A stretch of 64,000 bases of DNA from the NCBI GenBank assembly GCA_903825465.1, contig CAIKAR010000030.1, positions 124,001-188,000 on the forward strand, given 5' to 3'. Positions 1 to 64,000 of the stretch are shown one piece after another; position 1 is the stretch's first letter; every line of letters starts with the position of its first letter. The notes below the pieces were generated by a model. That model was not told the origin of the DNA. It did no database searches and saw only the letters and a list, made by a program, of their open reading frames with translations. The position numbers and the translations under genes were made by a program. This DNA comes from an uncultured Hyphomicrobiales bacterium. GTDB taxonomy: Bacteria; Pseudomonadota; Alphaproteobacteria; Rhizobiales; Beijerinckiaceae.

Positions 1-203
1 CCGGATCTCAGCGCTTCAAACGCTTCGGCGTCCCTGACGCGGTCGAACACCGTGCGCATGAAAAACACGGAGGTTTCCGAGTCGTCGAACTGTTGAGCGT
101 CAACAATGTTGCAGTCGTGTTCGAACAGATACGTCGAAACGGCTGAAACAATGCCCGGCGTGTTCGGACACGACAAGGCGAGGACATATTGCTCGTCGGA
201 CAT
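1..203 (-). CDS. purU: Formyltetrahydrofolate deformylase, N-terminal part (cut by window edge)
   Basis: Only the first 67 codons are inside the window; the gene continues past the left edge. The visible residues form the N-terminal ACT-type domain of PurU (SCPNTPGIVSAVSTYL, then NIVDAQQFDD and FFMRTVF). By family knowledge PurU hydrolyses 10-formyltetrahydrofolate to formate and tetrahydrofolate in the cytosol, feeding purine synthesis and one-carbon balance. The catalytic formyltransferase-like domain lies outside the window, so activity cannot be judged. The start is the ATG at 203. It is transcribed in the same direction as bioF-bioD but is separated from bioD by 111 bp, so co-transcription is possible and unproven. 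Confidence 0.88.
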   Translation of the reverse strand, partial: MSDEQYVLALSCPNTPGIVSAVSTYLFEHDCNIVDAQQFDDSETSVFFMRTVFDRVRDAEAFEALRS

Positions 204-314
204 GGCTGGGCCTTGCGAAGCTATGGATTACCGCGTCTCGCACGGGTGAACGCGTGGTTCAAGCCCGAACTTCGTCCATTGACGACGCGGGAAAGAACCC
301 ATCGCGCGAGCGTT

Positions 315-1001
315 TCAGGTGGGACGGACGGCAAAGCCGCAAGCCCCGGCAAAGCGGGCGAAATCGGCGTGGCCGGCGCCTCGTCGAATGCCTTGAACTT
401 CGACGCCCGGCAGGAAACGGCGAAGGGATTCAATCGTCAATCCTAGTCCGATCGAGCCCCCTTCGGATTCGTTGACGCCCACCACGCGTAAATCGACTCC
501 GGCGGAGCGAATGGCGGAGACCGCGGTCAAGGCGTGGCTGATCGCGCCGAGATAAGTTCCCGCCACAAGCGCCGCGGGAATCTTCAACGCCTTTATCACA
601 TCCAGCCCAGTCCCGTCGTTGGCGATGGGCGACATCACGCCGCCAACGCCCTCTATCAACAAAGGGCCTTTCGATTCCGCGATTTTGGCGCGGCAAAAGG
701 CGACAATCTCGGCAACCGAGAGCCTTCGCCCCTCCTTGGGCGCCGCGAGGTCCGGCGCGAGAGGCGCCGCAAACCGGAACGGCGAAATAGCGTGGATCGC
801 GTCGGGCGAAATCGCGCCGCCCATGGCCGACAGCAGCAAGCCGGGATCGCTCACGGCCGCCTTCCCTGGATCAAACCCGCTAACAACGGGCTTGATCGCT
901 CGCGCGTCGAAACCGTTTCGCCGCATGATCTGCAACAGCCGCGCGACGACGAATGTCTTGCCGATGTCCGTCCCGGTGCCTGTGACAAACACCGTGCTCA
1001 T
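315..1001 (-). CDS. bioD: ATP-dependent dethiobiotin synthetase
   Basis: 228 aa, the normal family length. BioD carboxylates 7,8-diaminopelargonic acid with CO2 and ATP to form the ureido ring of dethiobiotin. The P-loop is at residues 8-16 (GTGTDIGKT), the substrate lysine motif IKPVVSG is around K37, and the EGVGG switch segment is at 117-121. The ATG at 1001 overlaps the bioF stop codon by 4 bp, which indicates translational coupling in a bioF-bioD operon. Nothing is truncated or missing. Confidence 0.95.
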   Translation of the reverse strand: MSTVFVTGTGTDIGKTFVVARLLQIMRRNGFDARAIKPVVSGFDPGKAAVSDPGLLLSAMGGAISPDAIHAISPFRFAAPLAPDLAAPKEGRRLSVAEIVAFCRAKIAESKGPLLIEGVGGVMSPIANDGTGLDVIKALKIPAALVAGTYLGAISHALTAVSAIRSAGVDLRVVGVNESEGGSIGLGLTIESLRRFLPGVEVQGIRRGAGHADFARFAGACGFAVRPT

Positions 1002-2146
1002 GGGCGCAAATCATTCGTCAATCGCCGCAGCGCCGCCGCCAGCCGGTCGATCTCCGCTTCGGGATGCGCCGATGTGAACGTGACCCGCAGGCGCGATGTG
1101 CCCTCGGGAACCGTGGGCGGCCTAATCGCGCTGACAAGAAAGCCCTCGTCCTCGAGCGCCCGCGACAACGCCACCGCGCGCCTGGCGTCGCCGACGATCA
1201 GCGGCACGATGGGGCTGACCGCGTCTGGCAAACCCAACGCTGTTGTAAAGCGTTGGGCTTTGGCGAGCGGCGCGGCGACAAGTCCGGGTTCGCTTTCGAT
1301 GACATCGAGCGCCGCGATGGCCGCGCCCGCGCACGCGGGCGGAAGGCCCGTGGTGTAAATGAAGCTCGCGGCGCGCGTCTTGATGAGATCAATCACTGGG
1401 GCCGAGGCGCATACATAGCCGCCATACACCCCGATAGCCTTGGACAAGGTGCCCATTTGCAGCGGGATGTCGTGGCCAACAGTCGACCCGTGGCCCGCGT
1501 TGAGGACGCCGAGGCCGTGGGCGTCGTCCACCAAAAGCCAGGCGTCGCGCTCGCGCGCCAGAGCCTTTAGGTCCTCAAGCGGCGCGAGGTCGCCATCCAT
1601 CGAGAAAACGCCGTCCGTGGCTATCAGGCAGCGCGCGTGTTCCGGCCGGTGAATTGCCAGCAAATCCGAGAGATGGACGAGGTCGTTGTGGCGGAACACA
1701 AGCGTCATCGCCGAGGACAGTTTGGCCCCGGCCCGCATGCAGGAGTGGGCGAGTTCGTCCACGAGCGCCAAATCGTTTTTGCCGACAAGGGTTGGAACAA
1801 TGCCCGAATTGGCAAGATAGCCCGAGCCAAAGACACAGGCCGCCTCCGCGCCTTTGAACGCGGCGAGCCTGTGTTCCAGATCTCCCAAAAGCGGATGGTC
1901 GCCATCGACAAGACGCGAGGCTCCGGCGCCCGCGCCGTAGCGATCGATGGCGGCCTTCGCGGCGGCGCGCACGCGCGGGTCCTGGCTCAAGTTGAGGTAG
2001 TCGTTGGAGCAAAACGAGATCAACCGGCGACCGGCCCGCTCGACATGGATGGAATCGACGCGCGCGGTCGGCTCAAGCCGGCGGCGCAGGCCGCGAGCCT
2101 CAAGCGACGTCAATTTTTCGCGCGCGAATTCGTCGAGGGAGCGCAT
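998..2146 (-). CDS. bioF: 8-amino-7-oxononanoate synthase (KAPA synthase)
   Basis: 382 aa from the chosen start. BioF is a PLP enzyme of the alpha-oxoamine synthase family that condenses pimeloyl thioester with L-alanine to KAPA. Residues visible: FCSNDYL-type N-terminal motif, DDAHG at about 207-211, and the PLP lysine in GTLSKAIG at K236. The reading frame is open further upstream, but those residues do not resemble the family. I chose the ATG at 2146, which has a GGTGG element just upstream; an ATG at 2167 (7 residues longer) is the alternative. It is divergent from bioB and overlaps bioD downstream. Confidence 0.94.
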
Positions 2147-2240
2147 ATTCCACCAGAATCTAGACATCAAGCCGCCATGCCGCCGGCTTGCCCACCATGT
2201 CATAAACAGGCATGTAAGGCGCGACAACCAAGGACCCGAG

Positions 2241-3227
2241 ATGAACGCGATCGACCGATCCACGGCCTTACAGCCGCGCAGCGACTGGACGCGCGGGGAA
2301 ATCCGCGAAATTCACGATCTTCCCTTCCCGGAGCTCCTGTTCCGCGCGCAGGAAATTCACCGGCGTCACTTCGATCCCGCGTCGGTGCAGCTTTCAACCC
2401 TGCTATCGATCAAGACTGGCGGTTGCCCCGAAGATTGCGCCTATTGTCCGCAAAGCGCCCATCACAACACCGGTTTGAAGGCGTCGAAGCTGTTGGATAG
2501 CGAAACGATTCTCGCCGCCGCCAAGGAGGCGCTCGAAGGCGGCGCGTCGCGCTTCTGCATGGGCGCGGCTTGGCGCGCGCCCAAGGACCGCGACATCGCC
2601 AAGCTCGGTGAAATCATATCCGGCGTCAAGGAGCTCGGACTTGAGACTTGCATGACCCTGGGGATGCTTACAGGAAAGCAAGCCCGCGCGCTGAAGGATT
2701 CCGGCCTCGACTATTACAACCACAACCTGGACACGTCGCCGGAGTTCTACGGCGAGATTATTTCAACCCGCACATACGACGAGCGGCTCGACACTCTCGC
2801 CCATGTGCGCGACGCCGGCATGAGCGTCTGCTGCGGCGGCATTGTCGGCATGGGCGAAACCATAGAGGACCGTGTCGGCATGATCCACGCGCTGGCGACA
2901 TTGCCAAAACATCCTGAAAGCGTTCCGATCAACCTGCTGGTGCAGGTGAAGGGCACGCCGCTCGAAGGCGCCGCGCGCGTCCATCCAATCGATTTTGTCC
3001 GCGTGATCGCGACCTCGCGCATCGCCATGCCGCGTTCGATGGTGAGGTTGTCGGCGGGCCGCGAGGACATGAGCGACGAGATGCAAGCGCTTTGCTTCTC
3101 CGCCGGCGCCAATTCTATTTTCGCCGGCGAACGGCTGCTGACGACGCCGAACCCAGGCGGCGATGACGACGCCGCGCTGCTGGCCCGCCTTGGCATGAAG
3201 AGCGATGGCCGCTCGCGCGCCGTCTGA
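2241..3227 (+). CDS. bioB: Biotin synthase (radical SAM)
   Basis: 328 aa. BioB inserts sulfur into dethiobiotin, using a [4Fe-4S]/SAM cluster and an auxiliary [2Fe-2S] cluster. The radical-SAM CxxxCxxC motif is C62, C66, C69 ([12 protein letters not shown]), and the [12 protein letters not shown] segment is also present. The frame is open upstream, but the ATG at 2241 has an AAGGA element and matches the family start. The gene is divergent from bioF across about 94 bp that must hold both promoters. The 3' end overlaps bioA by 23 bp. The bio genes are thus split into two divergent pairs rather than one bioBFDA operon. Confidence 0.96.
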
Positions 3228-4482
3228 TCCCGATTGGCTGACGCGCGGCTTTGGACGCGTCTGGCTGCCTTACGCGCAAATGAAGACCGTGGATTTGCCC
3301 GCGCCTGTCGTGGCGACCCGTGGCTCGCGCATTATCCTTGCCGACGGACGCGTACTCATCGACGGGATCGCGAGCTGGTGGACGGCCTGCCATGGCTACA
3401 ACCACCCGCACATCGCCGAAGCGGTGCGCGCCCAACTTGAAACAGTGCCGCACGTGATGTTCGGCGGCCTAGCGCACGAACCCGCCTACCAACTCGCCGA
3501 GCGGCTGACCGACATGTTGCCGGGCGGCTTGAGCCGCGCGTTCTTCACGGAGTCGGGTTCTGTCGCGGTCGAGGTGGCGATAAAGATGGCGGTCCAATAC
3601 CGCCTCAATAAAGGTGAGCGAGGGCGACACAAAATCTTGAGCTTTCGCGGCGCGTACCATGGCGACACCATAGGAACGATGTCGGTTTGCGACCCTGATG
3701 AAGGCATGCACAGCCTGTTTCGCGGCCTGCTGCCGGAGCAAATCATCGCCAACCTGCCCCGCGACGACGAAAGTTTTTCGGCGCTGCGGGCGACAGTCGA
3801 ACGTCGCGCCGCCGAGCTGACCGCGATCATCGTGGAACCGCTGGTCCAAGGCGCCGGCGGCATGATTTTCCACGATGCAAAAGTGTTACGACGATTGCGG
3901 GCGCTCGCCGACGAATTCGATCTGCTGCTCATTTTCGACGAAATCTTCACTGGTTTCGGCCGTACAGGCGGAATGTTCGCTTGTGTCGAGACGGGCGTGA
4001 CGCCCGACATCGTCACATTGTCGAAAGCGTTGACCGGCGGCGCGCTGCCGCTCGCCGCGACCATTGCGTCAACCAGGGTGTTCGACGCCTTCTGGTCCGA
4101 CGATCCCGGTCACGCGCTGATGCATGGCCCAACTTTCATGGGCAATGCCCTCGCCTGCGCCGCCGCCAACGCGTCGCTCGACTTGTTCGAGACCCAGCCG
4201 CGACTGGCTCAAGCCCGGGCCATTTCCAAACAACTGGCGCGCGAACTCGAATCTTGCCGCGGGTTGAAAGGCGTGCGCGATGTTCGAACGCTTGGCGCCA
4301 TCGGCGTGGTGGAACTCGACCGTCCCGCGGAGCGCGCCGCGCTGATGCGCGGCTTTATTGAGAAAGGCGTCTGGATCAGGCCGTTTGGCCATATTGTCTA
4401 TTTAACGCCGGCGCTGACGATTGCCCCCGAGGAACTGAGCCTCTTGACCGGCGCGATCGCGGATGTCCTCGCTTCGTCTTGA
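3205..4482 (+). CDS. bioA: Adenosylmethionine-8-amino-7-oxononanoate aminotransferase
   Basis: 425 aa, class III aminotransferase of usual length. BioA transfers the amino group from SAM to KAPA, giving 7,8-diaminopelargonic acid. Key features: [12 protein letters not shown] near 58-68 (substrate region), [12 protein letters not shown] at 114-125, [12 protein letters not shown] at 244-255, and the PLP-binding K274 in TLSKALTGG. The ATG at 3205 lies inside the end of bioB, so the two are translationally coupled. With bioB, bioF and bioD this completes the four late steps of biotin synthesis; no early pimelate genes such as bioC or bioH are recognisable nearby. Confidence 0.95.
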
Positions 4483-4530
4483 CCCCCGCGGCGGCGCTCG
4501 CCTATCAATTGGGCGGCGGAGATATCGGAA

Positions 4531-5352
4531 ATGAAAGTCGCGGCTATCCAGATGAATTCCGGCGCTGACAAGTCCGCCAATCTCGATCAAGCGCGCGGGC
4601 TGATCGAAGACGTCGTCGCGAAGGAAAAGCCCGACTGGATTTGCCTGCCGGAGGTCTTCGACCACATGGGCGGCGACCGCGCCCAGAAGCGCGCCGCGGC
4701 GGAGACATTGCCCGGCGGCCCCGCCTACAAGCTGATGAGCGGCCTCGCCAGAACGCACGGCGTGTTCATCCACGCGGGTTCAATCCTCGAAAAGATCGAA
4801 GGCGAAGAACGGCTCGGCAACACAACCGTGGCGTTCGACCGCGACGGCGCCGAAGTCGCGCGTTACCGCAAGATTCACATGTTCGACATCACCGCGCCCG
4901 ACGGCGCGCAATACAATGAATCCGCCAGCTACAAACCCGGAGACGCCATCGCGACATACGATTGCGAAGGCGTCACCGTCGGCTGCTCGATCTGCTACGA
5001 TCTGCGTTTTCCCAATTTGTTTCAGGCCTTGGCGGATCGCGGCGCCGAGATGATCGCGCTGCCCGCAGCCTTCACTCTGCAGACCGGCAAGGACCACTGG
5101 GAGGTTCTGATCCGGGCGCGCGCCATCGAGACCGAGGCTTATTTCTGCGCTTCGGCGCAAACTGGAACACATATGCAGGGCAACGAGCCCCGCGCGACAT
5201 GGGGCCATTCAATGATCGTCGATCCCTGGGGCCACGTCACGGCGCGGGCGAGCGACGGCGTTGGCTGGACCGCGGGACGCGTCGATATCGAGCGCGTGAA
5301 AAAAGTTCGCGCCATGATTCCCGTGGCGAAACACAAGAAAACCCTTTCCTGA
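4531..5352 (+). CDS. Carbon-nitrogen hydrolase (Nit1/Nit2-type amidase)
   Basis: 273 aa nitrilase-superfamily protein. The Glu-Lys-Cys triad is visible as E41 (CLPEVF), K114 (RYRKIHMFD) and C155 (CSICYDLRF). The pattern fits the Nit1/Nit2 branch, whose known members hydrolyse deaminated glutathione or omega-amides such as alpha-ketoglutaramate. The exact substrate cannot be read from sequence. It sits 48 bp after bioA on the same strand and may be read from the same transcript, but a biotin role is not implied. The ATG at 4531 follows a GGAGATATCGGAA ribosome-binding region. Confidence 0.85.
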   Translation: MKVAAIQMNSGADKSANLDQARGLIEDVVAKEKPDWICLPEVFDHMGGDRAQKRAAAETLPGGPAYKLMSGLARTHGVFIHAGSILEKIEGEERLGNTTVAFDRDGAEVARYRKIHMFDITAPDGAQYNESASYKPGDAIATYDCEGVTVGCSICYDLRFPNLFQALADRGAEMIALPAAFTLQTGKDHWEVLIRARAIETEAYFCASAQTGTHMQGNEPRATWGHSMIVDPWGHVTARASDGVGWTAGRVDIERVKKVRAMIPVAKHKKTLS

Positions 5353-5375
5353 AATTCGCGAGCCGGAGAGCCTCC

Positions 5376-6392
5376 GTGGCAAAGACCAAAGATCGTTTCA
5401 ACCTCGCGAAAATGCTGTCGCCCGACGCGAAGCGCGACGACGAAATGCAGACGCTGTTCGACCGGAACACCGAGCAAGACCACGCGGCGGGCATGCCCGA
5501 CCTGAACACCATTCCAATACAGGAATCGCGCCTATGGCGCGCCAAACAGGCGCTGCGTGTCAACGTGGACCTGCCGGAGGTCGAAAGCGTGGAGCGGCTG
5601 CGGGCACCCGGGGTCAAGGACGCGCCGGACGTGGTCTGCGACCTCTATACGCCGCGCGACGCGAAATCAGGCTGCACACTTTATCTGCACGGCGGCGGCT
5701 GGGCTTTCGGCGACATCGATTCACATGCGCGGATGGCGCGCCTGCTCGCGGTCGAAACCGGCCGGCGCGTGCTCTACGCCGATTACCGCCTCGCCCCGGA
5801 AACGCCCTATCCCGGTCCGCTGGATGACAGCGTCGCGGCCTGGCGCTGGATCGTCGGCAAAAGCCAGAGAGACGCCGATTTCAAGGGGCCGCTCGGTGTC
5901 TCTGGAGACAGCGCGGGCGCCAATCTAAGCGTCGCCATCATGCTCCATGAGATGGAATTGGGGCGGCCGACGCCGCACATCGGACTATTGTTCTACGGCG
6001 TCTACGACGACGACACCGAAAGTCCGTCATATCTGCGCTTTGCGACGGGTTACGGACTCGCGCGGCCCGGCATGATGAAATTTTGGTCGTGGTACGCGCC
6101 AAGCAACGCCCATGGACAGCCCCGCGAAGACCAATTGCTGTGCCCAGTGCGCGCGAGCTCCGCTTCTTTGGCGAAGCTGCCTCCTCTCTATCTCAACGCG
6201 GCCGGCATGGACCCGCTGATGTGCGACACGCTGAAATTCGCCGAGCGGTTGGAGGACGCCGAGGCGACCTTCGAAGTCAACGTGCACAAAGGTCTGCACC
6301 ATGGCTTCATGCAGCAGACCGGGAAACTCGCCGAAGCGCGGCGCGGCTTGAAGCTGGCGATCGATTTTTATCACAAGCACGCGCCCGGGTAG
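5376..6392 (+). CDS. Alpha/beta hydrolase, hormone-sensitive-lipase-type esterase
   Basis: 338 aa from a GTG at 5376 preceded by GGAGAG; an ATG at 5412 is the alternative. The oxyanion motif HGGG is at 105-108, the nucleophile elbow GDSAG at 177-181 (S179), an acid in GMDPLMCD near 275, and the catalytic His in KGLHHGFM near 308. This is the HSL family of carboxylesterases, which cleave short acyl esters in the cytosol. The gene follows the amidase by 23 bp and so belongs to the bioB-bioA-nit string. A role as pimeloyl-ester hydrolase in place of the unseen bioH is a guess. Confidence 0.82.
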   Translation: MAKTKDRFNLAKMLSPDAKRDDEMQTLFDRNTEQDHAAGMPDLNTIPIQESRLWRAKQALRVNVDLPEVESVERLRAPGVKDAPDVVCDLYTPRDAKSGCTLYLHGGGWAFGDIDSHARMARLLAVETGRRVLYADYRLAPETPYPGPLDDSVAAWRWIVGKSQRDADFKGPLGVSGDSAGANLSVAIMLHEMELGRPTPHIGLLFYGVYDDDTESPSYLRFATGYGLARPGMMKFWSWYAPSNAHGQPREDQLLCPVRASSASLAKLPPLYLNAAGMDPLMCDTLKFAERLEDAEATFEVNVHKGLHHGFMQQTGKLAEARRGLKLAIDFYHKHAPG

Positions 6393-6407
6393 GATCCCGC
6401 GGCCCGC

Positions 6408-7277
6408 TCAGGCTCGCCCGGCTCGGGACTGACCTTCGAGCGCCTGCTTGTTGCCTGGATCAACGACCAACGCGCGCGCGTAGGATTCCCTGGCTTTTGC
6501 CATGTTGTCCTGCTTTTCGTAAGCGAGCCCCAGCCCCGCCCAGGCGTCCGCGCTCCGATTGTTGACGTTGAGACCCGCGTTGAAGTCTTCAATCGCCAGA
6601 TCGTATTTGCCAATCGCCGTCAGACTCTGCCCACGCGAAATATAGGGCGCGGCGGCGAAGGGATCGCGGTCAATAGCGTTGTCGAAATCGGTGATCGCTT
6701 TAGCGTGGTCGCCGTTGCGTTGGTAAATCAGGCCCCGCGCGTGAAACGCTTGCGCGCCTTCGGGATTGAGCCGAATAGCCTGATTTAGGTCGCTCATCGC
6801 CTCGTCGAGACGGCCTCGCGCGCGTAAAAGATTTGCGCGCCCCAAATAGGCCGGCGCATGGTTCGAATTCGCCTGTATAGCGCGGCCGAAATCCGCGAGA
6901 GCCGCGTCGTTTTGATTGATTTGCCGCTCGGCCAACGCGCGGTTGGTGAAGGCAGGCGCATCGTCGGAGCTAATTTTAATGGCTTGCGAGAAATCCGCGA
7001 TCGCTTCCTGATAGCGACCCGCCCGCGCGTAGGCCGCGCCGCGGGTGTTGTAAGCCTTACCGTCGTCGGGATTGCGCTTGATGACTTCGGTGAGCGAAGC
7101 GATATTGTCGGCGAAAGAGGCGTCCGGCGCTTCGTATTCGGCGATCCCCGGTCCGGCCCCAAGCCCGCCGCCATCGATGCCAGCGCCACAGCCGCCCAAT
7201 GCTAACGAAGCGGCGAACGCCAAGAATGCAAGTCCGCGTCGATGGAGGATCGGGTTTGCAGATGAAGCTGCGATCAT
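6408..7277 (-). CDS. Tetratricopeptide repeat lipoprotein
   Basis: 289 aa. From the ATG at 7277 the protein has a basic start, a hydrophobic stretch and a lipobox LALGGC around residue 30, so it is probably lipidated and anchored in a membrane facing the periplasm. The rest is a run of TPR units (for example NPDDGKAYNTRGAAYARAG and PEGAQAFHARGLIYQRNGD) at about 34-residue spacing, roughly six or seven copies. TPR arrays serve as protein-binding scaffolds; the partner is unknown. The frame is open 20 residues upstream, but only the 7277 start gives a proper lipoprotein signal. It converges with the esterase gene across 15 bp. Confidence 0.8.
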   Translation of the reverse strand: MIAASSANPILHRRGLAFLAFAASLALGGCGAGIDGGGLGAGPGIAEYEAPDASFADNIASLTEVIKRNPDDGKAYNTRGAAYARAGRYQEAIADFSQAIKISSDDAPAFTNRALAERQINQNDAALADFGRAIQANSNHAPAYLGRANLLRARGRLDEAMSDLNQAIRLNPEGAQAFHARGLIYQRNGDHAKAITDFDNAIDRDPFAAAPYISRGQSLTAIGKYDLAIEDFNAGLNVNNRSADAWAGLGLAYEKQDNMAKARESYARALVVDPGNKQALEGQSRAGRA

Positions 7278-7420
7278 TTCCAACTCAACTCGTCGAAACC
7301 AACCTAAGTGGGCCAAGTTATTCAAATGACCCGACATACCCTTAACAAAACGAACAAAACATTACCTGAATGAACACGCGTGACGTCGGCGCCGCCCCCC
7401 ACCGCCGAGTGAGTCACGAC

Positions 7421-7663
7421 TTAGCGACGGACGCCAATTTCAGGCTTGGGCTTGGTTGGCAACAAGCCTTCGCGCTGCATTTTTTTACGGGCCAATTTGC
7501 GAGCGCGCCGAATCGCTTCCGCTTTCTCTCGAGCTCGTTTCTCCGACGGCTTCTCATAATGGCCACGAAGCTTCATTTCGCGAAAGATGCCTTCGCGTTG
7601 CATTTTTTTCTTGAGCGCCTTGAGCGCTTGATCGACATTGTTGTCGCGAACGAGAACCTGCAC
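7421..7663 (-). CDS. rpsU: 30S ribosomal protein S21
   Basis: 80 aa, very basic. S21 binds the small subunit near the 3' end of 16S rRNA and assists initiation. The opening [20 protein letters not shown] and the long basic C-terminal helix are typical of the alphaproteobacterial form, which is longer than the roughly 70-residue enterobacterial one. The start is the GTG at 7663, preceded by AAGGA with 7-nt spacing; the frame runs 60 codons further upstream, but that extension is unlike the family. It has its own upstream region of more than 200 bp with two inverted repeats and is not obviously in an operon. Confidence 0.95.
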
Positions 7664-7732
7664 TCGTTGTTCCTTGCGTTTAGGCGCGACCGCGCCCTCG
7701 ATGACAGAAAAATAGCCAACCGGGCGCGTAAC

Positions 7733-7791
7733 GGGGCACCTGTACCGTGCCGAGGCGGATATCAGAGACCGTTGGCGATGTCTAGCCAACG
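7733..7791. repeat. Two inverted repeats upstream of rpsU
   Basis: CGTTGGC (7770-7776) and GCCAACG (7785-7791) form a perfect 7-bp inverted repeat with an 8-nt spacer. GGCAC and GTGCC around 7735-7751 form a second, shorter one. Both lie 70-130 bp upstream of the rpsU GTG, in the likely promoter or 5' untranslated region. They could fold in the leader RNA or be an operator. Function is inferred only from position. Confidence 0.4.
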
Positions 7792-7891
7792 TCCAACGAA
7801 TTTCGGTAAATTCACGAGCTTGCGCCCGCTCCGCCTCCCGCACTAAGCCTCACTCCGCCCGTAAGACGCGTTCCTATCCAAATGAGACCCT

Positions 7892-9349
7892 ATGCGCACC
7901 CCGGATACTTCGACCGCCACCTTTTGGACGCTGCCGAGAGCTGTCGGCGCGGCCGGCGCCGCTCACGCTCTCGCATGGAGCGTGCTGCCACCGTTATATC
8001 TGGGAAATCTTCACACGGACACTGTCGAAGCCTTGTCTTGGGCAAGTCATTGGGATTGGGGCTATTTCAAACACCCGCCCTTGGTGGTCTGGTTGTTCAA
8101 AGCGGCTTTGGCGCTTCCTGGCCGGCGTCTTGTCAACTTTCTCATCATTTCGCAACTATCGGTGCTCATTTCAGCGGCCTTGATCTGGCAAAACGTCCGC
8201 GCGCTAAAAGACGCGGAAGCCGCCGCGGCGGCCGTCTGCCTGTACCTTGCTTCGCCGCCAGCGACCTATTTCGCCGTGCAAATCAACCACAACTCCCTAT
8301 CGATACCGTTTGGCGCGGCCATTCTTTGCTTTGGGATTTTGTTCCTTGAGAAGCGGCGGACGAGAGATATCGCTGTTCTTGGCGTGGTCGTGGGCTTCGC
8401 CCTGCTGACAAAATACCAAACGGCCTTCTTCCCCATGACACTCGCCATTCTCGCGGTCGCCAACCCCAAATATCGGTGGGTCTGGTCGGATTGGCGCGGC
8501 TACGCGGCCGCCCTTCTTGCCTTGTTGATTTTCGCTCCGCACGTGTGGTGGGACTTCAATCACGGTTGGCGAACGCTTCTTTATGCGTCTTCCGATCGTC
8601 CTTTGCGAGGTTGGGCCGACATCGGCCTGAGCCTGAACGAACTGTTCGACGGGATGTTGATGGCCGCCGTGGGACCAGTCTTCTGCTGGTTTATCATGGG
8701 AAGGCCGCGATTGACTAAATCAGACCCGGCCGAGTTCCGACTTGGGGTGGGGATCGCCGCGACGCCCATCGTCATTATGATTTTTCTCGGTTTTCTCAGC
8801 GGACAAGTGCTTCGTCAGGGATGGCTCATTCCGCTCATTCCAAGCGTCGCAATCGGTTTGGGTCTGGCTTTTAAAATCGCCCGGACGGCGTCGCCGAGCG
8901 AACTGGCGATGCGGACAATTTTCGTTTCATATAGCCAGGTTGCGGCTTTCGCGGCGTTTTTGGCCGTCCGCGCCATAACGGGCCATGCGGTCGCCGCGTA
9001 TTCCCTCGATGGCAAAACCCTCGCCTCAAAGATCGAAAGCGAGTGGAGGACCATGCACAAGGGCCCGGTTCCGTGCATGCTGATACCGAACCGCACATTC
9101 GGCTTATCGACGATGCTCTGGTTGAAACCGCTGCCGCAAGTTTTCGATTTGCCAACGTCTCCAAGTCGAGAGGCGGATCTATCGCCGTGCGCCGCATCCG
9201 GAGGCGTGATTCTGACACCGGAAGACACCGCGGCGAACGCCTACCTCGACGCTCAAGGATTGAAGAGCGATTCGGCCTCCGTCACAAACACACCGGCTAT
9301 TGGCGCGAACATTTGGTCGTTCAGAATCTATCAACTTGAGCGCCGATAG
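7892..9349 (+). CDS. Membrane glycosyltransferase, GT39/ArnT-like
   Basis: 485 aa multi-span membrane protein, with hydrophobic segments throughout residues 15-350 and a soluble C-terminal domain. The early acidic loop (NLHTDTVEALSW) and the WDWGYFKHPPLVVW segment match the dolichyl-phosphate-mannose mannosyltransferase/ArnT clan, which moves sugars from polyprenyl-phosphate carriers onto lipids or proteins at the periplasmic face. Acceptor and donor cannot be read. The start is the ATG at 7892. The stop is only 3 bp from the ispG stop on the other strand. GC is lower than in the right half of the window. Confidence 0.75.
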   Translation: MRTPDTSTATFWTLPRAVGAAGAAHALAWSVLPPLYLGNLHTDTVEALSWASHWDWGYFKHPPLVVWLFKAALALPGRRLVNFLIISQLSVLISAALIWQNVRALKDAEAAAAAVCLYLASPPATYFAVQINHNSLSIPFGAAILCFGILFLEKRRTRDIAVLGVVVGFALLTKYQTAFFPMTLAILAVANPKYRWVWSDWRGYAAALLALLIFAPHVWWDFNHGWRTLLYASSDRPLRGWADIGLSLNELFDGMLMAAVGPVFCWFIMGRPRLTKSDPAEFRLGVGIAATPIVIMIFLGFLSGQVLRQGWLIPLIPSVAIGLGLAFKIARTASPSELAMRTIFVSYSQVAAFAAFLAVRAITGHAVAAYSLDGKTLASKIESEWRTMHKGPVPCMLIPNRTFGLSTMLWLKPLPQVFDLPTSPSREADLSPCAASGGVILTPEDTAANAYLDAQGLKSDSASVTNTPAIGANIWSFRIYQLERR

Positions 9350-9352
9350 CGC

Positions 9353-10630
9353 TTATTGCGCGGCGGCTGCGGAGCCAAATCTTCGTTCGATATACTCCGA
9401 CACCATGCCCTTGAATTCGTCGGCGATCCCCGAACCGCGCAATGTCGCCGCTTTTTTCCCGTCGATGAACACCGGAGCGACAGGGGTCTCGCCTGTGCCG
9501 GGCAGCGAAATTCCGATGTCGGCGTGTTTGGATTCGCCTGGCCCGTTGACGATGCAACCCATGACCGCGACGTTGAGCGCCTCAACGCCGGGATACCTCG
9601 CCTTCCATCCGGGCATTTCGTCGCGCAAATAGGTTTGAATGTCGCGCGCCAGTTCTTGAAACACGGTCGAGGTGGTGCGTCCGCAACCCGGACACGCCGC
9701 CACTTGGGGCGAAAAAGTCCGAAAACCCATGGACTGCAATAATTCCCGCGCTACAAAAACTTCCTGTGTCCGGTCGCCGCCCGGCTCTGGCGTCAACGAG
9801 ATGCGAATTGTGTCGCCGATGCCCTCTTGAAGCAAAATGCCAAGAGCGGCCGACGACGCGACAACCCCTTTCGAACCCATGCCGGCTTCTGTAAGACCCA
9901 GATGCAACGCGTGATCGGTGCGCGCAGCCAGCATTCGGTAGACAGCGATCAAGTCCTGCACCCCCGAAACCTTCGCCGAGAGGATGATTCTATCCCGGGA
10001 CAGGCCAATATCCTCCGCGCGCTCCGCCGACCACAGCGCCGAGCACACCAACGCCTCCCGCGTGATCGCACGGGCGTCGAGTGGTTTCGCCGAGCGCGCG
10101 TTCTTATCCATCATGCTTGTCAGCAATTCCTGATCGAGCGAACCCCAATTGGCCCCAATGCGGACGGACTTTCCATGTCTGATCGCCTGCTCGACAATGG
10201 ATTGGAATTGCGTGTCCCTTTTGTCTTTGAACCCAACATTTCCGGGGTTTATTCGATATTTGTCGAGCGCCTTGGCGCAATCCGGATAATCCGCCAACAG
10301 CTTGTGACCGATGTAATGGAAGTCGCCGACAAGGGGCGCGACGACACCCAGCCCAAGCAACTTTTCCTTGATTCGCGGCACCGCCGCTGCGGCCTCCGGC
10401 CGATCAACAGTGATGCGCACGATTTCGGAGCCCGCTCGCGCAAGCGCCGCGACCTGCGCAACAGTCGATTCGATGTCGGCGGTGTCGGTGTTGGTCATTG
10501 ATTGAATGACGATTGCGGCGTCCGAGCCCACCAGCACCGCGCGGGCCCCCTCGCCAACGCGCACACCAACGGTTCGCCGGCGGGGCGACGGCGCGGCGGG
10601 AAAAGCTTCTAACGGAAAATCATGGTTCAT
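9353..10630 (-). CDS. ispG: 4-hydroxy-3-methylbut-2-enyl-diphosphate synthase (flavodoxin)
   Basis: 425 aa. IspG converts MEcPP to HMBPP in the MEP isoprenoid pathway using a [4Fe-4S] cluster. The cluster ligands are visible as C313, C316 (CPGCGRTT) and C359 ([12 protein letters not shown]), with E366 as the likely fourth ligand. The N-terminal TIM-barrel motif [10 protein letters not shown] is at 41-50. The start is the ATG at 10630. Its partner ispH is at 34156 in the same window, so the last two MEP steps are both present but unlinked. It converges tail-to-tail with the glycosyltransferase gene. Confidence 0.96.
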
Positions 10631-10669
10631 GACTTGGTCCCTGACCCCAAGGATGGAAACGCCGCCGCT

Positions 10670-10700
10670 TCGACAATTTGCGCGATCACACCCTTATATC
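10670..10700 (+). promoter_or_regulatory. Candidate sigma-70-type promoter for the PH-domain gene
   Basis: TCGACA at 10670-10675 matches the -35 consensus in 5 of 6 positions. An AT-rich TTATAT/TATATC element lies at 10694-10700, 18-19 bp downstream. It ends about 35 bp before the ATG at 10735. Assigned by eye only. Confidence 0.33.
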
Positions 10701-10734
10701 ATAGCATCGGTCCGCATAACCAAGGGTCGGCGGA

Positions 10735-11193
10735 ATGTCCTATGTTCGACACGTATTGCAGCCAGGCGAAAAGCTGCTGGTCACGGGACGACTGCATTGG
10801 ATCGACTATTGGCAGGCGACGGCTTGCGCGATAATCGCCGTTGGCTTTCTGGTGTTTCGACCCCAGGCGCCCTCGGTTCGGCTGACGTTTGAAACTTGCT
10901 CGGTTGCCTTGGGCCTCGTCGCCTTTGCCTTGGCCATACGCACCGCGTGGCTGAGGTGGGGAACTGAAATCGGCGTCACCGACAGACGGGTCATTTACAA
11001 ACGCGGCGTCATTTCGCGCTACACCGCCGAAATGAACATGGACAAGATAGAAACAGTTCAAGTTGATCAAACATTGCTCGGCCGCTTGCTCGACTATGGC
11101 GAGGTCTCGATCAAAGGTTCCGGCGCCAGCATTGAAACCTTGAAGAAGGTCGCCGAACCCATCTCGCTGCGCGCGGCCATCACGGCACGCTGA
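10735..11193 (+). CDS. Bacterial PH-domain membrane protein
   Basis: 152 aa. Two hydrophobic segments (about 28-44 and 55-72) are followed by a bacterial PH-like domain: GTEIGVTDRRVIYKRGVISR, then MNMDKIETVQVDQTLLGRLL and YGEVSIKGSG. This layout is typical of small YdbS/YdbT-like proteins anchored in the inner membrane with the PH fold in the cytosol. The molecular role of such proteins is not established. The start is the ATG at 10735. It is followed 18 bp later by rsmE, so the two are probably co-transcribed. Confidence 0.82.
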   Translation: MSYVRHVLQPGEKLLVTGRLHWIDYWQATACAIIAVGFLVFRPQAPSVRLTFETCSVALGLVAFALAIRTAWLRWGTEIGVTDRRVIYKRGVISRYTAEMNMDKIETVQVDQTLLGRLLDYGEVSIKGSGASIETLKKVAEPISLRAAITAR

Positions 11194-11211
11194 GAAAAGA
11201 CGGGACATCAA

Positions 11212-12042
11212 GTGGCCAGCTATGATTTCACGGCGTGTCGTCTTTTCGTTGAGCCTAGGCTCATGGCCAACGCGACAGTCGCGCTTGACCACAACCAGTC
11301 CAATTACCTTTGCAACGTCTTGCGTCTCGGATCCGGCTCCCGCGTTTTAGCGTTCAACGGACTCGATGGCGAATGGCGGACGCGGCTGGAGCGATCTGGA
11401 AAACGCGCCGCGACGCTGATCGCCGAGGATCTCGTCCGCCCGCAGCCGCCTGTCCCGGATGTAACCTTGTTTTTCGCGCCGCTGAAACACGCGAGGCTTG
11501 ATTATTTGGTCCAGAAGGCGGTCGAGATGGGCGTGACACGGCTCGCGCCGGTTTTAACCGCTCGCACTCAGGTTCAACGTGTCAATCTTGAGCGCATGCG
11601 CGCAAACGCGATTGAAGCCGCCGAACAGTGCGGAATTCTGTCGATTCCCGAAATAAGGGAGCCCTCGCGGTTCGACGCGGCGCTGGCAACACTGTCCAAA
11701 AGCGGATTATTGATATTTTGCGACGAGGACGCGGAAATCGCCAATCCATTCGATGCGTTGCGGAAGGCGCCAGCCGCATCCACGATCGCTCTGATGATTG
11801 GGCCCGAGGGCGGCTTCGATCCAGCGGAGCGAGCCCGGATTATAAGCGCCCCTGGCGTGGCGCGTATTTCACTGGGGCCACGAATACTGCGCGCCGACAC
11901 AGCCGCCGTCGCGGCTCTCGCCATTGCGCAGGCCGCGCTTGGAGAATGGCGAGGCTTCGAAACCCGTGGTCTGGAAGCCACAGTGGGGGAGAAGATTTCC
12001 AAAGGCCGTCCCAACCATGATCTTGCCATTTTATCGGAGTGA
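11212..12042 (+). CDS. rsmE: 16S rRNA (uracil(1498)-N(3))-methyltransferase
   Basis: 276 aa, slightly longer than the usual 240-250. RsmE methylates U1498 of 16S rRNA using SAM through a SPOUT trefoil-knot fold. The knot signatures are MIGPEGGFDPAE at about 195-206 and LGPRILRADTA at 221-231. The N-terminal PUA-like part includes HNQSNYLCNVLRLG. The start is a GTG at 11212, 18 bp after the PH-domain gene. The last 30 or so residues extend beyond the family core. Confidence 0.93.
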   Translation: MASYDFTACRLFVEPRLMANATVALDHNQSNYLCNVLRLGSGSRVLAFNGLDGEWRTRLERSGKRAATLIAEDLVRPQPPVPDVTLFFAPLKHARLDYLVQKAVEMGVTRLAPVLTARTQVQRVNLERMRANAIEAAEQCGILSIPEIREPSRFDAALATLSKSGLLIFCDEDAEIANPFDALRKAPAASTIALMIGPEGGFDPAERARIISAPGVARISLGPRILRADTAAVAALAIAQAALGEWRGFETRGLEATVGEKISKGRPNHDLAILSE

Positions 12043-12093
12043 GAAACCAACGCGGCGACGCGAGCGAATCGCGGGCCAGGCGAGGAATTGACG

Positions 12094-12393
12094 GTGTGGG
12101 AAGCGATTGGACGGGCTTTCTGTTTCGCGTCGTTGGCGATGCTCTATTCCGCTGTGGCCAGCGCCGCGGAGAGTGGCGATAAGTCATGTGGCGGCGAGAA
12201 GCCGGCGAACGCGCGCGCCGAGGCGGATTGCGCGCGCGTTGAAGAACGCCTTCGCGTAGACCCCGGCGCGCGCCGCGACATATCGCCTTGGGGAGCCTCG
12301 GGAGCCTTTGCGCCAAGGCCGGGCGACGGAGCGATGCCGGCCCGATTGCGACTTGATGGCGGGTATGGATTGAACGCCCCGCGGCTGCGATAA
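12094..12393 (+). CDS. Small secreted protein of unknown function
   Basis: 99 aa from the GTG at 12094, with AGGAA six bases upstream; a TTG at 12088 would add two residues. A signal peptide ends at SAVASA with an AxA cleavage site near residue 25. The mature part is short, charged and rich in Gly, Ala, Arg and Pro, with two Cys (SCGG, DCAR) that could form a disulfide. I do not recognise the family. It lies between rsmE and the cysQ-like gene on the same strand. Confidence 0.55.
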   Translation: MWEAIGRAFCFASLAMLYSAVASAAESGDKSCGGEKPANARAEADCARVEERLRVDPGARRDISPWGASGAFAPRPGDGAMPARLRLDGGYGLNAPRLR

Positions 12394-12465
12394 GTCTTTC
12401 CCCCGCTGGAACGATTCGACGGAATTGGCGTAAGATGCCGCCGCGTCGGATCAAAGGCGGTATCT

Positions 12466-13272
12466 GTGACAGATGTTTTCAAGGACGACCGCCTTCTGGC
12501 GGAAGTCGTCGAGTTCGCCCGCGCCGCGGGCGCTCTCGCCCTGGATTATTTTCGATATGGAGACACAACCACGGCGGTCGTGAAATTCAAGGACGGAAAC
12601 TCCCCTGTTACCGAAGCTGACAAAAAGGCCGACGATTTTCTAAGATCTCGCCTCGGCGCGCTTTTGCCCGACGTTGGGTGGCTGTCGGAAGAAACCATCG
12701 ACAGCGACCTGCGTCTGTCCAGGGCCCGAATATTCATAGTCGATCCCATTGACGGCACCCGGGCGTTCATGTCCGGCGACCCCCGATGGGGCGTTTGCAT
12801 CGCGCTTGTCGAAAACGGCCATCCCGTTTTCGGCATCGTACATATGCCGGCGTTATCGAAAACTTATGTGGCGGCGAACGGTCGTGGCGCTTTCCTCAAC
12901 GAAACCCCGATCCGAGCTCAAAGTTCGAATCCCGACGAACCGCTGGTCGCTGGCCCGCCCAGCCTGTTGAAGTCGTTGGCAGCGCAGGGCATGCGCTTTC
13001 ACGCGGAGCCCCGCATACCGTCTCTGGCCTATCGGCTAGTCCGGGTCGCAGATGGAGGAATCAGCGTCGCCCTGGCCTCGACCAACGCGCGCGATTGGGA
13101 TATAGCCGCCGCCGACATCATTCTCAGGGAAGCGGGCGCCGGCCTTTACGACATCGATGGCCGGGCTGCGCGCTACAATAAGCCGGAGACGCGGCACGGC
13201 GTTTTGCTCGCCGCGGCGCCGCCCTTGCTTGACAAATTCCTGATTGGACTGCGGCGCGCCGCGGTTAATTAG
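12466..13272 (+). CDS. cysQ: Inositol-monophosphatase family phosphatase, CysQ-like
   Basis: 268 aa. Metal-binding motifs of the lithium-sensitive phosphatase superfamily are complete: E75-E76 (LSEE), DPIDGTRAF at 93-101, and WDIAAADIIL with D212. CysQ proteins remove the 3'-phosphate from PAP, linking sulfate assimilation and nucleotide balance; inositol-1-phosphatase is the alternative activity. The start is a GTG at 12466. It heads a five-gene run ending in lpxK, an order I know from many Rhizobiales, which suggests co-regulation with envelope lipid synthesis. Confidence 0.82.
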   Translation: MTDVFKDDRLLAEVVEFARAAGALALDYFRYGDTTTAVVKFKDGNSPVTEADKKADDFLRSRLGALLPDVGWLSEETIDSDLRLSRARIFIVDPIDGTRAFMSGDPRWGVCIALVENGHPVFGIVHMPALSKTYVAANGRGAFLNETPIRAQSSNPDEPLVAGPPSLLKSLAAQGMRFHAEPRIPSLAYRLVRVADGGISVALASTNARDWDIAAADIILREAGAGLYDIDGRAARYNKPETRHGVLLAAAPPLLDKFLIGLRRAAVN

Positions 13273-13326
13273 AAGTGTGCATCCGCCCGCGCGCCCTAGA
13301 TACGCTCACTGAAAAAAGGCCATCCC

Positions 13327-13566
13327 GTGACATCTGCTCAACAATCCCGCGAATCAACGCAACTTCTTCATCTTGTTTTCGGCGGCGAGCTGAAAAATCT
13401 TGGCGGTACGGAATTCCGCGATCCAAAATCAATCGATGTCGTCGGAGTCTATCCGAACTACGCCGCGGCCCACACCGCGTGGCGGGCAAAGGCGCAGATG
13501 ACGGTCGACAACGCGATGACGCGCTATTTCATCGTCCATCTCCACAGGTTTATGGAACCCTCCTGA
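13327..13566 (+). CDS. DUF4170 domain protein
   Basis: 79 aa from a GTG at 13327. The segments LHLVFGGELKNL, VVGVYPNYAAAHTAWRAKAQ and MTRYFIVHLHRFMEP are characteristic of DUF4170, a small cytosolic family found mainly in alphaproteobacteria next to waaA. No enzymatic motif is visible. The gene sits between the cysQ-like gene and the acyltransferase, 6 bp before the latter. Its function is unknown; conserved position hints at a role in lipid A or Kdo metabolism. Confidence 0.85.
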   Translation: MTSAQQSRESTQLLHLVFGGELKNLGGTEFRDPKSIDVVGVYPNYAAAHTAWRAKAQMTVDNAMTRYFIVHLHRFMEPS

Positions 13567-13572
13567 CACGCG

Positions 13573-14304
13573 ATGCTCAAACGTATTGGCCGCGCCGCCC
13601 TCGTTCGATGGATCGTCGGCACACTCGCGGTCGCTTGGCTGCGGCTGGTCCGTTTAACAACTCGGTTTGTCGAGGAACCCGATGGATTTCGGGATCACGC
13701 GCGCGCCGACGAGCCAATTATAGTCGCCATGTGGCATGGGCAGCATTTTATGGTTTCCTTCGCTTGGCCGAAGGGAATGCGGGTTAGCGCGCTTGTGTCG
13801 CGGTCCGGCGATGGCGAGTTGAACGCCGGCGTCCTTGAGCGATTAGGTGTCGAACCAATCCGTGGATCGGGAGGAGCGGGGAGCGTCAAAATAAGAAAGC
13901 GGGGGGGAGCCCCGGCATTGCGCGCAATGTTGAAGCGCTTATCGGAGGGTTCATCCGTGGTTTTGACGGCGGACGTTCCAAAAGTCGCGCGCGTGTGCGG
14001 TATAGGCGTTGTGACGCTGGCGCGGCTCTCCGGACGACCTGTGTACCCGGTGGCCGTGGTTTGCCGGTGGCGGATCGATTTCCGCTCTTGGGACCGCGCG
14101 TCGATCGGCTTGCCCTTCGGGCGAGGCGCGGTCGTCCTGGGTCCACCAGTGCGTGTTCCCGCCAACGCGTCTCCCCAGGAAATGGACCAGGCGCGCAACG
14201 CGGTCGAACTTGGCTTGAACAAAATACATGCTCGCGCCTATGAATTGGTCGGAAGCGCCGATCCGGGCGCTGATCTGATCAAGACTGATACGTGCGCTCC
14301 GTGA
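13573..14304 (+). CDS. DUF374 lysophospholipid acyltransferase-like protein
   Basis: 243 aa. One N-terminal hydrophobic segment (about 12-32) is followed by a soluble domain with VAMWHGQHFMVSFAWP (catalytic-type His), SRSGDGELNAGVLERLG and GGAPALRAMLKRL. These fit the DUF374 branch of the PlsC-type acyltransferase clan, anchored on the inner membrane. The acyl donor and acceptor are not established; position next to waaA and lpxK suggests a lipid A-related substrate. The waaA start lies inside its 3' end (13-bp overlap). Confidence 0.82.
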   Translation: MLKRIGRAALVRWIVGTLAVAWLRLVRLTTRFVEEPDGFRDHARADEPIIVAMWHGQHFMVSFAWPKGMRVSALVSRSGDGELNAGVLERLGVEPIRGSGGAGSVKIRKRGGAPALRAMLKRLSEGSSVVLTADVPKVARVCGIGVVTLARLSGRPVYPVAVVCRWRIDFRSWDRASIGLPFGRGAVVLGPPVRVPANASPQEMDQARNAVELGLNKIHARAYELVGSADPGADLIKTDTCAP

Positions 14305-15596
14305 CATTTACGTCAGAACCTTTGCTGAGCGCGTACCGCGGCGCGACACGCGTCGCGGGCGCGTTCGCGCCGCTTTTTCTGGCCTGGCGCCAACGACGCG
14401 GAAAAGAGGATCGCTCACGCCTGCCGGAACGCCTCGGCGTGGCAAGTGTCGCGAGACCCGCCGGGCCGCTGATCTGGATGCATGGAGCCAGCGTCGGGGA
14501 GGGTTTGGCGCTTCTGCCGATCGTCAACCGTTTGGTCGCACGGGGAGTTCATGTGTTGATCACCTCCGGAACCGTCAGTTCGGCGCGCATATTAGCGGAC
14601 CGACTGCCATGCGGCGCGACACATCAATATATCCCGTTTGACAGTCCCGCGTATGTCCGCCGATTTTTCGATCATTGGCGACCAAATCTCGCGATGGTGG
14701 CCGAATCCGAACTTTGGCCTAATTTCATACTTGAAGCACGACAACGGTCAGTGCCGCTATTGCTTATTAACGCGCGGTTGTCGGATAAATCCTACAATCG
14801 CTGGCGCTTGGCGCCCCGCGCGATCAAAGCCCTGCTTTCGCGAATTGAACTCATATTGGCCCAAAGCGAGGAAGACGCGGAGCGACTCCTCGCGCTTGGC
14901 GCGCCAAGAATCCGCGTCGCGGGAAACCTAAAATACGACGCGCCGCCGCCGCCTGTCAGCGCGCCGGCGCTGGCTGAAATGAAGGCGGCCATCGGTTCCC
15001 GGCCGGTTTGGCTCGCCGCTTCCACGCACCCTGAAGAGGAGAACGCTGTCATCGAGGCGCATCTCGCCGTCGCCGCGCTCCGCCCCGACTTGCTGACGAT
15101 CGTGGCGCCGCGACACGCCGAGCGGGGAGTCGAAATCGCCGCCGCGGCGCAAGCGCGCGGATTAGCCGCGGCGCTTCGTTCTCGCGCCGATCCCGTCTTT
15201 CCAAACACGACGTTTTACATCGCGGACACGATGGGCGAGATGGGTTTGTTCTACAGGCTTTCAGGGCTCGTGTTTGTCGGCAAATCGCTTTCCGGTGCGA
15301 CAGGCGGACAGAATCCGATCGAACCGGCTAAACTGGGCGCCGCAGTGTTGCACGGACCAGCCGTGGGCAATTTCCGCGACGTTTATAATGCGGTCGATTC
15401 GGCGGATGGCGCCACGCTTGTTAACAACGCGGAGGAACTGGCGGACGCCTTGGAAACGCTTCTCGCGGATCCCGCCCGGGCCCGGCGCCTGACGCGCGCG
15501 GCCGCCGAGGCGGTTGGCCGCCTTTGTGGCGCGACGGACAATGTCATGAACGCGATCGAGCCCTATTTGATGCAAATGTTGGCGGCGCCGCCGTGA
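14292..15596 (+). CDS. waaA: 3-deoxy-D-manno-octulosonic acid (Kdo) transferase
   Basis: 434 aa. WaaA (KdtA) adds Kdo from CMP-Kdo to the lipid A precursor at the inner membrane. The N-terminal GT30 domain shows IWMHGASVGEGLALLP and VAESELWPNFI; the C-terminal Rossmann half shows GNLKYDAPPP, ASTHPEEE, IADTMGEMGLFY and GGQNPIEPAKLG. The start is a GTG at 14292, with another GTG three codons later. It overlaps the acyltransferase gene and the lpxK start, so translation is tightly coupled. Confidence 0.95.
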   Translation: MRSVTFTSEPLLSAYRGATRVAGAFAPLFLAWRQRRGKEDRSRLPERLGVASVARPAGPLIWMHGASVGEGLALLPIVNRLVARGVHVLITSGTVSSARILADRLPCGATHQYIPFDSPAYVRRFFDHWRPNLAMVAESELWPNFILEARQRSVPLLLINARLSDKSYNRWRLAPRAIKALLSRIELILAQSEEDAERLLALGAPRIRVAGNLKYDAPPPPVSAPALAEMKAAIGSRPVWLAASTHPEEENAVIEAHLAVAALRPDLLTIVAPRHAERGVEIAAAAQARGLAAALRSRADPVFPNTTFYIADTMGEMGLFYRLSGLVFVGKSLSGATGGQNPIEPAKLGAAVLHGPAVGNFRDVYNAVDSADGATLVNNAEELADALETLLADPARARRLTRAAAEAVGRLCGATDNVMNAIEPYLMQMLAAPP

Positions 15597-16579
15597 ACCG
15601 CGCGCCGGCGTTCTGGTGGGCGCGCCGCCCATCCACAACGGCTCTCTTGCTCTCGCCCGCGGCGTTCGCGTGGGGCTCGGTTGCGGCGCGTCGAATGCGG
15701 CGCCCCGGGTGGGATTGCGGGATTCCGGTGATTTGCATTGGTAATTTCGTCGCCGGCGGCGCGGGCAAGACACCTGTAGAGATCGCCGCCGCCGAGATTC
15801 TAAAGCAGGCGGGCGCAAAGCCGTTTTTTTTATCAAGGGGATACGGAGGCAGGGCCGGAACGACGCCTGTGATTGTTGATCCAGCAAGTCACCGCGCGCG
15901 CGACATCGGCGACGAACCTTTGCTTTTGGTCCAAGCGGCTCCAACAATTGTCTGCGCGGATCGAATAGCCGGCGCGAAGGCCGCGATCCAAAATGGCGCC
16001 ACGGCGATTGTAATGGACGACGGTCTCCAAAACCCCTCGTTGCGCAAAAGGCTGGGGATCGCGGTCGTCGATGCGGCTCTCGGCGTGGGAAACGGGATGT
16101 GCATTCCCGCCGGTCCCCTTCGCGCGCCGATGGAGGCTCAATGGCCGGAAATCGGCGCCTTGATTTCCCTCGGACGGGAACCGGGCGGTTCCGGTTTGAG
16201 GGAGAAGGCGCGTGAAATCAACAAGCCGGTTTTCGACGCTTGTTTGCAACCCGACAGCGCCATTGCCCGACGCCTTGCTGGCCTGCGTATTTTCGCTTTC
16301 GCGGGAATCGGCCGTCCGGAGAAGTTTTTCGCGACGTTGGCGGAAACGGGCGCCGTCGTCGTCGGAACAAAGGCCTTTGGCGACCATCATGCGTTTACCC
16401 CCAGCGAACTGGCGGAGCTATCGCTCCAAGCCCAAAAAAATCGGGCATCCTTGATTACGACTGAGAAAGACGCCGCGCGGTTGCCCTCGAGTTTCAAAAC
16501 TGAGGTTTTGCCGGTGCGCGCCGTGTTCTCCGACCCGCTGGGATTCGCCGCTTTGATCGTCCATGCGGCGAAAGGCTAA
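15593..16579 (+). CDS. lpxK: Tetraacyldisaccharide 4'-kinase
   Basis: 328 aa. LpxK phosphorylates the 4' position of the lipid A disaccharide at the inner membrane. The P-loop GNFVAGGAGKTP is at 50-61, and the following FLSRGYGG and DDGLQNPSL motifs are intact. I start it at the GTG at 15593, which overlaps the waaA stop codon as GTGA; the frame is open further upstream but inside waaA. Its last 4 bp overlap the tail of the DUF2093 gene on the opposite strand. Confidence 0.94.
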   Translation: MNRAPAFWWARRPSTTALLLSPAAFAWGSVAARRMRRPGWDCGIPVICIGNFVAGGAGKTPVEIAAAEILKQAGAKPFFLSRGYGGRAGTTPVIVDPASHRARDIGDEPLLLVQAAPTIVCADRIAGAKAAIQNGATAIVMDDGLQNPSLRKRLGIAVVDAALGVGNGMCIPAGPLRAPMEAQWPEIGALISLGREPGGSGLREKAREINKPVFDACLQPDSAIARRLAGLRIFAFAGIGRPEKFFATLAETGAVVVGTKAFGDHHAFTPSELAELSLQAQKNRASLITTEKDAARLPSSFKTEVLPVRAVFSDPLGFAALIVHAAKG

Positions 16580-16797
16580 AGTTTCACGGGCACGCCCAGC
16601 CTCTGAAGCTTCGCTTGAGGCGAAGCATAAGCCTCGTTCCGATCGACATCCCAGTATTTCAGGTCGTCAAGCGCAATGGCGACGCCAGTCACGGCGCAGC
16701 GCACGAAAGGACCGGGGCGGATAACGCGGAAATCGCCGTCGCGAAATTCCACCAGCGCTTCACCCGGCAACGTGGGCATTCTGTCGGGACGATTCAT
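16576..16797 (-). CDS. DUF2093 family protein
   Basis: 73 aa. GDFRVIRPGPFVRCAVTG and IALDDLKYWDVDRNEAYASP match DUF2093, a short cytosolic family of alphaproteobacteria usually found next to lpxK. Only one cysteine is present and no catalytic motif is visible; function unknown. It is convergent with lpxK and their stop-codon ends overlap by 4 bp, leaving no room for a terminator between them. Confidence 0.85.
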   Translation of the reverse strand: MNRPDRMPTLPGEALVEFRDGDFRVIRPGPFVRCAVTGVAIALDDLKYWDVDRNEAYASPQAKLQRLGVPVKL

Positions 16798-17055
16798 GGA
16801 ACCCTGCTGTGGAATGGCTGCGGTCGAAATGCGCGACCGGGGTCGGGATTCGCGCCGGTTTGAGCCCTAAATAATGCAACGTCAAGCGGCGAACGTTCTT
16901 CTTTTGCTCTGCCCAACGGCGGCGATTGCCTGGACCTTTCACGCCCTCGATCGCGACAAGAATTCGGCTCGGTTACAATTCAAACTCGGCAAATGTCGTC
17001 CCGACATGGCTCGCCATGCCATTGACACCAGACGGCGCGGAGATTAGCCGAAGAC

Positions 17056-17928
17056 ATGATCGCTATCAGGGGATTAAGCGAACTCGCGCCGCGATACGAC
17101 GTCGTTTTTTGCGACGTTTGGGGTGTTGTGCACAATGGCCGCGTCCATTTCGCCGAGGCGTGCGCCGCGTTGACGCGATTCCGTCGGGAGGGCGGGACTG
17201 TTGTGTTGGTCACCAACGCGCCGCGGCCAAATCCGCCCGTGCGAGAGCAGTTGGACGGTCTCGGCGCGCCGCGCGGCGCCTACGACGAGATTGTCACTTC
17301 CGGCGATGTGACGTTGGCGCGCGTCGCCGAGCACGGCGCGGCTCCGCTTCACCACATTGGCCCCAAACGGGACGAAAGCCTGTTCGCTTCGCTTCTGAAA
17401 CTGCGCGGCCTCAACCCGCCGCGCGTCCCGCTCGACGAAGCCTCATATGTCGTATGCACCGGTCTTTTCGACGATCGGAGCGAGACGCCTGAAGACTACG
17501 ATCCAACACTGTCTAAAATGCGCGAACGCGGCCTTGAGCTGATCTCCGCGAATCCCGACATCGTCGTTCATGTCGGAGAAACCGAAATCTATTGCTCGGG
17601 CGCCATTGCCGCGCGCTATGCGGCTCAAGGCGGCCAGGTGACGCAGGCGGGCAAGCCTTTCCGCCCGATTTACGAGGAGGCGATGACGTTGGCGGCCGCG
17701 ATACGGGGCGCGGAACTCGATCCAAAACGCGTGCTCGCCATCGGCGACGGCATGCGGACAGACGTCAAGGGCGCGCGCGATTTCGGGCTTGATTGCCTGT
17801 TTGTCACGACAGGCGTCCACCGCGGGGAATTGCATCCCGCGGGAGAACTCGACGCGTCGGCCATGGAAAAACTGTTTGAGGTTGTCGGAGCGGCGCCAAC
17901 GGCCGTTATGCCAAGCCTGGTTTGGTAG
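17056..17928 (+). CDS. HAD-superfamily class IIA hydrolase (TIGR01459 type)
   Basis: 290 aa. The HAD nucleophile motif is D20 in FCDVWGVVHNG, where the usual second Asp is replaced by Trp, as is typical of the TIGR01459 group. Motif II is LVTNAPRP near 53, motif III includes GKPFRPIYEEA, and motif IV is GDGMRTDVKGA. These are NagD-like cytosolic phosphatases of unknown substrate, commonly found near ribF in Rhizobiales, as here (1.5 kb away). The ATG at 17056 follows 258 bp that hold no visible gene. It converges with cheY with only 1 bp between the stop codons. Confidence 0.88.
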   Translation: MIAIRGLSELAPRYDVVFCDVWGVVHNGRVHFAEACAALTRFRREGGTVVLVTNAPRPNPPVREQLDGLGAPRGAYDEIVTSGDVTLARVAEHGAAPLHHIGPKRDESLFASLLKLRGLNPPRVPLDEASYVVCTGLFDDRSETPEDYDPTLSKMRERGLELISANPDIVVHVGETEIYCSGAIAARYAAQGGQVTQAGKPFRPIYEEAMTLAAAIRGAELDPKRVLAIGDGMRTDVKGARDFGLDCLFVTTGVHRGELHPAGELDASAMEKLFEVVGAAPTAVMPSLVW

Positions 17929-17929
17929 G

Positions 17930-18322
17930 TCAGGCGGCGGCGGCGACGCCCAGCGCCTGATCGATGCGCGCCTTCAACGTCTGGGCGTTGAAGGGTTTGA
18001 CAATGTAGTTGGTGACCCCGGCCTTGCGAGCCGCGATGACGTTCTCGGTCTTCGACTCAGCGGTGACCATGATGAAGGGAACGGTCGCCAGGACTGGATC
18101 TTGCCGGACGCGTTGCAGCAGTTCAAAGCCACTCATCGGTTCCATGTTCCAGTCGGAAATCACCAGGCCGTAGCTGCCCGCCTTCAGCTTTTCGAAGGCT
18201 GCGGCGCCGTTGGAGGCGTCGTCGACGTTCTCGTAGCCGATCTGCTTCAGCAGGTTGCGGATGATCCGCACCATCGTTGCGTAATCGTCGACAACGAGAA
18301 TAGGCAGTGACTGGGTTGTCAT
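17930..18322 (-). CDS. cheY: Single-domain response regulator, CheY-like
   Basis: 130 aa receiver domain with no output domain. The acidic pair is D12-D13 (VVDDYAT), the phosphoacceptor is D57 (VISDWNMEP), the switch Thr is T87 (MVTAE) and the conserved Lys is K109 (IVKPF). DWNMP is characteristic of CheY. No chemotaxis or flagellar gene is nearby, so it could serve motility or act as a phosphorelay shuttle. I use the ATG at 18322; a start 10 codons upstream would add a basic stretch unlike the family. Confidence 0.86.
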   Translation of the reverse strand: MTTQSLPILVVDDYATMVRIIRNLLKQIGYENVDDASNGAAAFEKLKAGSYGLVISDWNMEPMSGFELLQRVRQDPVLATVPFIMVTAESKTENVIAARKAGVTNYIVKPFNAQTLKARIDQALGVAAAA

Positions 18323-18551
18323 CGTTTTTTTCCCCGTCCGGGCGCGGCCCATCGCGCTGCGAAGGCCGCGCGGGACGCAGCTGGCCCGTTTGATGTGAAA
18401 TAAGGTATATGGCTCCTTCGTTTCGGCATTCTTAACGCGCTGCGGAAGAGCCGGTTAAGTTTTGGATTTTTCTGGCGCGTCCCCTAGAAGAGCCAAACGA
18501 CACAAACATGCGAGCGGCGTGGAATTGGCCGCTTTGCAAAGGAACAATCGA

Positions 18552-19421
18552 ATGGCCAACGAAAACGTCTCCTTTGTCTCCGATGGACTGAGAATATCCG
18601 GCTTTCTGTCTATTCCCGTGGGAGCCAAGCCCGCCGGCGGATTTCCCGCGATCATGGTTCTGCATGGATTTGGCAGCAACAAGGCCTCCAATTCCGTCAC
18701 CCGGCCCTGCGAAATCCTCAATGGATTGGGCTACGCGACGCTCGCGTTCGACATGCGTGGCTGCGGCGAAAGCGAAGGCGAACGCGGCCGGATCATTTGC
18801 CTGGAGCAGGTCAGCGACACGCGCAACGCGCTCACTTATCTGCAATCCCGGTCGGAAATCGACCCGCGCCGAGTGGGCTGCATGGGAACCAGCTTCGGCG
18901 CCGCGGTCACAATCTACACGGCGGGCGTTGACGAGCGCGTCGCCGCGGCGATCTCGGTGGGCGGATGGGGCGACGGGGAGAAGAAATTCCGCGGTCAGCA
19001 CCCCGGCCCGGAGGCTTGGGCGAAATTCAACGACATGCTGGCGGAAGGCAAGCGCCACAAGGAGGCGACAGGTAAATCGCTGATGGTGTCGCGCTGGGAC
19101 ATTGTTCCAGTCCCGCCACACCTGAGAGGGCACGTCAATCCCACGTCGCACCTGACTTTTCCGCACGAGACCGCGCAGAGCATGTTCGACTTCCGCGCCA
19201 ACGAGGTCGTCGGCAAGATCGCGCCGCGGCCATTGCTTTTGATGCATCCGGCTGTCGACTCCGTCACTCCCACCCAGCAATCCATCGACCTGTTCGGCCA
19301 CGCTGGACAACCGACGGAACTTCACCTTTTCTCGGACGCGGACCACTTCCTGTTGGCCGAGGAAAGCAAACGGGAACTGCGGGTGCTGTCGGACTGGCTG
19401 GCCCGGTATTTCCCGGCCTGA
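18552..19421 (+). CDS. Alpha/beta hydrolase (dienelactone-hydrolase/peptidase S9-like fold)
   Basis: 289 aa. Visible motifs are the oxyanion strand IMVLHGFGSN at 34-43, FDMRGCGESEG at 67-77, the nucleophile elbow MGTSFGAAV (S114), and the late His in SDADHFLL near 270 with an upstream Asp in LLMHPAVDSVTP. The protein is probably a cytosolic esterase or lactonase; substrate unknown. The ATG at 18552 is preceded by GGAACAA, and the open frame upstream is not family-like. It precedes ribF by 21-30 bp on the same strand. Confidence 0.78.
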   Translation: MANENVSFVSDGLRISGFLSIPVGAKPAGGFPAIMVLHGFGSNKASNSVTRPCEILNGLGYATLAFDMRGCGESEGERGRIICLEQVSDTRNALTYLQSRSEIDPRRVGCMGTSFGAAVTIYTAGVDERVAAAISVGGWGDGEKKFRGQHPGPEAWAKFNDMLAEGKRHKEATGKSLMVSRWDIVPVPPHLRGHVNPTSHLTFPHETAQSMFDFRANEVVGKIAPRPLLLMHPAVDSVTPTQQSIDLFGHAGQPTELHLFSDADHFLLAEESKRELRVLSDWLARYFPA

Positions 19422-19451
19422 CCCGCGGCTTGCGGCTATAGATTGATCACC

Positions 19452-20423
19452 GTGTCCCACCCCTCATCCGAAACATCGGCTCCGCCTGTTTTGCGAGATC
19501 CCGTCGTCTTGCCGGCGGCTTTCGCCCATCCCGTTGTCGCCATCGGCAATTTCGATGGCGGCCACCGCGGCCACGCGGCCGTATTCGGCGTCGCGCGAAA
19601 GTTGGCCAATCGGCTGGCCGCCCCGCTGGCCGCCCTGACTTTCGAGCCGCATCCCGTCGATTTCTTCGCCGCGCCGGGCACGGTGTTTCGGCTGACTCCC
19701 GAAACAGCCCGGGCCCGCGCGCTTGGACGCCTCGGCGCGAACCTGGTGATCGCGCTGACCTTTGACGCGGCTCTTTCGACGCAGACGGCGGAAGCGTTTG
19801 TGTCGGAGGTGCTTGTTAAACGCCTGGGCGTTTCCGGAGCGGTGGTTGGCTACGACTTTCATTTCGGCAAAGACCGCGGGGGGTCGCCAGCCTTTCTGGC
19901 CGACGCGGGACGCCGTTGTGGCTTCGCAGTGGAGATCGTGCCCAAGGTCGAAGCCGATACAGACGGAGCGCCCGAAGCTGTCCACTCCAACGCGGCGCGC
20001 GCCGCGCTCGAGGCCGGCGATGTGACGCTGGCGGCGAAACTTCTCGGCCACGAATGGTTCGTTGTGGGAGAGGTCGTCCACGGCCAGAAACTCGGACGAA
20101 CTTTGGGTTTCCCAACCGCGAACATCGAGCTCGATCCTTCCTGTCGATTGAGGCACGGCATCTACGCTGTGCGGCTGACCATCGACGGCGTCGCCCGCGG
20201 CGGGGTCGCGAATTTTGGCCGCCGACCGACGATCAACGACAACGGCGCGCCGCTGCTTGAAGTGTTCGTCTTCGATTTTTCCGGCGACCTCTACGGCAAA
20301 ACAGTTGAGGTGGCTTTTGTCGAATGGATCAGGGGCGAGGAAAAATTCGCCTCGCTCGACGCTTTGGTCGTGGCCATGAATGGCGACAAGGCGAAGGCCA
20401 AGGAAGTTCTCGCGACACGCTGA
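19452..20423 (+). CDS. ribF: Bifunctional riboflavin kinase/FAD synthetase
   Basis: 323 aa. RibF phosphorylates riboflavin to FMN and adenylates it to FAD. The adenylyltransferase motif IGNFDGGHRGH is at 31-41 (usual form GNFDGVHxGH). The kinase domain shows GRTLGFPTANI near 199 and VANFGRRPTI, with LEVFVFDFSGDLYG near the end. I use the GTG at 19452; a TTG at 19443 would add three residues, and neither has a strong ribosome-binding site. It lies upstream of ileS and lspA, an order common in proteobacteria. Confidence 0.93.
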   Translation: MSHPSSETSAPPVLRDPVVLPAAFAHPVVAIGNFDGGHRGHAAVFGVARKLANRLAAPLAALTFEPHPVDFFAAPGTVFRLTPETARARALGRLGANLVIALTFDAALSTQTAEAFVSEVLVKRLGVSGAVVGYDFHFGKDRGGSPAFLADAGRRCGFAVEIVPKVEADTDGAPEAVHSNAARAALEAGDVTLAAKLLGHEWFVVGEVVHGQKLGRTLGFPTANIELDPSCRLRHGIYAVRLTIDGVARGGVANFGRRPTINDNGAPLLEVFVFDFSGDLYGKTVEVAFVEWIRGEEKFASLDALVVAMNGDKAKAKEVLATR

Positions 20424-20594
20424 AACGCGAAACCGCGGCAACCTGTTCTCCCGGCGTCGCTGGAGCCTGATCTCGCGCCTCGGGCTTTTTGGGCACGGTT
20501 AGCGGCGCGATGGCGCTTTTCGCCGAATTCCACTATTCCCGAGCGCGAATAAGGGCCGATGGCCCTGCGCCGCAATTTTGGATCGAATTTTCCG

Positions 20595-23500
20595 ATGAAT
20601 GACCAAACTTCGATAGGCCAGGACTATTCGGCCTCGCTCTATCTGCCGAAAACCGAATTTCCGATGCGCGCTGGCCTGCCGCAAAAGGAACCGCAAATCC
20701 TCGCGCGTTGGAACGAGATCGGGCTTTATGACAGGCTTCGCGAGGCCGGCAAGGCCCGGCCGAAATTCGTGCTGCACGACGGACCGCCTTACGCCAACGG
20801 CGCCATCCACATCGGCCACGCCCTCAACAAGATCCTCAAGGATCTCGTGACGCGCTCGCAGCAGATGCTGGGCAAGGATTCGAACTACGTGCCCGGCTGG
20901 GATTGCCACGGCTTGCCGATCGAATGGAAAATCGAGGAAGACAATTACCGTTCAAAGGGCAAGAAGAAGCCCGAACTGTCCGATCCCGCCGCGATGATCG
21001 CCTTCCGCCAGGAATGCCGCGCCTACGCCGCTCATTGGCTGAACGCGCAGCGCGAGGAATTCAAGCGCCTCGGCGTAGTCGGCGACTGGGCGCATCCCTA
21101 CGCGACGATGGATTTCCCCGCTGAGGCGCAAATCGCCCGCGAGCTGATGAAATTCGCCATGAACGGGCTGCTGTACCGCGGCTCGAAACCAGTGATGTGG
21201 AGCGTGGTGGAGAAGACCGCGCTCGCCGAGGCTGAGATCGAGTACGAGGACCATGTCAGCGACACGGTGTTCGTGGCGTTTCCTTTTAAAAGCGTCAGTG
21301 GACACATCGATCTTGATCCGCGATTTGATCGAGCTTCGCTCGAACTCGGGAGTGTCGATAATCCACCTAAAGTTTTAATCTGGACCACCACTCCTTGGAC
21401 CCTGCCGGGAAATAGAGCCGTTAGCTTTTCGTCGAAGATAAAATACCAGCTTTATCGAGTGACGAAATCTCCCGACGGCAACTGGGCCAAGCGTGGCGAT
21501 AAGTTCGTTGTCGCCGAACAATTGGCCCCCGAAGTGTTTAAGGCTGCAAAAGTTGACGCCTTTGAAGTTTTGATGCCCGTAAGTGGATATTTTTTAGAAG
21601 GCTCGACTCTTGCCCACCCGTTGGCTGGGTCGATTCCCGGCTACGATTTTCCCATCCCTCTCCTCGATGGCGATCACGTCACCGACGACACCGGCACGGG
21701 CTTCGTCCACACCGCGCCCGGGCACGGACGCGAGGACTTTGATATCTGGATGGCGAGCGGCCAGATGCTCGCCAAACGCGGCATCGACACCCGCATTCCC
21801 TATACCGTCGACGCCGATGGTTTTTATACCGACGAGGCCCCGGGATTTGGACCTTCCTCGCCGGGCGGCGCTAAGCGCGTCATCGACGACAAGGGAAACA
21901 AGGGCGACGCCAACGAGGCCGTCATTAAGGCGCTTGTCGAGGCCGGCAATATCCTCGGGCGCGGCCGCCTGAAGCACCAGTATCCGCATTCCTGGCGCTC
22001 GAAAAAGCCGGTGATCTTCCGCAACACCCCGCAATGGTTCATCGCCATGGACAAGGGGTTCGAAATCGGCGCGTCCGCCTCCCGCGCGCGCGGCGGCGGC
22101 GAACTTCCGAACGAACCCTCGTTGCGCGACCTGGCTCTGGAAGCCATCAAGCGCACGCGATGGGTTCCCGCCGCCGGCGAAAACCGCATCAACGGCATGA
22201 TCGCCAATCGGCCGGACTGGGTCGTGTCGCGCCAGCGCGCCTGGGGCGTGCCGATCTGCGTCTTCGTGAAAAAAGGTCAGCACGAGCCCTTGCGCGACGA
22301 CAGCGTCAACGCCCGCGTCGCCGCGGCCTTCGAAATGGAAGGCGCCGACGCCTGGTTCGCGCCCGGCGCGGCGGCGCGTTTCCTGGCGCCCGATTACAAT
22401 CCCGACGACTTCGAAAAGATCGACGACGTGCTTGATGTCTGGTTCGACTCGGGCTCGACGCACGCGTTCACGCTCGAAGACCCCGCGCATTTCCCCGGCC
22501 TCGCTGGCATCAAACGCAAGATCGATGGCGGCGCCGACGAGGTCATGTATCTCGAAGGCTCCGACCAGCACCGCGGCTGGTTCCATTCGTCCTTGCTGGA
22601 AAGCTGCGGGACGCGCGGGCGCGCGCCCTACGATGTCGTGCTGACGCATGGCTTCGTGCTCGACGAAAACGGGCGCAAAATGTCGAAGTCGCTCGGCAAC
22701 GTCGTCGCGCCGCAGACGGTGATCAAGGACGCGGGCGCGGACATTCTGCGCCTGTGGGTCGCGGCGTCGGACTATTCCGACGATCTGCGCATCGGCAAGC
22801 ACGTGCTCGCGACGTTTGTCGAGACCTACCGCAAGCTGCGCAACACCATGCGCTGGATGCTCGGCGCGCTCTCGCATGTCGAGGCGGCGGACCAAACCGC
22901 CGCGCAATCCATGCCCGAACTTGAAAAGCTGATGTTGCATCGCCTCGCCGAACTCGACGCGCCAATCCGCGAGGCCTACGAGAATTTCGACTACAAAAAG
23001 GTGGTTTCGCTGCTGAGCCAGTTCCTCAACAGCGACCTGTCGGCGTTTTATTTCGACATCCGCAAGGACGCGCTTTATTGCGACCCTCCGTCAAGCGGCA
23101 AACGAAAAGCGTCGTTGTGCGCGATCGAACATATTTTCCGGGCCGTGACGGTCTGGCTCGCGCCGATCCTGCCCTTCACCTGCGAAGAAGCGTGGTTATC
23201 GCGTTATCCCGACGCGCAATCGGTTCATCTTGAGGTGTTTCCGGCGATCCCGGCGGAATGGCGAAACGACGCGCTCGCCGAAAAATGGGAGGCCATCCGC
23301 CAGATGCGCTCCGTCGTCACCGGCGCGCTGGAGATCGCGCGCGCCAACAAGAAGATCGGTTCGTCGCTGGAAGCCGCGCCGGAGGTGTTCGTCGCCGACG
23401 CGGAGCGCCGCGCCGCGCTCCATGGTCTCGACTTCGCGGAGGTTTGCATCACCTCCGACATATCGGTGGTGGCGGGCGAAGGGCCGGCGGATGCGTTTCA

Positions 23501-23672
23501 TCTCGGTGAAATTCCCGGGGTCGCGGTCGTCGTTCAACGCGCTCCCGGCGTCAAATGCCAGCGGTCGTGGAAATATTTCGATCCCGCGACATCGCTGCCC
23601 GCCCATCCCGGCGTCACACCGCGCGATGGACGGGCGCTCGACGAACTGAAGGCGGTGGGACGGTGGGCGTGA
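20595..23672 (+). CDS. ileS: Isoleucyl-tRNA synthetase
   Basis: 1025 aa from the ATG at 20595; an earlier in-frame ATG would add 12 residues. Class I synthetase charging tRNA-Ile, with HIGH at 72-75, KMSKS at 695-699 and the CP1 editing domain ([13 protein letters not shown]). The C-terminal zinc-finger region keeps only one Cys (KCQRSWKYF), so a zinc site there looks absent. Odd: about 21290-21630 (residues roughly 231-345, inside CP1) is near 48% GC with AT-rich codons, against about 67-70% in the rest of the gene, which suggests a recombined patch. The stop overlaps the lspA start. Confidence 0.97.
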
Positions 23673-24208
23673 CTTTCACGACGCCGCGCCGGCTCGGCGT
23701 CGTCGCCGCCGCGCTCGCCTTCGCGATCGACCAAGCGAATAAATACTGGATGATCGACATTTTCGATATCGCCCAGCGGCAGCCCATCAACGTTTTGCCG
23801 GTGCTCGACATCGTCATGGTTTGGAACAAAGGCGTCTCCTACGGCAGGCTGCGCGCCGACACCGATTTGGGCCGCTGGCTGCTGTTGGGCTTTATGCTTG
23901 TTGTCACAGGCGTTTTCGCAGTCTGGATGTGGAAAACGCCGGGGCGTGTCGGCGCGGCGGGACTGGGCCTCATCGTCGGCGCGGCGCTCGCCAACGCCTT
24001 GGATCGCTTCGCGCATGGCGCGGTGGCTGACTTCTACTATTTCCACACGCCTTTCCCGCTGGGGCCGCTGTCGAATTACGTGTTCAACCTCGCGGATGTC
24101 GCGATCGTTGCCGGCGTCGGCCTTTTATTGTATGAAACCTTTCTTACAGGCGCGCAAAAAACCGCGAAGCAGGCAGTTCCCGACGAGGGTGCCCCAGATT
24201 CGCCGTGA
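23669..24208 (+). CDS. lspA: Lipoprotein signal peptidase II
   Basis: 179 aa with four predicted membrane segments. LspA cleaves prolipoprotein signal peptides at the inner membrane. The catalytic aspartates are D121 (GAVADFYYF) and D143 (FNLADVAI). I use the GTG at 23669, whose GTGA overlaps the ileS stop; a GTG two codons earlier is possible. Coupling to ileS is the classic ileS-lspA arrangement. Confidence 0.94.
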
Positions 24209-24257
24209 AGTCCGGGCAGTCGTGTCGTGTTTGTCGGCCCCGAATATGGAGTTCGCG

Positions 24258-24917
24258 ATGCAATCGAGTGTTTTCCGCGGAAGTTTCCTCGTCGCCATGT
24301 CTTTGGCGAGTCTCGCCCTCAGCCATCGGCCCGCCGCCGCTTTGGACGACGGCAAGGGAAACAGCCTTCTCGACGCGCTTGATTTCGTCGGCCTCGGCGA
24401 AAAGAAGGATCAGGACGTCATCTTTTATCGCGAGCGCGCGCCGCTGGTGTTGCCGCCCAAAAACGAGTTGCGCGCGCCGACCCCCCCGGTCTCCGAGCGC
24501 GTGTCGAATTGGCCGAAGGATCCAGAGGCCGTTCACGCGGCGAAACTCGCCGAGGAAGGTCGCCGGCGCGCCTCCGACAATCCGAACGACTCCCACTTGG
24601 CCGGTCAATTGACCCGGCAAGGGCGGGTTGCCGCCGCCGACATGGTCCAGCCCGCCGGTCCCGGCGGAGCTTGCAGCATGACACCGGACGCGATCAATCG
24701 TTGCGATCCCAACACCTACTGGAAGAACCTTTCCGTGGCTTCCGCCGCGTCGAAGAAGCAGGAGTTGCAGGCCGGCGTCGAACCTGATCGGGAATACCTG
24801 ACCAACCCGCCCAAGGGCTATATGGCGCCGACAAAGAACGTCGCCGCCAATTCCGAGCCTGTGAAGCATGAAGAAGAGAGCATTTTCGACTACGTCCGCA
24901 ACAAAGTCGGACAATAG
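24258..24917 (+). CDS. Secreted protein downstream of lspA, family not named
   Basis: 219 aa from the ATG at 24258, which has GGAG six bases upstream; an ATG at 24246 is the alternative. A signal peptide ends around RPAAA-LDD. The first mature part reads SLLDALDFVGLGEKKDQDVIFYRERAPLVLPP, followed by a low-complexity, Pro- and Ala-rich, charged tail with one central GACSM and one RCDPNTYW cysteine. The position between lspA and an M16 peptidase pair matches that of DUF3035 lipoproteins in Rhodobacterales, but I see no lipobox here. Probably periplasmic; function unknown. Confidence 0.65.
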   Translation: MQSSVFRGSFLVAMSLASLALSHRPAAALDDGKGNSLLDALDFVGLGEKKDQDVIFYRERAPLVLPPKNELRAPTPPVSERVSNWPKDPEAVHAAKLAEEGRRRASDNPNDSHLAGQLTRQGRVAAADMVQPAGPGGACSMTPDAINRCDPNTYWKNLSVASAASKKQELQAGVEPDREYLTNPPKGYMAPTKNVAANSEPVKHEEESIFDYVRNKVGQ

Positions 24918-24953
24918 GCGACGAGCAATTTCACGGAATTGTTCCGTCCGGGC

Positions 24954-24983
24954 CTGACGGAGTCGCCGGTTCTGCGCTATATT
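24954..24983 (+). promoter_or_regulatory. Candidate promoter for the M16 peptidase pair
   Basis: CTGACG at 24954-24959 and TATATT at 24978-24983 are separated by 18 bp, a reasonable -35/-10 pair, ending about 40 bp before the ATG at 25025. A small inverted repeat (TCCGTC / GACGGA) overlaps the -35 side. Assigned by eye. Confidence 0.35.
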
Positions 24984-25024
24984 GGTGAAATCGCTCGATT
25001 TGGGCGCTTTCGCCGGTGTGGTTC

Positions 25025-26356
25025 ATGAACAAGTCGTCCGATTCAATTGCTCTTGAAAACTCAGGGGCTGCCGGCCCTAAAATCTCGAAATTCCGACTTG
25101 AAAACGGCATGGATGTCGTTGTTATTCCCGACCACCGCGCCCCCGTGGTGACCCATATGGTCTGGTACCGCAACGGGTCGGCTGACGATCCCTTGTGCAA
25201 GTCGGGCATCGCCCATTTTCTCGAACATCTGATGTTCAAAGGCACCAAAAAACACAAACAGGGCGAATTTTCCGAGGTGGTCGCCGAACTTGGCGGTCAA
25301 GAAAACGCTTTTACATCGAACGACTACACCGCCTATTTTCAGCGCGTGGCGAAGGAGCATTTGCCGGTCCTGATGGAATTCGAGGCCGACCGCATGACAA
25401 ACCTCGTCCTGACCGACGAAATCGTGGCTCCGGAACGCGATGTCGTCATCGAGGAGCGGCGCATGCGCACGGACAACGACCCCGGCGCGCAACTTGGCGA
25501 AGCCGTGCAGGCCGCGCTTTTCGCCCACCATCCCTACGGCACGCCGATCATCGGCTGGATGCACGAGATCGAAGACCTCGGCCGCGAGGACGCCATGGCT
25601 TACTATGGCCGCTTCTACACACCCGCGAACGCTATTCTAATCGTGGCCGGCGACGTCGAGGCGGACGTGGTTCATGAGATGGCGAAGGCGACCTATGGTG
25701 CCATTCCCAAGCGCGGCGAACAACCGATACGCAAACGTCCGCGCGAGCCAGAGCCCCTCGCCCATCGTCTGGTGACGCTCGCCGACGAAAAGGTCGAGCA
25801 GCCCAGCCATCAACAGGTGTATCTGACGCCGTCATACGGAACCGCCGCCCCCGGCGAAGCGGAAGCGCTCGAATTGCTCGCCCATCTGTTGGGCGGCGGG
25901 CAGACGAGCTTGCTGTATCGCAAGCTTGTGGTCGAAAAGAAAATCGCCGTCGCGGCCGGCGCCTACTACCTCGGCACCGCGCTCGACGCGACGCGTTTCT
26001 GGGCCTACGCGATTCCGGCGGCCGATACGTCGCTCGAAACGCTCGATGACGCGGTCGCGGGCGTTATCGCGGAGGTCGCTCGCGATGGCGTCGACGCCGG
26101 AGATCTCGCCAGGGCCAAAACACGTTTGATCGCCGACGCCATCTACGCGCAAGACAGCCAGTCGTCCCTCGCGCAATGGTATGGCGCGGCGCTCTGCACC
26201 GGCGGCACCATCGAGGATATTCAACAATGGCCCGCGAGCATTGACGCCGTGAGCGCCGACGCGGTGCGCGCCGCCTGCGTCAAATGGCTCGACAAGAAAC
26301 GCTCGGTCACCGGCTTCTTGCTGCCCGCCGAACAATCGATGGCCGACGCCGCCTAA
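25025..26356 (+). CDS. M16 zinc metallopeptidase (catalytic partner)
   Basis: 443 aa. The inverted zinc motif HxxEH is H64-F-L-E67-H68 (GIAHFLEHLMF), with a later Glu in MEFEADRM as probable third ligand. The family is pitrilysin/processing peptidase-like, cleaving peptides in a clam-shaped dimer. No clear signal peptide is visible from the ATG at 25025 (a GTG at 25016 would add three residues), so its compartment is uncertain. The next gene encodes a related protein without the zinc motif; such active/inactive pairs form heterodimers in this family. Confidence 0.9.
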   Translation: MNKSSDSIALENSGAAGPKISKFRLENGMDVVVIPDHRAPVVTHMVWYRNGSADDPLCKSGIAHFLEHLMFKGTKKHKQGEFSEVVAELGGQENAFTSNDYTAYFQRVAKEHLPVLMEFEADRMTNLVLTDEIVAPERDVVIEERRMRTDNDPGAQLGEAVQAALFAHHPYGTPIIGWMHEIEDLGREDAMAYYGRFYTPANAILIVAGDVEADVVHEMAKATYGAIPKRGEQPIRKRPREPEPLAHRLVTLADEKVEQPSHQQVYLTPSYGTAAPGEAEALELLAHLLGGGQTSLLYRKLVVEKKIAVAAGAYYLGTALDATRFWAYAIPAADTSLETLDDAVAGVIAEVARDGVDAGDLARAKTRLIADAIYAQDSQSSLAQWYGAALCTGGTIEDIQQWPASIDAVSADAVRAACVKWLDKKRSVTGFLLPAEQSMADAA

Positions 26357-26393
26357 GGCGGGGCCCTCGCTCCCTCAAGTTGGAAACGCTGGC

Positions 26394-27677
26394 ATGAATG
26401 CTCAAGCAACCGTGAAGGCCGCGTCGCGCGCGGCGTCCGTGCAAAAAGTCGTGGGATTGAAAAGTGGCGTCGAGGCTTGGCTCGTCGAAGACTACGCGGT
26501 GCCGCTGATCGCCTTCGACATGGCGTTCGTGGGCGGCGGCGCGCAGGACGATTCCGCGCGCGCGGGCGAGACAGCGATGCTCGCCGCGTTGCTCGACGAG
26601 GGAGCGGGCGATATGGACGCCGACGCTTTCCATCGGGCGCTCGACGAGAAGGCCGTCGAAATTTCGTTTTCGGCGGACCGGGATCATTTACAGGGACGCG
26701 CCAAAACCCTGACACGACACCTTGATTCCGCGGCTGAGTTCATGCGGCTGGCGATTTGCGAGCCCCGTCTCGACACCGACGCCATCGAACGCGTGCGCTC
26801 GCAAATGATCGCCGGACTGAAGCGCGAGGCGCAGGATCCCGACGCGATGGCCGGCAAAGCCTGGCGAGAAGCGGCCTATCCAAACCACCCCTATGGGATG
26901 GCGGGACACGGCGCGATGGAGAGCGTCCCGGCGATCACGCGCGACAATCTGTTGGCGCAGCGCGCGGCGCAAATGACGCGCGACGGATTGAAAATCGCCG
27001 TTGTCGGCGCGGTCGACGCGGCGAAATTGGCCGGCATTCTTGACCATGTCTTCGCGGGACTGCCGCGGAAGGGGCTGTTGAAACCGATCGTCAACGCCAC
27101 AATGGCGGGCGTTGGCGAGCGGCATGTGGTCGATCTCGACGTGCCGCAAACGACGATTCGCTTTGGTTTACCGGGCGTTGATCGGCACGATCCCGATTAC
27201 TGGCCGGCGGTTGTTGTCAATCATGTGCTTGGCGGCGGGGTGTTTTCAGCGAGGCTTTTCAAGGAGGTGCGGGAGAAGCGCGGGCTCGCCTACAATGTGC
27301 GCTCGAATCTCGCCGTCTTCGATCATTCGGCGCTATTTACCGGAAATGTCTCGACAAAAAACGAGCGGGCGGGGGAATCCGTCGATGTGATCGAGGAGGA
27401 GATCGCCAAGCTTTGCGCCGACGGTCCAAGCGCCGAAGAGCTTGAAAAGGCGAAGAAATATCTTGTCGGATCCTACGCGCTGCAATTCGACACGTCGACG
27501 AAGATCGCGGGGAATCTCGCGCATCTCCAGTGCGGTGGATATGATGTTTCTTTTCTCGACGAGCGCAACGAGCGCATCGCGGCGGTGACGATGAACGACG
27601 TGTTGCGCGTCGGCAAGCGTCTGTTCGACAACAAGAAATTGCTTGTCGCCGCGGCCGGGCGGCCCGTGGGAATTTAA
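26394..27677 (+). CDS. M16 family peptidase-like protein (non-catalytic partner)
   Basis: 427 aa, the same fold as the preceding gene. At the place where HxxEH should occur the protein reads ETAMLAALLDEGAG, so the zinc site is lost. The C-terminal substrate-binding signature RLFKEVREKRGLAYNV is retained. By family knowledge this is the R/Y-motif subunit that completes the active site of an M16 heterodimer. It starts 37 bp after its partner on the same strand and converges with the Rieske oxygenase gene across 9 bp. Confidence 0.88.
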   Translation: MNAQATVKAASRAASVQKVVGLKSGVEAWLVEDYAVPLIAFDMAFVGGGAQDDSARAGETAMLAALLDEGAGDMDADAFHRALDEKAVEISFSADRDHLQGRAKTLTRHLDSAAEFMRLAICEPRLDTDAIERVRSQMIAGLKREAQDPDAMAGKAWREAAYPNHPYGMAGHGAMESVPAITRDNLLAQRAAQMTRDGLKIAVVGAVDAAKLAGILDHVFAGLPRKGLLKPIVNATMAGVGERHVVDLDVPQTTIRFGLPGVDRHDPDYWPAVVVNHVLGGGVFSARLFKEVREKRGLAYNVRSNLAVFDHSALFTGNVSTKNERAGESVDVIEEEIAKLCADGPSAEELEKAKKYLVGSYALQFDTSTKIAGNLAHLQCGGYDVSFLDERNERIAAVTMNDVLRVGKRLFDNKKLLVAAAGRPVGI

Positions 27678-27686
27678 CGCGTCGAC

Positions 27687-28874
27687 CTAGAATCCCAGCG
27701 TGGGGACAATATCCTCCCCCGCGACGGCCCAATGTTTCCGCGGCTTTCCCCGCGCTATCGCTTGAAACTCCCGCGCCAGAATGCGCCGCCAATGAATGAT
27801 CGCGATATCGGAGCGCCCGAGCCGCTCGCCGTCGCGTCGGACAACGCGGCCCTGGCCGGCCTGGGTCGCGATGTCCTGAATGACGGCGAGGTCGGGATGC
27901 CGCGTGTCGGCGTAAACACCAATCCCGTTCATCAGGTCGCGGGCGACCGCCATAGCGGGCGGCGCGGCGGCGACGAGCTTGTCATAGGCGGCTTGCTTCG
28001 CCTTGTAGTCGGCGATGTCTTCGGGCGTTCCCTCGGTGTGGCCAGCGATCAGCCAGAGGTGGTTCTCGTCGTCGATCGGCGTGAAATGAAAATAGATTTC
28101 GCGCCACCCCTTGACGTCAAGTCCCGCGCGCGGCGGCACGATCACCCGCGTCACGTTGGGCGCGTAGTGCAGCGACACCCTGTCGATCCCGTTGCGGCGC
28201 TTGCCAAGCCGCAACATGCCCCAGTCCGTTTCCTCGGCGGTCACCAGCGGCAGATCGACGGCCAACGGCGCGTGCGAGCCGCCGGGCGAATGGGTGAAGG
28301 CGACATGCACCTCGTCCATGCTGTTTTCAAAGCTTTGCAAGTAGTTGCAGGGCATCGGCTCGGCGTTCCAGATGTCCATGATCCCCGGCGTCGCGCGCGT
28401 GGGGAAAGGCGGAAACGCCGGCGGCTCGCCCTCGCCGAAATAAGCGTAGACAAGCCCGATGTTTTCCCGCGCCGGGACGGTCTTGATTTTGACCTTGCGG
28501 GCGAAGCCCGGCTCTTCCGCCGGCTGTTCAACGCACTGGCCGGAGCCGTCGAATTTCCAGCCGTGATAGACGCAGCGGATGTCGTCGCCCTCGACCCAGC
28601 CCAGATGCATCAACGCGAAACGGTGCGGGCAATGGGCGTCGACAATGTGAATCGCGCCGCCGGCGCCGCGGTAGATCGTGAAATCCTCGCTCATGATGCG
28701 CAGAGGCTTCGCCCGCCCTGTCTCGATATCCTTGCTTCGCGCGACCGCGACCCAAAACTGCCGCATGAAAATTCCGCCCGGCGTGCCCGGCTTGGTGGTG
28801 GCCAGATCGACGCCGAAACGCGACGCCGAGCCATCGGACTCCGCGCCAAAATCGGTTGACGACGAGTGGGTCAT
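27687..28874 (-). CDS. Rieske non-heme iron oxygenase, large subunit (phthalate dioxygenase-like)
   Basis: 395 aa from the ATG at 28874, which has a GGGAGG ribosome-binding site. The Rieske [2Fe-2S] ligands are C82/H84 (HCPHRF) and C101/H104 (CVYHGWKF). The mononuclear iron motif ENSMDEVHVAFTH supplies D187, H190 and H195. Together these indicate a ring-hydroxylating or demethylating oxygenase of the phthalate/vanillate type. No reductase or ferredoxin gene lies next to it, so electron supply must come from elsewhere. The substrate is not determined. The promoter lies in the 514-bp gap upstream. Confidence 0.87.
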   Translation of the reverse strand: MTHSSSTDFGAESDGSASRFGVDLATTKPGTPGGIFMRQFWVAVARSKDIETGRAKPLRIMSEDFTIYRGAGGAIHIVDAHCPHRFALMHLGWVEGDDIRCVYHGWKFDGSGQCVEQPAEEPGFARKVKIKTVPARENIGLVYAYFGEGEPPAFPPFPTRATPGIMDIWNAEPMPCNYLQSFENSMDEVHVAFTHSPGGSHAPLAVDLPLVTAEETDWGMLRLGKRRNGIDRVSLHYAPNVTRVIVPPRAGLDVKGWREIYFHFTPIDDENHLWLIAGHTEGTPEDIADYKAKQAAYDKLVAAAPPAMAVARDLMNGIGVYADTRHPDLAVIQDIATQAGQGRVVRRDGERLGRSDIAIIHWRRILAREFQAIARGKPRKHWAVAGEDIVPTLGF

Positions 28875-29388
28875 GCGGCCTCCCAAGGAATATTCCGGGC
28901 GAAGATGCCCGCATTCCATTTAGCCGACAAGGCGTCCAATTCCTCGGGTGTGCGGGCCTGCTTAAATGGTAGCGTTTGCGCTGCATGACAGGCTGGCGAG
29001 TATCGCGTAGCTTAGATTTTTCGAGTCGAAACAAACACTTAACAAGTTACTGATTCTTATTGACTTTTTACTGCTTCTTGCGCTAATGGGTATGGCGGGC
29101 AACGCCGGGAAAAACGCCGATTACGGGCTGGAGGAATCCACCGCTGACAGTGATCTTATTCATTGATTCAGCAAAATGAGGATGAATGGAAGCGATTTGA
29201 GCGCGCGGTTGACGCTGCGGTCAAGTCAGGACCAATGCACAAAAAAAGACGCGGGATGGCCCTTATAGACGCCAGCCGTCTTCGCTTTGGCGATCCCTTC
29301 CAACTGACGTTCCTTCTCCTTGGGATGTCCACCGGCGCGGCCTCGCCGGGCTCTTAGAATCATCGCCGGATCAATGTATGCGTTGCAA
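28875..29388. other. 514-bp intergenic region with low-GC core and a possible tiny gene
   Basis: This is the longest stretch without an assigned gene. Its middle (about 29000-29080) is clearly AT-rich compared with the flanks, and TTGACT at 29060-29065 resembles a -35 box. A short frame from 29163 (TTG) opens with EDEWKRFERAVDAAVKSG, a coherent amphipathic helix, but loses protein-like character after about 35 codons and lacks a ribosome-binding site. A second frame at 29086-29166 encodes 26 aa. Neither is convincing. The region must also hold the divergent promoters of the Rieske gene and mutL. Confidence 0.4.
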
Positions 29389-31194
29389 ATGCAGGTTCGC
29401 CGCCTCGATCCCATCCTGATCGACCGCATCGCCGCTGGCGAGGTCGTTGAACGGCCCGCTTCGGCGGTGAAGGAGCTTGTCGAGAACGCGCTCGACGCCG
29501 GGGCGACACGGGTGGAAGTCGTCATCGAGGCCGGCGGCCGCCAACTGATCCGGGTCGTGGACGACGGCCGCGGCATGGGGCCTGAGGACCTTGAACTGGC
29601 GGTGGAGCGGCACGCCACCTCGAAAATACCCGATGGCGACCTCTCCAACATCTCGACGCTTGGTTTCCGGGGCGAGGCTCTACCCTCCATCGCCTCGGTG
29701 TCGCGACTCGATATCATCTCGCGGCCCTTTGGCGGCGACGTCGGTTACGCGATCCGCGTCGAGGAGGGCCGCAAACGTCCCCTCGCGCCCGCGGCGGCGG
29801 CGCAGGGCACGCGGATCGAGGCGCGCGACCTTTTCGCCGCGACTCCGGCGCGGCTGAAATTTCTCAAGTCGGACCGGGCCGAGGCGCAGGCCGTCGCGGA
29901 TGTCGTCAAGCGGCTGGCGATGGCCCATCCGCAGGTCCGGTTCGCGTTGTCCGGCGACAATCTCGCGGGTTTTGAATACGCCGCGTGTCCGCCGGCGCGC
30001 GACGGCGTTCTGGCCCGCGTGTCGCAGGTTCTGGGCGACGAGTTCCGGGCCAACGCGCTGGAGGTGGACGCCGAGCGCGAGGGCTTCCGGCTGCATGGCT
30101 TCGCCGGCTTGCCAACCTATTCCCGCGCCAACGCGCTGGCCCAATATCTCTTCGTCAACGGCCGCCCGGTGCGCGACAAGCTGCTGCACGGCGCGGTGCG
30201 CGCCGCCTATATGGACTACCTGCCAAACGGCCGGCATCCCGCGCTGGCGCTGTTTTTGACCTGCGATCCCCGCGCGGTCGATATCAACGTCCACCCCGCC
30301 AAGGCCGAGGTGCGGTTCCGCGATTCCGGTCTCGTGCGCGGCTTGATCGTGGGGGCGTTGAAGCAAACCCTCGCCGAAGGATCCCGACGCGCCACGAGCG
30401 AGGGTGGCGCGAACGCCGCCAATATCTTCGCCCGGCGCGCCTACGAGTCCCGGCCCACCGGCGGCTGGGACTGGACCGCGTCGCCCGCCGCGCCCCTGTC
30501 CCACCCGGCGGAAACATCCGGCTTCGCTGAAAACGCCCAGGCGCGTTTCGAAGCGGCGCCGCCGATGGCCGACGCGCGGCCCCACGCGGCGCCGATTGCT
30601 TCAATTGATATCGAGTCGCCACTTGGCGCCGCGCGAGCTCAAATCCACGACACCTACATTGTGTCCCAAACCCGCGATGGTTTCGTCATCGTCGATCAGC
30701 ACGCCGCCCATGAGCGCATTGTTTACGAGCGGCTGAAGCGCCAGCGCGCCGAAGCCGGCGTCGAGCGGCAATTGCAACTGATCCCCGTGGTGGTCGAACT
30801 CGACGCCGCCGATGTCGACCGCTTGCTGGAAAACGCGGTCGCGCTCGCCGACCTCGGACTGGTGATCGAGCCCTTCGGCCCCGGCGCGGTGGCGGTCAGC
30901 GAGGCGCCGACGCTGCTCGCGAAAACCGATCTGCCGAAAATGGTGCGCGACATCGCCGACACGCTCGCGGACACCGGATCGGCGACGCCTCTGGAAAAAA
31001 AGCTCGACCACATTCTGGCGACCATGGCCTGCCATCATTCCGTGCGGGCCGGGCGCCGGCTGACCGGCGAGGAAATGAACGCGCTGCTGCGCGAGATGGA
31101 AGCGACTCCCGGCTCCGGCCAATGCAACCACGGCCGGCCAACCTACATCGAGATGAAGCTGAGCGATGTGGAGCGATTGTTCGGGCGGAGTTGA
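29389..31194 (+). CDS. mutL: DNA mismatch repair protein MutL with endonuclease motif
   Basis: 601 aa. The N-terminal GHKL ATPase has E29 and N33 (KELVENALDAGA), DDGRGM at 58-63 and GFRGEA at 92-97. The C-terminal domain has DQHAAHERIVYE, which fits the DQHA(X)2E(X)4E endonuclease motif, plus ACHHSVRAG and QCNHGRPT. This is the nicking MutL type of bacteria without MutH, unlike that of E. coli. A Pro/Ala-rich linker sits around 345-410. I start at the ATG at 29389 (MQVRRLDP); an ATG at 29374 adds five residues. Confidence 0.96.
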   Translation: MQVRRLDPILIDRIAAGEVVERPASAVKELVENALDAGATRVEVVIEAGGRQLIRVVDDGRGMGPEDLELAVERHATSKIPDGDLSNISTLGFRGEALPSIASVSRLDIISRPFGGDVGYAIRVEEGRKRPLAPAAAAQGTRIEARDLFAATPARLKFLKSDRAEAQAVADVVKRLAMAHPQVRFALSGDNLAGFEYAACPPARDGVLARVSQVLGDEFRANALEVDAEREGFRLHGFAGLPTYSRANALAQYLFVNGRPVRDKLLHGAVRAAYMDYLPNGRHPALALFLTCDPRAVDINVHPAKAEVRFRDSGLVRGLIVGALKQTLAEGSRRATSEGGANAANIFARRAYESRPTGGWDWTASPAAPLSHPAETSGFAENAQARFEAAPPMADARPHAAPIASIDIESPLGAARAQIHDTYIVSQTRDGFVIVDQHAAHERIVYERLKRQRAEAGVERQLQLIPVVVELDAADVDRLLENAVALADLGLVIEPFGPGAVAVSEAPTLLAKTDLPKMVRDIADTLADTGSATPLEKKLDHILATMACHHSVRAGRRLTGEEMNALLREMEATPGSGQCNHGRPTYIEMKLSDVERLFGRS

Positions 31195-31225
31195 GCCGGG
31201 GCTCCGCCTTTGATCGCCATGCCGC

Positions 31226-32506
31226 TCACGTCGCCGGGTCCGCGGGCGACACAAGGATCGCCCTGAAATCGTTGACGTTGGTCCGCGTCGGGCCTGTGAC
31301 CACCTGATCGCCGAGCCGCTCGAAAAAAGCGTGCGCGTCGTTGCGGGCGAGGAAGTCCCGCGCGTTCATCCCCAGCCCGCGGGCGCGCGCGAGCGTGGTC
31401 GGCCCGATGACCGCGCCGGCGATGTCTTCCATCCCGTCGACGCCATCGGTGTCGCCCGCCATCGCGTGGATGGAAGGCGCGCCGTCGAGGGCGATGGCGA
31501 GCGACAGCAGGAATTCCACGTTGCGGCCACCCCGGCCATCGCCGCGCAGCGTCACCGTGGTTTCGCCACCCGACAGCAAAACGCAGGGCGGCGCGGCGGG
31601 TGAAGCGTGGTCGCGCGCCGAAAGCGCGACGCCCGCGAAGGCGCGCGCGACTTCCCGCGCCTCGCCCTCGATCCGGTCGCCGAGAATGACGGGAGTGACG
31701 CCAACCCGCCGCGCCGCTTCGGCGGCGGCTTCGAGCGCCATGCGGGGCGCGGCGACAATCCGGGTTTCGTTGCCGACGAGGCGGGGATCGCCGGATTTGA
31801 CGCTTTCGCCGCGACCGGATTCCAGCAACGCCCGCGCGGCAAGGGGAAGTTCGATTCCGTATCGGCGCGCGATTTCAAGCGCGTCGGCGCATGTCGTGGA
31901 ATCGCCGACGGTCGGCCCGGAGGCGATGTCGCTCAAATGGTCGCCGGGCACATCCGATATCGCCAGCGTCAAAACCCGGGCGGGATGGCATGCCGCGGCG
32001 AGCCGCCCGCCCTTGATCGCGGAAATATGCCGGCGCAGGCAATTCATTTCGCCAATCGAGGCGCCGGACGCGAGCAGGGCGCGATTGACCGCTGTTTTAT
32101 CGTCGAGCGTCAAGCCTTCGCCGGGCAGGCACATCAACGCCGAGCCGCCGCCGGAAATCAGACACAAAACCAGATCGTCGGCGGACAGGTTTTCCACCGC
32201 GGCCAGGATTTTCCTGGCGCCGAGAACGCTCATATGGTCGGGCGTGGGATGCGCGGCCTCGACGATTTCAACGCGCTCGCACGCGGCGCCATAGCCGTAG
32301 CGGGTGACGACGACGCCGGAGAGCGGCCCCGTCCAGCGGGCCTCGACCACGCGCGCCATTTCCGCCGACGCCTTGCCCGCCCCGACGACGATCAGGCGGC
32401 CTTTCGGCGGCGCGGGCAAATGCGGAGGAACGCAGATTTCCGGCTGCGCCGAGGCGATGGCCGCCGCGAACATGTCGCGCAACAACGCGTCCGGCGAGGC
32501 TCTCAC
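31226..32506 (-). CDS. gckA: Glycerate 2-kinase (GckA/TtuD, MOFRL family)
   Basis: 426 aa. The N-terminal DUF4147 part shows VVGAGKASAEMARVVE, LISGGGSALMCLPGEGLT and ISDVPGDHLSDIASGPT; the C-terminal MOFRL part shows LLSGGETTVTLRGDGRGGRNVEF and AGDTDGVDG. These enzymes phosphorylate D-glycerate to 2-phosphoglycerate; older annotations call them hydroxypyruvate reductase. The role may be in glyoxylate/tartronate-semialdehyde use or a serine cycle. The start is the GTG at 32506, 3 bp after the stop of the deacetylase gene, so it is the third gene of a tight operon. It converges with mutL. Confidence 0.9.
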   Translation of the reverse strand: MRASPDALLRDMFAAAIASAQPEICVPPHLPAPPKGRLIVVGAGKASAEMARVVEARWTGPLSGVVVTRYGYGAACERVEIVEAAHPTPDHMSVLGARKILAAVENLSADDLVLCLISGGGSALMCLPGEGLTLDDKTAVNRALLASGASIGEMNCLRRHISAIKGGRLAAACHPARVLTLAISDVPGDHLSDIASGPTVGDSTTCADALEIARRYGIELPLAARALLESGRGESVKSGDPRLVGNETRIVAAPRMALEAAAEAARRVGVTPVILGDRIEGEAREVARAFAGVALSARDHASPAAPPCVLLSGGETTVTLRGDGRGGRNVEFLLSLAIALDGAPSIHAMAGDTDGVDGMEDIAGAVIGPTTLARARGLGMNARDFLARNDAHAFFERLGDQVVTGPTRTNVNDFRAILVSPADPAT

Positions 32507-32509
32507 CGC

Positions 32510-33355
32510 TCAACCGCCCTTGGTCTGCGCGGCGTAGGCGTCGATGATTTCCGAACCGGTGGCGAACCAGACCTTGTCGTGGCCCGCGATGTATTTCAGA
32601 GCGCGGTCGAGGTAGCGGATTCGATGCGCCGCGCCGATCAGGAAGGGATGCAGGGCGATGCCGAGAACGCGGCCGTTTTCGGCGCCCTCCTCGTAAAGCG
32701 TGTCGAACGAATCGCGGATGCGGCGTTCGAAATCCGCGACGCTGATGGAGGGAGCGTTGAACAACGGCATGTCGTTCAGCTCGATCGAATAAGGGATCGA
32801 ATACAGGCCGTTGTTGAAGCGGTAGGGCAGGTCGTCGTTGACCCAGTCGGCGACGTAATCGACGCCCTCGGCCTTCAACAGATCGAGCGTGTTCCAGGTT
32901 TCGGCCAGGCCGGGCCCGAGCCAGCCCCGCATCCTCAGGCCCAGGCCTTCGATGAGCTCGCGCGTCTCGCGGATGACCGCGCGCTCGGCCTCGCGGTCGA
33001 GGCCGACCAGGCCGGTCGAGTTGGTCAGTCCGTGGCCGAGCATTTCCCACTTGAGCGCGAGCATGGCCTCCATGACGCGCGGATAATGCTTCGCGACTTC
33101 GCCGTTGAGCAGCACCGAGCCGCGCGCGCCGTGCTTGGCCAGCGTCTCCATCACGCGCCAGACGCCGACGCGGTTTCCGTAGTCGCGGCGGGAGAAATTG
33201 CGGACGTCGGGCGCGCCGGCGCCCATTTCGATATGAAAATGCTCGACATTGGGCGCGATCCAGACCGCGACACGCGCGCCATTCGGCCACACAATTCTGG
33301 GCGCGTCGACGATGGCGCGGTAGGGATAAAGCCTGAAGGGATCGGAATGGTCCAT
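32510..33355 (-). CDS. Polysaccharide deacetylase family protein (PuuE allantoinase-like)
   Basis: 281 aa NodB-fold protein without signal peptide, so cytosolic. RIVWPNGARVAVWIAPNVEHF and RDYGNRVGVWRVMETLAKHG near the N-terminus, EMLGHGLTN in the middle and ALHPFLIGAAHRIRYLDRAL near the end match the branch containing PuuE allantoinase and peptidoglycan-unrelated amidohydrolases, rather than chitin deacetylases. The likely reaction is hydrolysis of a cyclic or acyl amide. It is the middle gene between the cysteine hydrolase (10 bp upstream) and glycerate kinase (3 bp downstream), which supports a small-molecule amide catabolic role. Confidence 0.8.
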   Translation of the reverse strand: MDHSDPFRLYPYRAIVDAPRIVWPNGARVAVWIAPNVEHFHIEMGAGAPDVRNFSRRDYGNRVGVWRVMETLAKHGARGSVLLNGEVAKHYPRVMEAMLALKWEMLGHGLTNSTGLVGLDREAERAVIRETRELIEGLGLRMRGWLGPGLAETWNTLDLLKAEGVDYVADWVNDDLPYRFNNGLYSIPYSIELNDMPLFNAPSISVADFERRIRDSFDTLYEEGAENGRVLGIALHPFLIGAAHRIRYLDRALKYIAGHDKVWFATGSEIIDAYAAQTKGG

Positions 33356-33365
33356 CGCCGCGGCC

Positions 33366-34052
33366 CTATTCCGCCGCCGCTAGTTTGCGGCCCGCCAGCA
33401 ATTCGCGCGCTTGCGCCAACGACACGACCGCCGCGTATTTGGCGTTCATGTCGAAAAGGTTCGCTGCGTGGGCGAATTCGCTGCGGTCGAAGCAGCATTC
33501 GTCGACGACGAAGGTCTTGTAGCCGTTGGAGAAGCCGTCAACCACCGTCGCGCGCACGCAGCCGGATGTGGACACGCCGCAGAAAAACAATGTGTCGACG
33601 TTCTGCCGGGTGAGGTAAATCGTCAGCGGCGTGTGGAAAAAAGCCGACGCCTTCTCCTTCGACAGCACCCAGTCGCGTTCGCGCGGCGCGATCGCCGCGG
33701 GAAAATCGTTGAAACCGTCGCGCCGCAGGCTCGCCTCGCTCTTGGTCGCGTTGCCGGTCCATTTCGCGTCGTGCAGATCGGCGAGCGAATAAACGATCGG
33801 CAGGTCGAGCTGGCGAAACAGGCCAATCAATTCGGCGATCCCGGGCATCGCGGCCCAGGACGATGGACCGCAGGCCGTCGGATATTGGTCGATCGCCTGT
33901 TCGAGCGTCAGGCCCTGCGCGCCGCAAAAGCCCATGGTCGCGTCAACGACGATCAGCGCTGGCCGGTTGCCCGGACGCATGCCGGCGAAAAAGCCGCCGC
34001 GCCCGTAGTTGCTCAAATCCTCCGGGGGGATGTTCTTCATCCAGTCGCGCAT
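33366..34052 (-). CDS. Isochorismatase-family cysteine hydrolase
   Basis: 228 aa from the ATG at 34052, which has an AGGAGGG ribosome-binding site; the frame is open upstream but not family-like. Asp is in [10 protein letters not shown] near the N-terminus and the nucleophile Cys is in [17 protein letters not shown]. Relatives include N-carbamoylsarcosine amidase, ureidoacrylate hydrolase and nicotinamidase. The substrate here is unknown. It is first gene of the operon with the deacetylase and glycerate kinase, a set that would fit breakdown of a ureide or hydantoin-like compound. It is divergent from ispH. Confidence 0.84.
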
Positions 34053-34155
34053 GCCGCCCTCCTGTGCCTTTGATCGTCCGGCGATCCTAGATCGCGGTTT
34101 GGCCGGCGTCCATAAGCCGCTTGCGCCAAGGCGCGCCATCGCCCAAATACAGGCC

Positions 34156-35115
34156 ATGAGCAAGCCGCCGATCCGACTTTATCTCTGCGCGCCGCGCGGC
34201 TTTTGCGCCGGGGTCGTGCGCGCCATCGACACGGTGGAGCGCGCGCTCGGGAAATTCGGCGCCCCGGTCTATGTGCGGCACGAGATCGTTCACAACAAAT
34301 TCGTCGTCGAGGGCCTGAAGGCCAAGGGCGCCGTGTTCGTCGACGAACTCGACGAGGTGCCGGACGGCGCCGCGCCTGTTGTTTTTTCGGCCCACGGCGT
34401 GCCCAGGTCCGTGCCGGCGGCAGCCGCGGCGCGTGGCCTTGTCGGCATCGACGCCACATGCCCGCTGGTCACAAAGGTGCATCGCGAGGCGTTGATCCAC
34501 CACAAGCGCGGCCGGCTGATCGTGATGATTGGCCACGCCGGCCATCCCGAAGTTCTGGGCACGCTGGGCCAGTTGCCCGCGGGCGCGATACGGGTGGTGG
34601 AGTCGGTCGCGGATGTCGAGGCGCTCGATCCGCCCAACCCCGACGCGCTCGCCTATGTGACGCAAACCACGTTGTCGGTCGACGACGCGCGCGAAATAGT
34701 CGCCGCGCTGACGCGCCGCTTTCCCGCCATCGCCGCTCCCGCGACGGACGACATCTGCTACGCCACGACCAACCGGCAGGCCGCGGTCAAGGCCGTCGCT
34801 CCGCAAGTCGAAGCCATGATCGTCGTGGGCTCGCCGAACTCGTCGAATTCGCTGCGTCTTCGCGAAGTGGCCGAGAGCGGGGGGTGCCGGATAGCCCTGC
34901 TGGCGCTGCGCGCCGCGGATATCGACTGGGCCGTCTTCGCCGGCGTGAAATCGGTTGGCCTGACCGCGGGCGCCTCGGCGCCGGAAGCCCTTGTCGATGA
35001 AATCGTCGCAGCCTTTCAGCTGCGTTTCGACGTGTCGCTTGAGATTGTGACCACCACGCGTGAAAGCGTGTTCTTTCCGCTGCCCCGCGAGCTTCGTCCT
35101 TTGGCCGAGGCCTGA
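34156..35115 (+). CDS. ispH: 4-hydroxy-3-methylbut-2-enyl diphosphate reductase
   Basis: 319 aa. IspH (LytB) reduces HMBPP to IPP and DMAPP, the final MEP step. The three [4Fe-4S] ligands are C17 (PRGFCAG), C102 (DATCPLV) and C201 (DDICYAT). VGSPNSSNS and the HxxHPE-like [11 protein letters not shown] are intact. I start at the ATG at 34156 ([10 protein letters not shown]). It is unlinked from ispG in this window and flanked by catabolic genes on both sides, so its neighbours say nothing about its job. Confidence 0.96.
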
Positions 35116-35176
35116 CGGGTTCGGCAACGACGCGTCGCTTGAGCCGCGTCAGTTGGGTTTTGTCACTTGGGCCGGC

Positions 35177-36262
35177 TCACTTGGGCTTTTCGGCGCTCGA
35201 ACGACGGCCTTGCTCGATATAGTCGGCGAAGAAGGCGATCAATTTGGGATCGGGCGCGGCCTTCTCCAGCAGGATTCGCCGCGCCTCCGCGCTGGTGTCG
35301 TATTCGGGCGCGAACTTCATCGTCGCGTCCGCGTCGCGCCGGAACTCCTCGTCGTTCTTCAACGCCTCCAACCCGGCCCTGATGTCCGCGAGCGCCGCCG
35401 GCGGCGTGTTGGGCGCCATCAGCAGCACCCGCTCGTAGCCGCGCGCGACGGTGTTGATGGTGTCGAACGCGTCCCATCGAAGGCCTTCGGGCGGCTTGCC
35501 GCGGACGCGCTTGAAGTAGTCCCAAAAGGACAACGCGTCGATGCCGTCGGCCTCCTTCGGGCGCGGTGCCACGGACTCGTTGGCGTAGTCGAACCAAAGC
35601 GGCATCGCCTCGCCCTTGGCGACCAGGGCGGGCTCCACCGCGGCGCGATAGGAAGGCATTGATTCCGACGTCATTTGAACTTCGCCGCGTTGCAGGGCGA
35701 GACGGGTGTCCGCCGCCCCGGGATAGCCGGTGACGTATTTGTAATTCATCCCGAGCAGATCAAGTTGCAGGCGCAGCCGCAGATCCTTGTCGACATCGAT
35801 GGCGAGGCCGCCCATCCACACTTCGTCCGCCTTGACGAGGTCCTCGGGGGTTTTCAGCCCGCCGCCGATGTCCCGCCGCCCGTAGGTGACGCTGACGCCG
35901 GAGCCCGTGCCGGCGAAAGCCAGCTTTCCGAGATCCACCTTGAGGCTGGCCGCGCCCATGACCGAGGCGCCCGCGACCGTCGAAAAAAAGCCAAGCGTCA
36001 GACCATCGTTCGGCGCCACCTGGCCAAGCCAGTTCGCCGCGACATTGCCCGCCGCGCCGGTCATGGTGCGCACCACTATCGAAGGATTGCCGGGAAGGTG
36101 CCTGCCAAGGTGGCGCGAGAGAATCCGCGCCTCGGTGTCGGTGGGGCCTCCGGCGGAGAGGTTGACGAGAATCGCCAGCTGCTTGCCACGGTAGAAGTCG
36201 TCCGCGCGCGATGGCGACGCTGTTCCCGCGATCGCGACGACGAAGATCGCTGCCTTTCGCAT
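35177..36262 (-). CDS. Bug-type (TctC-like) periplasmic solute-binding protein
   Basis: 361 aa from the ATG at 36262, preceded by GGGAGGAAG. A signal peptide ends near TASPSRA-DDF. YRGKQLAILVNLSAGGPTDTEARILSRHLGRHLPGNPSIVVRTM is split over the typical Bug N-terminal lobe, followed by GAAGNVAANWL and the late PALADIRAGLEAL region. Bug proteins bind carboxylates or other small acids for tripartite tricarboxylate transporters. No TctA or TctB membrane gene is in the window, so it is an orphan receptor. It ends about 60 bp from ispH (convergent). Confidence 0.85.
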   Translation of the reverse strand: MRKAAIFVVAIAGTASPSRADDFYRGKQLAILVNLSAGGPTDTEARILSRHLGRHLPGNPSIVVRTMTGAAGNVAANWLGQVAPNDGLTLGFFSTVAGASVMGAASLKVDLGKLAFAGTGSGVSVTYGRRDIGGGLKTPEDLVKADEVWMGGLAIDVDKDLRLRLQLDLLGMNYKYVTGYPGAADTRLALQRGEVQMTSESMPSYRAAVEPALVAKGEAMPLWFDYANESVAPRPKEADGIDALSFWDYFKRVRGKPPEGLRWDAFDTINTVARGYERVLLMAPNTPPAALADIRAGLEALKNDEEFRRDADATMKFAPEYDTSAEARRILLEKAAPDPKLIAFFADYIEQGRRSSAEKPK

Positions 36263-36342
36263 TGGCTTCCTCCCGATTTCTGGGAGGGAGCATAACACCG
36301 CCATCGCCGATTGACAGGCGCGATCGAGCGCCCTCTTCGATC

Positions 36343-36873
36343 TTAACGGCGCGGCGGCGGCCGCCGGTCGCGGCGACGGTCTTGCGCCGGCTGATAGGCG
36401 ACGCGCGCGTGCGGGCCGCAATAGGGCGCGCCAAGCGGCGACGGGCTGCCGCAGTAGCGGAACTCCGGCGTCGTGGGGTCGCCAAGCGGCCATTTGCACA
36501 TGGCCTCTCGAAGCTCGAGAATCGTCACGCGCGCGGAAATCGGAATGACGACATCCTCGATGGGCCGCAGGTCCGGCGCCATGTCGGTTTGCGGCGAATA
36601 GGCGAGCGCCGTCGCGCCATGGCTGATGGGTCCGCCGCCGCCGGAGCCTTTGCCCAACGAGCGGTTGAAACTCCCTTCCATTTTGGGCGGGCGCGCCCGC
36701 GGCGCCGGCATGTTCGGCGTCTTCGCGCGGCCGGCGAACCCCAGCCGGTGCACTTTGCCGATGACGGCGTTGCGCGTGATGCCGTTTGAAAGCTCGGCCG
36801 CGATCTGACTCGCGCTCTTGCCATCGAGCCACATTCTTTTCAGGGTTTCCACCCGCTCGTCAGTCCAGGACAT
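36343..36873 (-). CDS. gcrA: GcrA cell-cycle regulator
   Basis: 176 aa. The N-terminal DNA-binding domain reads MSWTDERVETLKRMWLDG, then SASQIAAELSNGITRNAVIGK and VHRLGFAGR, as in Caulobacter GcrA. The C-terminal sigma-70-interacting part has CKWPLGDP and FRYCGSPSP/PYCGPHARVAYQP. GcrA activates promoters bearing CcrM-methylated GANTC sites. The start is the ATG at 36873. The region just upstream carries five GANTC sites within about 200 bp, so methylation-dependent regulation of this promoter is plausible. A basic RDRR/PPPRR tail ends the protein. Confidence 0.94.
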   Translation of the reverse strand: MSWTDERVETLKRMWLDGKSASQIAAELSNGITRNAVIGKVHRLGFAGRAKTPNMPAPRARPPKMEGSFNRSLGKGSGGGGPISHGATALAYSPQTDMAPDLRPIEDVVIPISARVTILELREAMCKWPLGDPTTPEFRYCGSPSPLGAPYCGPHARVAYQPAQDRRRDRRPPPRR

Positions 36874-37235
36874 TCCGTCGCCCTCGCCGTGATGGTCCGC
36901 GCGGCCGTTCGTGGAATCGACAACGCCCGGAGACGCGCGCCTCGCGCCGTCGCCGATCAATTAGTCAAACTTCCACGAAGAAGGTCCGCCGCACCCAATG
37001 TCGTCGCCGACGGACAAACGCTACACTGGCGAACGAATCGCGCGCAAGAGTCGCCGCGGAATCATTGGCGTTTTCCCCAGTCGCTTGTGTCCGCCATGTC
37101 ACGGTTTCCGAATCAAACCGTGAACAAAGCGGTGGAAGTCCACAGTTTTCTTCCGCTCGCCCGCGCGCGATCGCCGGAGTAGAAGGCGGAAACGACGGAT
37201 CGCCGCGGCGTTTGAGGCCCTCGGAGCGAAATGAA
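36874..37235. promoter_or_regulatory. Divergent gcrA / dehydrogenase control region with GANTC cluster
   Basis: This 362-bp gap has no gene I can support. It contains GANTC sites (CcrM/GcrA sequence) at 36914, 37035, 37048, 37059 and 37110; about one per 256 bp would be expected in random sequence. It also holds a 9-bp perfect inverted repeat at 37099-37123. It must contain the gcrA promoter on the minus strand and the dehydrogenase promoter on the plus strand. Confidence 0.55.
37099..37123. repeat. Perfect 9-bp inverted repeat enclosing a GANTC site
   Basis: TCACGGTTT and AAACCGTGA flank the 7-nt spacer CCGAATC, which includes GAATC at 37110-37114. The dyad lies 113 bp upstream of the dehydrogenase ATG and about 226 bp upstream of gcrA. 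It looks like an operator for a dimeric regulator; the regulator is unknown. Confidence 0.5.
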
Positions 37236-38186
37236 ATGACCAATGTTCTCGTGACGCTCACGCTGCCGCCGCCGATCCGCGAGCGCTACGCGGCGCGTTT
37301 GCGCGAGATGTTTCCGACGACGCGGGTCGATCTCGTCGATCGTCACGACAAGGTCGATCCATTCATCGCCGACGCCGACGTGCTCGTGACGTTCGGGCCA
37401 ATGATGGCGGATCACGTCTTCGCCAAGGCGCGCAACCTCAAATGGGTGCAGGCGCTGGGTTCGGGCGTCGATGGGATTTCGGATCAGCCGTCGTTTCGCG
37501 AGGAAATCATCCTGACGAATATCCGCGGCATTCACGGAGCGCCCGTCGCCGAGGCCGCCATCGCTTCCATGTTGGCGCTCGCGCGCGACCTGCCGCGCAG
37601 CGTGCGAAACCAGGACCAAGCGGTTTGGGAGCGCTGGCCGTCGCGCGTTCTGGCGGGCAAGACGGTCGCGATCGTCGGCGTCGGCCTGATCGCGGAGGCG
37701 CTCGCGCCGCTGTGCAAGGCGTTCGGGATGACGGTCGTCGGCGTCACCGGCGCGCCACGCGCGGCCGCGGGCTTCGACCGCATGGCGCCGACCGCGGCGT
37801 TGCGGGAAACGCTGGCGGTGGCCGATCACGTCGTGCTGCTCGCGCCGCACACGCCGGCGACCCACCGCATGTTCGACGCCGCGGCTTTCGCGTCGATGAA
37901 GCGCGGCGCGTTCTTCGTCAACCTCGCGCGCGGCGGCGTCGTCGACGAAGCCGCGTTGATCGACGCGCTGCGAAACGGCCAAGTGGGCGCCGCCGCGCTC
38001 GATGTCTTCGACAGCGAGCCGCTGCCCGCCGACCACGCTTTCTTCGGCATGAGGAATGTCCTGGCGACGGCGCATCTTGGCGGATTCTTCGTTGAATATC
38101 CCGACCTGGCGATTCCGACGCTCGAGGAAAACATGCGCCGCTTTCTGGCTGGCGACTATTCGAATATGATCAACCGCGTGCAATGA
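37236..38186 (+). CDS. D-isomer-specific 2-hydroxyacid dehydrogenase
   Basis: 316 aa. The NAD(P)-binding motif GVGLIA is at 148-153, and the catalytic set is R232 (LARGGVVDE), E261 (SEPLP) and H280 (ATAHLGGFF). The family interconverts 2-keto and D-2-hydroxy acids, such as glyoxylate/hydroxypyruvate reduction; which one is not clear. The start is the ATG at 37236; the ATG at 37231 is out of frame. It overlaps the M24 gene by 4 bp (ATGA), so the two form an operon downstream of the dyad described above. Confidence 0.88.
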   Translation: MTNVLVTLTLPPPIRERYAARLREMFPTTRVDLVDRHDKVDPFIADADVLVTFGPMMADHVFAKARNLKWVQALGSGVDGISDQPSFREEIILTNIRGIHGAPVAEAAIASMLALARDLPRSVRNQDQAVWERWPSRVLAGKTVAIVGVGLIAEALAPLCKAFGMTVVGVTGAPRAAAGFDRMAPTAALRETLAVADHVVLLAPHTPATHRMFDAAAFASMKRGAFFVNLARGGVVDEAALIDALRNGQVGAAALDVFDSEPLPADHAFFGMRNVLATAHLGGFFVEYPDLAIPTLEENMRRFLAGDYSNMINRVQ

Positions 38187-39394
38187 CTGGAAATCCGATG
38201 AGCGACAACGAACGCGTCAACTCCCCCGTTTCGACCGCCGAACTCGAACGCCGGTGGGCCGCCGTCCGCGCCGCCATGGCGGCGGCGAAGATCGATGTTC
38301 TGGTCATGCAGAACAACAACGACTTCATGGGCGGCTACGTCAAATATTTCACCGACATTCCCGCGACGAACGGCTATCCGCTGACCGCGGTTTTTCCCCG
38401 CGACGACATGGCGACCATGATCGGCCAGGGTCCCTTCGGCCACGATCAGGCGCTCGCCGGCGGAACCGACGGCATCCGCCGCGGCGTCAAGCGCTTGATG
38501 TCGTCGCCAAGCTTCACGCCCGTCGGCTATACGCGCGAATACGACGCGGAACTCGCGGGCAAGGCGCTCGCGCCTTACGCGAAGGCGACTATCGGCCTGC
38601 TTGGGACATCGCAAATGCCCCACGCGTTTGTCGATCATCTCAAGCGGGGGCCGCTCGCCGGCGCGACGTTTGTCGAGGCGTCGGAGTTGGTCGACAACAT
38701 CCGCGCGGTTAAGAGCGCCGAGGAAATCGCCGGCCACCGCAAATCCTGCGCGATGCAGGACGCGATGATGAAGGAGGTCTTCGCCAAAATCCGACCCGGC
38801 CTCAGGGATCAGGAAGTCGTCGCCATCGCGCGCGGGGTCGCCGCGTCCTGGGGCAGCGAACAGGGCTGGTACATGGCCGCGTCCGCGCCCATCGGCGTCA
38901 GCGCGCCGATGGCGCCGCCGCACCTGCAAAACCGCGTGATTGGCGAAGGCGACCAGTTCTGCGTCCTGCTCGAAAACAGCGGCCCGGGCGGCTATTACAC
39001 CGAGCTCGGCCGCACCTGCGTGCTCGGCAAGGCCAGTCAGGAAATGAAGGACGAGTTCGCGTTCGTGCTGGAAGCGCGCGAATTCGCGCTGTCGCTCCTG
39101 AAGGAAGGCGCTTCCTGCGCGGCCATCGGCGGGGAATTCAACGCGTTCATGCGAAAGAACGGCCGTCCCGAGGAGAAGCGCGTGTTCTGCCATTCGCAGG
39201 GCTACGACATGGTCGAGCGGCCGCTCATGCGCCACGACGAGACCATGAAAATCGGCGCGAACATGGTTGTCGCCTGCCATCCCACCTATGTGACGGCGAG
39301 AACCTACAGCTGGATTTGCGACAACTTCCTGATTGGCGCGGCCGCGCCGGCGCGCATGCACGCGTTCCCTGAGACGATCACGGAACTCGGCTAG
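38183..39394 (+). CDS. M24-fold (creatinase/aminopeptidase P-like) protein with altered metal site
   Basis: 403 aa, the length of bacterial creatinase. The C-terminal pita-bread domain is recognisable from IRAVKSAEEIAGHRKSCAM, GPGGYYTELGRT and CHSQGYDMVERP. The metal ligands of true M24 peptidases look replaced: the Asp-Asp strand reads LLENSGPGGYYTELGRT, the first Glu position is Cys (VVACHPTY) and the second is Cys (WICDNFLI). GYYTELGRT resembles the creatinase segment GYYTALERT. It is therefore probably a non-peptidase hydrolase or lyase acting on a small molecule. Coupled to the dehydrogenase gene. Confidence 0.75.
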   Translation: MTGNPMSDNERVNSPVSTAELERRWAAVRAAMAAAKIDVLVMQNNNDFMGGYVKYFTDIPATNGYPLTAVFPRDDMATMIGQGPFGHDQALAGGTDGIRRGVKRLMSSPSFTPVGYTREYDAELAGKALAPYAKATIGLLGTSQMPHAFVDHLKRGPLAGATFVEASELVDNIRAVKSAEEIAGHRKSCAMQDAMMKEVFAKIRPGLRDQEVVAIARGVAASWGSEQGWYMAASAPIGVSAPMAPPHLQNRVIGEGDQFCVLLENSGPGGYYTELGRTCVLGKASQEMKDEFAFVLEAREFALSLLKEGASCAAIGGEFNAFMRKNGRPEEKRVFCHSQGYDMVERPLMRHDETMKIGANMVVACHPTYVTARTYSWICDNFLIGAAAPARMHAFPETITELG

Positions 39395-39396
39395 AG

Positions 39397-40002
39397 TCAG
39401 AACACGGCGCGCTGGCGCAGCGCCGCCGACAGCGTGCCCTCGTCGAGATAGTCCAACTCGCCGCCCACCGGCACGCCATGGGCGAGACGAGTGACTTTCA
39501 CGTCGAGGTGGCTCAGCAGATCGGTGATGTAATGCGCCGTCGTCTGGCCATCGACGGTGGCGTTGACCGCGACGATCACCTCGCGCGCGTTTTCAGCGGC
39601 GACACGCCCCGGCAGCGATTCCAGATTGAGTTCCTTGGGTCCGATTCCATCCAACGGCGAAAGCGTTCCGCCCAAGACGTGGTAGCGCGCGCGCAAGGCG
39701 CCGACGCGCTCCAGCGCCCACAGGTCGGCGACGGTTTCCACGACGATCAAAATCGAGAGATCGCGACGGGGATCGGCGCAAACGGCGCAGGGATCGCTGG
39801 TGTCGATATTGCCGCAGGCCGCGCAGACCACGATGCGCTCGCGGGCGACGCGCATGGCGTCCGCCAGCGGGCTCAGCAATTCCTCGCGCTTGCGGATGAG
39901 ATGCAGCGCGGCGCGGCGCGCGGAACGCGGACCCAGTCCGGGCAGGCGCGCCAGAAGCTGAATCAACCGCTCGATTTCCGGTCCCGCGACGCGCTCGGCC
40001 AT
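39397..40002 (-). CDS. recR: Recombination mediator protein RecR
   Basis: 201 aa, full length. RecR works with RecO and RecF to load RecA on gapped DNA. HhH motif [11 protein letters not shown] at 20-30, C4 zinc finger C60, C63, C72, C75, and Toprim-like segment [15 protein letters not shown] follow in the usual order. It is the last gene of the dnaX-ybaB-recR operon, 15 bp after ybaB. Its tail is 2 bp from the M24 gene on the other strand. Confidence 0.96.
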
Positions 40003-40017
40003 CTCCGAAACGGCGCC

Positions 40018-40341
40018 TCAGAACGGCAGTTTCATGCCGGGCGGCAGCGGCAATCCGGCGGTGACGGACTTCATCTTTTCCTCCAGCAGGCGCTCGCCCT
40101 TCTTGCGCGCGTCCTCGTGCGCGGCGACCAGCAGGTCTTCCACGATCTCCTTCTCGTCGGCCTTCAACAGCGAGGCGTCGATCGAAACGTTGCGCATCGC
40201 CCCCTTGGCCGTGAGCGTCACGCGCACCAGGCCGCCGCCGGATTGCCCGTCGACCTCGGTGTGTTCGAGCTCGGTCTGCATTTCCTGCATTTTGGCTTGC
40301 ATTTCCTGGGCTTTTTTCATCAGCCCCATGATGTCTTTCAT
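40018..40341 (-). CDS. ybaB: YbaB/EbfC nucleoid-associated protein
   Basis: 107 aa. An N-terminal coiled-coil-like helix rich in Met, Gln and Lys (MGLMKKAQEMQAKMQEMQ) precedes the small DNA-binding domain with GGGLVRVTLTAKGAM and the C-terminal helix VAAHEDARKKGERLL. YbaB binds DNA as a dimer and is typically encoded between dnaX and recR, as here. The ATG at 40341 has a GGAG-like element upstream. Confidence 0.94.
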   Translation of the reverse strand: MKDIMGLMKKAQEMQAKMQEMQTELEHTEVDGQSGGGLVRVTLTAKGAMRNVSIDASLLKADEKEIVEDLLVAAHEDARKKGERLLEEKMKSVTAGLPLPPGMKLPF

Positions 40342-40377
40342 GTCATCGCTCCGGAATGTCGAAAGGGAAACGCCCGC

Positions 40378-42240
40378 TCAAAGCTCGTCCTCGTCGTAGG
40401 CGTCGTCGATAAAGCCGATATCCTCGTCGCCGGCCGGCGGCGACGCCGCGGTCGTTGGCGCGGGCTCGGCCTCCGGCGTCCGCACAGCCACGATCTCCGC
40501 GCCGGGAAACAGCTTCATCGCGCTTCTCACCAGCGGCAGGGCGTGGGCGCCGGTCATTATTTCGCGATCGCGCGCCTCGGCCCGCTCCCGCAACGTCGGC
40601 GCGCCCGCCTCGCGGGAGATCGCGACCATCCAGCGAAGTCCCGTCCATTCCTGCAGGCGGCGCGACAGCGTCTGCGCGACCTGCGGGTCGGCGCCGGGCG
40701 CGAGCGCTATTTCGAGCGAACCCTCCTCGAAGCGGACAAGCCTGACATCCCGTTCGAGCGCGATCTTGAGCTGGATATCCCGGTTCGTGGCGGCCAGCGC
40801 CACAATGTCTTCCAGGCCGCCGAGGCGGGCGCGGGATTCCGCCATCGGCGCCGGGCGGGCCCGCGCCAGCGGCCGGGGATCGTGAGCCGGCGCGGCGGTG
40901 GCGACGCGAACGGCCGCGGACGGCGCTCCCCCGCCGCCGGAAGACGCTCCATTGGTCCGTTGCGTCGGCGACGCGGCGGGCGCGTTCGCCAACCGTTTCA
41001 GAACATCCTCCGGGCTCGGCATGTCCGCCGCGTGGGCGATGCGCACCAGCGCCATGTCGGCGGCGGCGATGGGCCGCGGGGAATCCCGCATGTCCTGCAT
41101 GCCCTTGGTCAATATCTGCCAGGCGCGCGTCAAGGTCTGGATGGTCAACGCCCGCGCGAACTCCGATCCGCGGGAAAATTCCGCCGCGCTCATCGAGGCG
41201 TCTCTCGGAGTGTCGGGCACCAGTTTGAAACGCGTGACGAAGTGGATGAATTCCGCCAGTCCCACAAGAACCTGGTAGGGGTCGGCGCCCAGGTCGTACT
41301 GCTGGCGCAAAACCCCGAGCGCGGCGGCGATGTCGCCCTTCATCAGGCTTTCGAACATGTCGATGACGCGCGACCGGTCGGCGACGCCCAGCATGTCGCG
41401 CAGGCTTTCCGCCGAGATGGAGTCCAGCCCGATGTTCGCGCCGTGGGCGATCGCCTGATCGAGAAGCGACAACGAATCTCGAACCGACCCCTCGGAGGCC
41501 CGCGCGATCAACGCCAGGGCGTCGTCGTCGATGTTCACCGCCTCCTTGTCGCAAACGCCGCGCAAATGCGCGACGAGGGTGTCCGGCTCGATCCGTCGGA
41601 GGTCGAAGCGCAGGCAGCGCGAGCGCACGGTGATGGGCACTTTGTCGATTTCGGTCGTCGCGAACAGGAACTTCACATGCGGCGGCGGCTCCTCGAGCGT
41701 CTTCAGCAGCGCGTTGAAGGCGTTTTTCGACAGCATGTGCACTTCGTCGATGATGTAAACCTTGGTTCGCGCCATCACCGGGCGAAAGCGGGCGTTCTCG
41801 ATGACCTCCCGGATGTCGTCGACGCCGGTGTGCGACGCGGCGTCCATTTCGATCACGTCGATGTGGCGGCTGTCGATGATCGCTTGGCAGTGGAGGCCCA
41901 GAACGGGCATCGCGACGGTCGCGACATCGATCGCGGGCCGTCCTTCCGCGGCGGGCAATTCATAGTTGAAGGCGCGCGCCAGGATGCGGGCGGTTGTCGT
42001 CTTGCCCACGCCGCGCACGCCGGTCAGCAGATAGGCCTGATGGATACGGCCAAGCCGAAAAGCGTTGGTCAGCGTGCGCACCATCGGCTCCTGGCCGATC
42101 AGGTCGTCGAATGTCGCGGGCCGGTATTTGCGCGCGAGGACGCGATACTCGCCGTCGGACGACGCGGCGGCGTCCTTGGCCCGTTCATCGGGCGTCGCCG
42201 ATTCGGGCATGGGCGATTCGGGTATGAACAATTCGGGCAT
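40378..42240 (-). CDS. dnaX: DNA polymerase III subunit gamma/tau
   Basis: 620 aa from the ATG at 42240; an ATG at 42210 is also possible. DnaX is the clamp-loader ATPase. Walker A is LTGVRGVGKTTTA, Walker B is IDEVHMLSKNAFNALLKTLEEPP, and FATTEIDKVPITVRSRC follows. The zinc-binding cysteines found in E. coli are absent except one (LGLHCQAI), as in other Rhizobiales. A Pro/Ala/Gly-rich linker precedes the tau-like C-terminus ending in acidic DEDEL. The frame extends to 42375, but that part overlaps the SRP RNA gene and must be non-coding. Confidence 0.95.
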   Translation of the reverse strand: MPELFIPESPMPESATPDERAKDAAASSDGEYRVLARKYRPATFDDLIGQEPMVRTLTNAFRLGRIHQAYLLTGVRGVGKTTTARILARAFNYELPAAEGRPAIDVATVAMPVLGLHCQAIIDSRHIDVIEMDAASHTGVDDIREVIENARFRPVMARTKVYIIDEVHMLSKNAFNALLKTLEEPPPHVKFLFATTEIDKVPITVRSRCLRFDLRRIEPDTLVAHLRGVCDKEAVNIDDDALALIARASEGSVRDSLSLLDQAIAHGANIGLDSISAESLRDMLGVADRSRVIDMFESLMKGDIAAALGVLRQQYDLGADPYQVLVGLAEFIHFVTRFKLVPDTPRDASMSAAEFSRGSEFARALTIQTLTRAWQILTKGMQDMRDSPRPIAAADMALVRIAHAADMPSPEDVLKRLANAPAASPTQRTNGASSGGGGAPSAAVRVATAAPAHDPRPLARARPAPMAESRARLGGLEDIVALAATNRDIQLKIALERDVRLVRFEEGSLEIALAPGADPQVAQTLSRRLQEWTGLRWMVAISREAGAPTLRERAEARDREIMTGAHALPLVRSAMKLFPGAEIVAVRTPEAEPAPTTAASPPAGDEDIGFIDDAYDEDEL

Positions 42241-42279
42241 GGGGACATCACACGGAGCGCGCGGCCCGCGCGGTGAAGT

Positions 42280-42373
42280 GGGAGGCTGGACGGAGACCCG
42301 CCCTGTCTCGTTAGGGCTGCTTCCTTCCGGACCTGACCCGGTTGGCGAGTGGAACGTCCACCACCAACCTCCC
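42280..42373 (-). ncRNA. ffs: Signal recognition particle RNA (4.5S-type)
   Basis: On the minus strand the sequence starts GGGAGGTTGG and ends CCAGCCTCCC, giving a long end-pairing. The centre contains the universally conserved SRP helix-8 motif GGTCAGGTCCGGAAGGAAGC at about 42318-42339, followed by AGCCC. Length about 94 nt is right for the bacterial short form. The RNA binds Ffh and targets membrane proteins. It lies 40 bp upstream of dnaX in the same orientation, a known Rhizobiales neighbourhood. End coordinates are estimated from the pairing. Confidence 0.93.
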
Positions 42374-42437
42374 ATCGCCTATTTGGACCACGCGAAGGCG
42401 TTTCGCAAGCCATGCGACGTTGTTTCGCGGCGCCGGC

Positions 42438-42465
42438 TTGCCGCGTAGGGGCCGCCGTCTATGAT
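42438..42465 (+). promoter_or_regulatory. Candidate promoter for nudC
   Basis: TTGCCG at 42438-42443 and TATGAT at 42460-42465 are separated by 16 bp, about 30 bp before the nudC ATG. Both are close to sigma-70 consensus. The same short gap must hold the oppositely directed ffs promoter, for which I see only weak candidates. Confidence 0.4.
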
Positions 42466-42495
42466 TGGTTCAATCAACGCATGAGAGGATAAGCG

Positions 42496-43494
42496 ATGCC
42501 AGCCAACAGCCCCGCCGCGCGCGAAATATCCGCCGAGGTTGGCTATTCGGGCTTTCCTCTCGACCGTCTCTCGGAAAAACGGGACGATTCCGCCTTCGTC
42601 GAAGCGTTGCGGGCGCGGCCGGACGCGCGAACCCTGATTATCGCGCGCGACATGCCCATCGCGCGCGAGCGGAGCGGCGTGCTGGACCCCTGGTTCACGG
42701 AATCCGAGGCGTCGGGGCTGGGCGCGCGCCGGGAGACCGCGCTTCTGGGCATGGGGGCTTCGGGCCCCGTTTTCGCCGCCCTGCTCGACGACGCCGCGAC
42801 CCGCGTCGAGGAAATCGCCGGCCCGGGCGGATTTTTGGATAAGCGAAGCATCGTGTTTCCCGAACGGCCCCACGTTGTCGCGCGGGATTTGCGATCCCTG
42901 ACGTTGAGCGGCGCGTTTGATCGCGACACAACCGCGATGCTCGCCGCCGCCAAGAGCCTCTTCTATTGGCACGCGCGACACCGCTTTTGTTCCTGTTGCG
43001 GCGCGCCGTCCCGCGTCGCCGCGGCCGGTTGGCGGCGGGAATGCGACGCCTGCAAGGCCACCCACTTTCCCCGCGTCGATCCGGTTGTCATCATGCTCGC
43101 CGTGAACGGCGACCGTTGTCTCCTCGGACGCCAGCCACGCTTCCCGCCGGGCATGTACTCGGCGCTGGCGGGATTCCTGGAGCCGGGCGAAACAATCGAG
43201 GAAGCCGTCCGGCGGGAACTTCGCGAGGAATCCGGCGTTGCTTGCGGACAGGTTAGGTTTGTCGCGTCGCAGCCGTGGCCTTTCCCCGCTTCTTTGATGA
43301 TTGGCTGTTTTGCTTTGGCTTTGACGACCGAGATCAAAATCGACCACGCGGAGCTGGAGGATGCCCGCTGGTTTTCAAGAACGGAAGCGCGGCAAATGAT
43401 GGAGGGTGCAAATGACAAGGCCTTCACCGCGCCGCAGCCTCTCGCCATCGCGTTTCATCTCCTCAAGCACTGGATCGAAAACGGTGTCCGTTGA
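42496..43494 (+). CDS. nudC: NADH pyrophosphatase / NAD-cap hydrolase (Nudix)
   Basis: 332 aa. Zinc ribbon C165/C168 and C183/C186, Nudix box from G226 to V248 (GFLEPGETIEEAVRRELREE...), and the NudC signature SQPWPFPAS right after it. NudC hydrolyses NADH to NMNH and AMP and removes NAD caps from RNA. The ATG at 42496 follows GAGAGGA. No truncation or missing residue is seen. It is a single-gene unit, head-to-head with ffs. Confidence 0.95.
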   Translation: MPANSPAAREISAEVGYSGFPLDRLSEKRDDSAFVEALRARPDARTLIIARDMPIARERSGVLDPWFTESEASGLGARRETALLGMGASGPVFAALLDDAATRVEEIAGPGGFLDKRSIVFPERPHVVARDLRSLTLSGAFDRDTTAMLAAAKSLFYWHARHRFCSCCGAPSRVAAAGWRRECDACKATHFPRVDPVVIMLAVNGDRCLLGRQPRFPPGMYSALAGFLEPGETIEEAVRRELREESGVACGQVRFVASQPWPFPASLMIGCFALALTTEIKIDHAELEDARWFSRTEARQMMEGANDKAFTAPQPLAIAFHLLKHWIENGVR

Positions 43495-43647
43495 ACCCTT
43501 CCACCTTGATCTTGGCATGTCGAAGTTGAGCCGGCGGTCGCCGGTATTGTGCATTGCGAACAGCCGACTGCCATGGTACTATCCCCTTATTCTAACACGG
43601 TTTTTTCAAATTTCGATTGCGGTCGTGGTTGGAGGGTCGTCGGACTA

Positions 43648-44373
43648 ATGAACGCCAAATCGACAAGGGCGCGCCCCCATCCGAAGGAGGCTACGGCGGC
43701 GGTTCGGCAACGCGCGAAGCGGATGCCCGCCGAAGCCCGAAAAGAGGTGATCCTAAAGGAGGCCTCGGACTTTTTCGCTCTGAACGGTTTCGCCGCCTCG
43801 ACGCGGGATCTCGCCGACAGGATCGGCGTTCGCCAAGCGCTGCTTTATAAGTATTTCCCTTCGAAGGAAGCGCTGATCGAGGCTATATTCGACCGCCTTA
43901 TTCACGAGAGGGAAGCGAGCCCGAGAGCCACGCTCAGTCGGGACGGGTCCAAGCCCCTCGCGGATCGCATCGCCGATGTTTACGACCATATCGCTTCGTT
44001 GGCGGGAGGGTCGGGTGTGCGTCTGTTAAGTCGCGCCATCCTGCAGGACTTGCCGACCGGCGTGAAATTGGCGGCGTTTCTCATGCAGAAACTGTTTCTT
44101 CCCATTCTCGAGGAAATTCGTGGACTGGAGAAGCTGCCGAGCGTCGCGGACAAGCCAATGATGGTTGGCGAATACGAGCTGATCATGGCCATGCACGCGG
44201 GCTCCTTGTTTTTTCTGCTTCGCCGCAATCTCAGGAATTCGCCGCTGCCGGACAATCCCGTTGAGACATTCCACGCCTGCATGGAATCCTTTATCGCGGG
44301 CGCCCGGAGTTCGGTGAGGGAACTCCACGCCGCTGGAACGCCGCGCTATCCCTCGTTGGTTGTCGCGAAATAG
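43648..44373 (+). CDS. TetR/AcrR family transcriptional regulator
   Basis: 241 aa. The N-terminal helix-turn-helix spans about 30-75: ILKEASDFFALNGFAAS, TRDLADRIGVRQALLYKYF and PSKEALIEAIF. The C-terminal ligand domain is unlike any named subgroup I can identify. I start at the ATG at 43648, with GGAGGG upstream; the open frame before it includes non-family residues. It lies directly upstream of the molybdenum-hydroxylase and UbiD genes on the same strand and is the obvious candidate regulator of that operon; whether it represses or activates is unknown. Confidence 0.88.
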   Translation: MNAKSTRARPHPKEATAAVRQRAKRMPAEARKEVILKEASDFFALNGFAASTRDLADRIGVRQALLYKYFPSKEALIEAIFDRLIHEREASPRATLSRDGSKPLADRIADVYDHIASLAGGSGVRLLSRAILQDLPTGVKLAAFLMQKLFLPILEEIRGLEKLPSVADKPMMVGEYELIMAMHAGSLFFLLRRNLRNSPLPDNPVETFHACMESFIAGARSSVRELHAAGTPRYPSLVVAK

Positions 44374-44494
44374 CCGCCGCAACGCGGTCACGGCGAGCCT
44401 GTTTCCCTGGTTGAAAAAACCATATAGTTCCTCCCGACAGGTGGTTGAAAGGCGCGTTGGCGACAGCGCGCGCGACGGCCCGGCGGAGGAACGA

Positions 44495-46864
44495 ATGATC
44501 AAATCCGGCATCGGCGATTCCGTGCGGCGGCGCGAGGACGCGCGGCTTGTGCGCGGCGCCGGCGTTTACGCGGACGATGTCGACCTGCCCGGCGCGGCGC
44601 ATCTTTCCGTGGTTCGCTCGCCGCACGCCCATGCGCGGATTGTCGCGGTGGATTTGTCGAAGGCGCTGGCGATGCCGGGCGTGCTGGGCGCGTGGAGCGG
44701 CGCGGACACGGTCGCGTCGGGAATGAAATCCATCGCCCACGCCGCCGGCAATTCAAAGACCGGCTCGGATATTCCGCTCATAAACCGGGACGGCAGCGAA
44801 CGGTTTTCGACGCCCGCCCCTCCACTGATCGCCGATGTCGTCCGCCATGTTGGCGAGGCCGTGACTATCGTTGTTGGCGACACCATCGAGGCCGCCGATG
44901 AGGCCGCCGCGCTGGTCGAGGTTGAATACGAAACACTGCCGGCGGTCACGCGGTCGTTCGACGCGGTGAAACCGGACGCCCCGAAGTTGTGGGACCATCT
45001 GCGCAGCAATATTTGCCTCGACGCGGTCGTCGGCGACCCCGACGCCACCGAAGCGGTCATGGCGAAAGCGGCCCATCGCACGGTTTTCAAAACCTGGATT
45101 CAGCGCGTCACCGGCGTCCACATGGAGCCGCGCTCGGCGTTGGCCGCCTACGACGCCGAAAGAGATCACACGACGGTTTGGGCGTTCGCGGGCACCGGCA
45201 TCACGCGGCTGCATGACGAATTGGCGATCAGCCTCGATGTCCCGCGCGAAAAAATCCGCGTTATCACGCTCGCCGATGTCGGCGGCAGTTTCGGCACGCG
45301 CAACGCCACCTATCCCGAATTCGTGCTGACCGCCTGGGCGGCGCGCCGGGTTGGCCGTCCCGTCAAGCACATCGCGCGGCGCACGGAGGCGTTTCTCAGC
45401 GACTGCCAGGCGCGCGACCTCTATGTCGAGATCGAGCTCGCGCTCGACCAAGAAGGCAAGTTTCTCGCGGTCCATTCTAAGAACCTGTCGAACCTCGGCG
45501 CCCATACCGCGTCCTTCGTGCCGCTCAACAAGGGCGTCCAGTTGATGACGAGCGTCTACGACATCCCGACGCTCCACGTCGAGGCGCGCGCGGTCCTGTC
45601 GAACACGCCGATCACCATTCCCTATCGCAGCGCCGGGCGGCCGGAGGCGATGTATGTCGTCGAACGCTTGATCGACGTCGCGGCGCGGCGGCTCGGCTTC
45701 GACCGCGTCGAATTGCGCCGCCGCAATCTCCTGCGATCCAGCCAGTTGCCGTTCAAGACCCCGGCTGGCATCGTCTATGACAGCGGCGACTATCCCAAGG
45801 TCATGGACCGCGTGCTTGAGCTCGCGGACTGGAAGGGCTTTCCGGAACGCCGCGAACAATCGAAGGCGCGCGGCAAATGCCGCGGCATCGGGCTCGCGAA
45901 CTACATCGAATCGGCCGGCGGCATGCCGCGCGAAAGAACCGAAATCACGGTGCTGCCGGACGGGCGCGTCGACACCATCATCGGCACGCAGCCCTCGGGG
46001 CAGGGGCAGGAAACCAGCTTCGCGCAACTCGTGCGCGAGTGGCTCGGCGTGCCCTTCGAGAGCGTGACGGTGCGCCATGGCGACACTGATTTCGTCAAGT
46101 TCGGCGGCGGCTCGCATTCCGGCCGCTCGATGCGCTTCGGCAGCATCGTCATCCACAACGCGACAAACGAAATCATCGACAAGGGCAAGAAAATCGCCGC
46201 GGCGGTGCTGGAGGCCGGCGTCGGCGACATCGAGTTTTCACAAGGCGTGTTCCGCGTCGCCGGCACCGACCGCTCGCTCGGCCTGTTCGAAGCGGCGAAA
46301 GCCGCGGCCGACATGGACGCGCGCCTGCCGGAGGATTTGCGCGGGCCGCTCGGCGCGGTTTCGGACAAGGTCACCGGCGGCCTCGCCTATCCCTTCGGTT
46401 CGCATGTCTGCGAAGTCGAGGTCGATCCGGAAACCGGCAAGATCGAAATCATGCGCTACACCGCCGTCGACGACGTCGGCCGCGCGGTCAATCCGATGAT
46501 CGTGCACGGACAAACCCAGGGCGGCATCGTCACCGGGCTGGGACAGGCGCTGATGGAAAACGCGCACTACGACCGCGAGAGCGGGCAAATGCTCGCCGCG
46601 TCCCTGATGGATTATCAACTGCCACGCGCCGACGACGTGCCGTTTTTCAAGACGGAAATCAGCGAAATACCCGCGACCAGCCACCCTCTCGGCTTGCGCC
46701 CCGCCGGCGAAGGCGGCACGACGCCGGCGCTTGGCGTGGCGATCAACGCCGTCGTCGACGCGCTCGCCGAATTCGGCGTCGAACACGTGGAAATGCCGGC
46801 GACGCCGCTGCGTGTGTGGCGCGCCATACAAGACGCGAAACGGCGCCCAGAGGCGCGGACATAA
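44495..46864 (+). CDS. Molybdenum hydroxylase large subunit (xanthine dehydrogenase/CoxL-like), orphan
   Basis: 789 aa with a strong GGAGGAACGA ribosome-binding site before the ATG at 44495. N-terminal domain: REDARLVRGAGVYADD, SPHAHARI. Molybdopterin domain: GGSFGTRNATYPE, IPYRSAGRPEAMYVVERLID (the form-II-type active loop, not the CO-dehydrogenase cysteine loop), GTQPSGQGQETSFAQ, and the catalytic Glu in GEGGTTPALGVA. Such subunits hydroxylate aldehydes or N-heterocycles. The FeS and FAD subunits that normally accompany it are not in the window. It is followed 18 bp later by ubiD-type gene. Confidence 0.88.
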   Translation: MIKSGIGDSVRRREDARLVRGAGVYADDVDLPGAAHLSVVRSPHAHARIVAVDLSKALAMPGVLGAWSGADTVASGMKSIAHAAGNSKTGSDIPLINRDGSERFSTPAPPLIADVVRHVGEAVTIVVGDTIEAADEAAALVEVEYETLPAVTRSFDAVKPDAPKLWDHLRSNICLDAVVGDPDATEAVMAKAAHRTVFKTWIQRVTGVHMEPRSALAAYDAERDHTTVWAFAGTGITRLHDELAISLDVPREKIRVITLADVGGSFGTRNATYPEFVLTAWAARRVGRPVKHIARRTEAFLSDCQARDLYVEIELALDQEGKFLAVHSKNLSNLGAHTASFVPLNKGVQLMTSVYDIPTLHVEARAVLSNTPITIPYRSAGRPEAMYVVERLIDVAARRLGFDRVELRRRNLLRSSQLPFKTPAGIVYDSGDYPKVMDRVLELADWKGFPERREQSKARGKCRGIGLANYIESAGGMPRERTEITVLPDGRVDTIIGTQPSGQGQETSFAQLVREWLGVPFESVTVRHGDTDFVKFGGGSHSGRSMRFGSIVIHNATNEIIDKGKKIAAAVLEAGVGDIEFSQGVFRVAGTDRSLGLFEAAKAAADMDARLPEDLRGPLGAVSDKVTGGLAYPFGSHVCEVEVDPETGKIEIMRYTAVDDVGRAVNPMIVHGQTQGGIVTGLGQALMENAHYDRESGQMLAASLMDYQLPRADDVPFFKTEISEIPATSHPLGLRPAGEGGTTPALGVAINAVVDALAEFGVEHVEMPATPLRVWRAIQDAKRRPEART

Positions 46865-46882
46865 TTCCGAAGGAGCACACCC

Positions 46883-48421
46883 ATGGACGCCAAATCGCCG
46901 CACGCCCAGAAAAACGACCTCGACCGATTCCGCCTTCGCAACTACATCGAGGACCTCATCGACACCGACCAGCTCGACATCCGCGACGAGCGCGTCGACC
47001 TCGCCGATGTCGCCGCCATCTTGCAAGGCAACGACAAGGCCGTGTGGTTCCGCAACATCGGCGGCGAGAACGTCGAGCTTGTCGGCAATGTCGTGGGCGG
47101 GCGCGAGCGGCTGGCGCGCGCCTTCGGCGTTCCGTCGAACCAGTTGCGGCAAGAGCTCGAGCGCCGGTTGAAACTGAAACCGGAGTTCATCGAGCTCACC
47201 CGCGCGACCGCGCCGGTGCAGGAAGTGGTGATCACCGGCGACGACATCGATATCACCAAGCTGCCGACGCATTTGCAGCACGCGGCGGATGGCGCGCCCT
47301 ATATTTCCGCGACGATCGACTACACCATCGACCCCGAAACCGGCCTCACCAACGTCGGCCTGCGCCGCCTGATGCTGCGCGGCCCCAAGGAGACCGGCAT
47401 CGACCTCATCGCGCCCAGCGATCTGCGCGCGATCTATTTGAAAGCCTCGGCCAAGGGCGAGCGGCTGCCCGTCAGTTTCGCGCTCGGCTCGCACCCCATC
47501 GACATGGTCGCGGCCACCATGCGCCAGGCCGGCGACGAACTTGATCTCGTGGCCTCGATGCGCGCGGCGCCGCTGCCAACCGTCAAATGCGTGACCAACG
47601 ATATCCGCGTGCCCGCCGACGCCGAATATGTGATCGAGGGCTATCTCGATCCCGCCGGCCACGTGGAGAAGGAAGGGCCCTACGGCGAATATCTCGGCTA
47701 CTACGGCGTGGTGAAAAACAACCCGGTGTTCCACGTCACGGCGATCACGCATCGGCGCGACGCGCTGTTCCAGACCGCGACCATCAGCGGCAACCGCATG
47801 GACCTCACGGACACCTCGAATCTGGAAGCGCTGCGCGCCGAGCTCAACGCCTGGATGGCGCTGAAATCGGTGGTGCGCGAGCCCATCGCGGTGTACACGC
47901 CGGTGTCGGCGGGCGGCTCGATGTGCGTGCGCTTTTCGATGCGCCAGCGTTTTCCCGGCGAGGCGCGGTCGGCGCTCTACACGATTTTGGGAACGGTGGG
48001 GCCGAAGAACGCCTTCGCCGTCGATCCCGATATCGATATTTTCAACGACAAGCAGATGGAATGGGCCTTCGCCACGCGCTTCCAGCCGGACCGCGACCTT
48101 GTGATCGCGACTGGCGTGCGCGCGGTGCCGCTCGACCCCTCGCTGCTCGGCGCGCCCTCCGGCTCGCGCGCCGGCTACGACCTCACCTGGCCGCTCGACC
48201 ACATCAACCGCTGGGACCTCGCGATTCCGACGCCGCCGACCTACGCGGGCAAGAAATTCGCGTCGCTTGAAGCCGCGCTGAAAGACGGGCCAAAACGCTT
48301 CGAGGACCTGATGGCCGCCAGCGGCAGCCGCGACGGCCGCGAAATCGTGCGCGAGCTGCACCTGTTGCGCGGCAAGGGATTGGAGCGCGACGAGCAGGGG
48401 CGGTATTTTTTGGCGGGATGA
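46883..48421 (+). CDS. UbiD-family prenylated-FMN decarboxylase
   Basis: 512 aa, with AGGAG upstream of the ATG at 46883. The UbiD core is clear: WFRNIGGENVELVGNVVGG, THLQHAADGAPYISATI, NVGLRRLMLRGPKETG, the prFMN/catalytic EGPYGEYLGYYG segment with its Glu residues, and the C-terminal DHINRWDL. The family reversibly decarboxylates aromatic, heteroaromatic or unsaturated acids and needs prFMN made by UbiX, which is not in the window. Its pairing with a molybdenum hydroxylase suggests sequential processing of a heteroaromatic acid; the substrate is unknown. Confidence 0.9.
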   Translation: MDAKSPHAQKNDLDRFRLRNYIEDLIDTDQLDIRDERVDLADVAAILQGNDKAVWFRNIGGENVELVGNVVGGRERLARAFGVPSNQLRQELERRLKLKPEFIELTRATAPVQEVVITGDDIDITKLPTHLQHAADGAPYISATIDYTIDPETGLTNVGLRRLMLRGPKETGIDLIAPSDLRAIYLKASAKGERLPVSFALGSHPIDMVAATMRQAGDELDLVASMRAAPLPTVKCVTNDIRVPADAEYVIEGYLDPAGHVEKEGPYGEYLGYYGVVKNNPVFHVTAITHRRDALFQTATISGNRMDLTDTSNLEALRAELNAWMALKSVVREPIAVYTPVSAGGSMCVRFSMRQRFPGEARSALYTILGTVGPKNAFAVDPDIDIFNDKQMEWAFATRFQPDRDLVIATGVRAVPLDPSLLGAPSGSRAGYDLTWPLDHINRWDLAIPTPPTYAGKKFASLEAALKDGPKRFEDLMAASGSRDGREIVRELHLLRGKGLERDEQGRYFLAG

Positions 48422-48516
48422 GGGTTTCCGCGCCAGTGAAACGCCGCCTCGATCGAGACCGCGACCGAGCGGCTCATTTCACGCCGTCCGATCGAACCCA
48501 GGGCGCGGAATGGGGG

Positions 48517-48534
48517 AATCGCGGCGCGATTTTC
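48517..48534 (+). terminator. Possible intrinsic terminator after the ubiD-type gene
   Basis: AATCGC and GCGATT form a 6-bp stem with a 3-nt loop (48517-48531), followed by TTTCTT. It is in the 116-bp gap between two convergent genes. The stem is short, so this is tentative. Confidence 0.33.
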
Positions 48535-48537
48535 TTC

Positions 48538-49647
48538 CTACACTCCGCCCCAAACTTCCGTCGCGACCTCGACCACCCGCGCCAGCTTCCCCCACATATC
48601 CGCTTCCGCGAGCTCGTTGCCCTCTTCCGTCGAAGCAAACCCGCATTGCGGCGACAGCGCGAGCTGGTCGAGCGGCGCGTGTCTGGCCGCTTCGTCAATC
48701 CGGCGCCTGAGGTCGTCCTTTGATTCGAGCTGGCCGGTCTTGGTGGTGACGATGCCAAGCACAACCGTCTTGCCCTTCGGCAACAGACGCAGGGGCTCGA
48801 AGCCGCCGGCGCGGTCGGAATCATATTCCATGAAATAGGCGTCGACGCCGATCTTGTTGAACAGCACGTCCGCCACCGGCTCGTAGCCGCCCGAAGCGAC
48901 GAAGGTCGAGCGGAAATTGCCGCGGCACAGGTGCATGGCGATGGTCATGTCGTCGGGCGCGTCGGCGATCGCCGAATTCAGAAGGTCGGCGTAGGTGTTG
49001 AGCAGCGTGTCGGGGTCGTCGCCGCGCGCCTTCACCTGCTCGCGCAGCGCTGGATCGCAGAGATAGGCGAGGTTGACCTCGTCGATTTGAAGATAGCGGC
49101 AGCCCGCGTCGGCGAAAGCCTTGATCGCCTTGCGGTAGGTGACGCCGAGGTCGTGGTAAAACTCGGCCATGTCCGGGTAGATGGAGGTCGGAATCGCCTC
49201 GCGCCCGTAGCGGAAATGCAGCGAGGACGGGCTCGGAATCGTCATCTTCGGCGTCCGGTTCGTGTGCTCCTTCACGAAGCGGAAATGGTCGAGCATGGGG
49301 TGGCCGGAGAAACGCCCCAGCTTCTCCTTCACGCGCAGCAACACGGGGCGGGGCTGCGGCCCCTGGAACTTCACCTTGCGCTCGCCCTCGTATGATTCGA
49401 CTCCATCGAGCTTTTCGAGGAAATCGATCTGCCAGAAGGCGCGGCGGTATTCGCCGTCCGTGATTCCCCCGAGGCCGATCTCCTCCTGCTTGCGGATGAT
49501 CTTGATGATCTCCGCGTCCTCGACCGCGCGCAGCGCCGCGGCGTCGATTTTTTTGGCCCGGAAATTCTCGCGCGCCGCTTTCAGCGCGCCGGAGCGCAAC
49601 AGCGAGCCGACGTGGTCGGCGCGAAACGGGGACTTGGCTTTGCTCAT
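48538..49647 (-). CDS. MetE C-domain-like zinc protein (cobalamin-independent methionine synthase II / epoxyalkane:CoM transferase family)
   Basis: 369 aa, about half of MetE and equal to its C-terminal barrel. RADHVGSLLR at 9-18 is typical. The zinc ligands are intact: H239 and C241 (MHLCRGN), E274 (FMEYDS) and C335 (SPQCGF). Proteins of this size include archaeal MetE and epoxyalkane:coenzyme M transferase, which activate a thiol for alkyl transfer. The true acceptor here is not known. The ATG at 49647 follows GAGGAATCCACC. It is the last gene of the aldolase/MBL operon, so a catabolic role is more likely than methionine synthesis. Confidence 0.82.
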   Translation of the reverse strand: MSKAKSPFRADHVGSLLRSGALKAARENFRAKKIDAAALRAVEDAEIIKIIRKQEEIGLGGITDGEYRRAFWQIDFLEKLDGVESYEGERKVKFQGPQPRPVLLRVKEKLGRFSGHPMLDHFRFVKEHTNRTPKMTIPSPSSLHFRYGREAIPTSIYPDMAEFYHDLGVTYRKAIKAFADAGCRYLQIDEVNLAYLCDPALREQVKARGDDPDTLLNTYADLLNSAIADAPDDMTIAMHLCRGNFRSTFVASGGYEPVADVLFNKIGVDAYFMEYDSDRAGGFEPLRLLPKGKTVVLGIVTTKTGQLESKDDLRRRIDEAARHAPLDQLALSPQCGFASTEEGNELAEADMWGKLARVVEVATEVWGGV

Positions 49648-49675
49648 GGTGGATTCCTCTTTGTCGTTGAGTGCG

Positions 49676-50719
49676 TCAGGTGGCGACAACGCGCTCCACC
49701 GGCGCGGTTTCGGCGACGGCGAGATCGCCCCTGCGCAAGAGATAGTTCACATGCGCGAGCGTCTCGCTGAAGGCGAAGCCCATCTGGTGGGGATCGAGCG
49801 CGCGGTGGAACAGCACAGGCACAAGCTCCGCCGCTGATTTCGGCGCGGCGCGGCAGGCGGCGAGAACGAGTTCGCAACGTTCTTCGTGGTGGGCGATCAA
49901 TTCGCCGACGCGCGTGTGAAGACCAAAAAACGGCAGTTGATGTCCCGGCAACACCAGCGCCTCGGGTGGAACGCCGGCGCGCAAGGCGCGCAGCGAGCGT
50001 AAATAAAGTCCCAAGGGGTCGCCCTTGGGCTCGACGGCCCAGACGCTGACATTGGGCGTGATCTTCGCGAGCACCTGGTCGGCGGCGAGCAGCACATTCA
50101 ACTTCGAGCAAAAAAGCATGATTTGCTCGGGCGCGTGGCCGTCGCCGCTCAGCACCGAAAAAACGTTGTCGCCGATTTTCAATTCGTCGCCGGCCACGAG
50201 GCGCTGAAACGTCGGCGGCAGCGGCGATACCATCTTGAGGTAGCCATGGCCGAGCGTCGCGACCGCCGCGGTCGCCTCGGCGTCGAGGCCGTGGCGCCCA
50301 TAGAAATCGCGGTAAACCGCGTTGTCGGTGGAGCGCGGATTGAGCGAGATGTTGAGACAGCCCAGATAGCAGGTTTCGCTCGACAGCATCGGCATTTGGA
50401 AGCGCTCGCACAGCCAGCCCGCGAGGCCAATGTGGTCGGGGTGGTGGTGCGTCACGATCAGCCGCGTCGGCGGCGCGCCCGCCAGAGGCCCCGCCGCCAG
50501 CGCTTCCCACACAGCGCGCGTCGCCGCGTTGTCGATGCCTGTGTCGATCACAGCCCATCCCGCGCAGTCGCGCGCGAGATAGACGTTGACGTGGTCAAGC
50601 CGGAACGGCAGCGGCACGCGCGTCCAGAGAATTCCAGGCGCGACCTCGACCGCGGTCCCCGTTGGCGGGGCTTCCGCGAACGGAAACACAAGCGAAGAAG
50701 CGCCGGCCTCCCGCGTCAT
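49676..50719 (-). CDS. Metallo-beta-lactamase-fold hydrolase
   Basis: 347 aa. The metal motif THHHPDHIG gives H91, H93, D95 and H96; later ligands are in SGDGHAPEQ, ADQVL and LPGHQLPF. Cytosolic MBL proteins of this type act as thioesterases, glyoxalase II-like enzymes or lactonases. A C-terminal helical winged-helix-like region with HRALDPHQMGFAFSETLAHVNYL resembles that of LACTB2/SoxH-like proteins. It starts 6 bp after the aldolase stop and ends 28 bp before the MetE-like gene. Confidence 0.85.
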   Translation of the reverse strand: MTREAGASSLVFPFAEAPPTGTAVEVAPGILWTRVPLPFRLDHVNVYLARDCAGWAVIDTGIDNAATRAVWEALAAGPLAGAPPTRLIVTHHHPDHIGLAGWLCERFQMPMLSSETCYLGCLNISLNPRSTDNAVYRDFYGRHGLDAEATAAVATLGHGYLKMVSPLPPTFQRLVAGDELKIGDNVFSVLSGDGHAPEQIMLFCSKLNVLLAADQVLAKITPNVSVWAVEPKGDPLGLYLRSLRALRAGVPPEALVLPGHQLPFFGLHTRVGELIAHHEERCELVLAACRAAPKSAAELVPVLFHRALDPHQMGFAFSETLAHVNYLLRRGDLAVAETAPVERVVAT

Positions 50720-50725
50720 CGCCGA

Positions 50726-51427
50726 TCAGCCGCCGCGCCGCTTCACGCGCCGGGCCAGATAGTCGAAGTTGACGACGAACTGGTCGGGGCGGCTGATGTC
50801 GTGCTGCAGCTTGCGGATATCCTCTTCGGGAAACTCGGGCGCGCATTCGCCGGCGGCCTCGGCGATCAATTGAACCTGCGCGGCGTTTTCCAGCATGATG
50901 ACGCCGATCACCGTCTCCTCGATGGATTTGCCCGTCACGACGACGCCGTGGTTCTTCAGCAGAACCGCGCGATGCGGACCCAGCGCCTTGGCGACGCCCC
51001 GGCCCATGTCGTGGGTGCGGATGAGGTTGATGGTGTCGGTGTATATTCCGACGTCTTTGTAAAACAGCGCGCTCGGCTGGCTCAGCGCGCGCAAGGGCCG
51101 CGCGCTCGACGAAAGCGCGCAGGAATAGGGCGGATGCGTGTGGATGACGCAGTTGAGGTCCGGCCGGACCTTGAAGATTTCGGAATGGATGTAAACCTCG
51201 CTGTGGCGGCGGGCGTCGCCGGCCACGACATTGCCTTCAAGGTCGATGGTCAGAATGTTGTCCATCGTGATTTCGTCGAGGCCAATGCTGTGGGCCTTCA
51301 TGAGGAAGTGGCCGGGATTGTCCGGGCAGCGCATCGAGATATGGCCGCGGGTGAAATCGTCCTGGCCTTCCGCGACAAGCACCTTGCCGGCGACAATGAG
51401 CGTTTCCTTGAGCTTTTCGTAGGCCAT
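50726..51427 (-). CDS. Class II aldolase/adducin family protein
   Basis: 233 aa from the ATG at 51427; longer frames upstream are not family-like. Zinc histidines are H96 and H98 (CVIHTHPPYS) and H160 (LLKNHGVVVTG), with an acidic residue in RHSEVYIHSEIF. Family members cleave or decarboxylate phosphorylated or aromatic hydroxy acids (fuculose-phosphate aldolase, HMBPP-like decarboxylases in aromatic clusters). The first gene of a three-gene operon with the MBL and MetE-like proteins, which points to catabolism. It is divergent from the ABC exporter. Confidence 0.85.
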   Translation of the reverse strand: MAYEKLKETLIVAGKVLVAEGQDDFTRGHISMRCPDNPGHFLMKAHSIGLDEITMDNILTIDLEGNVVAGDARRHSEVYIHSEIFKVRPDLNCVIHTHPPYSCALSSSARPLRALSQPSALFYKDVGIYTDTINLIRTHDMGRGVAKALGPHRAVLLKNHGVVVTGKSIEETVIGVIMLENAAQVQLIAEAAGECAPEFPEEDIRKLQHDISRPDQFVVNFDYLARRVKRRGG

Positions 51428-51685
51428 GCGGCGTTCTTCCCTCGAACCTTCGGGCCATCGCCCGCGATATCCGCTTTTAGCATAAACCGGGGGGGCTTTG
51501 AAAAGGCGTTGGTTAATCCCGCTTAACGCGCGGGTTCGGCGCGCCCCAACGCCCGTTGGCAACATCCCGTTCACTTTGCCGCCGCGTTGACGTCCCGGAA
51601 AGCCCGCGGATTAACCCCCTCGCAAGCGGCGGCGGCGATGATGGCCTCGACGGGAAAAATCCCACGCGGATCATGGAAAATCACA

Positions 51686-52468
51686 GTGTCGAACATCGAA
51701 CAGGACCGCCCGCCGGCGCTTGAACTGCGTTCCTTGCGCAAGACCTTCGCCGGCGCCGTCGCGGTCGAGGGCCTCGATCTGACTGTGCGCGCCGGCGAGT
51801 TTTTCACCCTGCTCGGGCCGAACGGCGCCGGCAAGACCACGACGCTGCGCATGATCGCGGGCCTGCTGCCGGCGGACTCCGGTGAAATCTCGATCTTCGG
51901 CGTCGACGCTCGGCGCAAGTCCATCGACGCGAAGCGCATCACCGCCTGGCTGCCCGACGAGCCCATGCTCTACGACAAGCTCGATCCGCTGGAGTATCTC
52001 GAGTTCGTCGCCGGTCTCTGGGGCGTCGATCCCCGGGTCGCGCAAACACGCGCGCGCGAACTGCTCGAAACGCTCGACCTGTGGAGCCACCGCGACGAGC
52101 GTTGCGAGGGGTTTTCGCGCGGCATGAAACAGAAGGTGGCGCTCGCGGGCGCGCTTATCCACGATCCCCAATTGCTGATGCTGGACGAGCCGCTGACGGG
52201 GCTCGACGCCGCCGCCGCGCGCCAGGTGAAGGATTTGCTGCGGGAGCGCGTGCGCGCCGGCCGTTCCGTCATTCTGACAACCCATATTCTCGTAGTCGCC
52301 GAACGCCTCGCCGACCGCATCGGCATCATCGCCCGCGGCCAACTGGTCGCCGAGGGCACGCTGGACGAATTGCGCTCGCTGGCGCGCGCGTCGGACGCTT
52401 CGCAAAAGCACGATTCGCTTGAAGACGTTTTTTTGAAGCTCACCCGTCCGACGGAGAAGGCGGCGTGA
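51686..52468 (+). CDS. ABC transporter ATP-binding protein
   Basis: 260 aa from a GTG at 51686; the ribosome-binding site is weak and the frame is open upstream. Walker A GPNGAGKT at 44-51, signature FSRGMKQKVALAGAL, Walker B LLMLDEPLTGLD, and H-loop TTHIL are all present. LTVRAGEFFTLLGPNGAG is typical of ABC-2 exporters. It overlaps the permease start by 4 bp (GTGA), so the two form an exporter of unknown substrate at the inner membrane. Confidence 0.92.
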   Translation: MSNIEQDRPPALELRSLRKTFAGAVAVEGLDLTVRAGEFFTLLGPNGAGKTTTLRMIAGLLPADSGEISIFGVDARRKSIDAKRITAWLPDEPMLYDKLDPLEYLEFVAGLWGVDPRVAQTRARELLETLDLWSHRDERCEGFSRGMKQKVALAGALIHDPQLLMLDEPLTGLDAAAARQVKDLLRERVRAGRSVILTTHILVVAERLADRIGIIARGQLVAEGTLDELRSLARASDASQKHDSLEDVFLKLTRPTEKAA

Positions 52469-54021
52469 TCGCGCGCCCCGGCGGCTTCATCTGGCTTTTG
52501 CGCCACGACCTCAAGCTCAACTTCCTGCGCTTTCGCGGAATGTTCGGCGACCGCGGCCCATGGACGGTTGCGTCCATCGCCGCGCTCGCCTTCGTCGCCA
52601 TCCATTTGCTGTGCTGGCCCGTCGCCGCGTGGTTCGTGAAATCCCATGGCGCGGCCGCCTCGGTTGGCGCCTATTATCCCGCGCTCGCCTGCGCGGCGTT
52701 GTTCGTCATGCCCTGGATGGCGTCGCAGGCGTTGATGAATTCGACGCGCGCGCTTTACACGCGCGGCGATCTCGACCTCATCCTCACATCGCCGATGTCC
52801 GCCCGCGCCGTTGTGTCGTCGCGGGCGCTGGCCATCGCCTTCGAGGCGGTCGCCTCGGTCGGCGTGTTCCTGTTTCCCATCGCCGACATGAACGCGCTGC
52901 TTGGCGGCGCGCGGTGGCTCGCGGTCTATCCGGCGCTGATGGCGTCTGGCCTGATGGCGACCGCCGTGGGCCTCGCGCTCACCGTGGGCCTGTTCGCGCT
53001 GGTCGGCCCGCGCAAGACGCGCGTTGTCTCGCAGATCGTCGCCACCTTCATCGCCTCGGCGCTCGTTCTTGGCGGCCAGGTTGTCAATCTTCTGCCCGAG
53101 GCGACGCGCGGCTCCATCTGGGCCATGGTCGAACATCCCGCGCCGGGAAGCCTGTTCGATCCAAACATCGCGCTCTGGACGCCGGTTCGCGCGGCGATGG
53201 GCGACAGCCGCGATCTCGCCGTCTGGGCCGCGGTTTCGACGCTCGCCTTCGTCGTCGCGGCGGTGGCGTTTGGCCCCTATTTCATGGCGAGCGCGGTGCG
53301 CTCGGCGGGCGCGGCCGCCACCGCGGGGCCCCGCAAATCGGCGCGGCGCCGCGATTTCCGCGTCGGCGTCGCGGCGTCGCTGCGCCGCAAGGAATGGCGG
53401 CTCCTCGCCCGCGACCCCTGGTTGTTCTCGCAGATGCTCCTTCAGGTGATCTACACGCTGCCCATCAGCGTCGTCGTCTGGCGCAGCCCCGGCGTCGGCG
53501 GCGCGATCGGCCTCGCGGTGTCTCCCTTCGTCGTCGTCATCGCCTCGCAGATTTCAGCGTCGCTCGCTTGGCTGGCGATGTCGAGCGAGGACGCGCCGGA
53601 GTTTCTGGCGACAGCGCCCGTCGCCCGCTCGCAGGTCGAGCGCGGCAAGATGGAGGCGGTGTTTATCCCGCTGGCCGCGCTGCTCGCCGGGCCATTGATT
53701 GGCCTCGCGCTGATCGAACCCGGCACGGCGGCCCTGACGGCGGTGATCGCCGCGTTGGCCGCGTCCAGCACGGCGTTGCTGAACCTCTGGCATCCCATGC
53801 CGGGAAAACGCTCGCAGCTGCTGCGCCGCCACTCGCAATCCAAATTCGTCGGATTGATGGAACACGGGCTGGCGATGAGCTGGGCGCTGGTCATGGCGCT
53901 GGCGCTTTACGGTTCGGCGTTGGCGCTCGCGCCTGTCGCCATCGTCGCCGGGCTGCTCTGGTTCAACCGCCCGGATAAATGGCGAAGGGCCGCCGCGCCG
54001 AGGCTGGCGCTGGCGCGATAG
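52465..54021 (+). CDS. ABC-2-type transporter permease
   Basis: 518 aa integral membrane protein with around 10-12 hydrophobic segments, grouped in two halves separated by a soluble region near 285-310. The segments ALMNSTRALYTRGDLDLILTSP and FLATAPVARSQVERGKMEAV are each about the place where export permeases keep a cytosolic coupling loop. No substrate can be assigned. The start is the GTG at 52465, coupled to the ATPase gene. There is no accessory periplasmic component nearby. Confidence 0.86.
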   Translation: MIARPGGFIWLLRHDLKLNFLRFRGMFGDRGPWTVASIAALAFVAIHLLCWPVAAWFVKSHGAAASVGAYYPALACAALFVMPWMASQALMNSTRALYTRGDLDLILTSPMSARAVVSSRALAIAFEAVASVGVFLFPIADMNALLGGARWLAVYPALMASGLMATAVGLALTVGLFALVGPRKTRVVSQIVATFIASALVLGGQVVNLLPEATRGSIWAMVEHPAPGSLFDPNIALWTPVRAAMGDSRDLAVWAAVSTLAFVVAAVAFGPYFMASAVRSAGAAATAGPRKSARRRDFRVGVAASLRRKEWRLLARDPWLFSQMLLQVIYTLPISVVVWRSPGVGGAIGLAVSPFVVVIASQISASLAWLAMSSEDAPEFLATAPVARSQVERGKMEAVFIPLAALLAGPLIGLALIEPGTAALTAVIAALAASSTALLNLWHPMPGKRSQLLRRHSQSKFVGLMEHGLAMSWALVMALALYGSALALAPVAIVAGLLWFNRPDKWRRAAAPRLALAR

Positions 54022-54151
54022 GGAAATCCGCCCGTCATAAATCCGAAGCGACGGCGGTTAATCATCTCCGCGGTTTCGCTTGGCGCGACGATTGAGAATT
54101 CATTAATACCCGATCACGTCGATCTCCGTCGTAAAGCAGTGGACTTGTCAT

Positions 54152-54934
54152 ATGCGGATTTTATCGAGATTGACCGGTGCCTTGTTATTGGCGATGTCGG
54201 CGTCGATTTTTACCAGCGCCCCCGCCTCGGCGGGCTTTTTCGACGAACTATTCGCGCCGCCGCGGGCGCGCGCCGCTCAACCGCCCAGCTCTATTTCGTT
54301 TTTCAATCCCGCGCCGATGAACGCCGGGAGGCCGATCGAGTGGCGGGTCCGACACCACAAAATCGAAGCCAGACGCCGGCATGTGGCCGAAGCGAAACGG
54401 TTGGCGAGAGCCCGCGCGCGTCGCGCGCTCCAGCCGACGACGCTCGCCGCCGCTTCAACGAGTCCGTTGGCCTTGACACCCGCGGCGATGGCCTATGCGC
54501 CGACGACGCCGAACGCGACCAGCAAACCATCGCCCGCGCAGGACGCGATCCGCAGTTTGATGACCGACCCCACGCTTCGACCCGGCGACGCCTACATGGG
54601 CGTCGACGGCTTGCACGTGGTCACCGCCGCGTCGGAACATTCGAAAACCCACAAGATCGCTTCGGTTGTCCGCTCCCCGCGGGACCTCGAACCGAAATTG
54701 CGGGCGTTGATCGCGACGCGGCCGACAATCGGCCAAAAGCCAGCCGCCAAACCTGAAACAGCGGCGGCGGCCGCGCGGAGCCAACCCACCGAAAAATGGG
54801 TTTCCGGGCGGGACGGCCAGGCGGTGCGGCTTGTCGGTGGATTTGTCGCTCAACAACCGGGCGTCGCTCCGCCGCGGCGCGATGGAAATCCCGCGAAAAT
54901 AGCGAGCGGGAACGCCGGCCCGCCAGCGGACTAA
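54152..54934 (+). CDS. Secreted or periplasmic protein of unnamed Hyphomicrobiales family
   Basis: 260 aa. Signal peptide from the ATG at 54152 ends at SAPASA-GFF. A basic, Arg/Ala-rich and Pro-rich middle (about 60-115) is followed by a compact conserved-looking domain: DAIRSLMTDPTLRPGDAYM, VDGLHVVTAASEHSK and VVRSPRDLEPKLRALI. The PTLRPGD segment recurs in similar proteins of this order, but no function is known to me. It stands alone, 130 bp after the exporter and 76 bp before polA. Confidence 0.65.
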   Translation: MRILSRLTGALLLAMSASIFTSAPASAGFFDELFAPPRARAAQPPSSISFFNPAPMNAGRPIEWRVRHHKIEARRRHVAEAKRLARARARRALQPTTLAAASTSPLALTPAAMAYAPTTPNATSKPSPAQDAIRSLMTDPTLRPGDAYMGVDGLHVVTAASEHSKTHKIASVVRSPRDLEPKLRALIATRPTIGQKPAAKPETAAAAARSQPTEKWVSGRDGQAVRLVGGFVAQQPGVAPPRRDGNPAKIASGNAGPPAD

Positions 54935-55010
54935 AGCGCCGGGCCGCCATGGCGCCGGGCGCCGAAATTTTCTATTGTCCACGGCGTCGGCGTCGAACCC
55001 CCGCGGAGCC

Positions 55011-58000
55011 ATGGACGATCAACAGCATCCCGTGAAGGCAGGCGACCACGTGTTCCTCGTGGACGGCTCCTCTTTTGTGTTCCGCGCTTATTTTCAGTCG
55101 ATACGGCAGGACCCCAAATACAACTACCGCTCCGACAGGCTGCCCAACGGCGCGGTGCGGCTGTTCACGACAAAGCTGCTGCAATTCGTGCGCGATGGCG
55201 CCGCCGGCATCAAGCCGACCCATCTCGCCATCATTTTCGATAAATCGGAGAACTCCTTCCGCAAGGCGCTTTATCCCGCCTACAAGGCGAACCGGAGCGA
55301 GCCGCCGGAAGACCTCGTTCCGCAATTTCCCTTGATGCGGCTCGCGACCAGGGCCTTTGGCCTCGTCCCCGTCGAGCAGGACAAATACGAAGCGGACGAC
55401 CTTATCGCCACCTACGCCCGGCAGGCGCGCGAACGCGGCGCGGATGTGCTGATCGTCTCCGCCGACAAGGATCTGATGCAGCTCCTCGGGCCCGGCGTCG
55501 CCATGTACGATCCCGCCTCCGGCGACCGCGAGGAGCGCCGCATCGGCCCCGCCGAAGTCGAAGCCTATTTCGGCGTCGGCCCCGGCCGCGTTGTGGATGT
55601 GCAGGCGCTGGCGGGCGATTCCACCGACAACGTTCCCGGCGCGCCCGGCATCGGCGTGAAGACCGCCGCCATGCTGATCAACGAATACGGCGACCTCGAC
55701 ACGCTTCTGGCGCGCGCCGGCGAAATCAAGCAGCCCAAGCGCCGCGAGGCCCTGACCCTGCCGGAGAATGTCGCGCGCGTGCGCGTGTCGCGCGAACTTG
55801 TGAAGCTCGTCGACGACGTCGCGCTGGAGACGCCGCTTGACGCGCTCCGGCTGCCGCGTCCCGAAGGCCGCGAACTCGTCGGATTTTTAAAGGCGATGGA
55901 GTTCACCACGATCACCAGGCGCGTCGCCGAGATTTACAACGTCGACGCCAATGAAATCGAAGCGGACGCGGCGCTTGTCGGCGCGGGCGGCTGGCGCGGA
56001 CGCGATGGCGCCCCGACAGAGGCGCCATCGCCCGTCACCACAAGCGAGGGCGCGGCGCCGGTTTCCGGCCCCCGGCAAAACGCGCGCTATGGCGAGCAAA
56101 AAGCGGCGGGGCCCATCGACTCCGGCCCCGGCGCGCTGGCGGCGGCCCGCGCTGAATCAGTTCGCGCGATCCCGTTCGATCTCAAATCCTACGCCACGAT
56201 CGCCACCTTCGAGGCGCTCGACGCGGTCCTCGCCGAGGCGCGCGCCGCCGGTCAACTCGCCGTCGACACCGAGACCACCTCGCTTGACCCTCAGCAGGCC
56301 GATCTCGTTGGGCTGTCCTTCTGCGTTTGGCCTGGCAAAGCGTATTATCTCCCCATCGCGCACCGCAGCGCCGGCGGCGGCGACCTCTTCGGCGGCGGCG
56401 ATATCTTGCCGGGACAATTGCCGCTCGCCGATGTTCTCACCCGCGTAAAACCGCTGCTCGAAGACCCCGGCGTTTTAAAGATCGCTCACAACGCGAAGTT
56501 CGACCTGGGCGTTTTGCGCCAGCACGGCGTCGATACGCGGCCAATCGACGACACGCTGCTGATGTCCTACGTCCTCGACGCCGGCCGCAGCGATCACGGC
56601 ATGGACGTGCTGAGCGAGAAGTATCTGGGCCACAAGCCGATTCAATTTGGCGAGGTCGCGGGCTCCGGACGCACATTCATCGGCTTCGCCCGCGTGCCAA
56701 TCGACAAGGCGACGGAATATTCCGCCGAGGACGCGGACGTGACGCTGCGGCTGTGGCGCGTGTTGAAGCCGCGGCTTCCCGCCGAACGCATGACGAGCGT
56801 CTATGAAACGCTTGAGCGTCCGCTGACATTCGTGCTCGCGGCCATGGAGCGGCGCGGCGTCGCGATCGACGCGCGCATTCTCGCGCGGCTATCCGGCGAA
56901 TTCGCGCAGACCATGGCGCGGCTGGAACACGAAATCCACGAACTCGCCGGGGAAACCTTCAATCTCGGATCCCCCAAGCAACTTGGCGACATTCTGTTTG
57001 GCCGCATGGGCCTGCCCGGCGGCAAGAAAACCGCGACAGGCGCGTGGTCGACTTCCGCCGCCGCGCTCGACGACCTCGCCGAACAGGGCCATGAACTCCC
57101 CGCGCGCATTCTCGACTGGCGGCAACTGGCGAAGCTCAAATCGACTTACACCGACGCGCTGCCCAACTACGTCAATCCAAACACCAAGCGCGTCCACACA
57201 AGTTTCGCGCTCGCGGCGACAACCACGGGACGGCTGTCGTCGTCCGAGCCAAACCTGCAAAACATCCCCGTGCGCAACGAGGAGGGGCGCAAGATCAGGA
57301 CCGCCTTCGTCGCGACGCCCGGCCACAAGCTGATGTCCGCGGATTATTCCCAGATCGAGCTGCGCATCCTCGCGCACATCGCCGACATCCCGCAACTGCG
57401 CCAGGCCTTCGACGACGATCTCGACATTCACGCGATGACCGCCTCGGAAATGTTCGGCGTGCCCATCAAGGACATGCCCTCGGAGGTGCGGCGGCGGGCG
57501 AAGGCGATCAACTTCGGCATCATCTACGGCATTTCGGCGTTCGGCCTCGCCAACCAACTCGGCATTCCGCGCGAGGAGGCCGGCGCCTATATCAAGAAAT
57601 ATTTCGAGCGGTTCCCCGGCATTCGCGACTACATGGAAGCGACCAAGAAAAGCTGCCGCGAGAGCGGTTTCGTCACCACGATCTTCGGCCGCAAGTGCCA
57701 TTATCCCCGCATAACCGCGTCAAACCCCTCGGAGCGCGCCTTCAACGAGCGCGCCGCGATCAACGCGCCGATCCAGGGCTCGGCCTCCGATGTCATCCGC
57801 CGCGCGATGATACGCATGGACGCCGCGCTGGCGCGGGAAAAGCTCGGCGCCCAGATGCTGCTGCAAGTGCATGACGAACTCGTGTTCGAGGTGCCGGAGA
57901 CCGAAATCGACGAGACAATCGCGGTCGTCCGCCGCGTGATGGTCGACGCGCCACATCCCGCGCTGACGCTGAAGACGCCGCTGAAGGTGGACGCGCGGGC

Positions 58001-58028
58001 GGCGCACAATTGGGACGAGGCGCATTGA
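55011..58028 (+). CDS. polA: DNA polymerase I
   Basis: 1005 aa from the ATG at 55011. Three domains: 5'-3' exonuclease (FLVDGSSFVFRAYF, DKYEADDLIATYA, ALAGDSTDNVPGAPGIG), a low-complexity linker near 325-380, an intact proofreading 3'-5' exonuclease (VDTETTSLDP, HNAKFDLGVL, YSAEDADVTLR) and the polymerase with motif A SADYSQIELRILAHI, motif B RRRAKAINFGIIYGIS and motif C QVHDELVFEVP. It does Okazaki-fragment processing and repair. The proofreading residues are kept, as in E. coli. A longer frame upstream is rejected; GGAG precedes the chosen ATG. Confidence 0.97.
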   Translation: MDDQQHPVKAGDHVFLVDGSSFVFRAYFQSIRQDPKYNYRSDRLPNGAVRLFTTKLLQFVRDGAAGIKPTHLAIIFDKSENSFRKALYPAYKANRSEPPEDLVPQFPLMRLATRAFGLVPVEQDKYEADDLIATYARQARERGADVLIVSADKDLMQLLGPGVAMYDPASGDREERRIGPAEVEAYFGVGPGRVVDVQALAGDSTDNVPGAPGIGVKTAAMLINEYGDLDTLLARAGEIKQPKRREALTLPENVARVRVSRELVKLVDDVALETPLDALRLPRPEGRELVGFLKAMEFTTITRRVAEIYNVDANEIEADAALVGAGGWRGRDGAPTEAPSPVTTSEGAAPVSGPRQNARYGEQKAAGPIDSGPGALAAARAESVRAIPFDLKSYATIATFEALDAVLAEARAAGQLAVDTETTSLDPQQADLVGLSFCVWPGKAYYLPIAHRSAGGGDLFGGGDILPGQLPLADVLTRVKPLLEDPGVLKIAHNAKFDLGVLRQHGVDTRPIDDTLLMSYVLDAGRSDHGMDVLSEKYLGHKPIQFGEVAGSGRTFIGFARVPIDKATEYSAEDADVTLRLWRVLKPRLPAERMTSVYETLERPLTFVLAAMERRGVAIDARILARLSGEFAQTMARLEHEIHELAGETFNLGSPKQLGDILFGRMGLPGGKKTATGAWSTSAAALDDLAEQGHELPARILDWRQLAKLKSTYTDALPNYVNPNTKRVHTSFALAATTTGRLSSSEPNLQNIPVRNEEGRKIRTAFVATPGHKLMSADYSQIELRILAHIADIPQLRQAFDDDLDIHAMTASEMFGVPIKDMPSEVRRRAKAINFGIIYGISAFGLANQLGIPREEAGAYIKKYFERFPGIRDYMEATKKSCRESGFVTTIFGRKCHYPRITASNPSERAFNERAAINAPIQGSASDVIRRAMIRMDAALAREKLGAQMLLQVHDELVFEVPETEIDETIAVVRRVMVDAPHPALTLKTPLKVDARAAHNWDEAH

Positions 58029-58099
58029 GGGCCTTGTTCGTCGATTGACCGCGGCCCCGCCATCCTGCCATGCTCGGGCGCATTTCAAGGGAGCCCAGC

Positions 58100-58510
58100 A
58101 TGTCCGAAAACTCAAAGCTCAAGTCCGGCCTCGACGCCCGGTTTCTCGGGACCTGGAGGCTCGTCAGCGTTGATCGAGCGGTGGAGGCGACCGGCGAGGC
58201 GCTCGATGTCGGCGTCAAGAGCGACGGCTACATCAGCTATCAACCCGATGGCCACATGAGCGTGGTGATTTCCCGCGACGAGCCCGGCAAGCCCTTGGGC
58301 ATCACCTGCTACGCCGCCAAATGGAGCCTCGACGGCGACAAGGTCTATCACGACATCGACATTGCTCAACGCCCGCAATGGGCGGGCACCCGGCAGGTCA
58401 GGCATTTCACTTTCCATGGCGACATGCTGACGCTGCGCCCGCCCGTGTCGATGGACGTGGCGCACAACGTCGTCACCAACCGCGCCCTTCATTGGCGCAA
58501 GGTCGTCTGA
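58100..58510 (+). CDS. Lipocalin-like domain protein
   Basis: 136 aa from the ATG at 58100, with AAGGGAG upstream. [14 protein letters not shown] at the start, [18 protein letters not shown], and [22 protein letters not shown] match the lipocalin-like (PF13924-type) beta-barrel family seen in many soil bacteria. There is no signal peptide, so it is cytosolic. Ligand and function are unknown. It lies 71 bp after polA and directly before xseA (stop and TTG start are 1 bp apart), so it may be co-transcribed with xseA. Confidence 0.75.
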
Positions 58511-58511
58511 T

Positions 58512-60035
58512 TTGCCGACGCCGAAAGCCGAGAAAGCCGCCACCAACGCGCCGGAAGTCTCGGTTTCGGACCTGTCGGGCGCGCTCAAGCGAACCATCGA
58601 GGACCAGTTCGGATTCGTGCGCGTGCGTGGCGAGGTGTCGGGCTGGCGCGGCCCGCATTCTTCGGGCCATTGCTATTTCTCGTTGAAGGACGCCACGGCG
58701 CGCATCGACGCGGTGATCTGGAAGGGCGTGTACGGACGCATGCGCTTCAAGCCGCAAGAGGGGCTCGAAGTCGTCGCGACCGGAAAGATCACGACTTTTC
58801 CCGGCAAATCGGCCTACCAGATCATCGTCGAATCAGTGGAGCCGGCGGGCGTCGGCGCCTTGATGGCGCTGCTGGAGGAGCGCCGCGGAAAATTCGCGGC
58901 GGAAGGATTGTTCGATCCCGCGCGCAAGCAACTGATACCTTATCTGCCGGAGGTCGTCGGCGTTGTCACATCGCCGACGGGCGCGGTTATCCGCGACATC
59001 CTGCACCGCGTCGCGGACCGGTTTCCGCGCCGCGTGATCGTCTGGCCGGTGCGCGTGCAGGGCGAGGGCAGCGCGGACGAAGTCGCCCGCGCGATCATTG
59101 GCTTCAACGCGTTGCCCGAAGGCGGCGAAATTCCGCGGCCTTCGGTGCTGATCGTGGCGCGCGGCGGCGGATCCATCGAGGATCTTTGGGGCTTCAACGA
59201 AGAAGCCGTCGTTCGCGCCGCGGCCGACAGCAACATTCCCCTGGTCTCCGCCATCGGCCACGAAACCGACTGGACGCTGCTCGACCATGTCGCCGACCTC
59301 CGCGCGCCGACGCCGACCGGCGCCGCGGAAATGTGCGTGCCCGTGCGCGCCGATCTGATGGCGTCGGTCGCCGATCTCGAACGCCGGCAATCAGGCGCGC
59401 TGCGGCGTTTGCAGGACCGGCGCCGCTCCGATTTGCGCGCCGCGGCCCGCGCGCTGCCCGCCGGCGAGGCGATGCTGGCCTTGCCGCGGCAACGGCTCGA
59501 CCGCGCCGGCGAACGGCTGTTGTCGCGCGTCAACGCGGCGCGGAGCGAACGGCGGCTGCGGCTCGGCCGCGCGTCGCAGACACTCGAAAAACATTCGCCG
59601 CGAGCCGAATACGCCCGCCTGCGCGAGAAGCTCGCCAATCTAGGGCAGCGCCTTCGGGCGGGACTCGCCGGGCGGGCGCGATTGGCCGCGCGCGATCTTG
59701 AATCCCATCGCCGGCGTCTGGCGGAACTGCGCCAACGGCTGCGCCCAGCGATCGATCGAAGCAACCAGCGGCGCGCCGAGCGGCTGGACGCGGTGTTCAA
59801 ACTGGCGACCTCGTATTCGCACAAACATATTTTGGCGCGCGGCTTCGCGCTGGTGCGCGATGCCGACGGCGCTCCGTTGCGAACCGCGGCCGCCGTCGCG
59901 CCGGGCGCGCGTATTGAAATTCAATTCGCGGACGGCGAGATCGGCGCGACAGCCGATGGAACGCGGGGGCCGCCGCCAGCCAAGGCCAAGCCGGGCAAAA
60001 AAACCGCCGAACCCGGACAGGGAAGCCTCTTTTGA
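58512..60035 (+). CDS. xseA: Exodeoxyribonuclease VII large subunit
   Basis: 507 aa from a TTG at 58512. N-terminal OB-fold: [25 protein letters not shown] split across 33-57. Catalytic domain: [56 protein letters not shown] region, and [29 protein letters not shown] region. A long Arg/Leu-rich coiled-coil follows at about 285-430. XseA with XseB degrades single-stranded DNA. The small-subunit gene xseB is not in the window. It converges with thpR, 7 bp between stops. Confidence 0.93.
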
Positions 60036-60042
60036 AACCGCG

Positions 60043-60615
60043 CTACGACGCGAAAAGCTCCGTCGGACGCGCCGGACGCGGCGAGACAAGATCGAAGCTC
60101 GCTTCTTCGATATAGGGCCCGCCGCCGATGGAATCGCGCGACGAAAAGAGGATGAACCTGTCCACCTCGAACGTCAGCGGCTTGGCGAGAGCATGCGTCG
60201 AGAGGTGATCGGCGACGACCTCTGGCGACATGTTGCGCAGGCGCGCCAGCGTCACGTGAGGCGTGTACTTGCGCGTTTCCGGCGCGAGGCCGACGCGGCG
60301 GGCGGCGCGCTCGTGCTCGGCTTGCAGCGCTGTCAGCGCGGGATTCGCCCGGGCCGGCGCCACAAGCGCGCGCGGGCGGTCGCCGCCAAAAGCGTGGAGC
60401 CCCTCGATTGTCGCCGTGAACGCCGGTTTGCGGACACGATCAAGCTCGTCGAAGAACTCCTCCGCGGTCCGTTGATCGACATCGCCGATGAATCGCAGCG
60501 TCAAATGATAGAATTCGGGGTCTATCCAGCGGGCGCCGAAAAGGCCGCCTCGCTGAAACGCGAGCTCGTCGGCGACATCGGGCGGAATTTCAAGTCCCGT
60601 GAACAATCGAGGCAT
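60043..60615 (-). CDS. thpR: RNA 2',3'-cyclic phosphodiesterase (2H family)
   Basis: 190 aa. The two HxTx motifs are H37LTL (EFYHLTLRFIG) and H120VTL (YTPHVTLARL), placed as in ThpR/LigT. ThpR opens 2',3'-cyclic phosphate ends of RNA. MPRLFTGLEIPP is a typical start. The ATG at 60615 follows 129 bp without a gene. No neighbour suggests a specialised role. Confidence 0.92.
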   Translation of the reverse strand: MPRLFTGLEIPPDVADELAFQRGGLFGARWIDPEFYHLTLRFIGDVDQRTAEEFFDELDRVRKPAFTATIEGLHAFGGDRPRALVAPARANPALTALQAEHERAARRVGLAPETRKYTPHVTLARLRNMSPEVVADHLSTHALAKPLTFEVDRFILFSSRDSIGGGPYIEEASFDLVSPRPARPTELFAS

Positions 60616-60744
60616 GAAAGTCTCTCCACTCTGACAACGACTTCAGGCGAATCACTTCCCCACGAAGGTAGCCAAATCGAGGCGGGTTGAACAGGCGCGG
60701 ACGCGGCTTTTCATTGTCATGAACCCGACGTGTTTCAATCTATC

Positions 60745-62112
60745 TCACGCGCCGGCCGGCGCGGGCGCGCCGCCCTTCCGAGCGCCGTCTTCGCGATAGG
60801 CTTGATACATCGCGAGAATGGCGAAACCGCCGATGATCATGGGTATGGCGTAAACGTCGAAGACATCGGCGACGGCCCATTTCCTGTCGAACAGGAAACC
60901 CGCCAGCACCGGCCCGATCATCGCGCCAAAACGCCCAATGCCGAAGGCCCAGCCCAACCCCGTCGAGCGCAGAGCGGTCGGATAGAAGAACACCATCAGC
61001 GCGTTGATGCATTTTTGAATGCCGCTGACGCTGCCAGTCGCGACGAAGGCCATGAATGTCGCGATAACAGCGGCGGAGTGGACGCTGACGCCGGTGAAAA
61101 ACAGGAACGCCCCGCCCAGCATGAACAAGGCCATGATGACGCGGTAAGGGCCGAACCGATCCATCAACGGCCCGAGAACGAGCGCGGCGAGAATGCCTCC
61201 GCTCGTGGCCGACGTCGTCGCCGCCGTCGCCTCGGATTGCGTGTAGCCAACCATGGTGAAGATCGACGGCAGCCATTGCAGCACGAAGAAGATCACCATC
61301 AGATTCATGAACAGCGCCAGCCAAAGCATGAGCGTGCCAAGCGTCCGCCCCTGTTGGAACAACTGCGCGACGGCCAGCGCGTTCTCGCGCCGGTCGCTGA
61401 CTGTGAACACCGTTGTCGGAGACAGGTTCGCGGCCGGCGCGACGCGCTTGACCAACGCCGCTATTTTATCGCGCGCGGCGCCGCTCGAAATCAGAAACTC
61501 CGGCGATTCCGGCAGGGTGAAATAGAGGAACGCGGCGAAGACGATCGGAATCGCGCCGCCAACAACCATGTGGACGCGCCATCCATGGGTTTCGATGACC
61601 GCGGCCGCGATCAGCCCCGCCGCCATCGTGCCGAACGAATAACCGCAATAAATGAGCGCGACGCAGGTGGAGCGCAGCCGCTTCGCGCCGAATTCGCCGG
61701 TCAACGCGACGCCGCTCGGGATGACGCCGGCCAGGCCAACGCCGGCGGCGACGCGCAGCGCGATCATGGTTTGGGGATCGTTGACGAAGTAACACGCCAT
61801 TGTCGCGACGCCGAACAAAACCATGTTGACGAGGACAAGCGGCCGGTGACCGAAGCGAATGGACAGGGGCGCGACAAAGGCGAACCCGATCAGCAGGCCC
61901 CATATCATCGATGAAAAAATGGTTCCGAGCAGAAGGCGCGAAATATTCCATTCAACCAGGATTTTCGGGCCGATATAACTCACGAGCTGGACATCGAGCC
62001 CGTCGATGAAAAGTATCAGGCCACCGAGAAAAACCACCCACCACTGGTAGGGGCTCATGCCGTTCGAATCGATATGTTCCTGGACGTTGAAAGTATCGAC
62101 GGTGCTCGCCAT
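60745..62112 (-). CDS. MFS transporter, aromatic acid:H+ symporter-like
   Basis: 455 aa from the ATG at 62112, preceded by GGAGGGATCC; the frame is open 24 codons further. Twelve predicted membrane spans. The first loop IDGLDVQLVSYIGPKI has the acidic DGxDxQ motif of AAHS-family aromatic acid importers, followed by SIRFGHRPL (the MFS RxGRR/K loop, here with H). LPESPEFLI marks the central loop and MDRFGPYRVI the second half. Likely imports a benzoate-type acid. Neighbouring alcohol dehydrogenase and Rieske oxygenase on the other strand support aromatic catabolism. Confidence 0.85.
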   Translation of the reverse strand: MASTVDTFNVQEHIDSNGMSPYQWWVVFLGGLILFIDGLDVQLVSYIGPKILVEWNISRLLLGTIFSSMIWGLLIGFAFVAPLSIRFGHRPLVLVNMVLFGVATMACYFVNDPQTMIALRVAAGVGLAGVIPSGVALTGEFGAKRLRSTCVALIYCGYSFGTMAAGLIAAAVIETHGWRVHMVVGGAIPIVFAAFLYFTLPESPEFLISSGAARDKIAALVKRVAPAANLSPTTVFTVSDRRENALAVAQLFQQGRTLGTLMLWLALFMNLMVIFFVLQWLPSIFTMVGYTQSEATAATTSATSGGILAALVLGPLMDRFGPYRVIMALFMLGGAFLFFTGVSVHSAAVIATFMAFVATGSVSGIQKCINALMVFFYPTALRSTGLGWAFGIGRFGAMIGPVLAGFLFDRKWAVADVFDVYAIPMIIGGFAILAMYQAYREDGARKGGAPAPAGA

Positions 62113-62308
62113 GGATCCCTCCGCCGGCCACGGGGCCGATATTTTGAGGGAATGAAGATCGCGGCGACGCCGCCTGTCAACCAAAACTTGCGCAATTTGG
62201 CGTGAATTGAGTCGCCGCCGCCCCTTTTCCCGGCGCCGGGCTCTTTCCGATCGCCCGCGAATCTGCCTACATTCGGTTTGTCGTCAACAACCGAAAGGAG
62301 GTGATCTA

Positions 62309-62386
62309 GTGTCTCATTGTCCAATGCTGCGGTCGTCGGATCAAGGGACCTGGACCCACGCTCTTGTGGGAGTCAGCCCCGCGTGA
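62309..62386 (+). CDS. 25-residue ORF with perfect ribosome-binding site
   Basis: GTG start at 62309, 7 nt after GGAGG, stop TGA at 62384-62386. The peptide begins MSHCPMLRSSDQG and ends WTHALVGVSPA; it has one Trp, one Cys and two His. It is too short for any domain, and the second half lies inside an RNA hairpin. It could be a true small protein or a leader peptide whose translation controls the RNA fold; there is no run of one amino acid as in classic attenuators. The unusually strong ribosome-binding site argues that it is translated. Confidence 0.6.
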   Translation: MSHCPMLRSSDQGTWTHALVGVSPA

Positions 62387-62429
62387 GCGGCGCCTCGTGG
62401 TCCCGCCGGACCGCGGTCAATGACAATGG

Positions 62430-62458
62430 AAGGGCCGCTTTCGGGCGGCCCTTCTTTT
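62430..62458 (+). terminator. Intrinsic terminator of the small transcript
   Basis: AAGGGCCGC at 62430-62438 and GCGGCCCTT at 62445-62453 form a perfect 9-bp stem with a TTTCGG loop, followed by CTTTT (62454-62458). This is the clearest rho-independent terminator I found in the window. It separates the small unit from the downstream alcohol dehydrogenase gene. Confidence 0.85.
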
Positions 62459-62546
62459 ATTCGCCGCGCTTATTTTATTCACAACGCTTGGCCTTGTTGC
62501 TTCCGCCGCCCAAACCGTGCGAATTCGCGTTTACAGGGAGGCTTCG

Positions 62547-63647
62547 ATGAACATGCGCGCCGCGGTTTGCGGAGATCACACGCTGGCGATGCCGATCAAG
62601 CCGGCCACGCTCGACGATCCCCGCGTCGACGAGGTGCTCGTGCGCATCGTCGCCACAGGCATCTGCCACACCGACATCAAGATCGCGACGACGCCCGGAT
62701 TGTCGCCGCGGCCGATCGTGCTCGGCCACGAGGGCGCGGGCGTTGTCGAGAAGGTCGGCGCCGGCGTGCGCAAGCTGGCGCCGGGCGACCACGTTGTGCT
62801 GACCTTCGATTCCTGCGGGCGCTGCCCGACGTGCGCGATGGGCAAGCCCTCCTATTGTCACGAAGTCGCGGCGGTGTGTTTTTCCGGCAAGCGCCTCGAC
62901 GGATCGACGACGATCCGCTGCGAGGACGCTTCGACGCACGGCAATTTCTTTGGCCAATCCTCTTTCGCCACCCATGCGCTCGCCAACGAGCGCAACGCGA
63001 TCAAGGTGCGGAAGGACGCGCCGCTCGAACTGCTCGGACCGCTTGGCTGCGGACTTCAAACAGGCGCCGGCGCCGTGCTGAACTCGCTCGGCCTGCGCGC
63101 CGGCCAATCCATCGCGGTCTTCGGCGTTGGCGCGGTGGGGCTGGCGGCTGTGATGGCCGCCCGCGTCGCGGGCGCGTCGCGGATTTTCGCCGTCGACGTG
63201 GTCGAGGAACGGCTCGCGCTGGCGAAGGAGCTCGGCGCCACCACGGCCATCAACGGCGCGAAAACAGACGCGCTGAAGGAAATTCTCGCGGCGACCAAGA
63301 CCGGCGTTGATTTCGCGCTCGACACCACGGCGAACGACAAGGCCATCGAACAGGCGGTGGATTGCGTGGGGCCGTTGGGCGCGTGCGGCCTGATCGCCAA
63401 CAAAAATCCCGCGCAGGCGGCGCAGGTGAAAATTCTCGGCTCGATGCTGCGCGGCCGAACCATCCGCGGCATCGTGCAGGGCGACAGCGTCCCGGATATC
63501 TTCATTCCGCGCCTCGTCGATTTCTTCATGGACGGACGCTTTCCCTTCGACAAGCTGGTGAAGTTCTATCCTTTCGACAATATCGCCGAAGCCATGGCGG
63601 ACGCCGACAGCGGCGCGACGATCAAGCCCATCCTACGCATGGGTTGA
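62547..63647 (+). CDS. Zinc-dependent alcohol dehydrogenase (aryl-alcohol type)
   Basis: 366 aa from the ATG at 62547, with GGGAGG upstream. MDR superfamily: catalytic zinc residues C40, H61-E62 and C168; structural zinc C90, C93, C96 and C104; NAD-binding GVGAVG at 193-198. SRIFAVDVVEERLALAKELGA is the Rossmann continuation. The closest type by features is the class of aryl/benzyl alcohol dehydrogenases. It oxidises a primary alcohol to aldehyde in the cytosol. The gene precedes a Rieske oxygenase by 55 bp, probably one operon, and faces an aromatic-acid transporter. Confidence 0.88.
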   Translation: MNMRAAVCGDHTLAMPIKPATLDDPRVDEVLVRIVATGICHTDIKIATTPGLSPRPIVLGHEGAGVVEKVGAGVRKLAPGDHVVLTFDSCGRCPTCAMGKPSYCHEVAAVCFSGKRLDGSTTIRCEDASTHGNFFGQSSFATHALANERNAIKVRKDAPLELLGPLGCGLQTGAGAVLNSLGLRAGQSIAVFGVGAVGLAAVMAARVAGASRIFAVDVVEERLALAKELGATTAINGAKTDALKEILAATKTGVDFALDTTANDKAIEQAVDCVGPLGACGLIANKNPAQAAQVKILGSMLRGRTIRGIVQGDSVPDIFIPRLVDFFMDGRFPFDKLVKFYPFDNIAEAMADADSGATIKPILRMG

Positions 63648-63702
63648 CAGGGCGAAGGCGGGATTTACCCTCGCCGCCTCAATGGACGCGGGAGGAAGCG
63701 CG

Positions 63703-64000
63703 ATGGCGGAGAAGCCGTTCCTATACGACCAATGGTACGTTTGCGCGCGCTCGCCGGAAATTGTCCACGACGTCATGGCGCGCCGGATCTGCGGCGTTCC
63801 GCTGGTGTTTTACCGCAAGGCGGATGGCGCGATCGCGGCGCTCGACGACCGCTGTCCACACCGCAAATATCCCCTCTCGCAAGGCGTCCTGCGCGGCGAC
63901 GACATTGAATGCGGCTATCACGGCATCCGCTTTCGCCCTGATGGACGCTGCGCGTCGATCCCGGCGCAGGAGGACATTCCGGGCGGATTTTCAGCCCGCG
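63703..64000 (+). CDS. Rieske oxygenase, vanillate demethylase-like (cut by window edge)
   Basis: 99 codons are visible; the gene runs off the right edge. The ATG at 63703 has a strong GGGAGGAAG ribosome-binding site. The opening FLYDQWYVCARSPEI is followed by the Rieske ligands C51/H53 (RCPHRKYPL) and C70/H73 (CGYHGIRF). The layout resembles VanA-type oxygenases that demethylate or hydroxylate aromatic acids, but the iron site is outside the window. It is unlike the phthalate-type oxygenase at 28874 in its N-terminus. Linked with the alcohol dehydrogenase upstream. Confidence 0.86.
   Translation, partial: MAEKPFLYDQWYVCARSPEIVHDVMARRICGVPLVFYRKADGAIAALDDRCPHRKYPLSQGVLRGDDIECGYHGIRFRPDGRCASIPAQEDIPGGFSAR

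Follow-up and report, generated by a model that had tools for sequence, protein, structure and literature searches.

A putative stand-alone small RNA gene related to Caulobacter CC2171, with a conserved complement of the 16S rRNA tail and a short reading frame whose peptide appears to drift

Between an MFS transporter gene of opposite orientation and a co-oriented zinc-type alcohol dehydrogenase gene, the window (the whole stretch of 64,000 nucleotides analysed here, from an uncultured Hyphomicrobiales bacterium) carries a compact unit of about 175 nt at 62281-62460 (+), in which a long complement of the 16S rRNA 3' tail precedes a short reading frame, and the question is what such a unit does. 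It has the appearance of an autonomous small RNA gene and of a relative of the Caulobacter RNA CC2171, the discovery paper of which is Landt et al. 2008. When it was compared with Rfam, as the preliminary description of this DNA had proposed, no entry was found at 62281-62460 at the gathering threshold, and with an E-value threshold RF01867 (CC2171) matched as a whole model (positions 1-159, 74.7 bits, E = 1e-15), 0.3 bit below the curated (gathering) cut-off of 75 bits that confers formal membership. The match is not truncated, its closing helix pairs fully and several inner pairs fail to form; the full-length RF01867 sequence and consensus structure (closing helix, terminator) are present. 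The RF01867 consensus, which opens with cAAcaA, includes the leader, the 16S-complementary element with the start (GUGUCUCAUuGuC), the closing helix and the terminator, all of them common to the window unit. Among 387 sampled genomes of the class, RF01867 was matched at E <= 0.001 in 94 and its cut-off was reached in 14, so the cut-off is narrow and leaves out clear homologues, of which, by this comparison, the window unit is one.

Rfam types RF01867 as an sRNA gene (Caulobacter sRNA) without assigned function. In excerpts of a study of Mesorhizobium huakuii, MH_s33 is annotated as RF01867 and RNA-seq products are given for 34 of 35 predicted sRNAs, the exception being MH_s6 (PMC5596092), and part of a table of Rfam structure updates credits RF01867 with one additional covarying pair. 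In the literature excerpts returned by our searches no description of ribosome binding by the CC2171 family was recognised; start-region and peptide strings returned nothing, and GGAGGUGAUCC led to work on 16S processing, in the excerpts of which the string itself was not seen.

Table 1. Features of the unit and of the region upstream of it (window positions).
Feature	Position	Strand	Evidence or remark
-35-like position CTTTCC	62243-62248	+	weak in this genome; T-rich columns at -50 to -47 in 170 relatives
-10-like hexamer TACATT	62268-62273	+	fixed-distance enrichment in relatives
Short A/C-rich leader with conserved CAACAA	62281-62292	+	transcript start probably nearby
Complement of the 16S rRNA 3' tail (14 Watson-Crick pairs and one U-G)	62293-62307	+	complementarity, conservation
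GTG ORF, 25 codons and TGA (62384-62386), predicted peptide MSHCPMLRSSDQGTWTHALVGVSPA	62309-62386	+	frame conservation
P1 5' strand CATTGTC (codons 3-5)	62315-62321	+	folding, permutation test, RF01867 model
ORF-internal ACCTGGACC, partly complementary to the initiation site GATCTAGTG	62348-62356	+	possible self-occlusion
P1 3' strand GACAATG	62422-62428	+	folding, alignment, permutation test, RF01867 model
Intrinsic terminator, stem of 11-12 pairs, loop TTCG, T-run 62455-62458	62428-62458	+	structure predictions

A strict sigma-70 scan found no promoter site upstream of the unit, and the stretch at 62243-62273 is called promoter-like by comparison with relatives. The best -10 position lay at -24 to -28 from the element in 88 of 170 non-redundant relatives, none of these positions being among the 12 commonest -10 positions of a shuffled set, and the mean best score was 7.4 compared to 6.9. 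In the leaders of the 170 relatives, A is found at -7 in 90%, at -6 in 78% and at -3 in 82%. Aligned relatives have a hairpin followed by T's at the terminator position. The preliminary description had placed three hairpins behind the reading frame, the last a perfect 9-bp terminator; the terminator stands, with 11-12 pairs rather than 9, and the row of three hairpins falls, as the reading frame overlaps the structured part and the conserved structures are the terminator and a helix that joins the distant stretches 62315-62321 and 62422-62428. Elsewhere in the window, the sole gathering-level Rfam match is a small SRP RNA (RF00169) at 42277-42373 (-), about 20 kb from the CC2171-type RNA, and the start of a Rieske-domain protein (63682-63999, +) follows the alcohol dehydrogenase gene and runs off the window end. 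At another locus (L173) a CC2171-type RNA (1501-1644) lies 55 nt upstream of an SRP RNA gene (1700-1796) on the same strand.

A 14-nt exact complement of the 16S 3' end had been claimed for this unit and was found as described: GAAAGGAGGTGATC at 62293-62306 is complementary to the tail GGATCACCTCCTTTCT, and T62307 supplies a further U-G pair, giving 15 pairs in total with a predicted energy of -27.2 kcal/mol. Among 143 genomes, 19 gave 21 places in all, and tails were read at 10 of these (the host genome's own rRNA not being among them), using a search pattern, GGATCACCTCCTT, that fixed every letter except the last three; these were TCT after GGATCACCTCCTT in 10 of 10 places, and we take GGATCACCTCCTTTCT, apart from this final TCT, to be the alphaproteobacterial 16S 3' end. 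Chance or an rRNA fragment was ruled out as the source of the element, since GAAAGGAGGTGATC occurs once in the 3.9-Mb genome and the pattern GAAAGGAGGTGRTCNNDTG (element plus start codon) has matches in 96 of the 387 class genomes, compared to none for a reversed control pattern. The preliminary description had made its reading depend on conservation of the SD element and of the ORF in relatives, and for the element this held not only in those 96 genomes: all 15 positions are kept in 50 of 74 distinct members found by covariance models. Recurrent changes among these members (A2>G in 3, A12>G in 11 and C15>T in 6) make up 20 substitutions in which the pair stays as G-U, and real losses of pairing are confined to positions 1 and 13 (one each) and 15 (four). 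In L221 and L251 an inserted base accounts for the changes at positions 4 and 6 and for two of the three at position 1, and L152 scored 9 of 15 through the search range, its element being present. By this comparison the element is near-invariant, and its changes follow the pattern predicted by conserved pairing with the ribosomal tail. Two members in which an additional A interrupts GGAGG were weighed against the main reading, as was the predicted accessibility of the element, which is only slightly higher than in shuffles (0.430 compared to 0.373, and higher in 65 of 90; folding analyses covered 90 of 194 members). In three members with MSR-type peptides (L223, L224 and L225) the region near the 3' end contains CACCTCCT, GCCTCCT or GCCTCC, each a complement of part of the member's own SD, and it is possible that these CCTCC strings are an off-switch or a mimic of the 16S tail.

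R1, the covariance model built here, found the family in 97 of the 387 genomes of the class; pattern and model agree in 84 genomes, with 12 found by the pattern only (membership checked for some of these) and 13 by the model only, and either one occurs in 109 of 387, so that the RNA is not a core factor, which was weighed against the main reading. Two sites each were found in three of the 96 pattern-positive genomes. In a draw from the phylum 79 of 299 genomes matched, two of the 79 outside the class; L238 (at best 9 of 15 element positions) and L239 (13 of 15, without a start codon behind) lie outside the class and were set aside. Contigs among the matches listed belong to Bosea, Methylobacterium, Microvirga, Roseiarcus, Brevundimonas and Acetobacteraceae. 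One exact-pattern contig (L095) is labelled Ramlibacter, outside the alphaproteobacteria, perhaps through transfer or a binning error. By nucleotide similarity 35 of 61 genomes matched, G055 at the terminator only. Genome G070 carries two copies of different types, L227 and L199 (MSHC and MSHG), and G410 also carries two, L253 and L207. Searches for relatives, as proposed at the outset, yielded about 200 that are non-redundant; the set A1 comprised 61 of 98 candidates, once 14 loci on a manually compiled list had been excluded and a length limit applied.

The 25-codon GTG ORF, said to start 7 nt after GGAGG, was confirmed with GTG at 62309 (ORF 62309-62386 with its TGA), and its frame is conserved in relatives. 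Without any length filter, 203 non-redundant sites (of 245; 9 loci had no usable site) were compared, and a stop after 14-34 codons was found in frame 0 in 202 of them, compared to 45 for the +1 frame and 68 for the +2 frame. When only the element and a start codon were used to collect sites (n=30, redundant and partly repeating earlier members), 26 had 14-34 codons, compared to 13 and 11 in the other frames, and the stop codons in 194 members are TGA in 110, TAA in 50 and TAG in 34. Besides L273 and L276, described below, two more sites exceed 34 codons; these long frames were weighed against the main reading. Frame conservation thus supports the earlier suggestion of a small mRNA, and the short ORF looks translated.

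Codons 3-5 are also one strand of the closing helix P1. Because the member search pattern fixed CATTG, the test of P1 used the 41 members without this string among 194 that were non-redundant (from 248, with a terminator and 8-60 codons required): the cognate duplex had -14.65 kcal/mol compared to -9.26 (sd 0.46) for permuted 3' strands, none of 5000 permutations being as low, and the longest helix was 5.56 compared to 4.65 pairs (sd 0.15), a modest gain, with at least 5 pairs in 35 of 41. Expected pairs between the two regions were 8.49 compared to 1.04 after shuffling, and higher in 74 of 90 members folded (of 194). Variants include CATAGT/ACTATG (L255), ATGAGATT/AATCTCAT (L240) and CATGGT/ACCATG (L227, L228 and L230), and by this comparison P1 is a covarying helix. 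Pairs that, by eye, are broken without compensation in L154, L174, L178, L179 and L180 were weighed against the main reading. In the window itself two folds compete, with a P1 probability of about 0.39, and a slightly shorter transcript has P1 in its predicted minimum. Covariation, for which the preliminary description had proposed to test three hairpins, was found for P1; the inner hairpins are only modestly better than shuffles (in 106 of 151 MSHC members and 21 of 43 others), which was weighed against the main reading. In 125 of 151 members of the MSHC group, pairing of the initiation site with the body of its own ORF exceeds the mean for shuffles, through a CTGG (CUGG) that is common there (134 of 151); outside the group a start-site complement is found in 26 of 43 only. 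At L059, CATTGTC and GACAATG adjoin as a small local hairpin within the ORF, and in seven distant members (L220, L222, L236, L240, L248, L250 and L252) a hairpin late in the ORF was seen by eye; its loop is of CAGC type and often encodes EQP, and its arms seem to co-vary.

If the unit were a gene for a functional small peptide, its mRNA being translated well and its long SD serving high output, the conserved frame, start and stop would be expected, and the common MSHC N-terminus and the W in 119 of 151 MSHC members would fit as well. However, from codon 5 on, differences are spread evenly over codon positions 1/2/3 (232/235/231 in 89 pairs) and the synonymous share, 0.249, is near those of the wrong frames, 0.234 and 0.224 (equal-length pairs of 72-97% identity, each sequence used at most twice, the pairs being phylogenetically non-independent), unlike control genes flanking the RNA at the same loci, with 541/465/1619 and 359/232/1650 differences and synonymous shares of 0.62 and 0.76 (two clusters of neighbours, presumably gltX-like and prfC-like, represented by 6 of 9 and 6 of 7 members). 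The N-terminal MSHC, ahead of the tested codons, coincides with P1 and varies wherever the helix varies (MSHC, MSHG, MSSE, MSNE, MSRK), and the W codon coincides with the motif complementary to the start site. By these comparisons the frame is kept while the peptide drifts beyond codon 4 in the bulk of the family, and there a functional peptide is disfavoured; we consider a small protein gene rather unlikely. The suggestion of a dual-function RNA with a useful peptide is not supported for the bulk of the family, given the same lack of excess synonymous change from codon 5: of the marks of a dual-function sRNA, comparison finds the conserved reading frame and not the conserved functional peptide. 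A possible exception is formed by L273 (58 codons) and L276 (56 codons; the same site as L243), which encode similar peptides with a hydrophobic stretch that by eye is signal-peptide-like, and in this branch the ORF may have turned into a genuine gene for a small protein, with a peptide that matters. A leader or attenuator of the alcohol dehydrogenase gene, also proposed earlier, would suit a unit lying upstream of that gene on the same strand, yet a strong terminator closes the unit and in a survey of 121 loci (crude ORF calls of at least 100 codons) the neighbours and strands vary: strands where both are known number 27/26/23/20, close to random, the commonest neighbour family has 9 members, and no conserved association with one downstream gene, as for a leader peptide or attenuator, was found across the 121 loci. 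Such variation makes a leader for one gene unlikely, and we rejected this reading, giving it almost no credence for the alcohol dehydrogenase gene; together with the terminator and the promoter-like columns in 170 relatives, it upholds the claim of an independent unit.

Small RNAs with CCUCC loops exist in alphaproteobacteria, and the unit might be a sponge for these rather than a partner of the ribosome, as the element would equally bind CCUCC motifs and the three MSR-type members bear CCTCC-containing strings near their own 3' ends. This seems very unlikely, as conservation over 15 nt, including GAAA and GATCC, fits the 16S tail and members retain the start, the frame and the stop. A classical trans-acting antisense sRNA that is incidentally translated, an exposed loop pairing with target mRNAs, would agree with the Rfam typing as an sRNA gene and with a stand-alone unit with a terminator, but no other conserved stretch able to serve as a seed was seen by eye in the alignment than the 16S-complementary element, itself kept as a 16S complement, and we regard this explanation as unlikely.

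A frame kept without its peptide, together with a near-complete 16S-tail complement, in an sRNA family to which no function is assigned, suggests that recruitment and transit of ribosomes are themselves what is selected. We therefore favour as the probable reading, for the bulk of the family, an RNA selected for 30S recruitment and brief translation and not for its peptide; among the options of the preliminary description, 30S binding or titration, or translation-controlled folding, fits the evidence and is preferred. The A/C-rich leader and the 15-nt complement would recruit 30S subunits at very high affinity, and with the adjacent start codon and an in-frame stop about 24 codons on, the recruited ribosomes would initiate, run briefly and leave, recruitment and transit rather than the peptide being the selected trait. 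The RNA would also be self-closing, codons 3-5 pairing with the strand at the terminator foot and, in the MSHC group, the ORF-internal CUGGA motif covering the initiation site, and a loaded ribosome would open the fold in competition with this self-closure. We infer from this binding of 30S subunits in cells, switching by ribosomes and an effect on the cell: the RNA may sense or influence the supply of initiating 30S subunits, and may tie up 30S. In the class of the window genome many mRNAs lack SD sites. In an excerpt of work on Caulobacter, an SD site is reported in 24.6% of coding sequences (PMC4117421); an RNA bearing an SD of this strength could therefore alter the balance of translation between mRNAs with and without such a site.

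RF01867 is known as an sRNA, and its Rfam name and description, as shown, mention neither a translated frame nor a 16S complement; both the complement and the pattern of a frame without its peptide are added here by comparison. SgrS/SgrT is a dual-function sRNA with a short ORF. The dual-function sRNA rnTrpL/peTrpL, as described in an excerpt of PMC10117765, is likewise a small RNA with a short ORF; the window RNA family differs from both in having no visible peptide selection from codon 5 on. According to excerpts of Schrader et al. 2014, translation is absent from the intergenic regions that express most Caulobacter ncRNAs, but two earlier ncRNAs are translated, and Pos19, in the part of its source available, differs from the window RNA in size and ORF. 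Extended SD-aSD initiation is known in Staphylococcus aureus, where according to an excerpt of PMC13009471 a long SD pairing with the 16S tail is similarly extended toward the start codon, but there it serves many mRNAs, whereas the window type is one stand-alone RNA; unlike the S. aureus case, the CC2171-type RNA keeps the full-length element across much of a class. We tentatively propose, as a possibility short of a probable one, that CC2171-type RNAs are a class of ribosome-engaging, very high-affinity 30S docking RNAs, whose peptide-neutral ORF and self-closing helix would allow them to sense or buffer the supply of initiation-competent 30S subunits. Such a docking RNA would be comparable in logic to 6S RNA, which acts on RNA polymerase, with the ribosome as its proposed partner instead.
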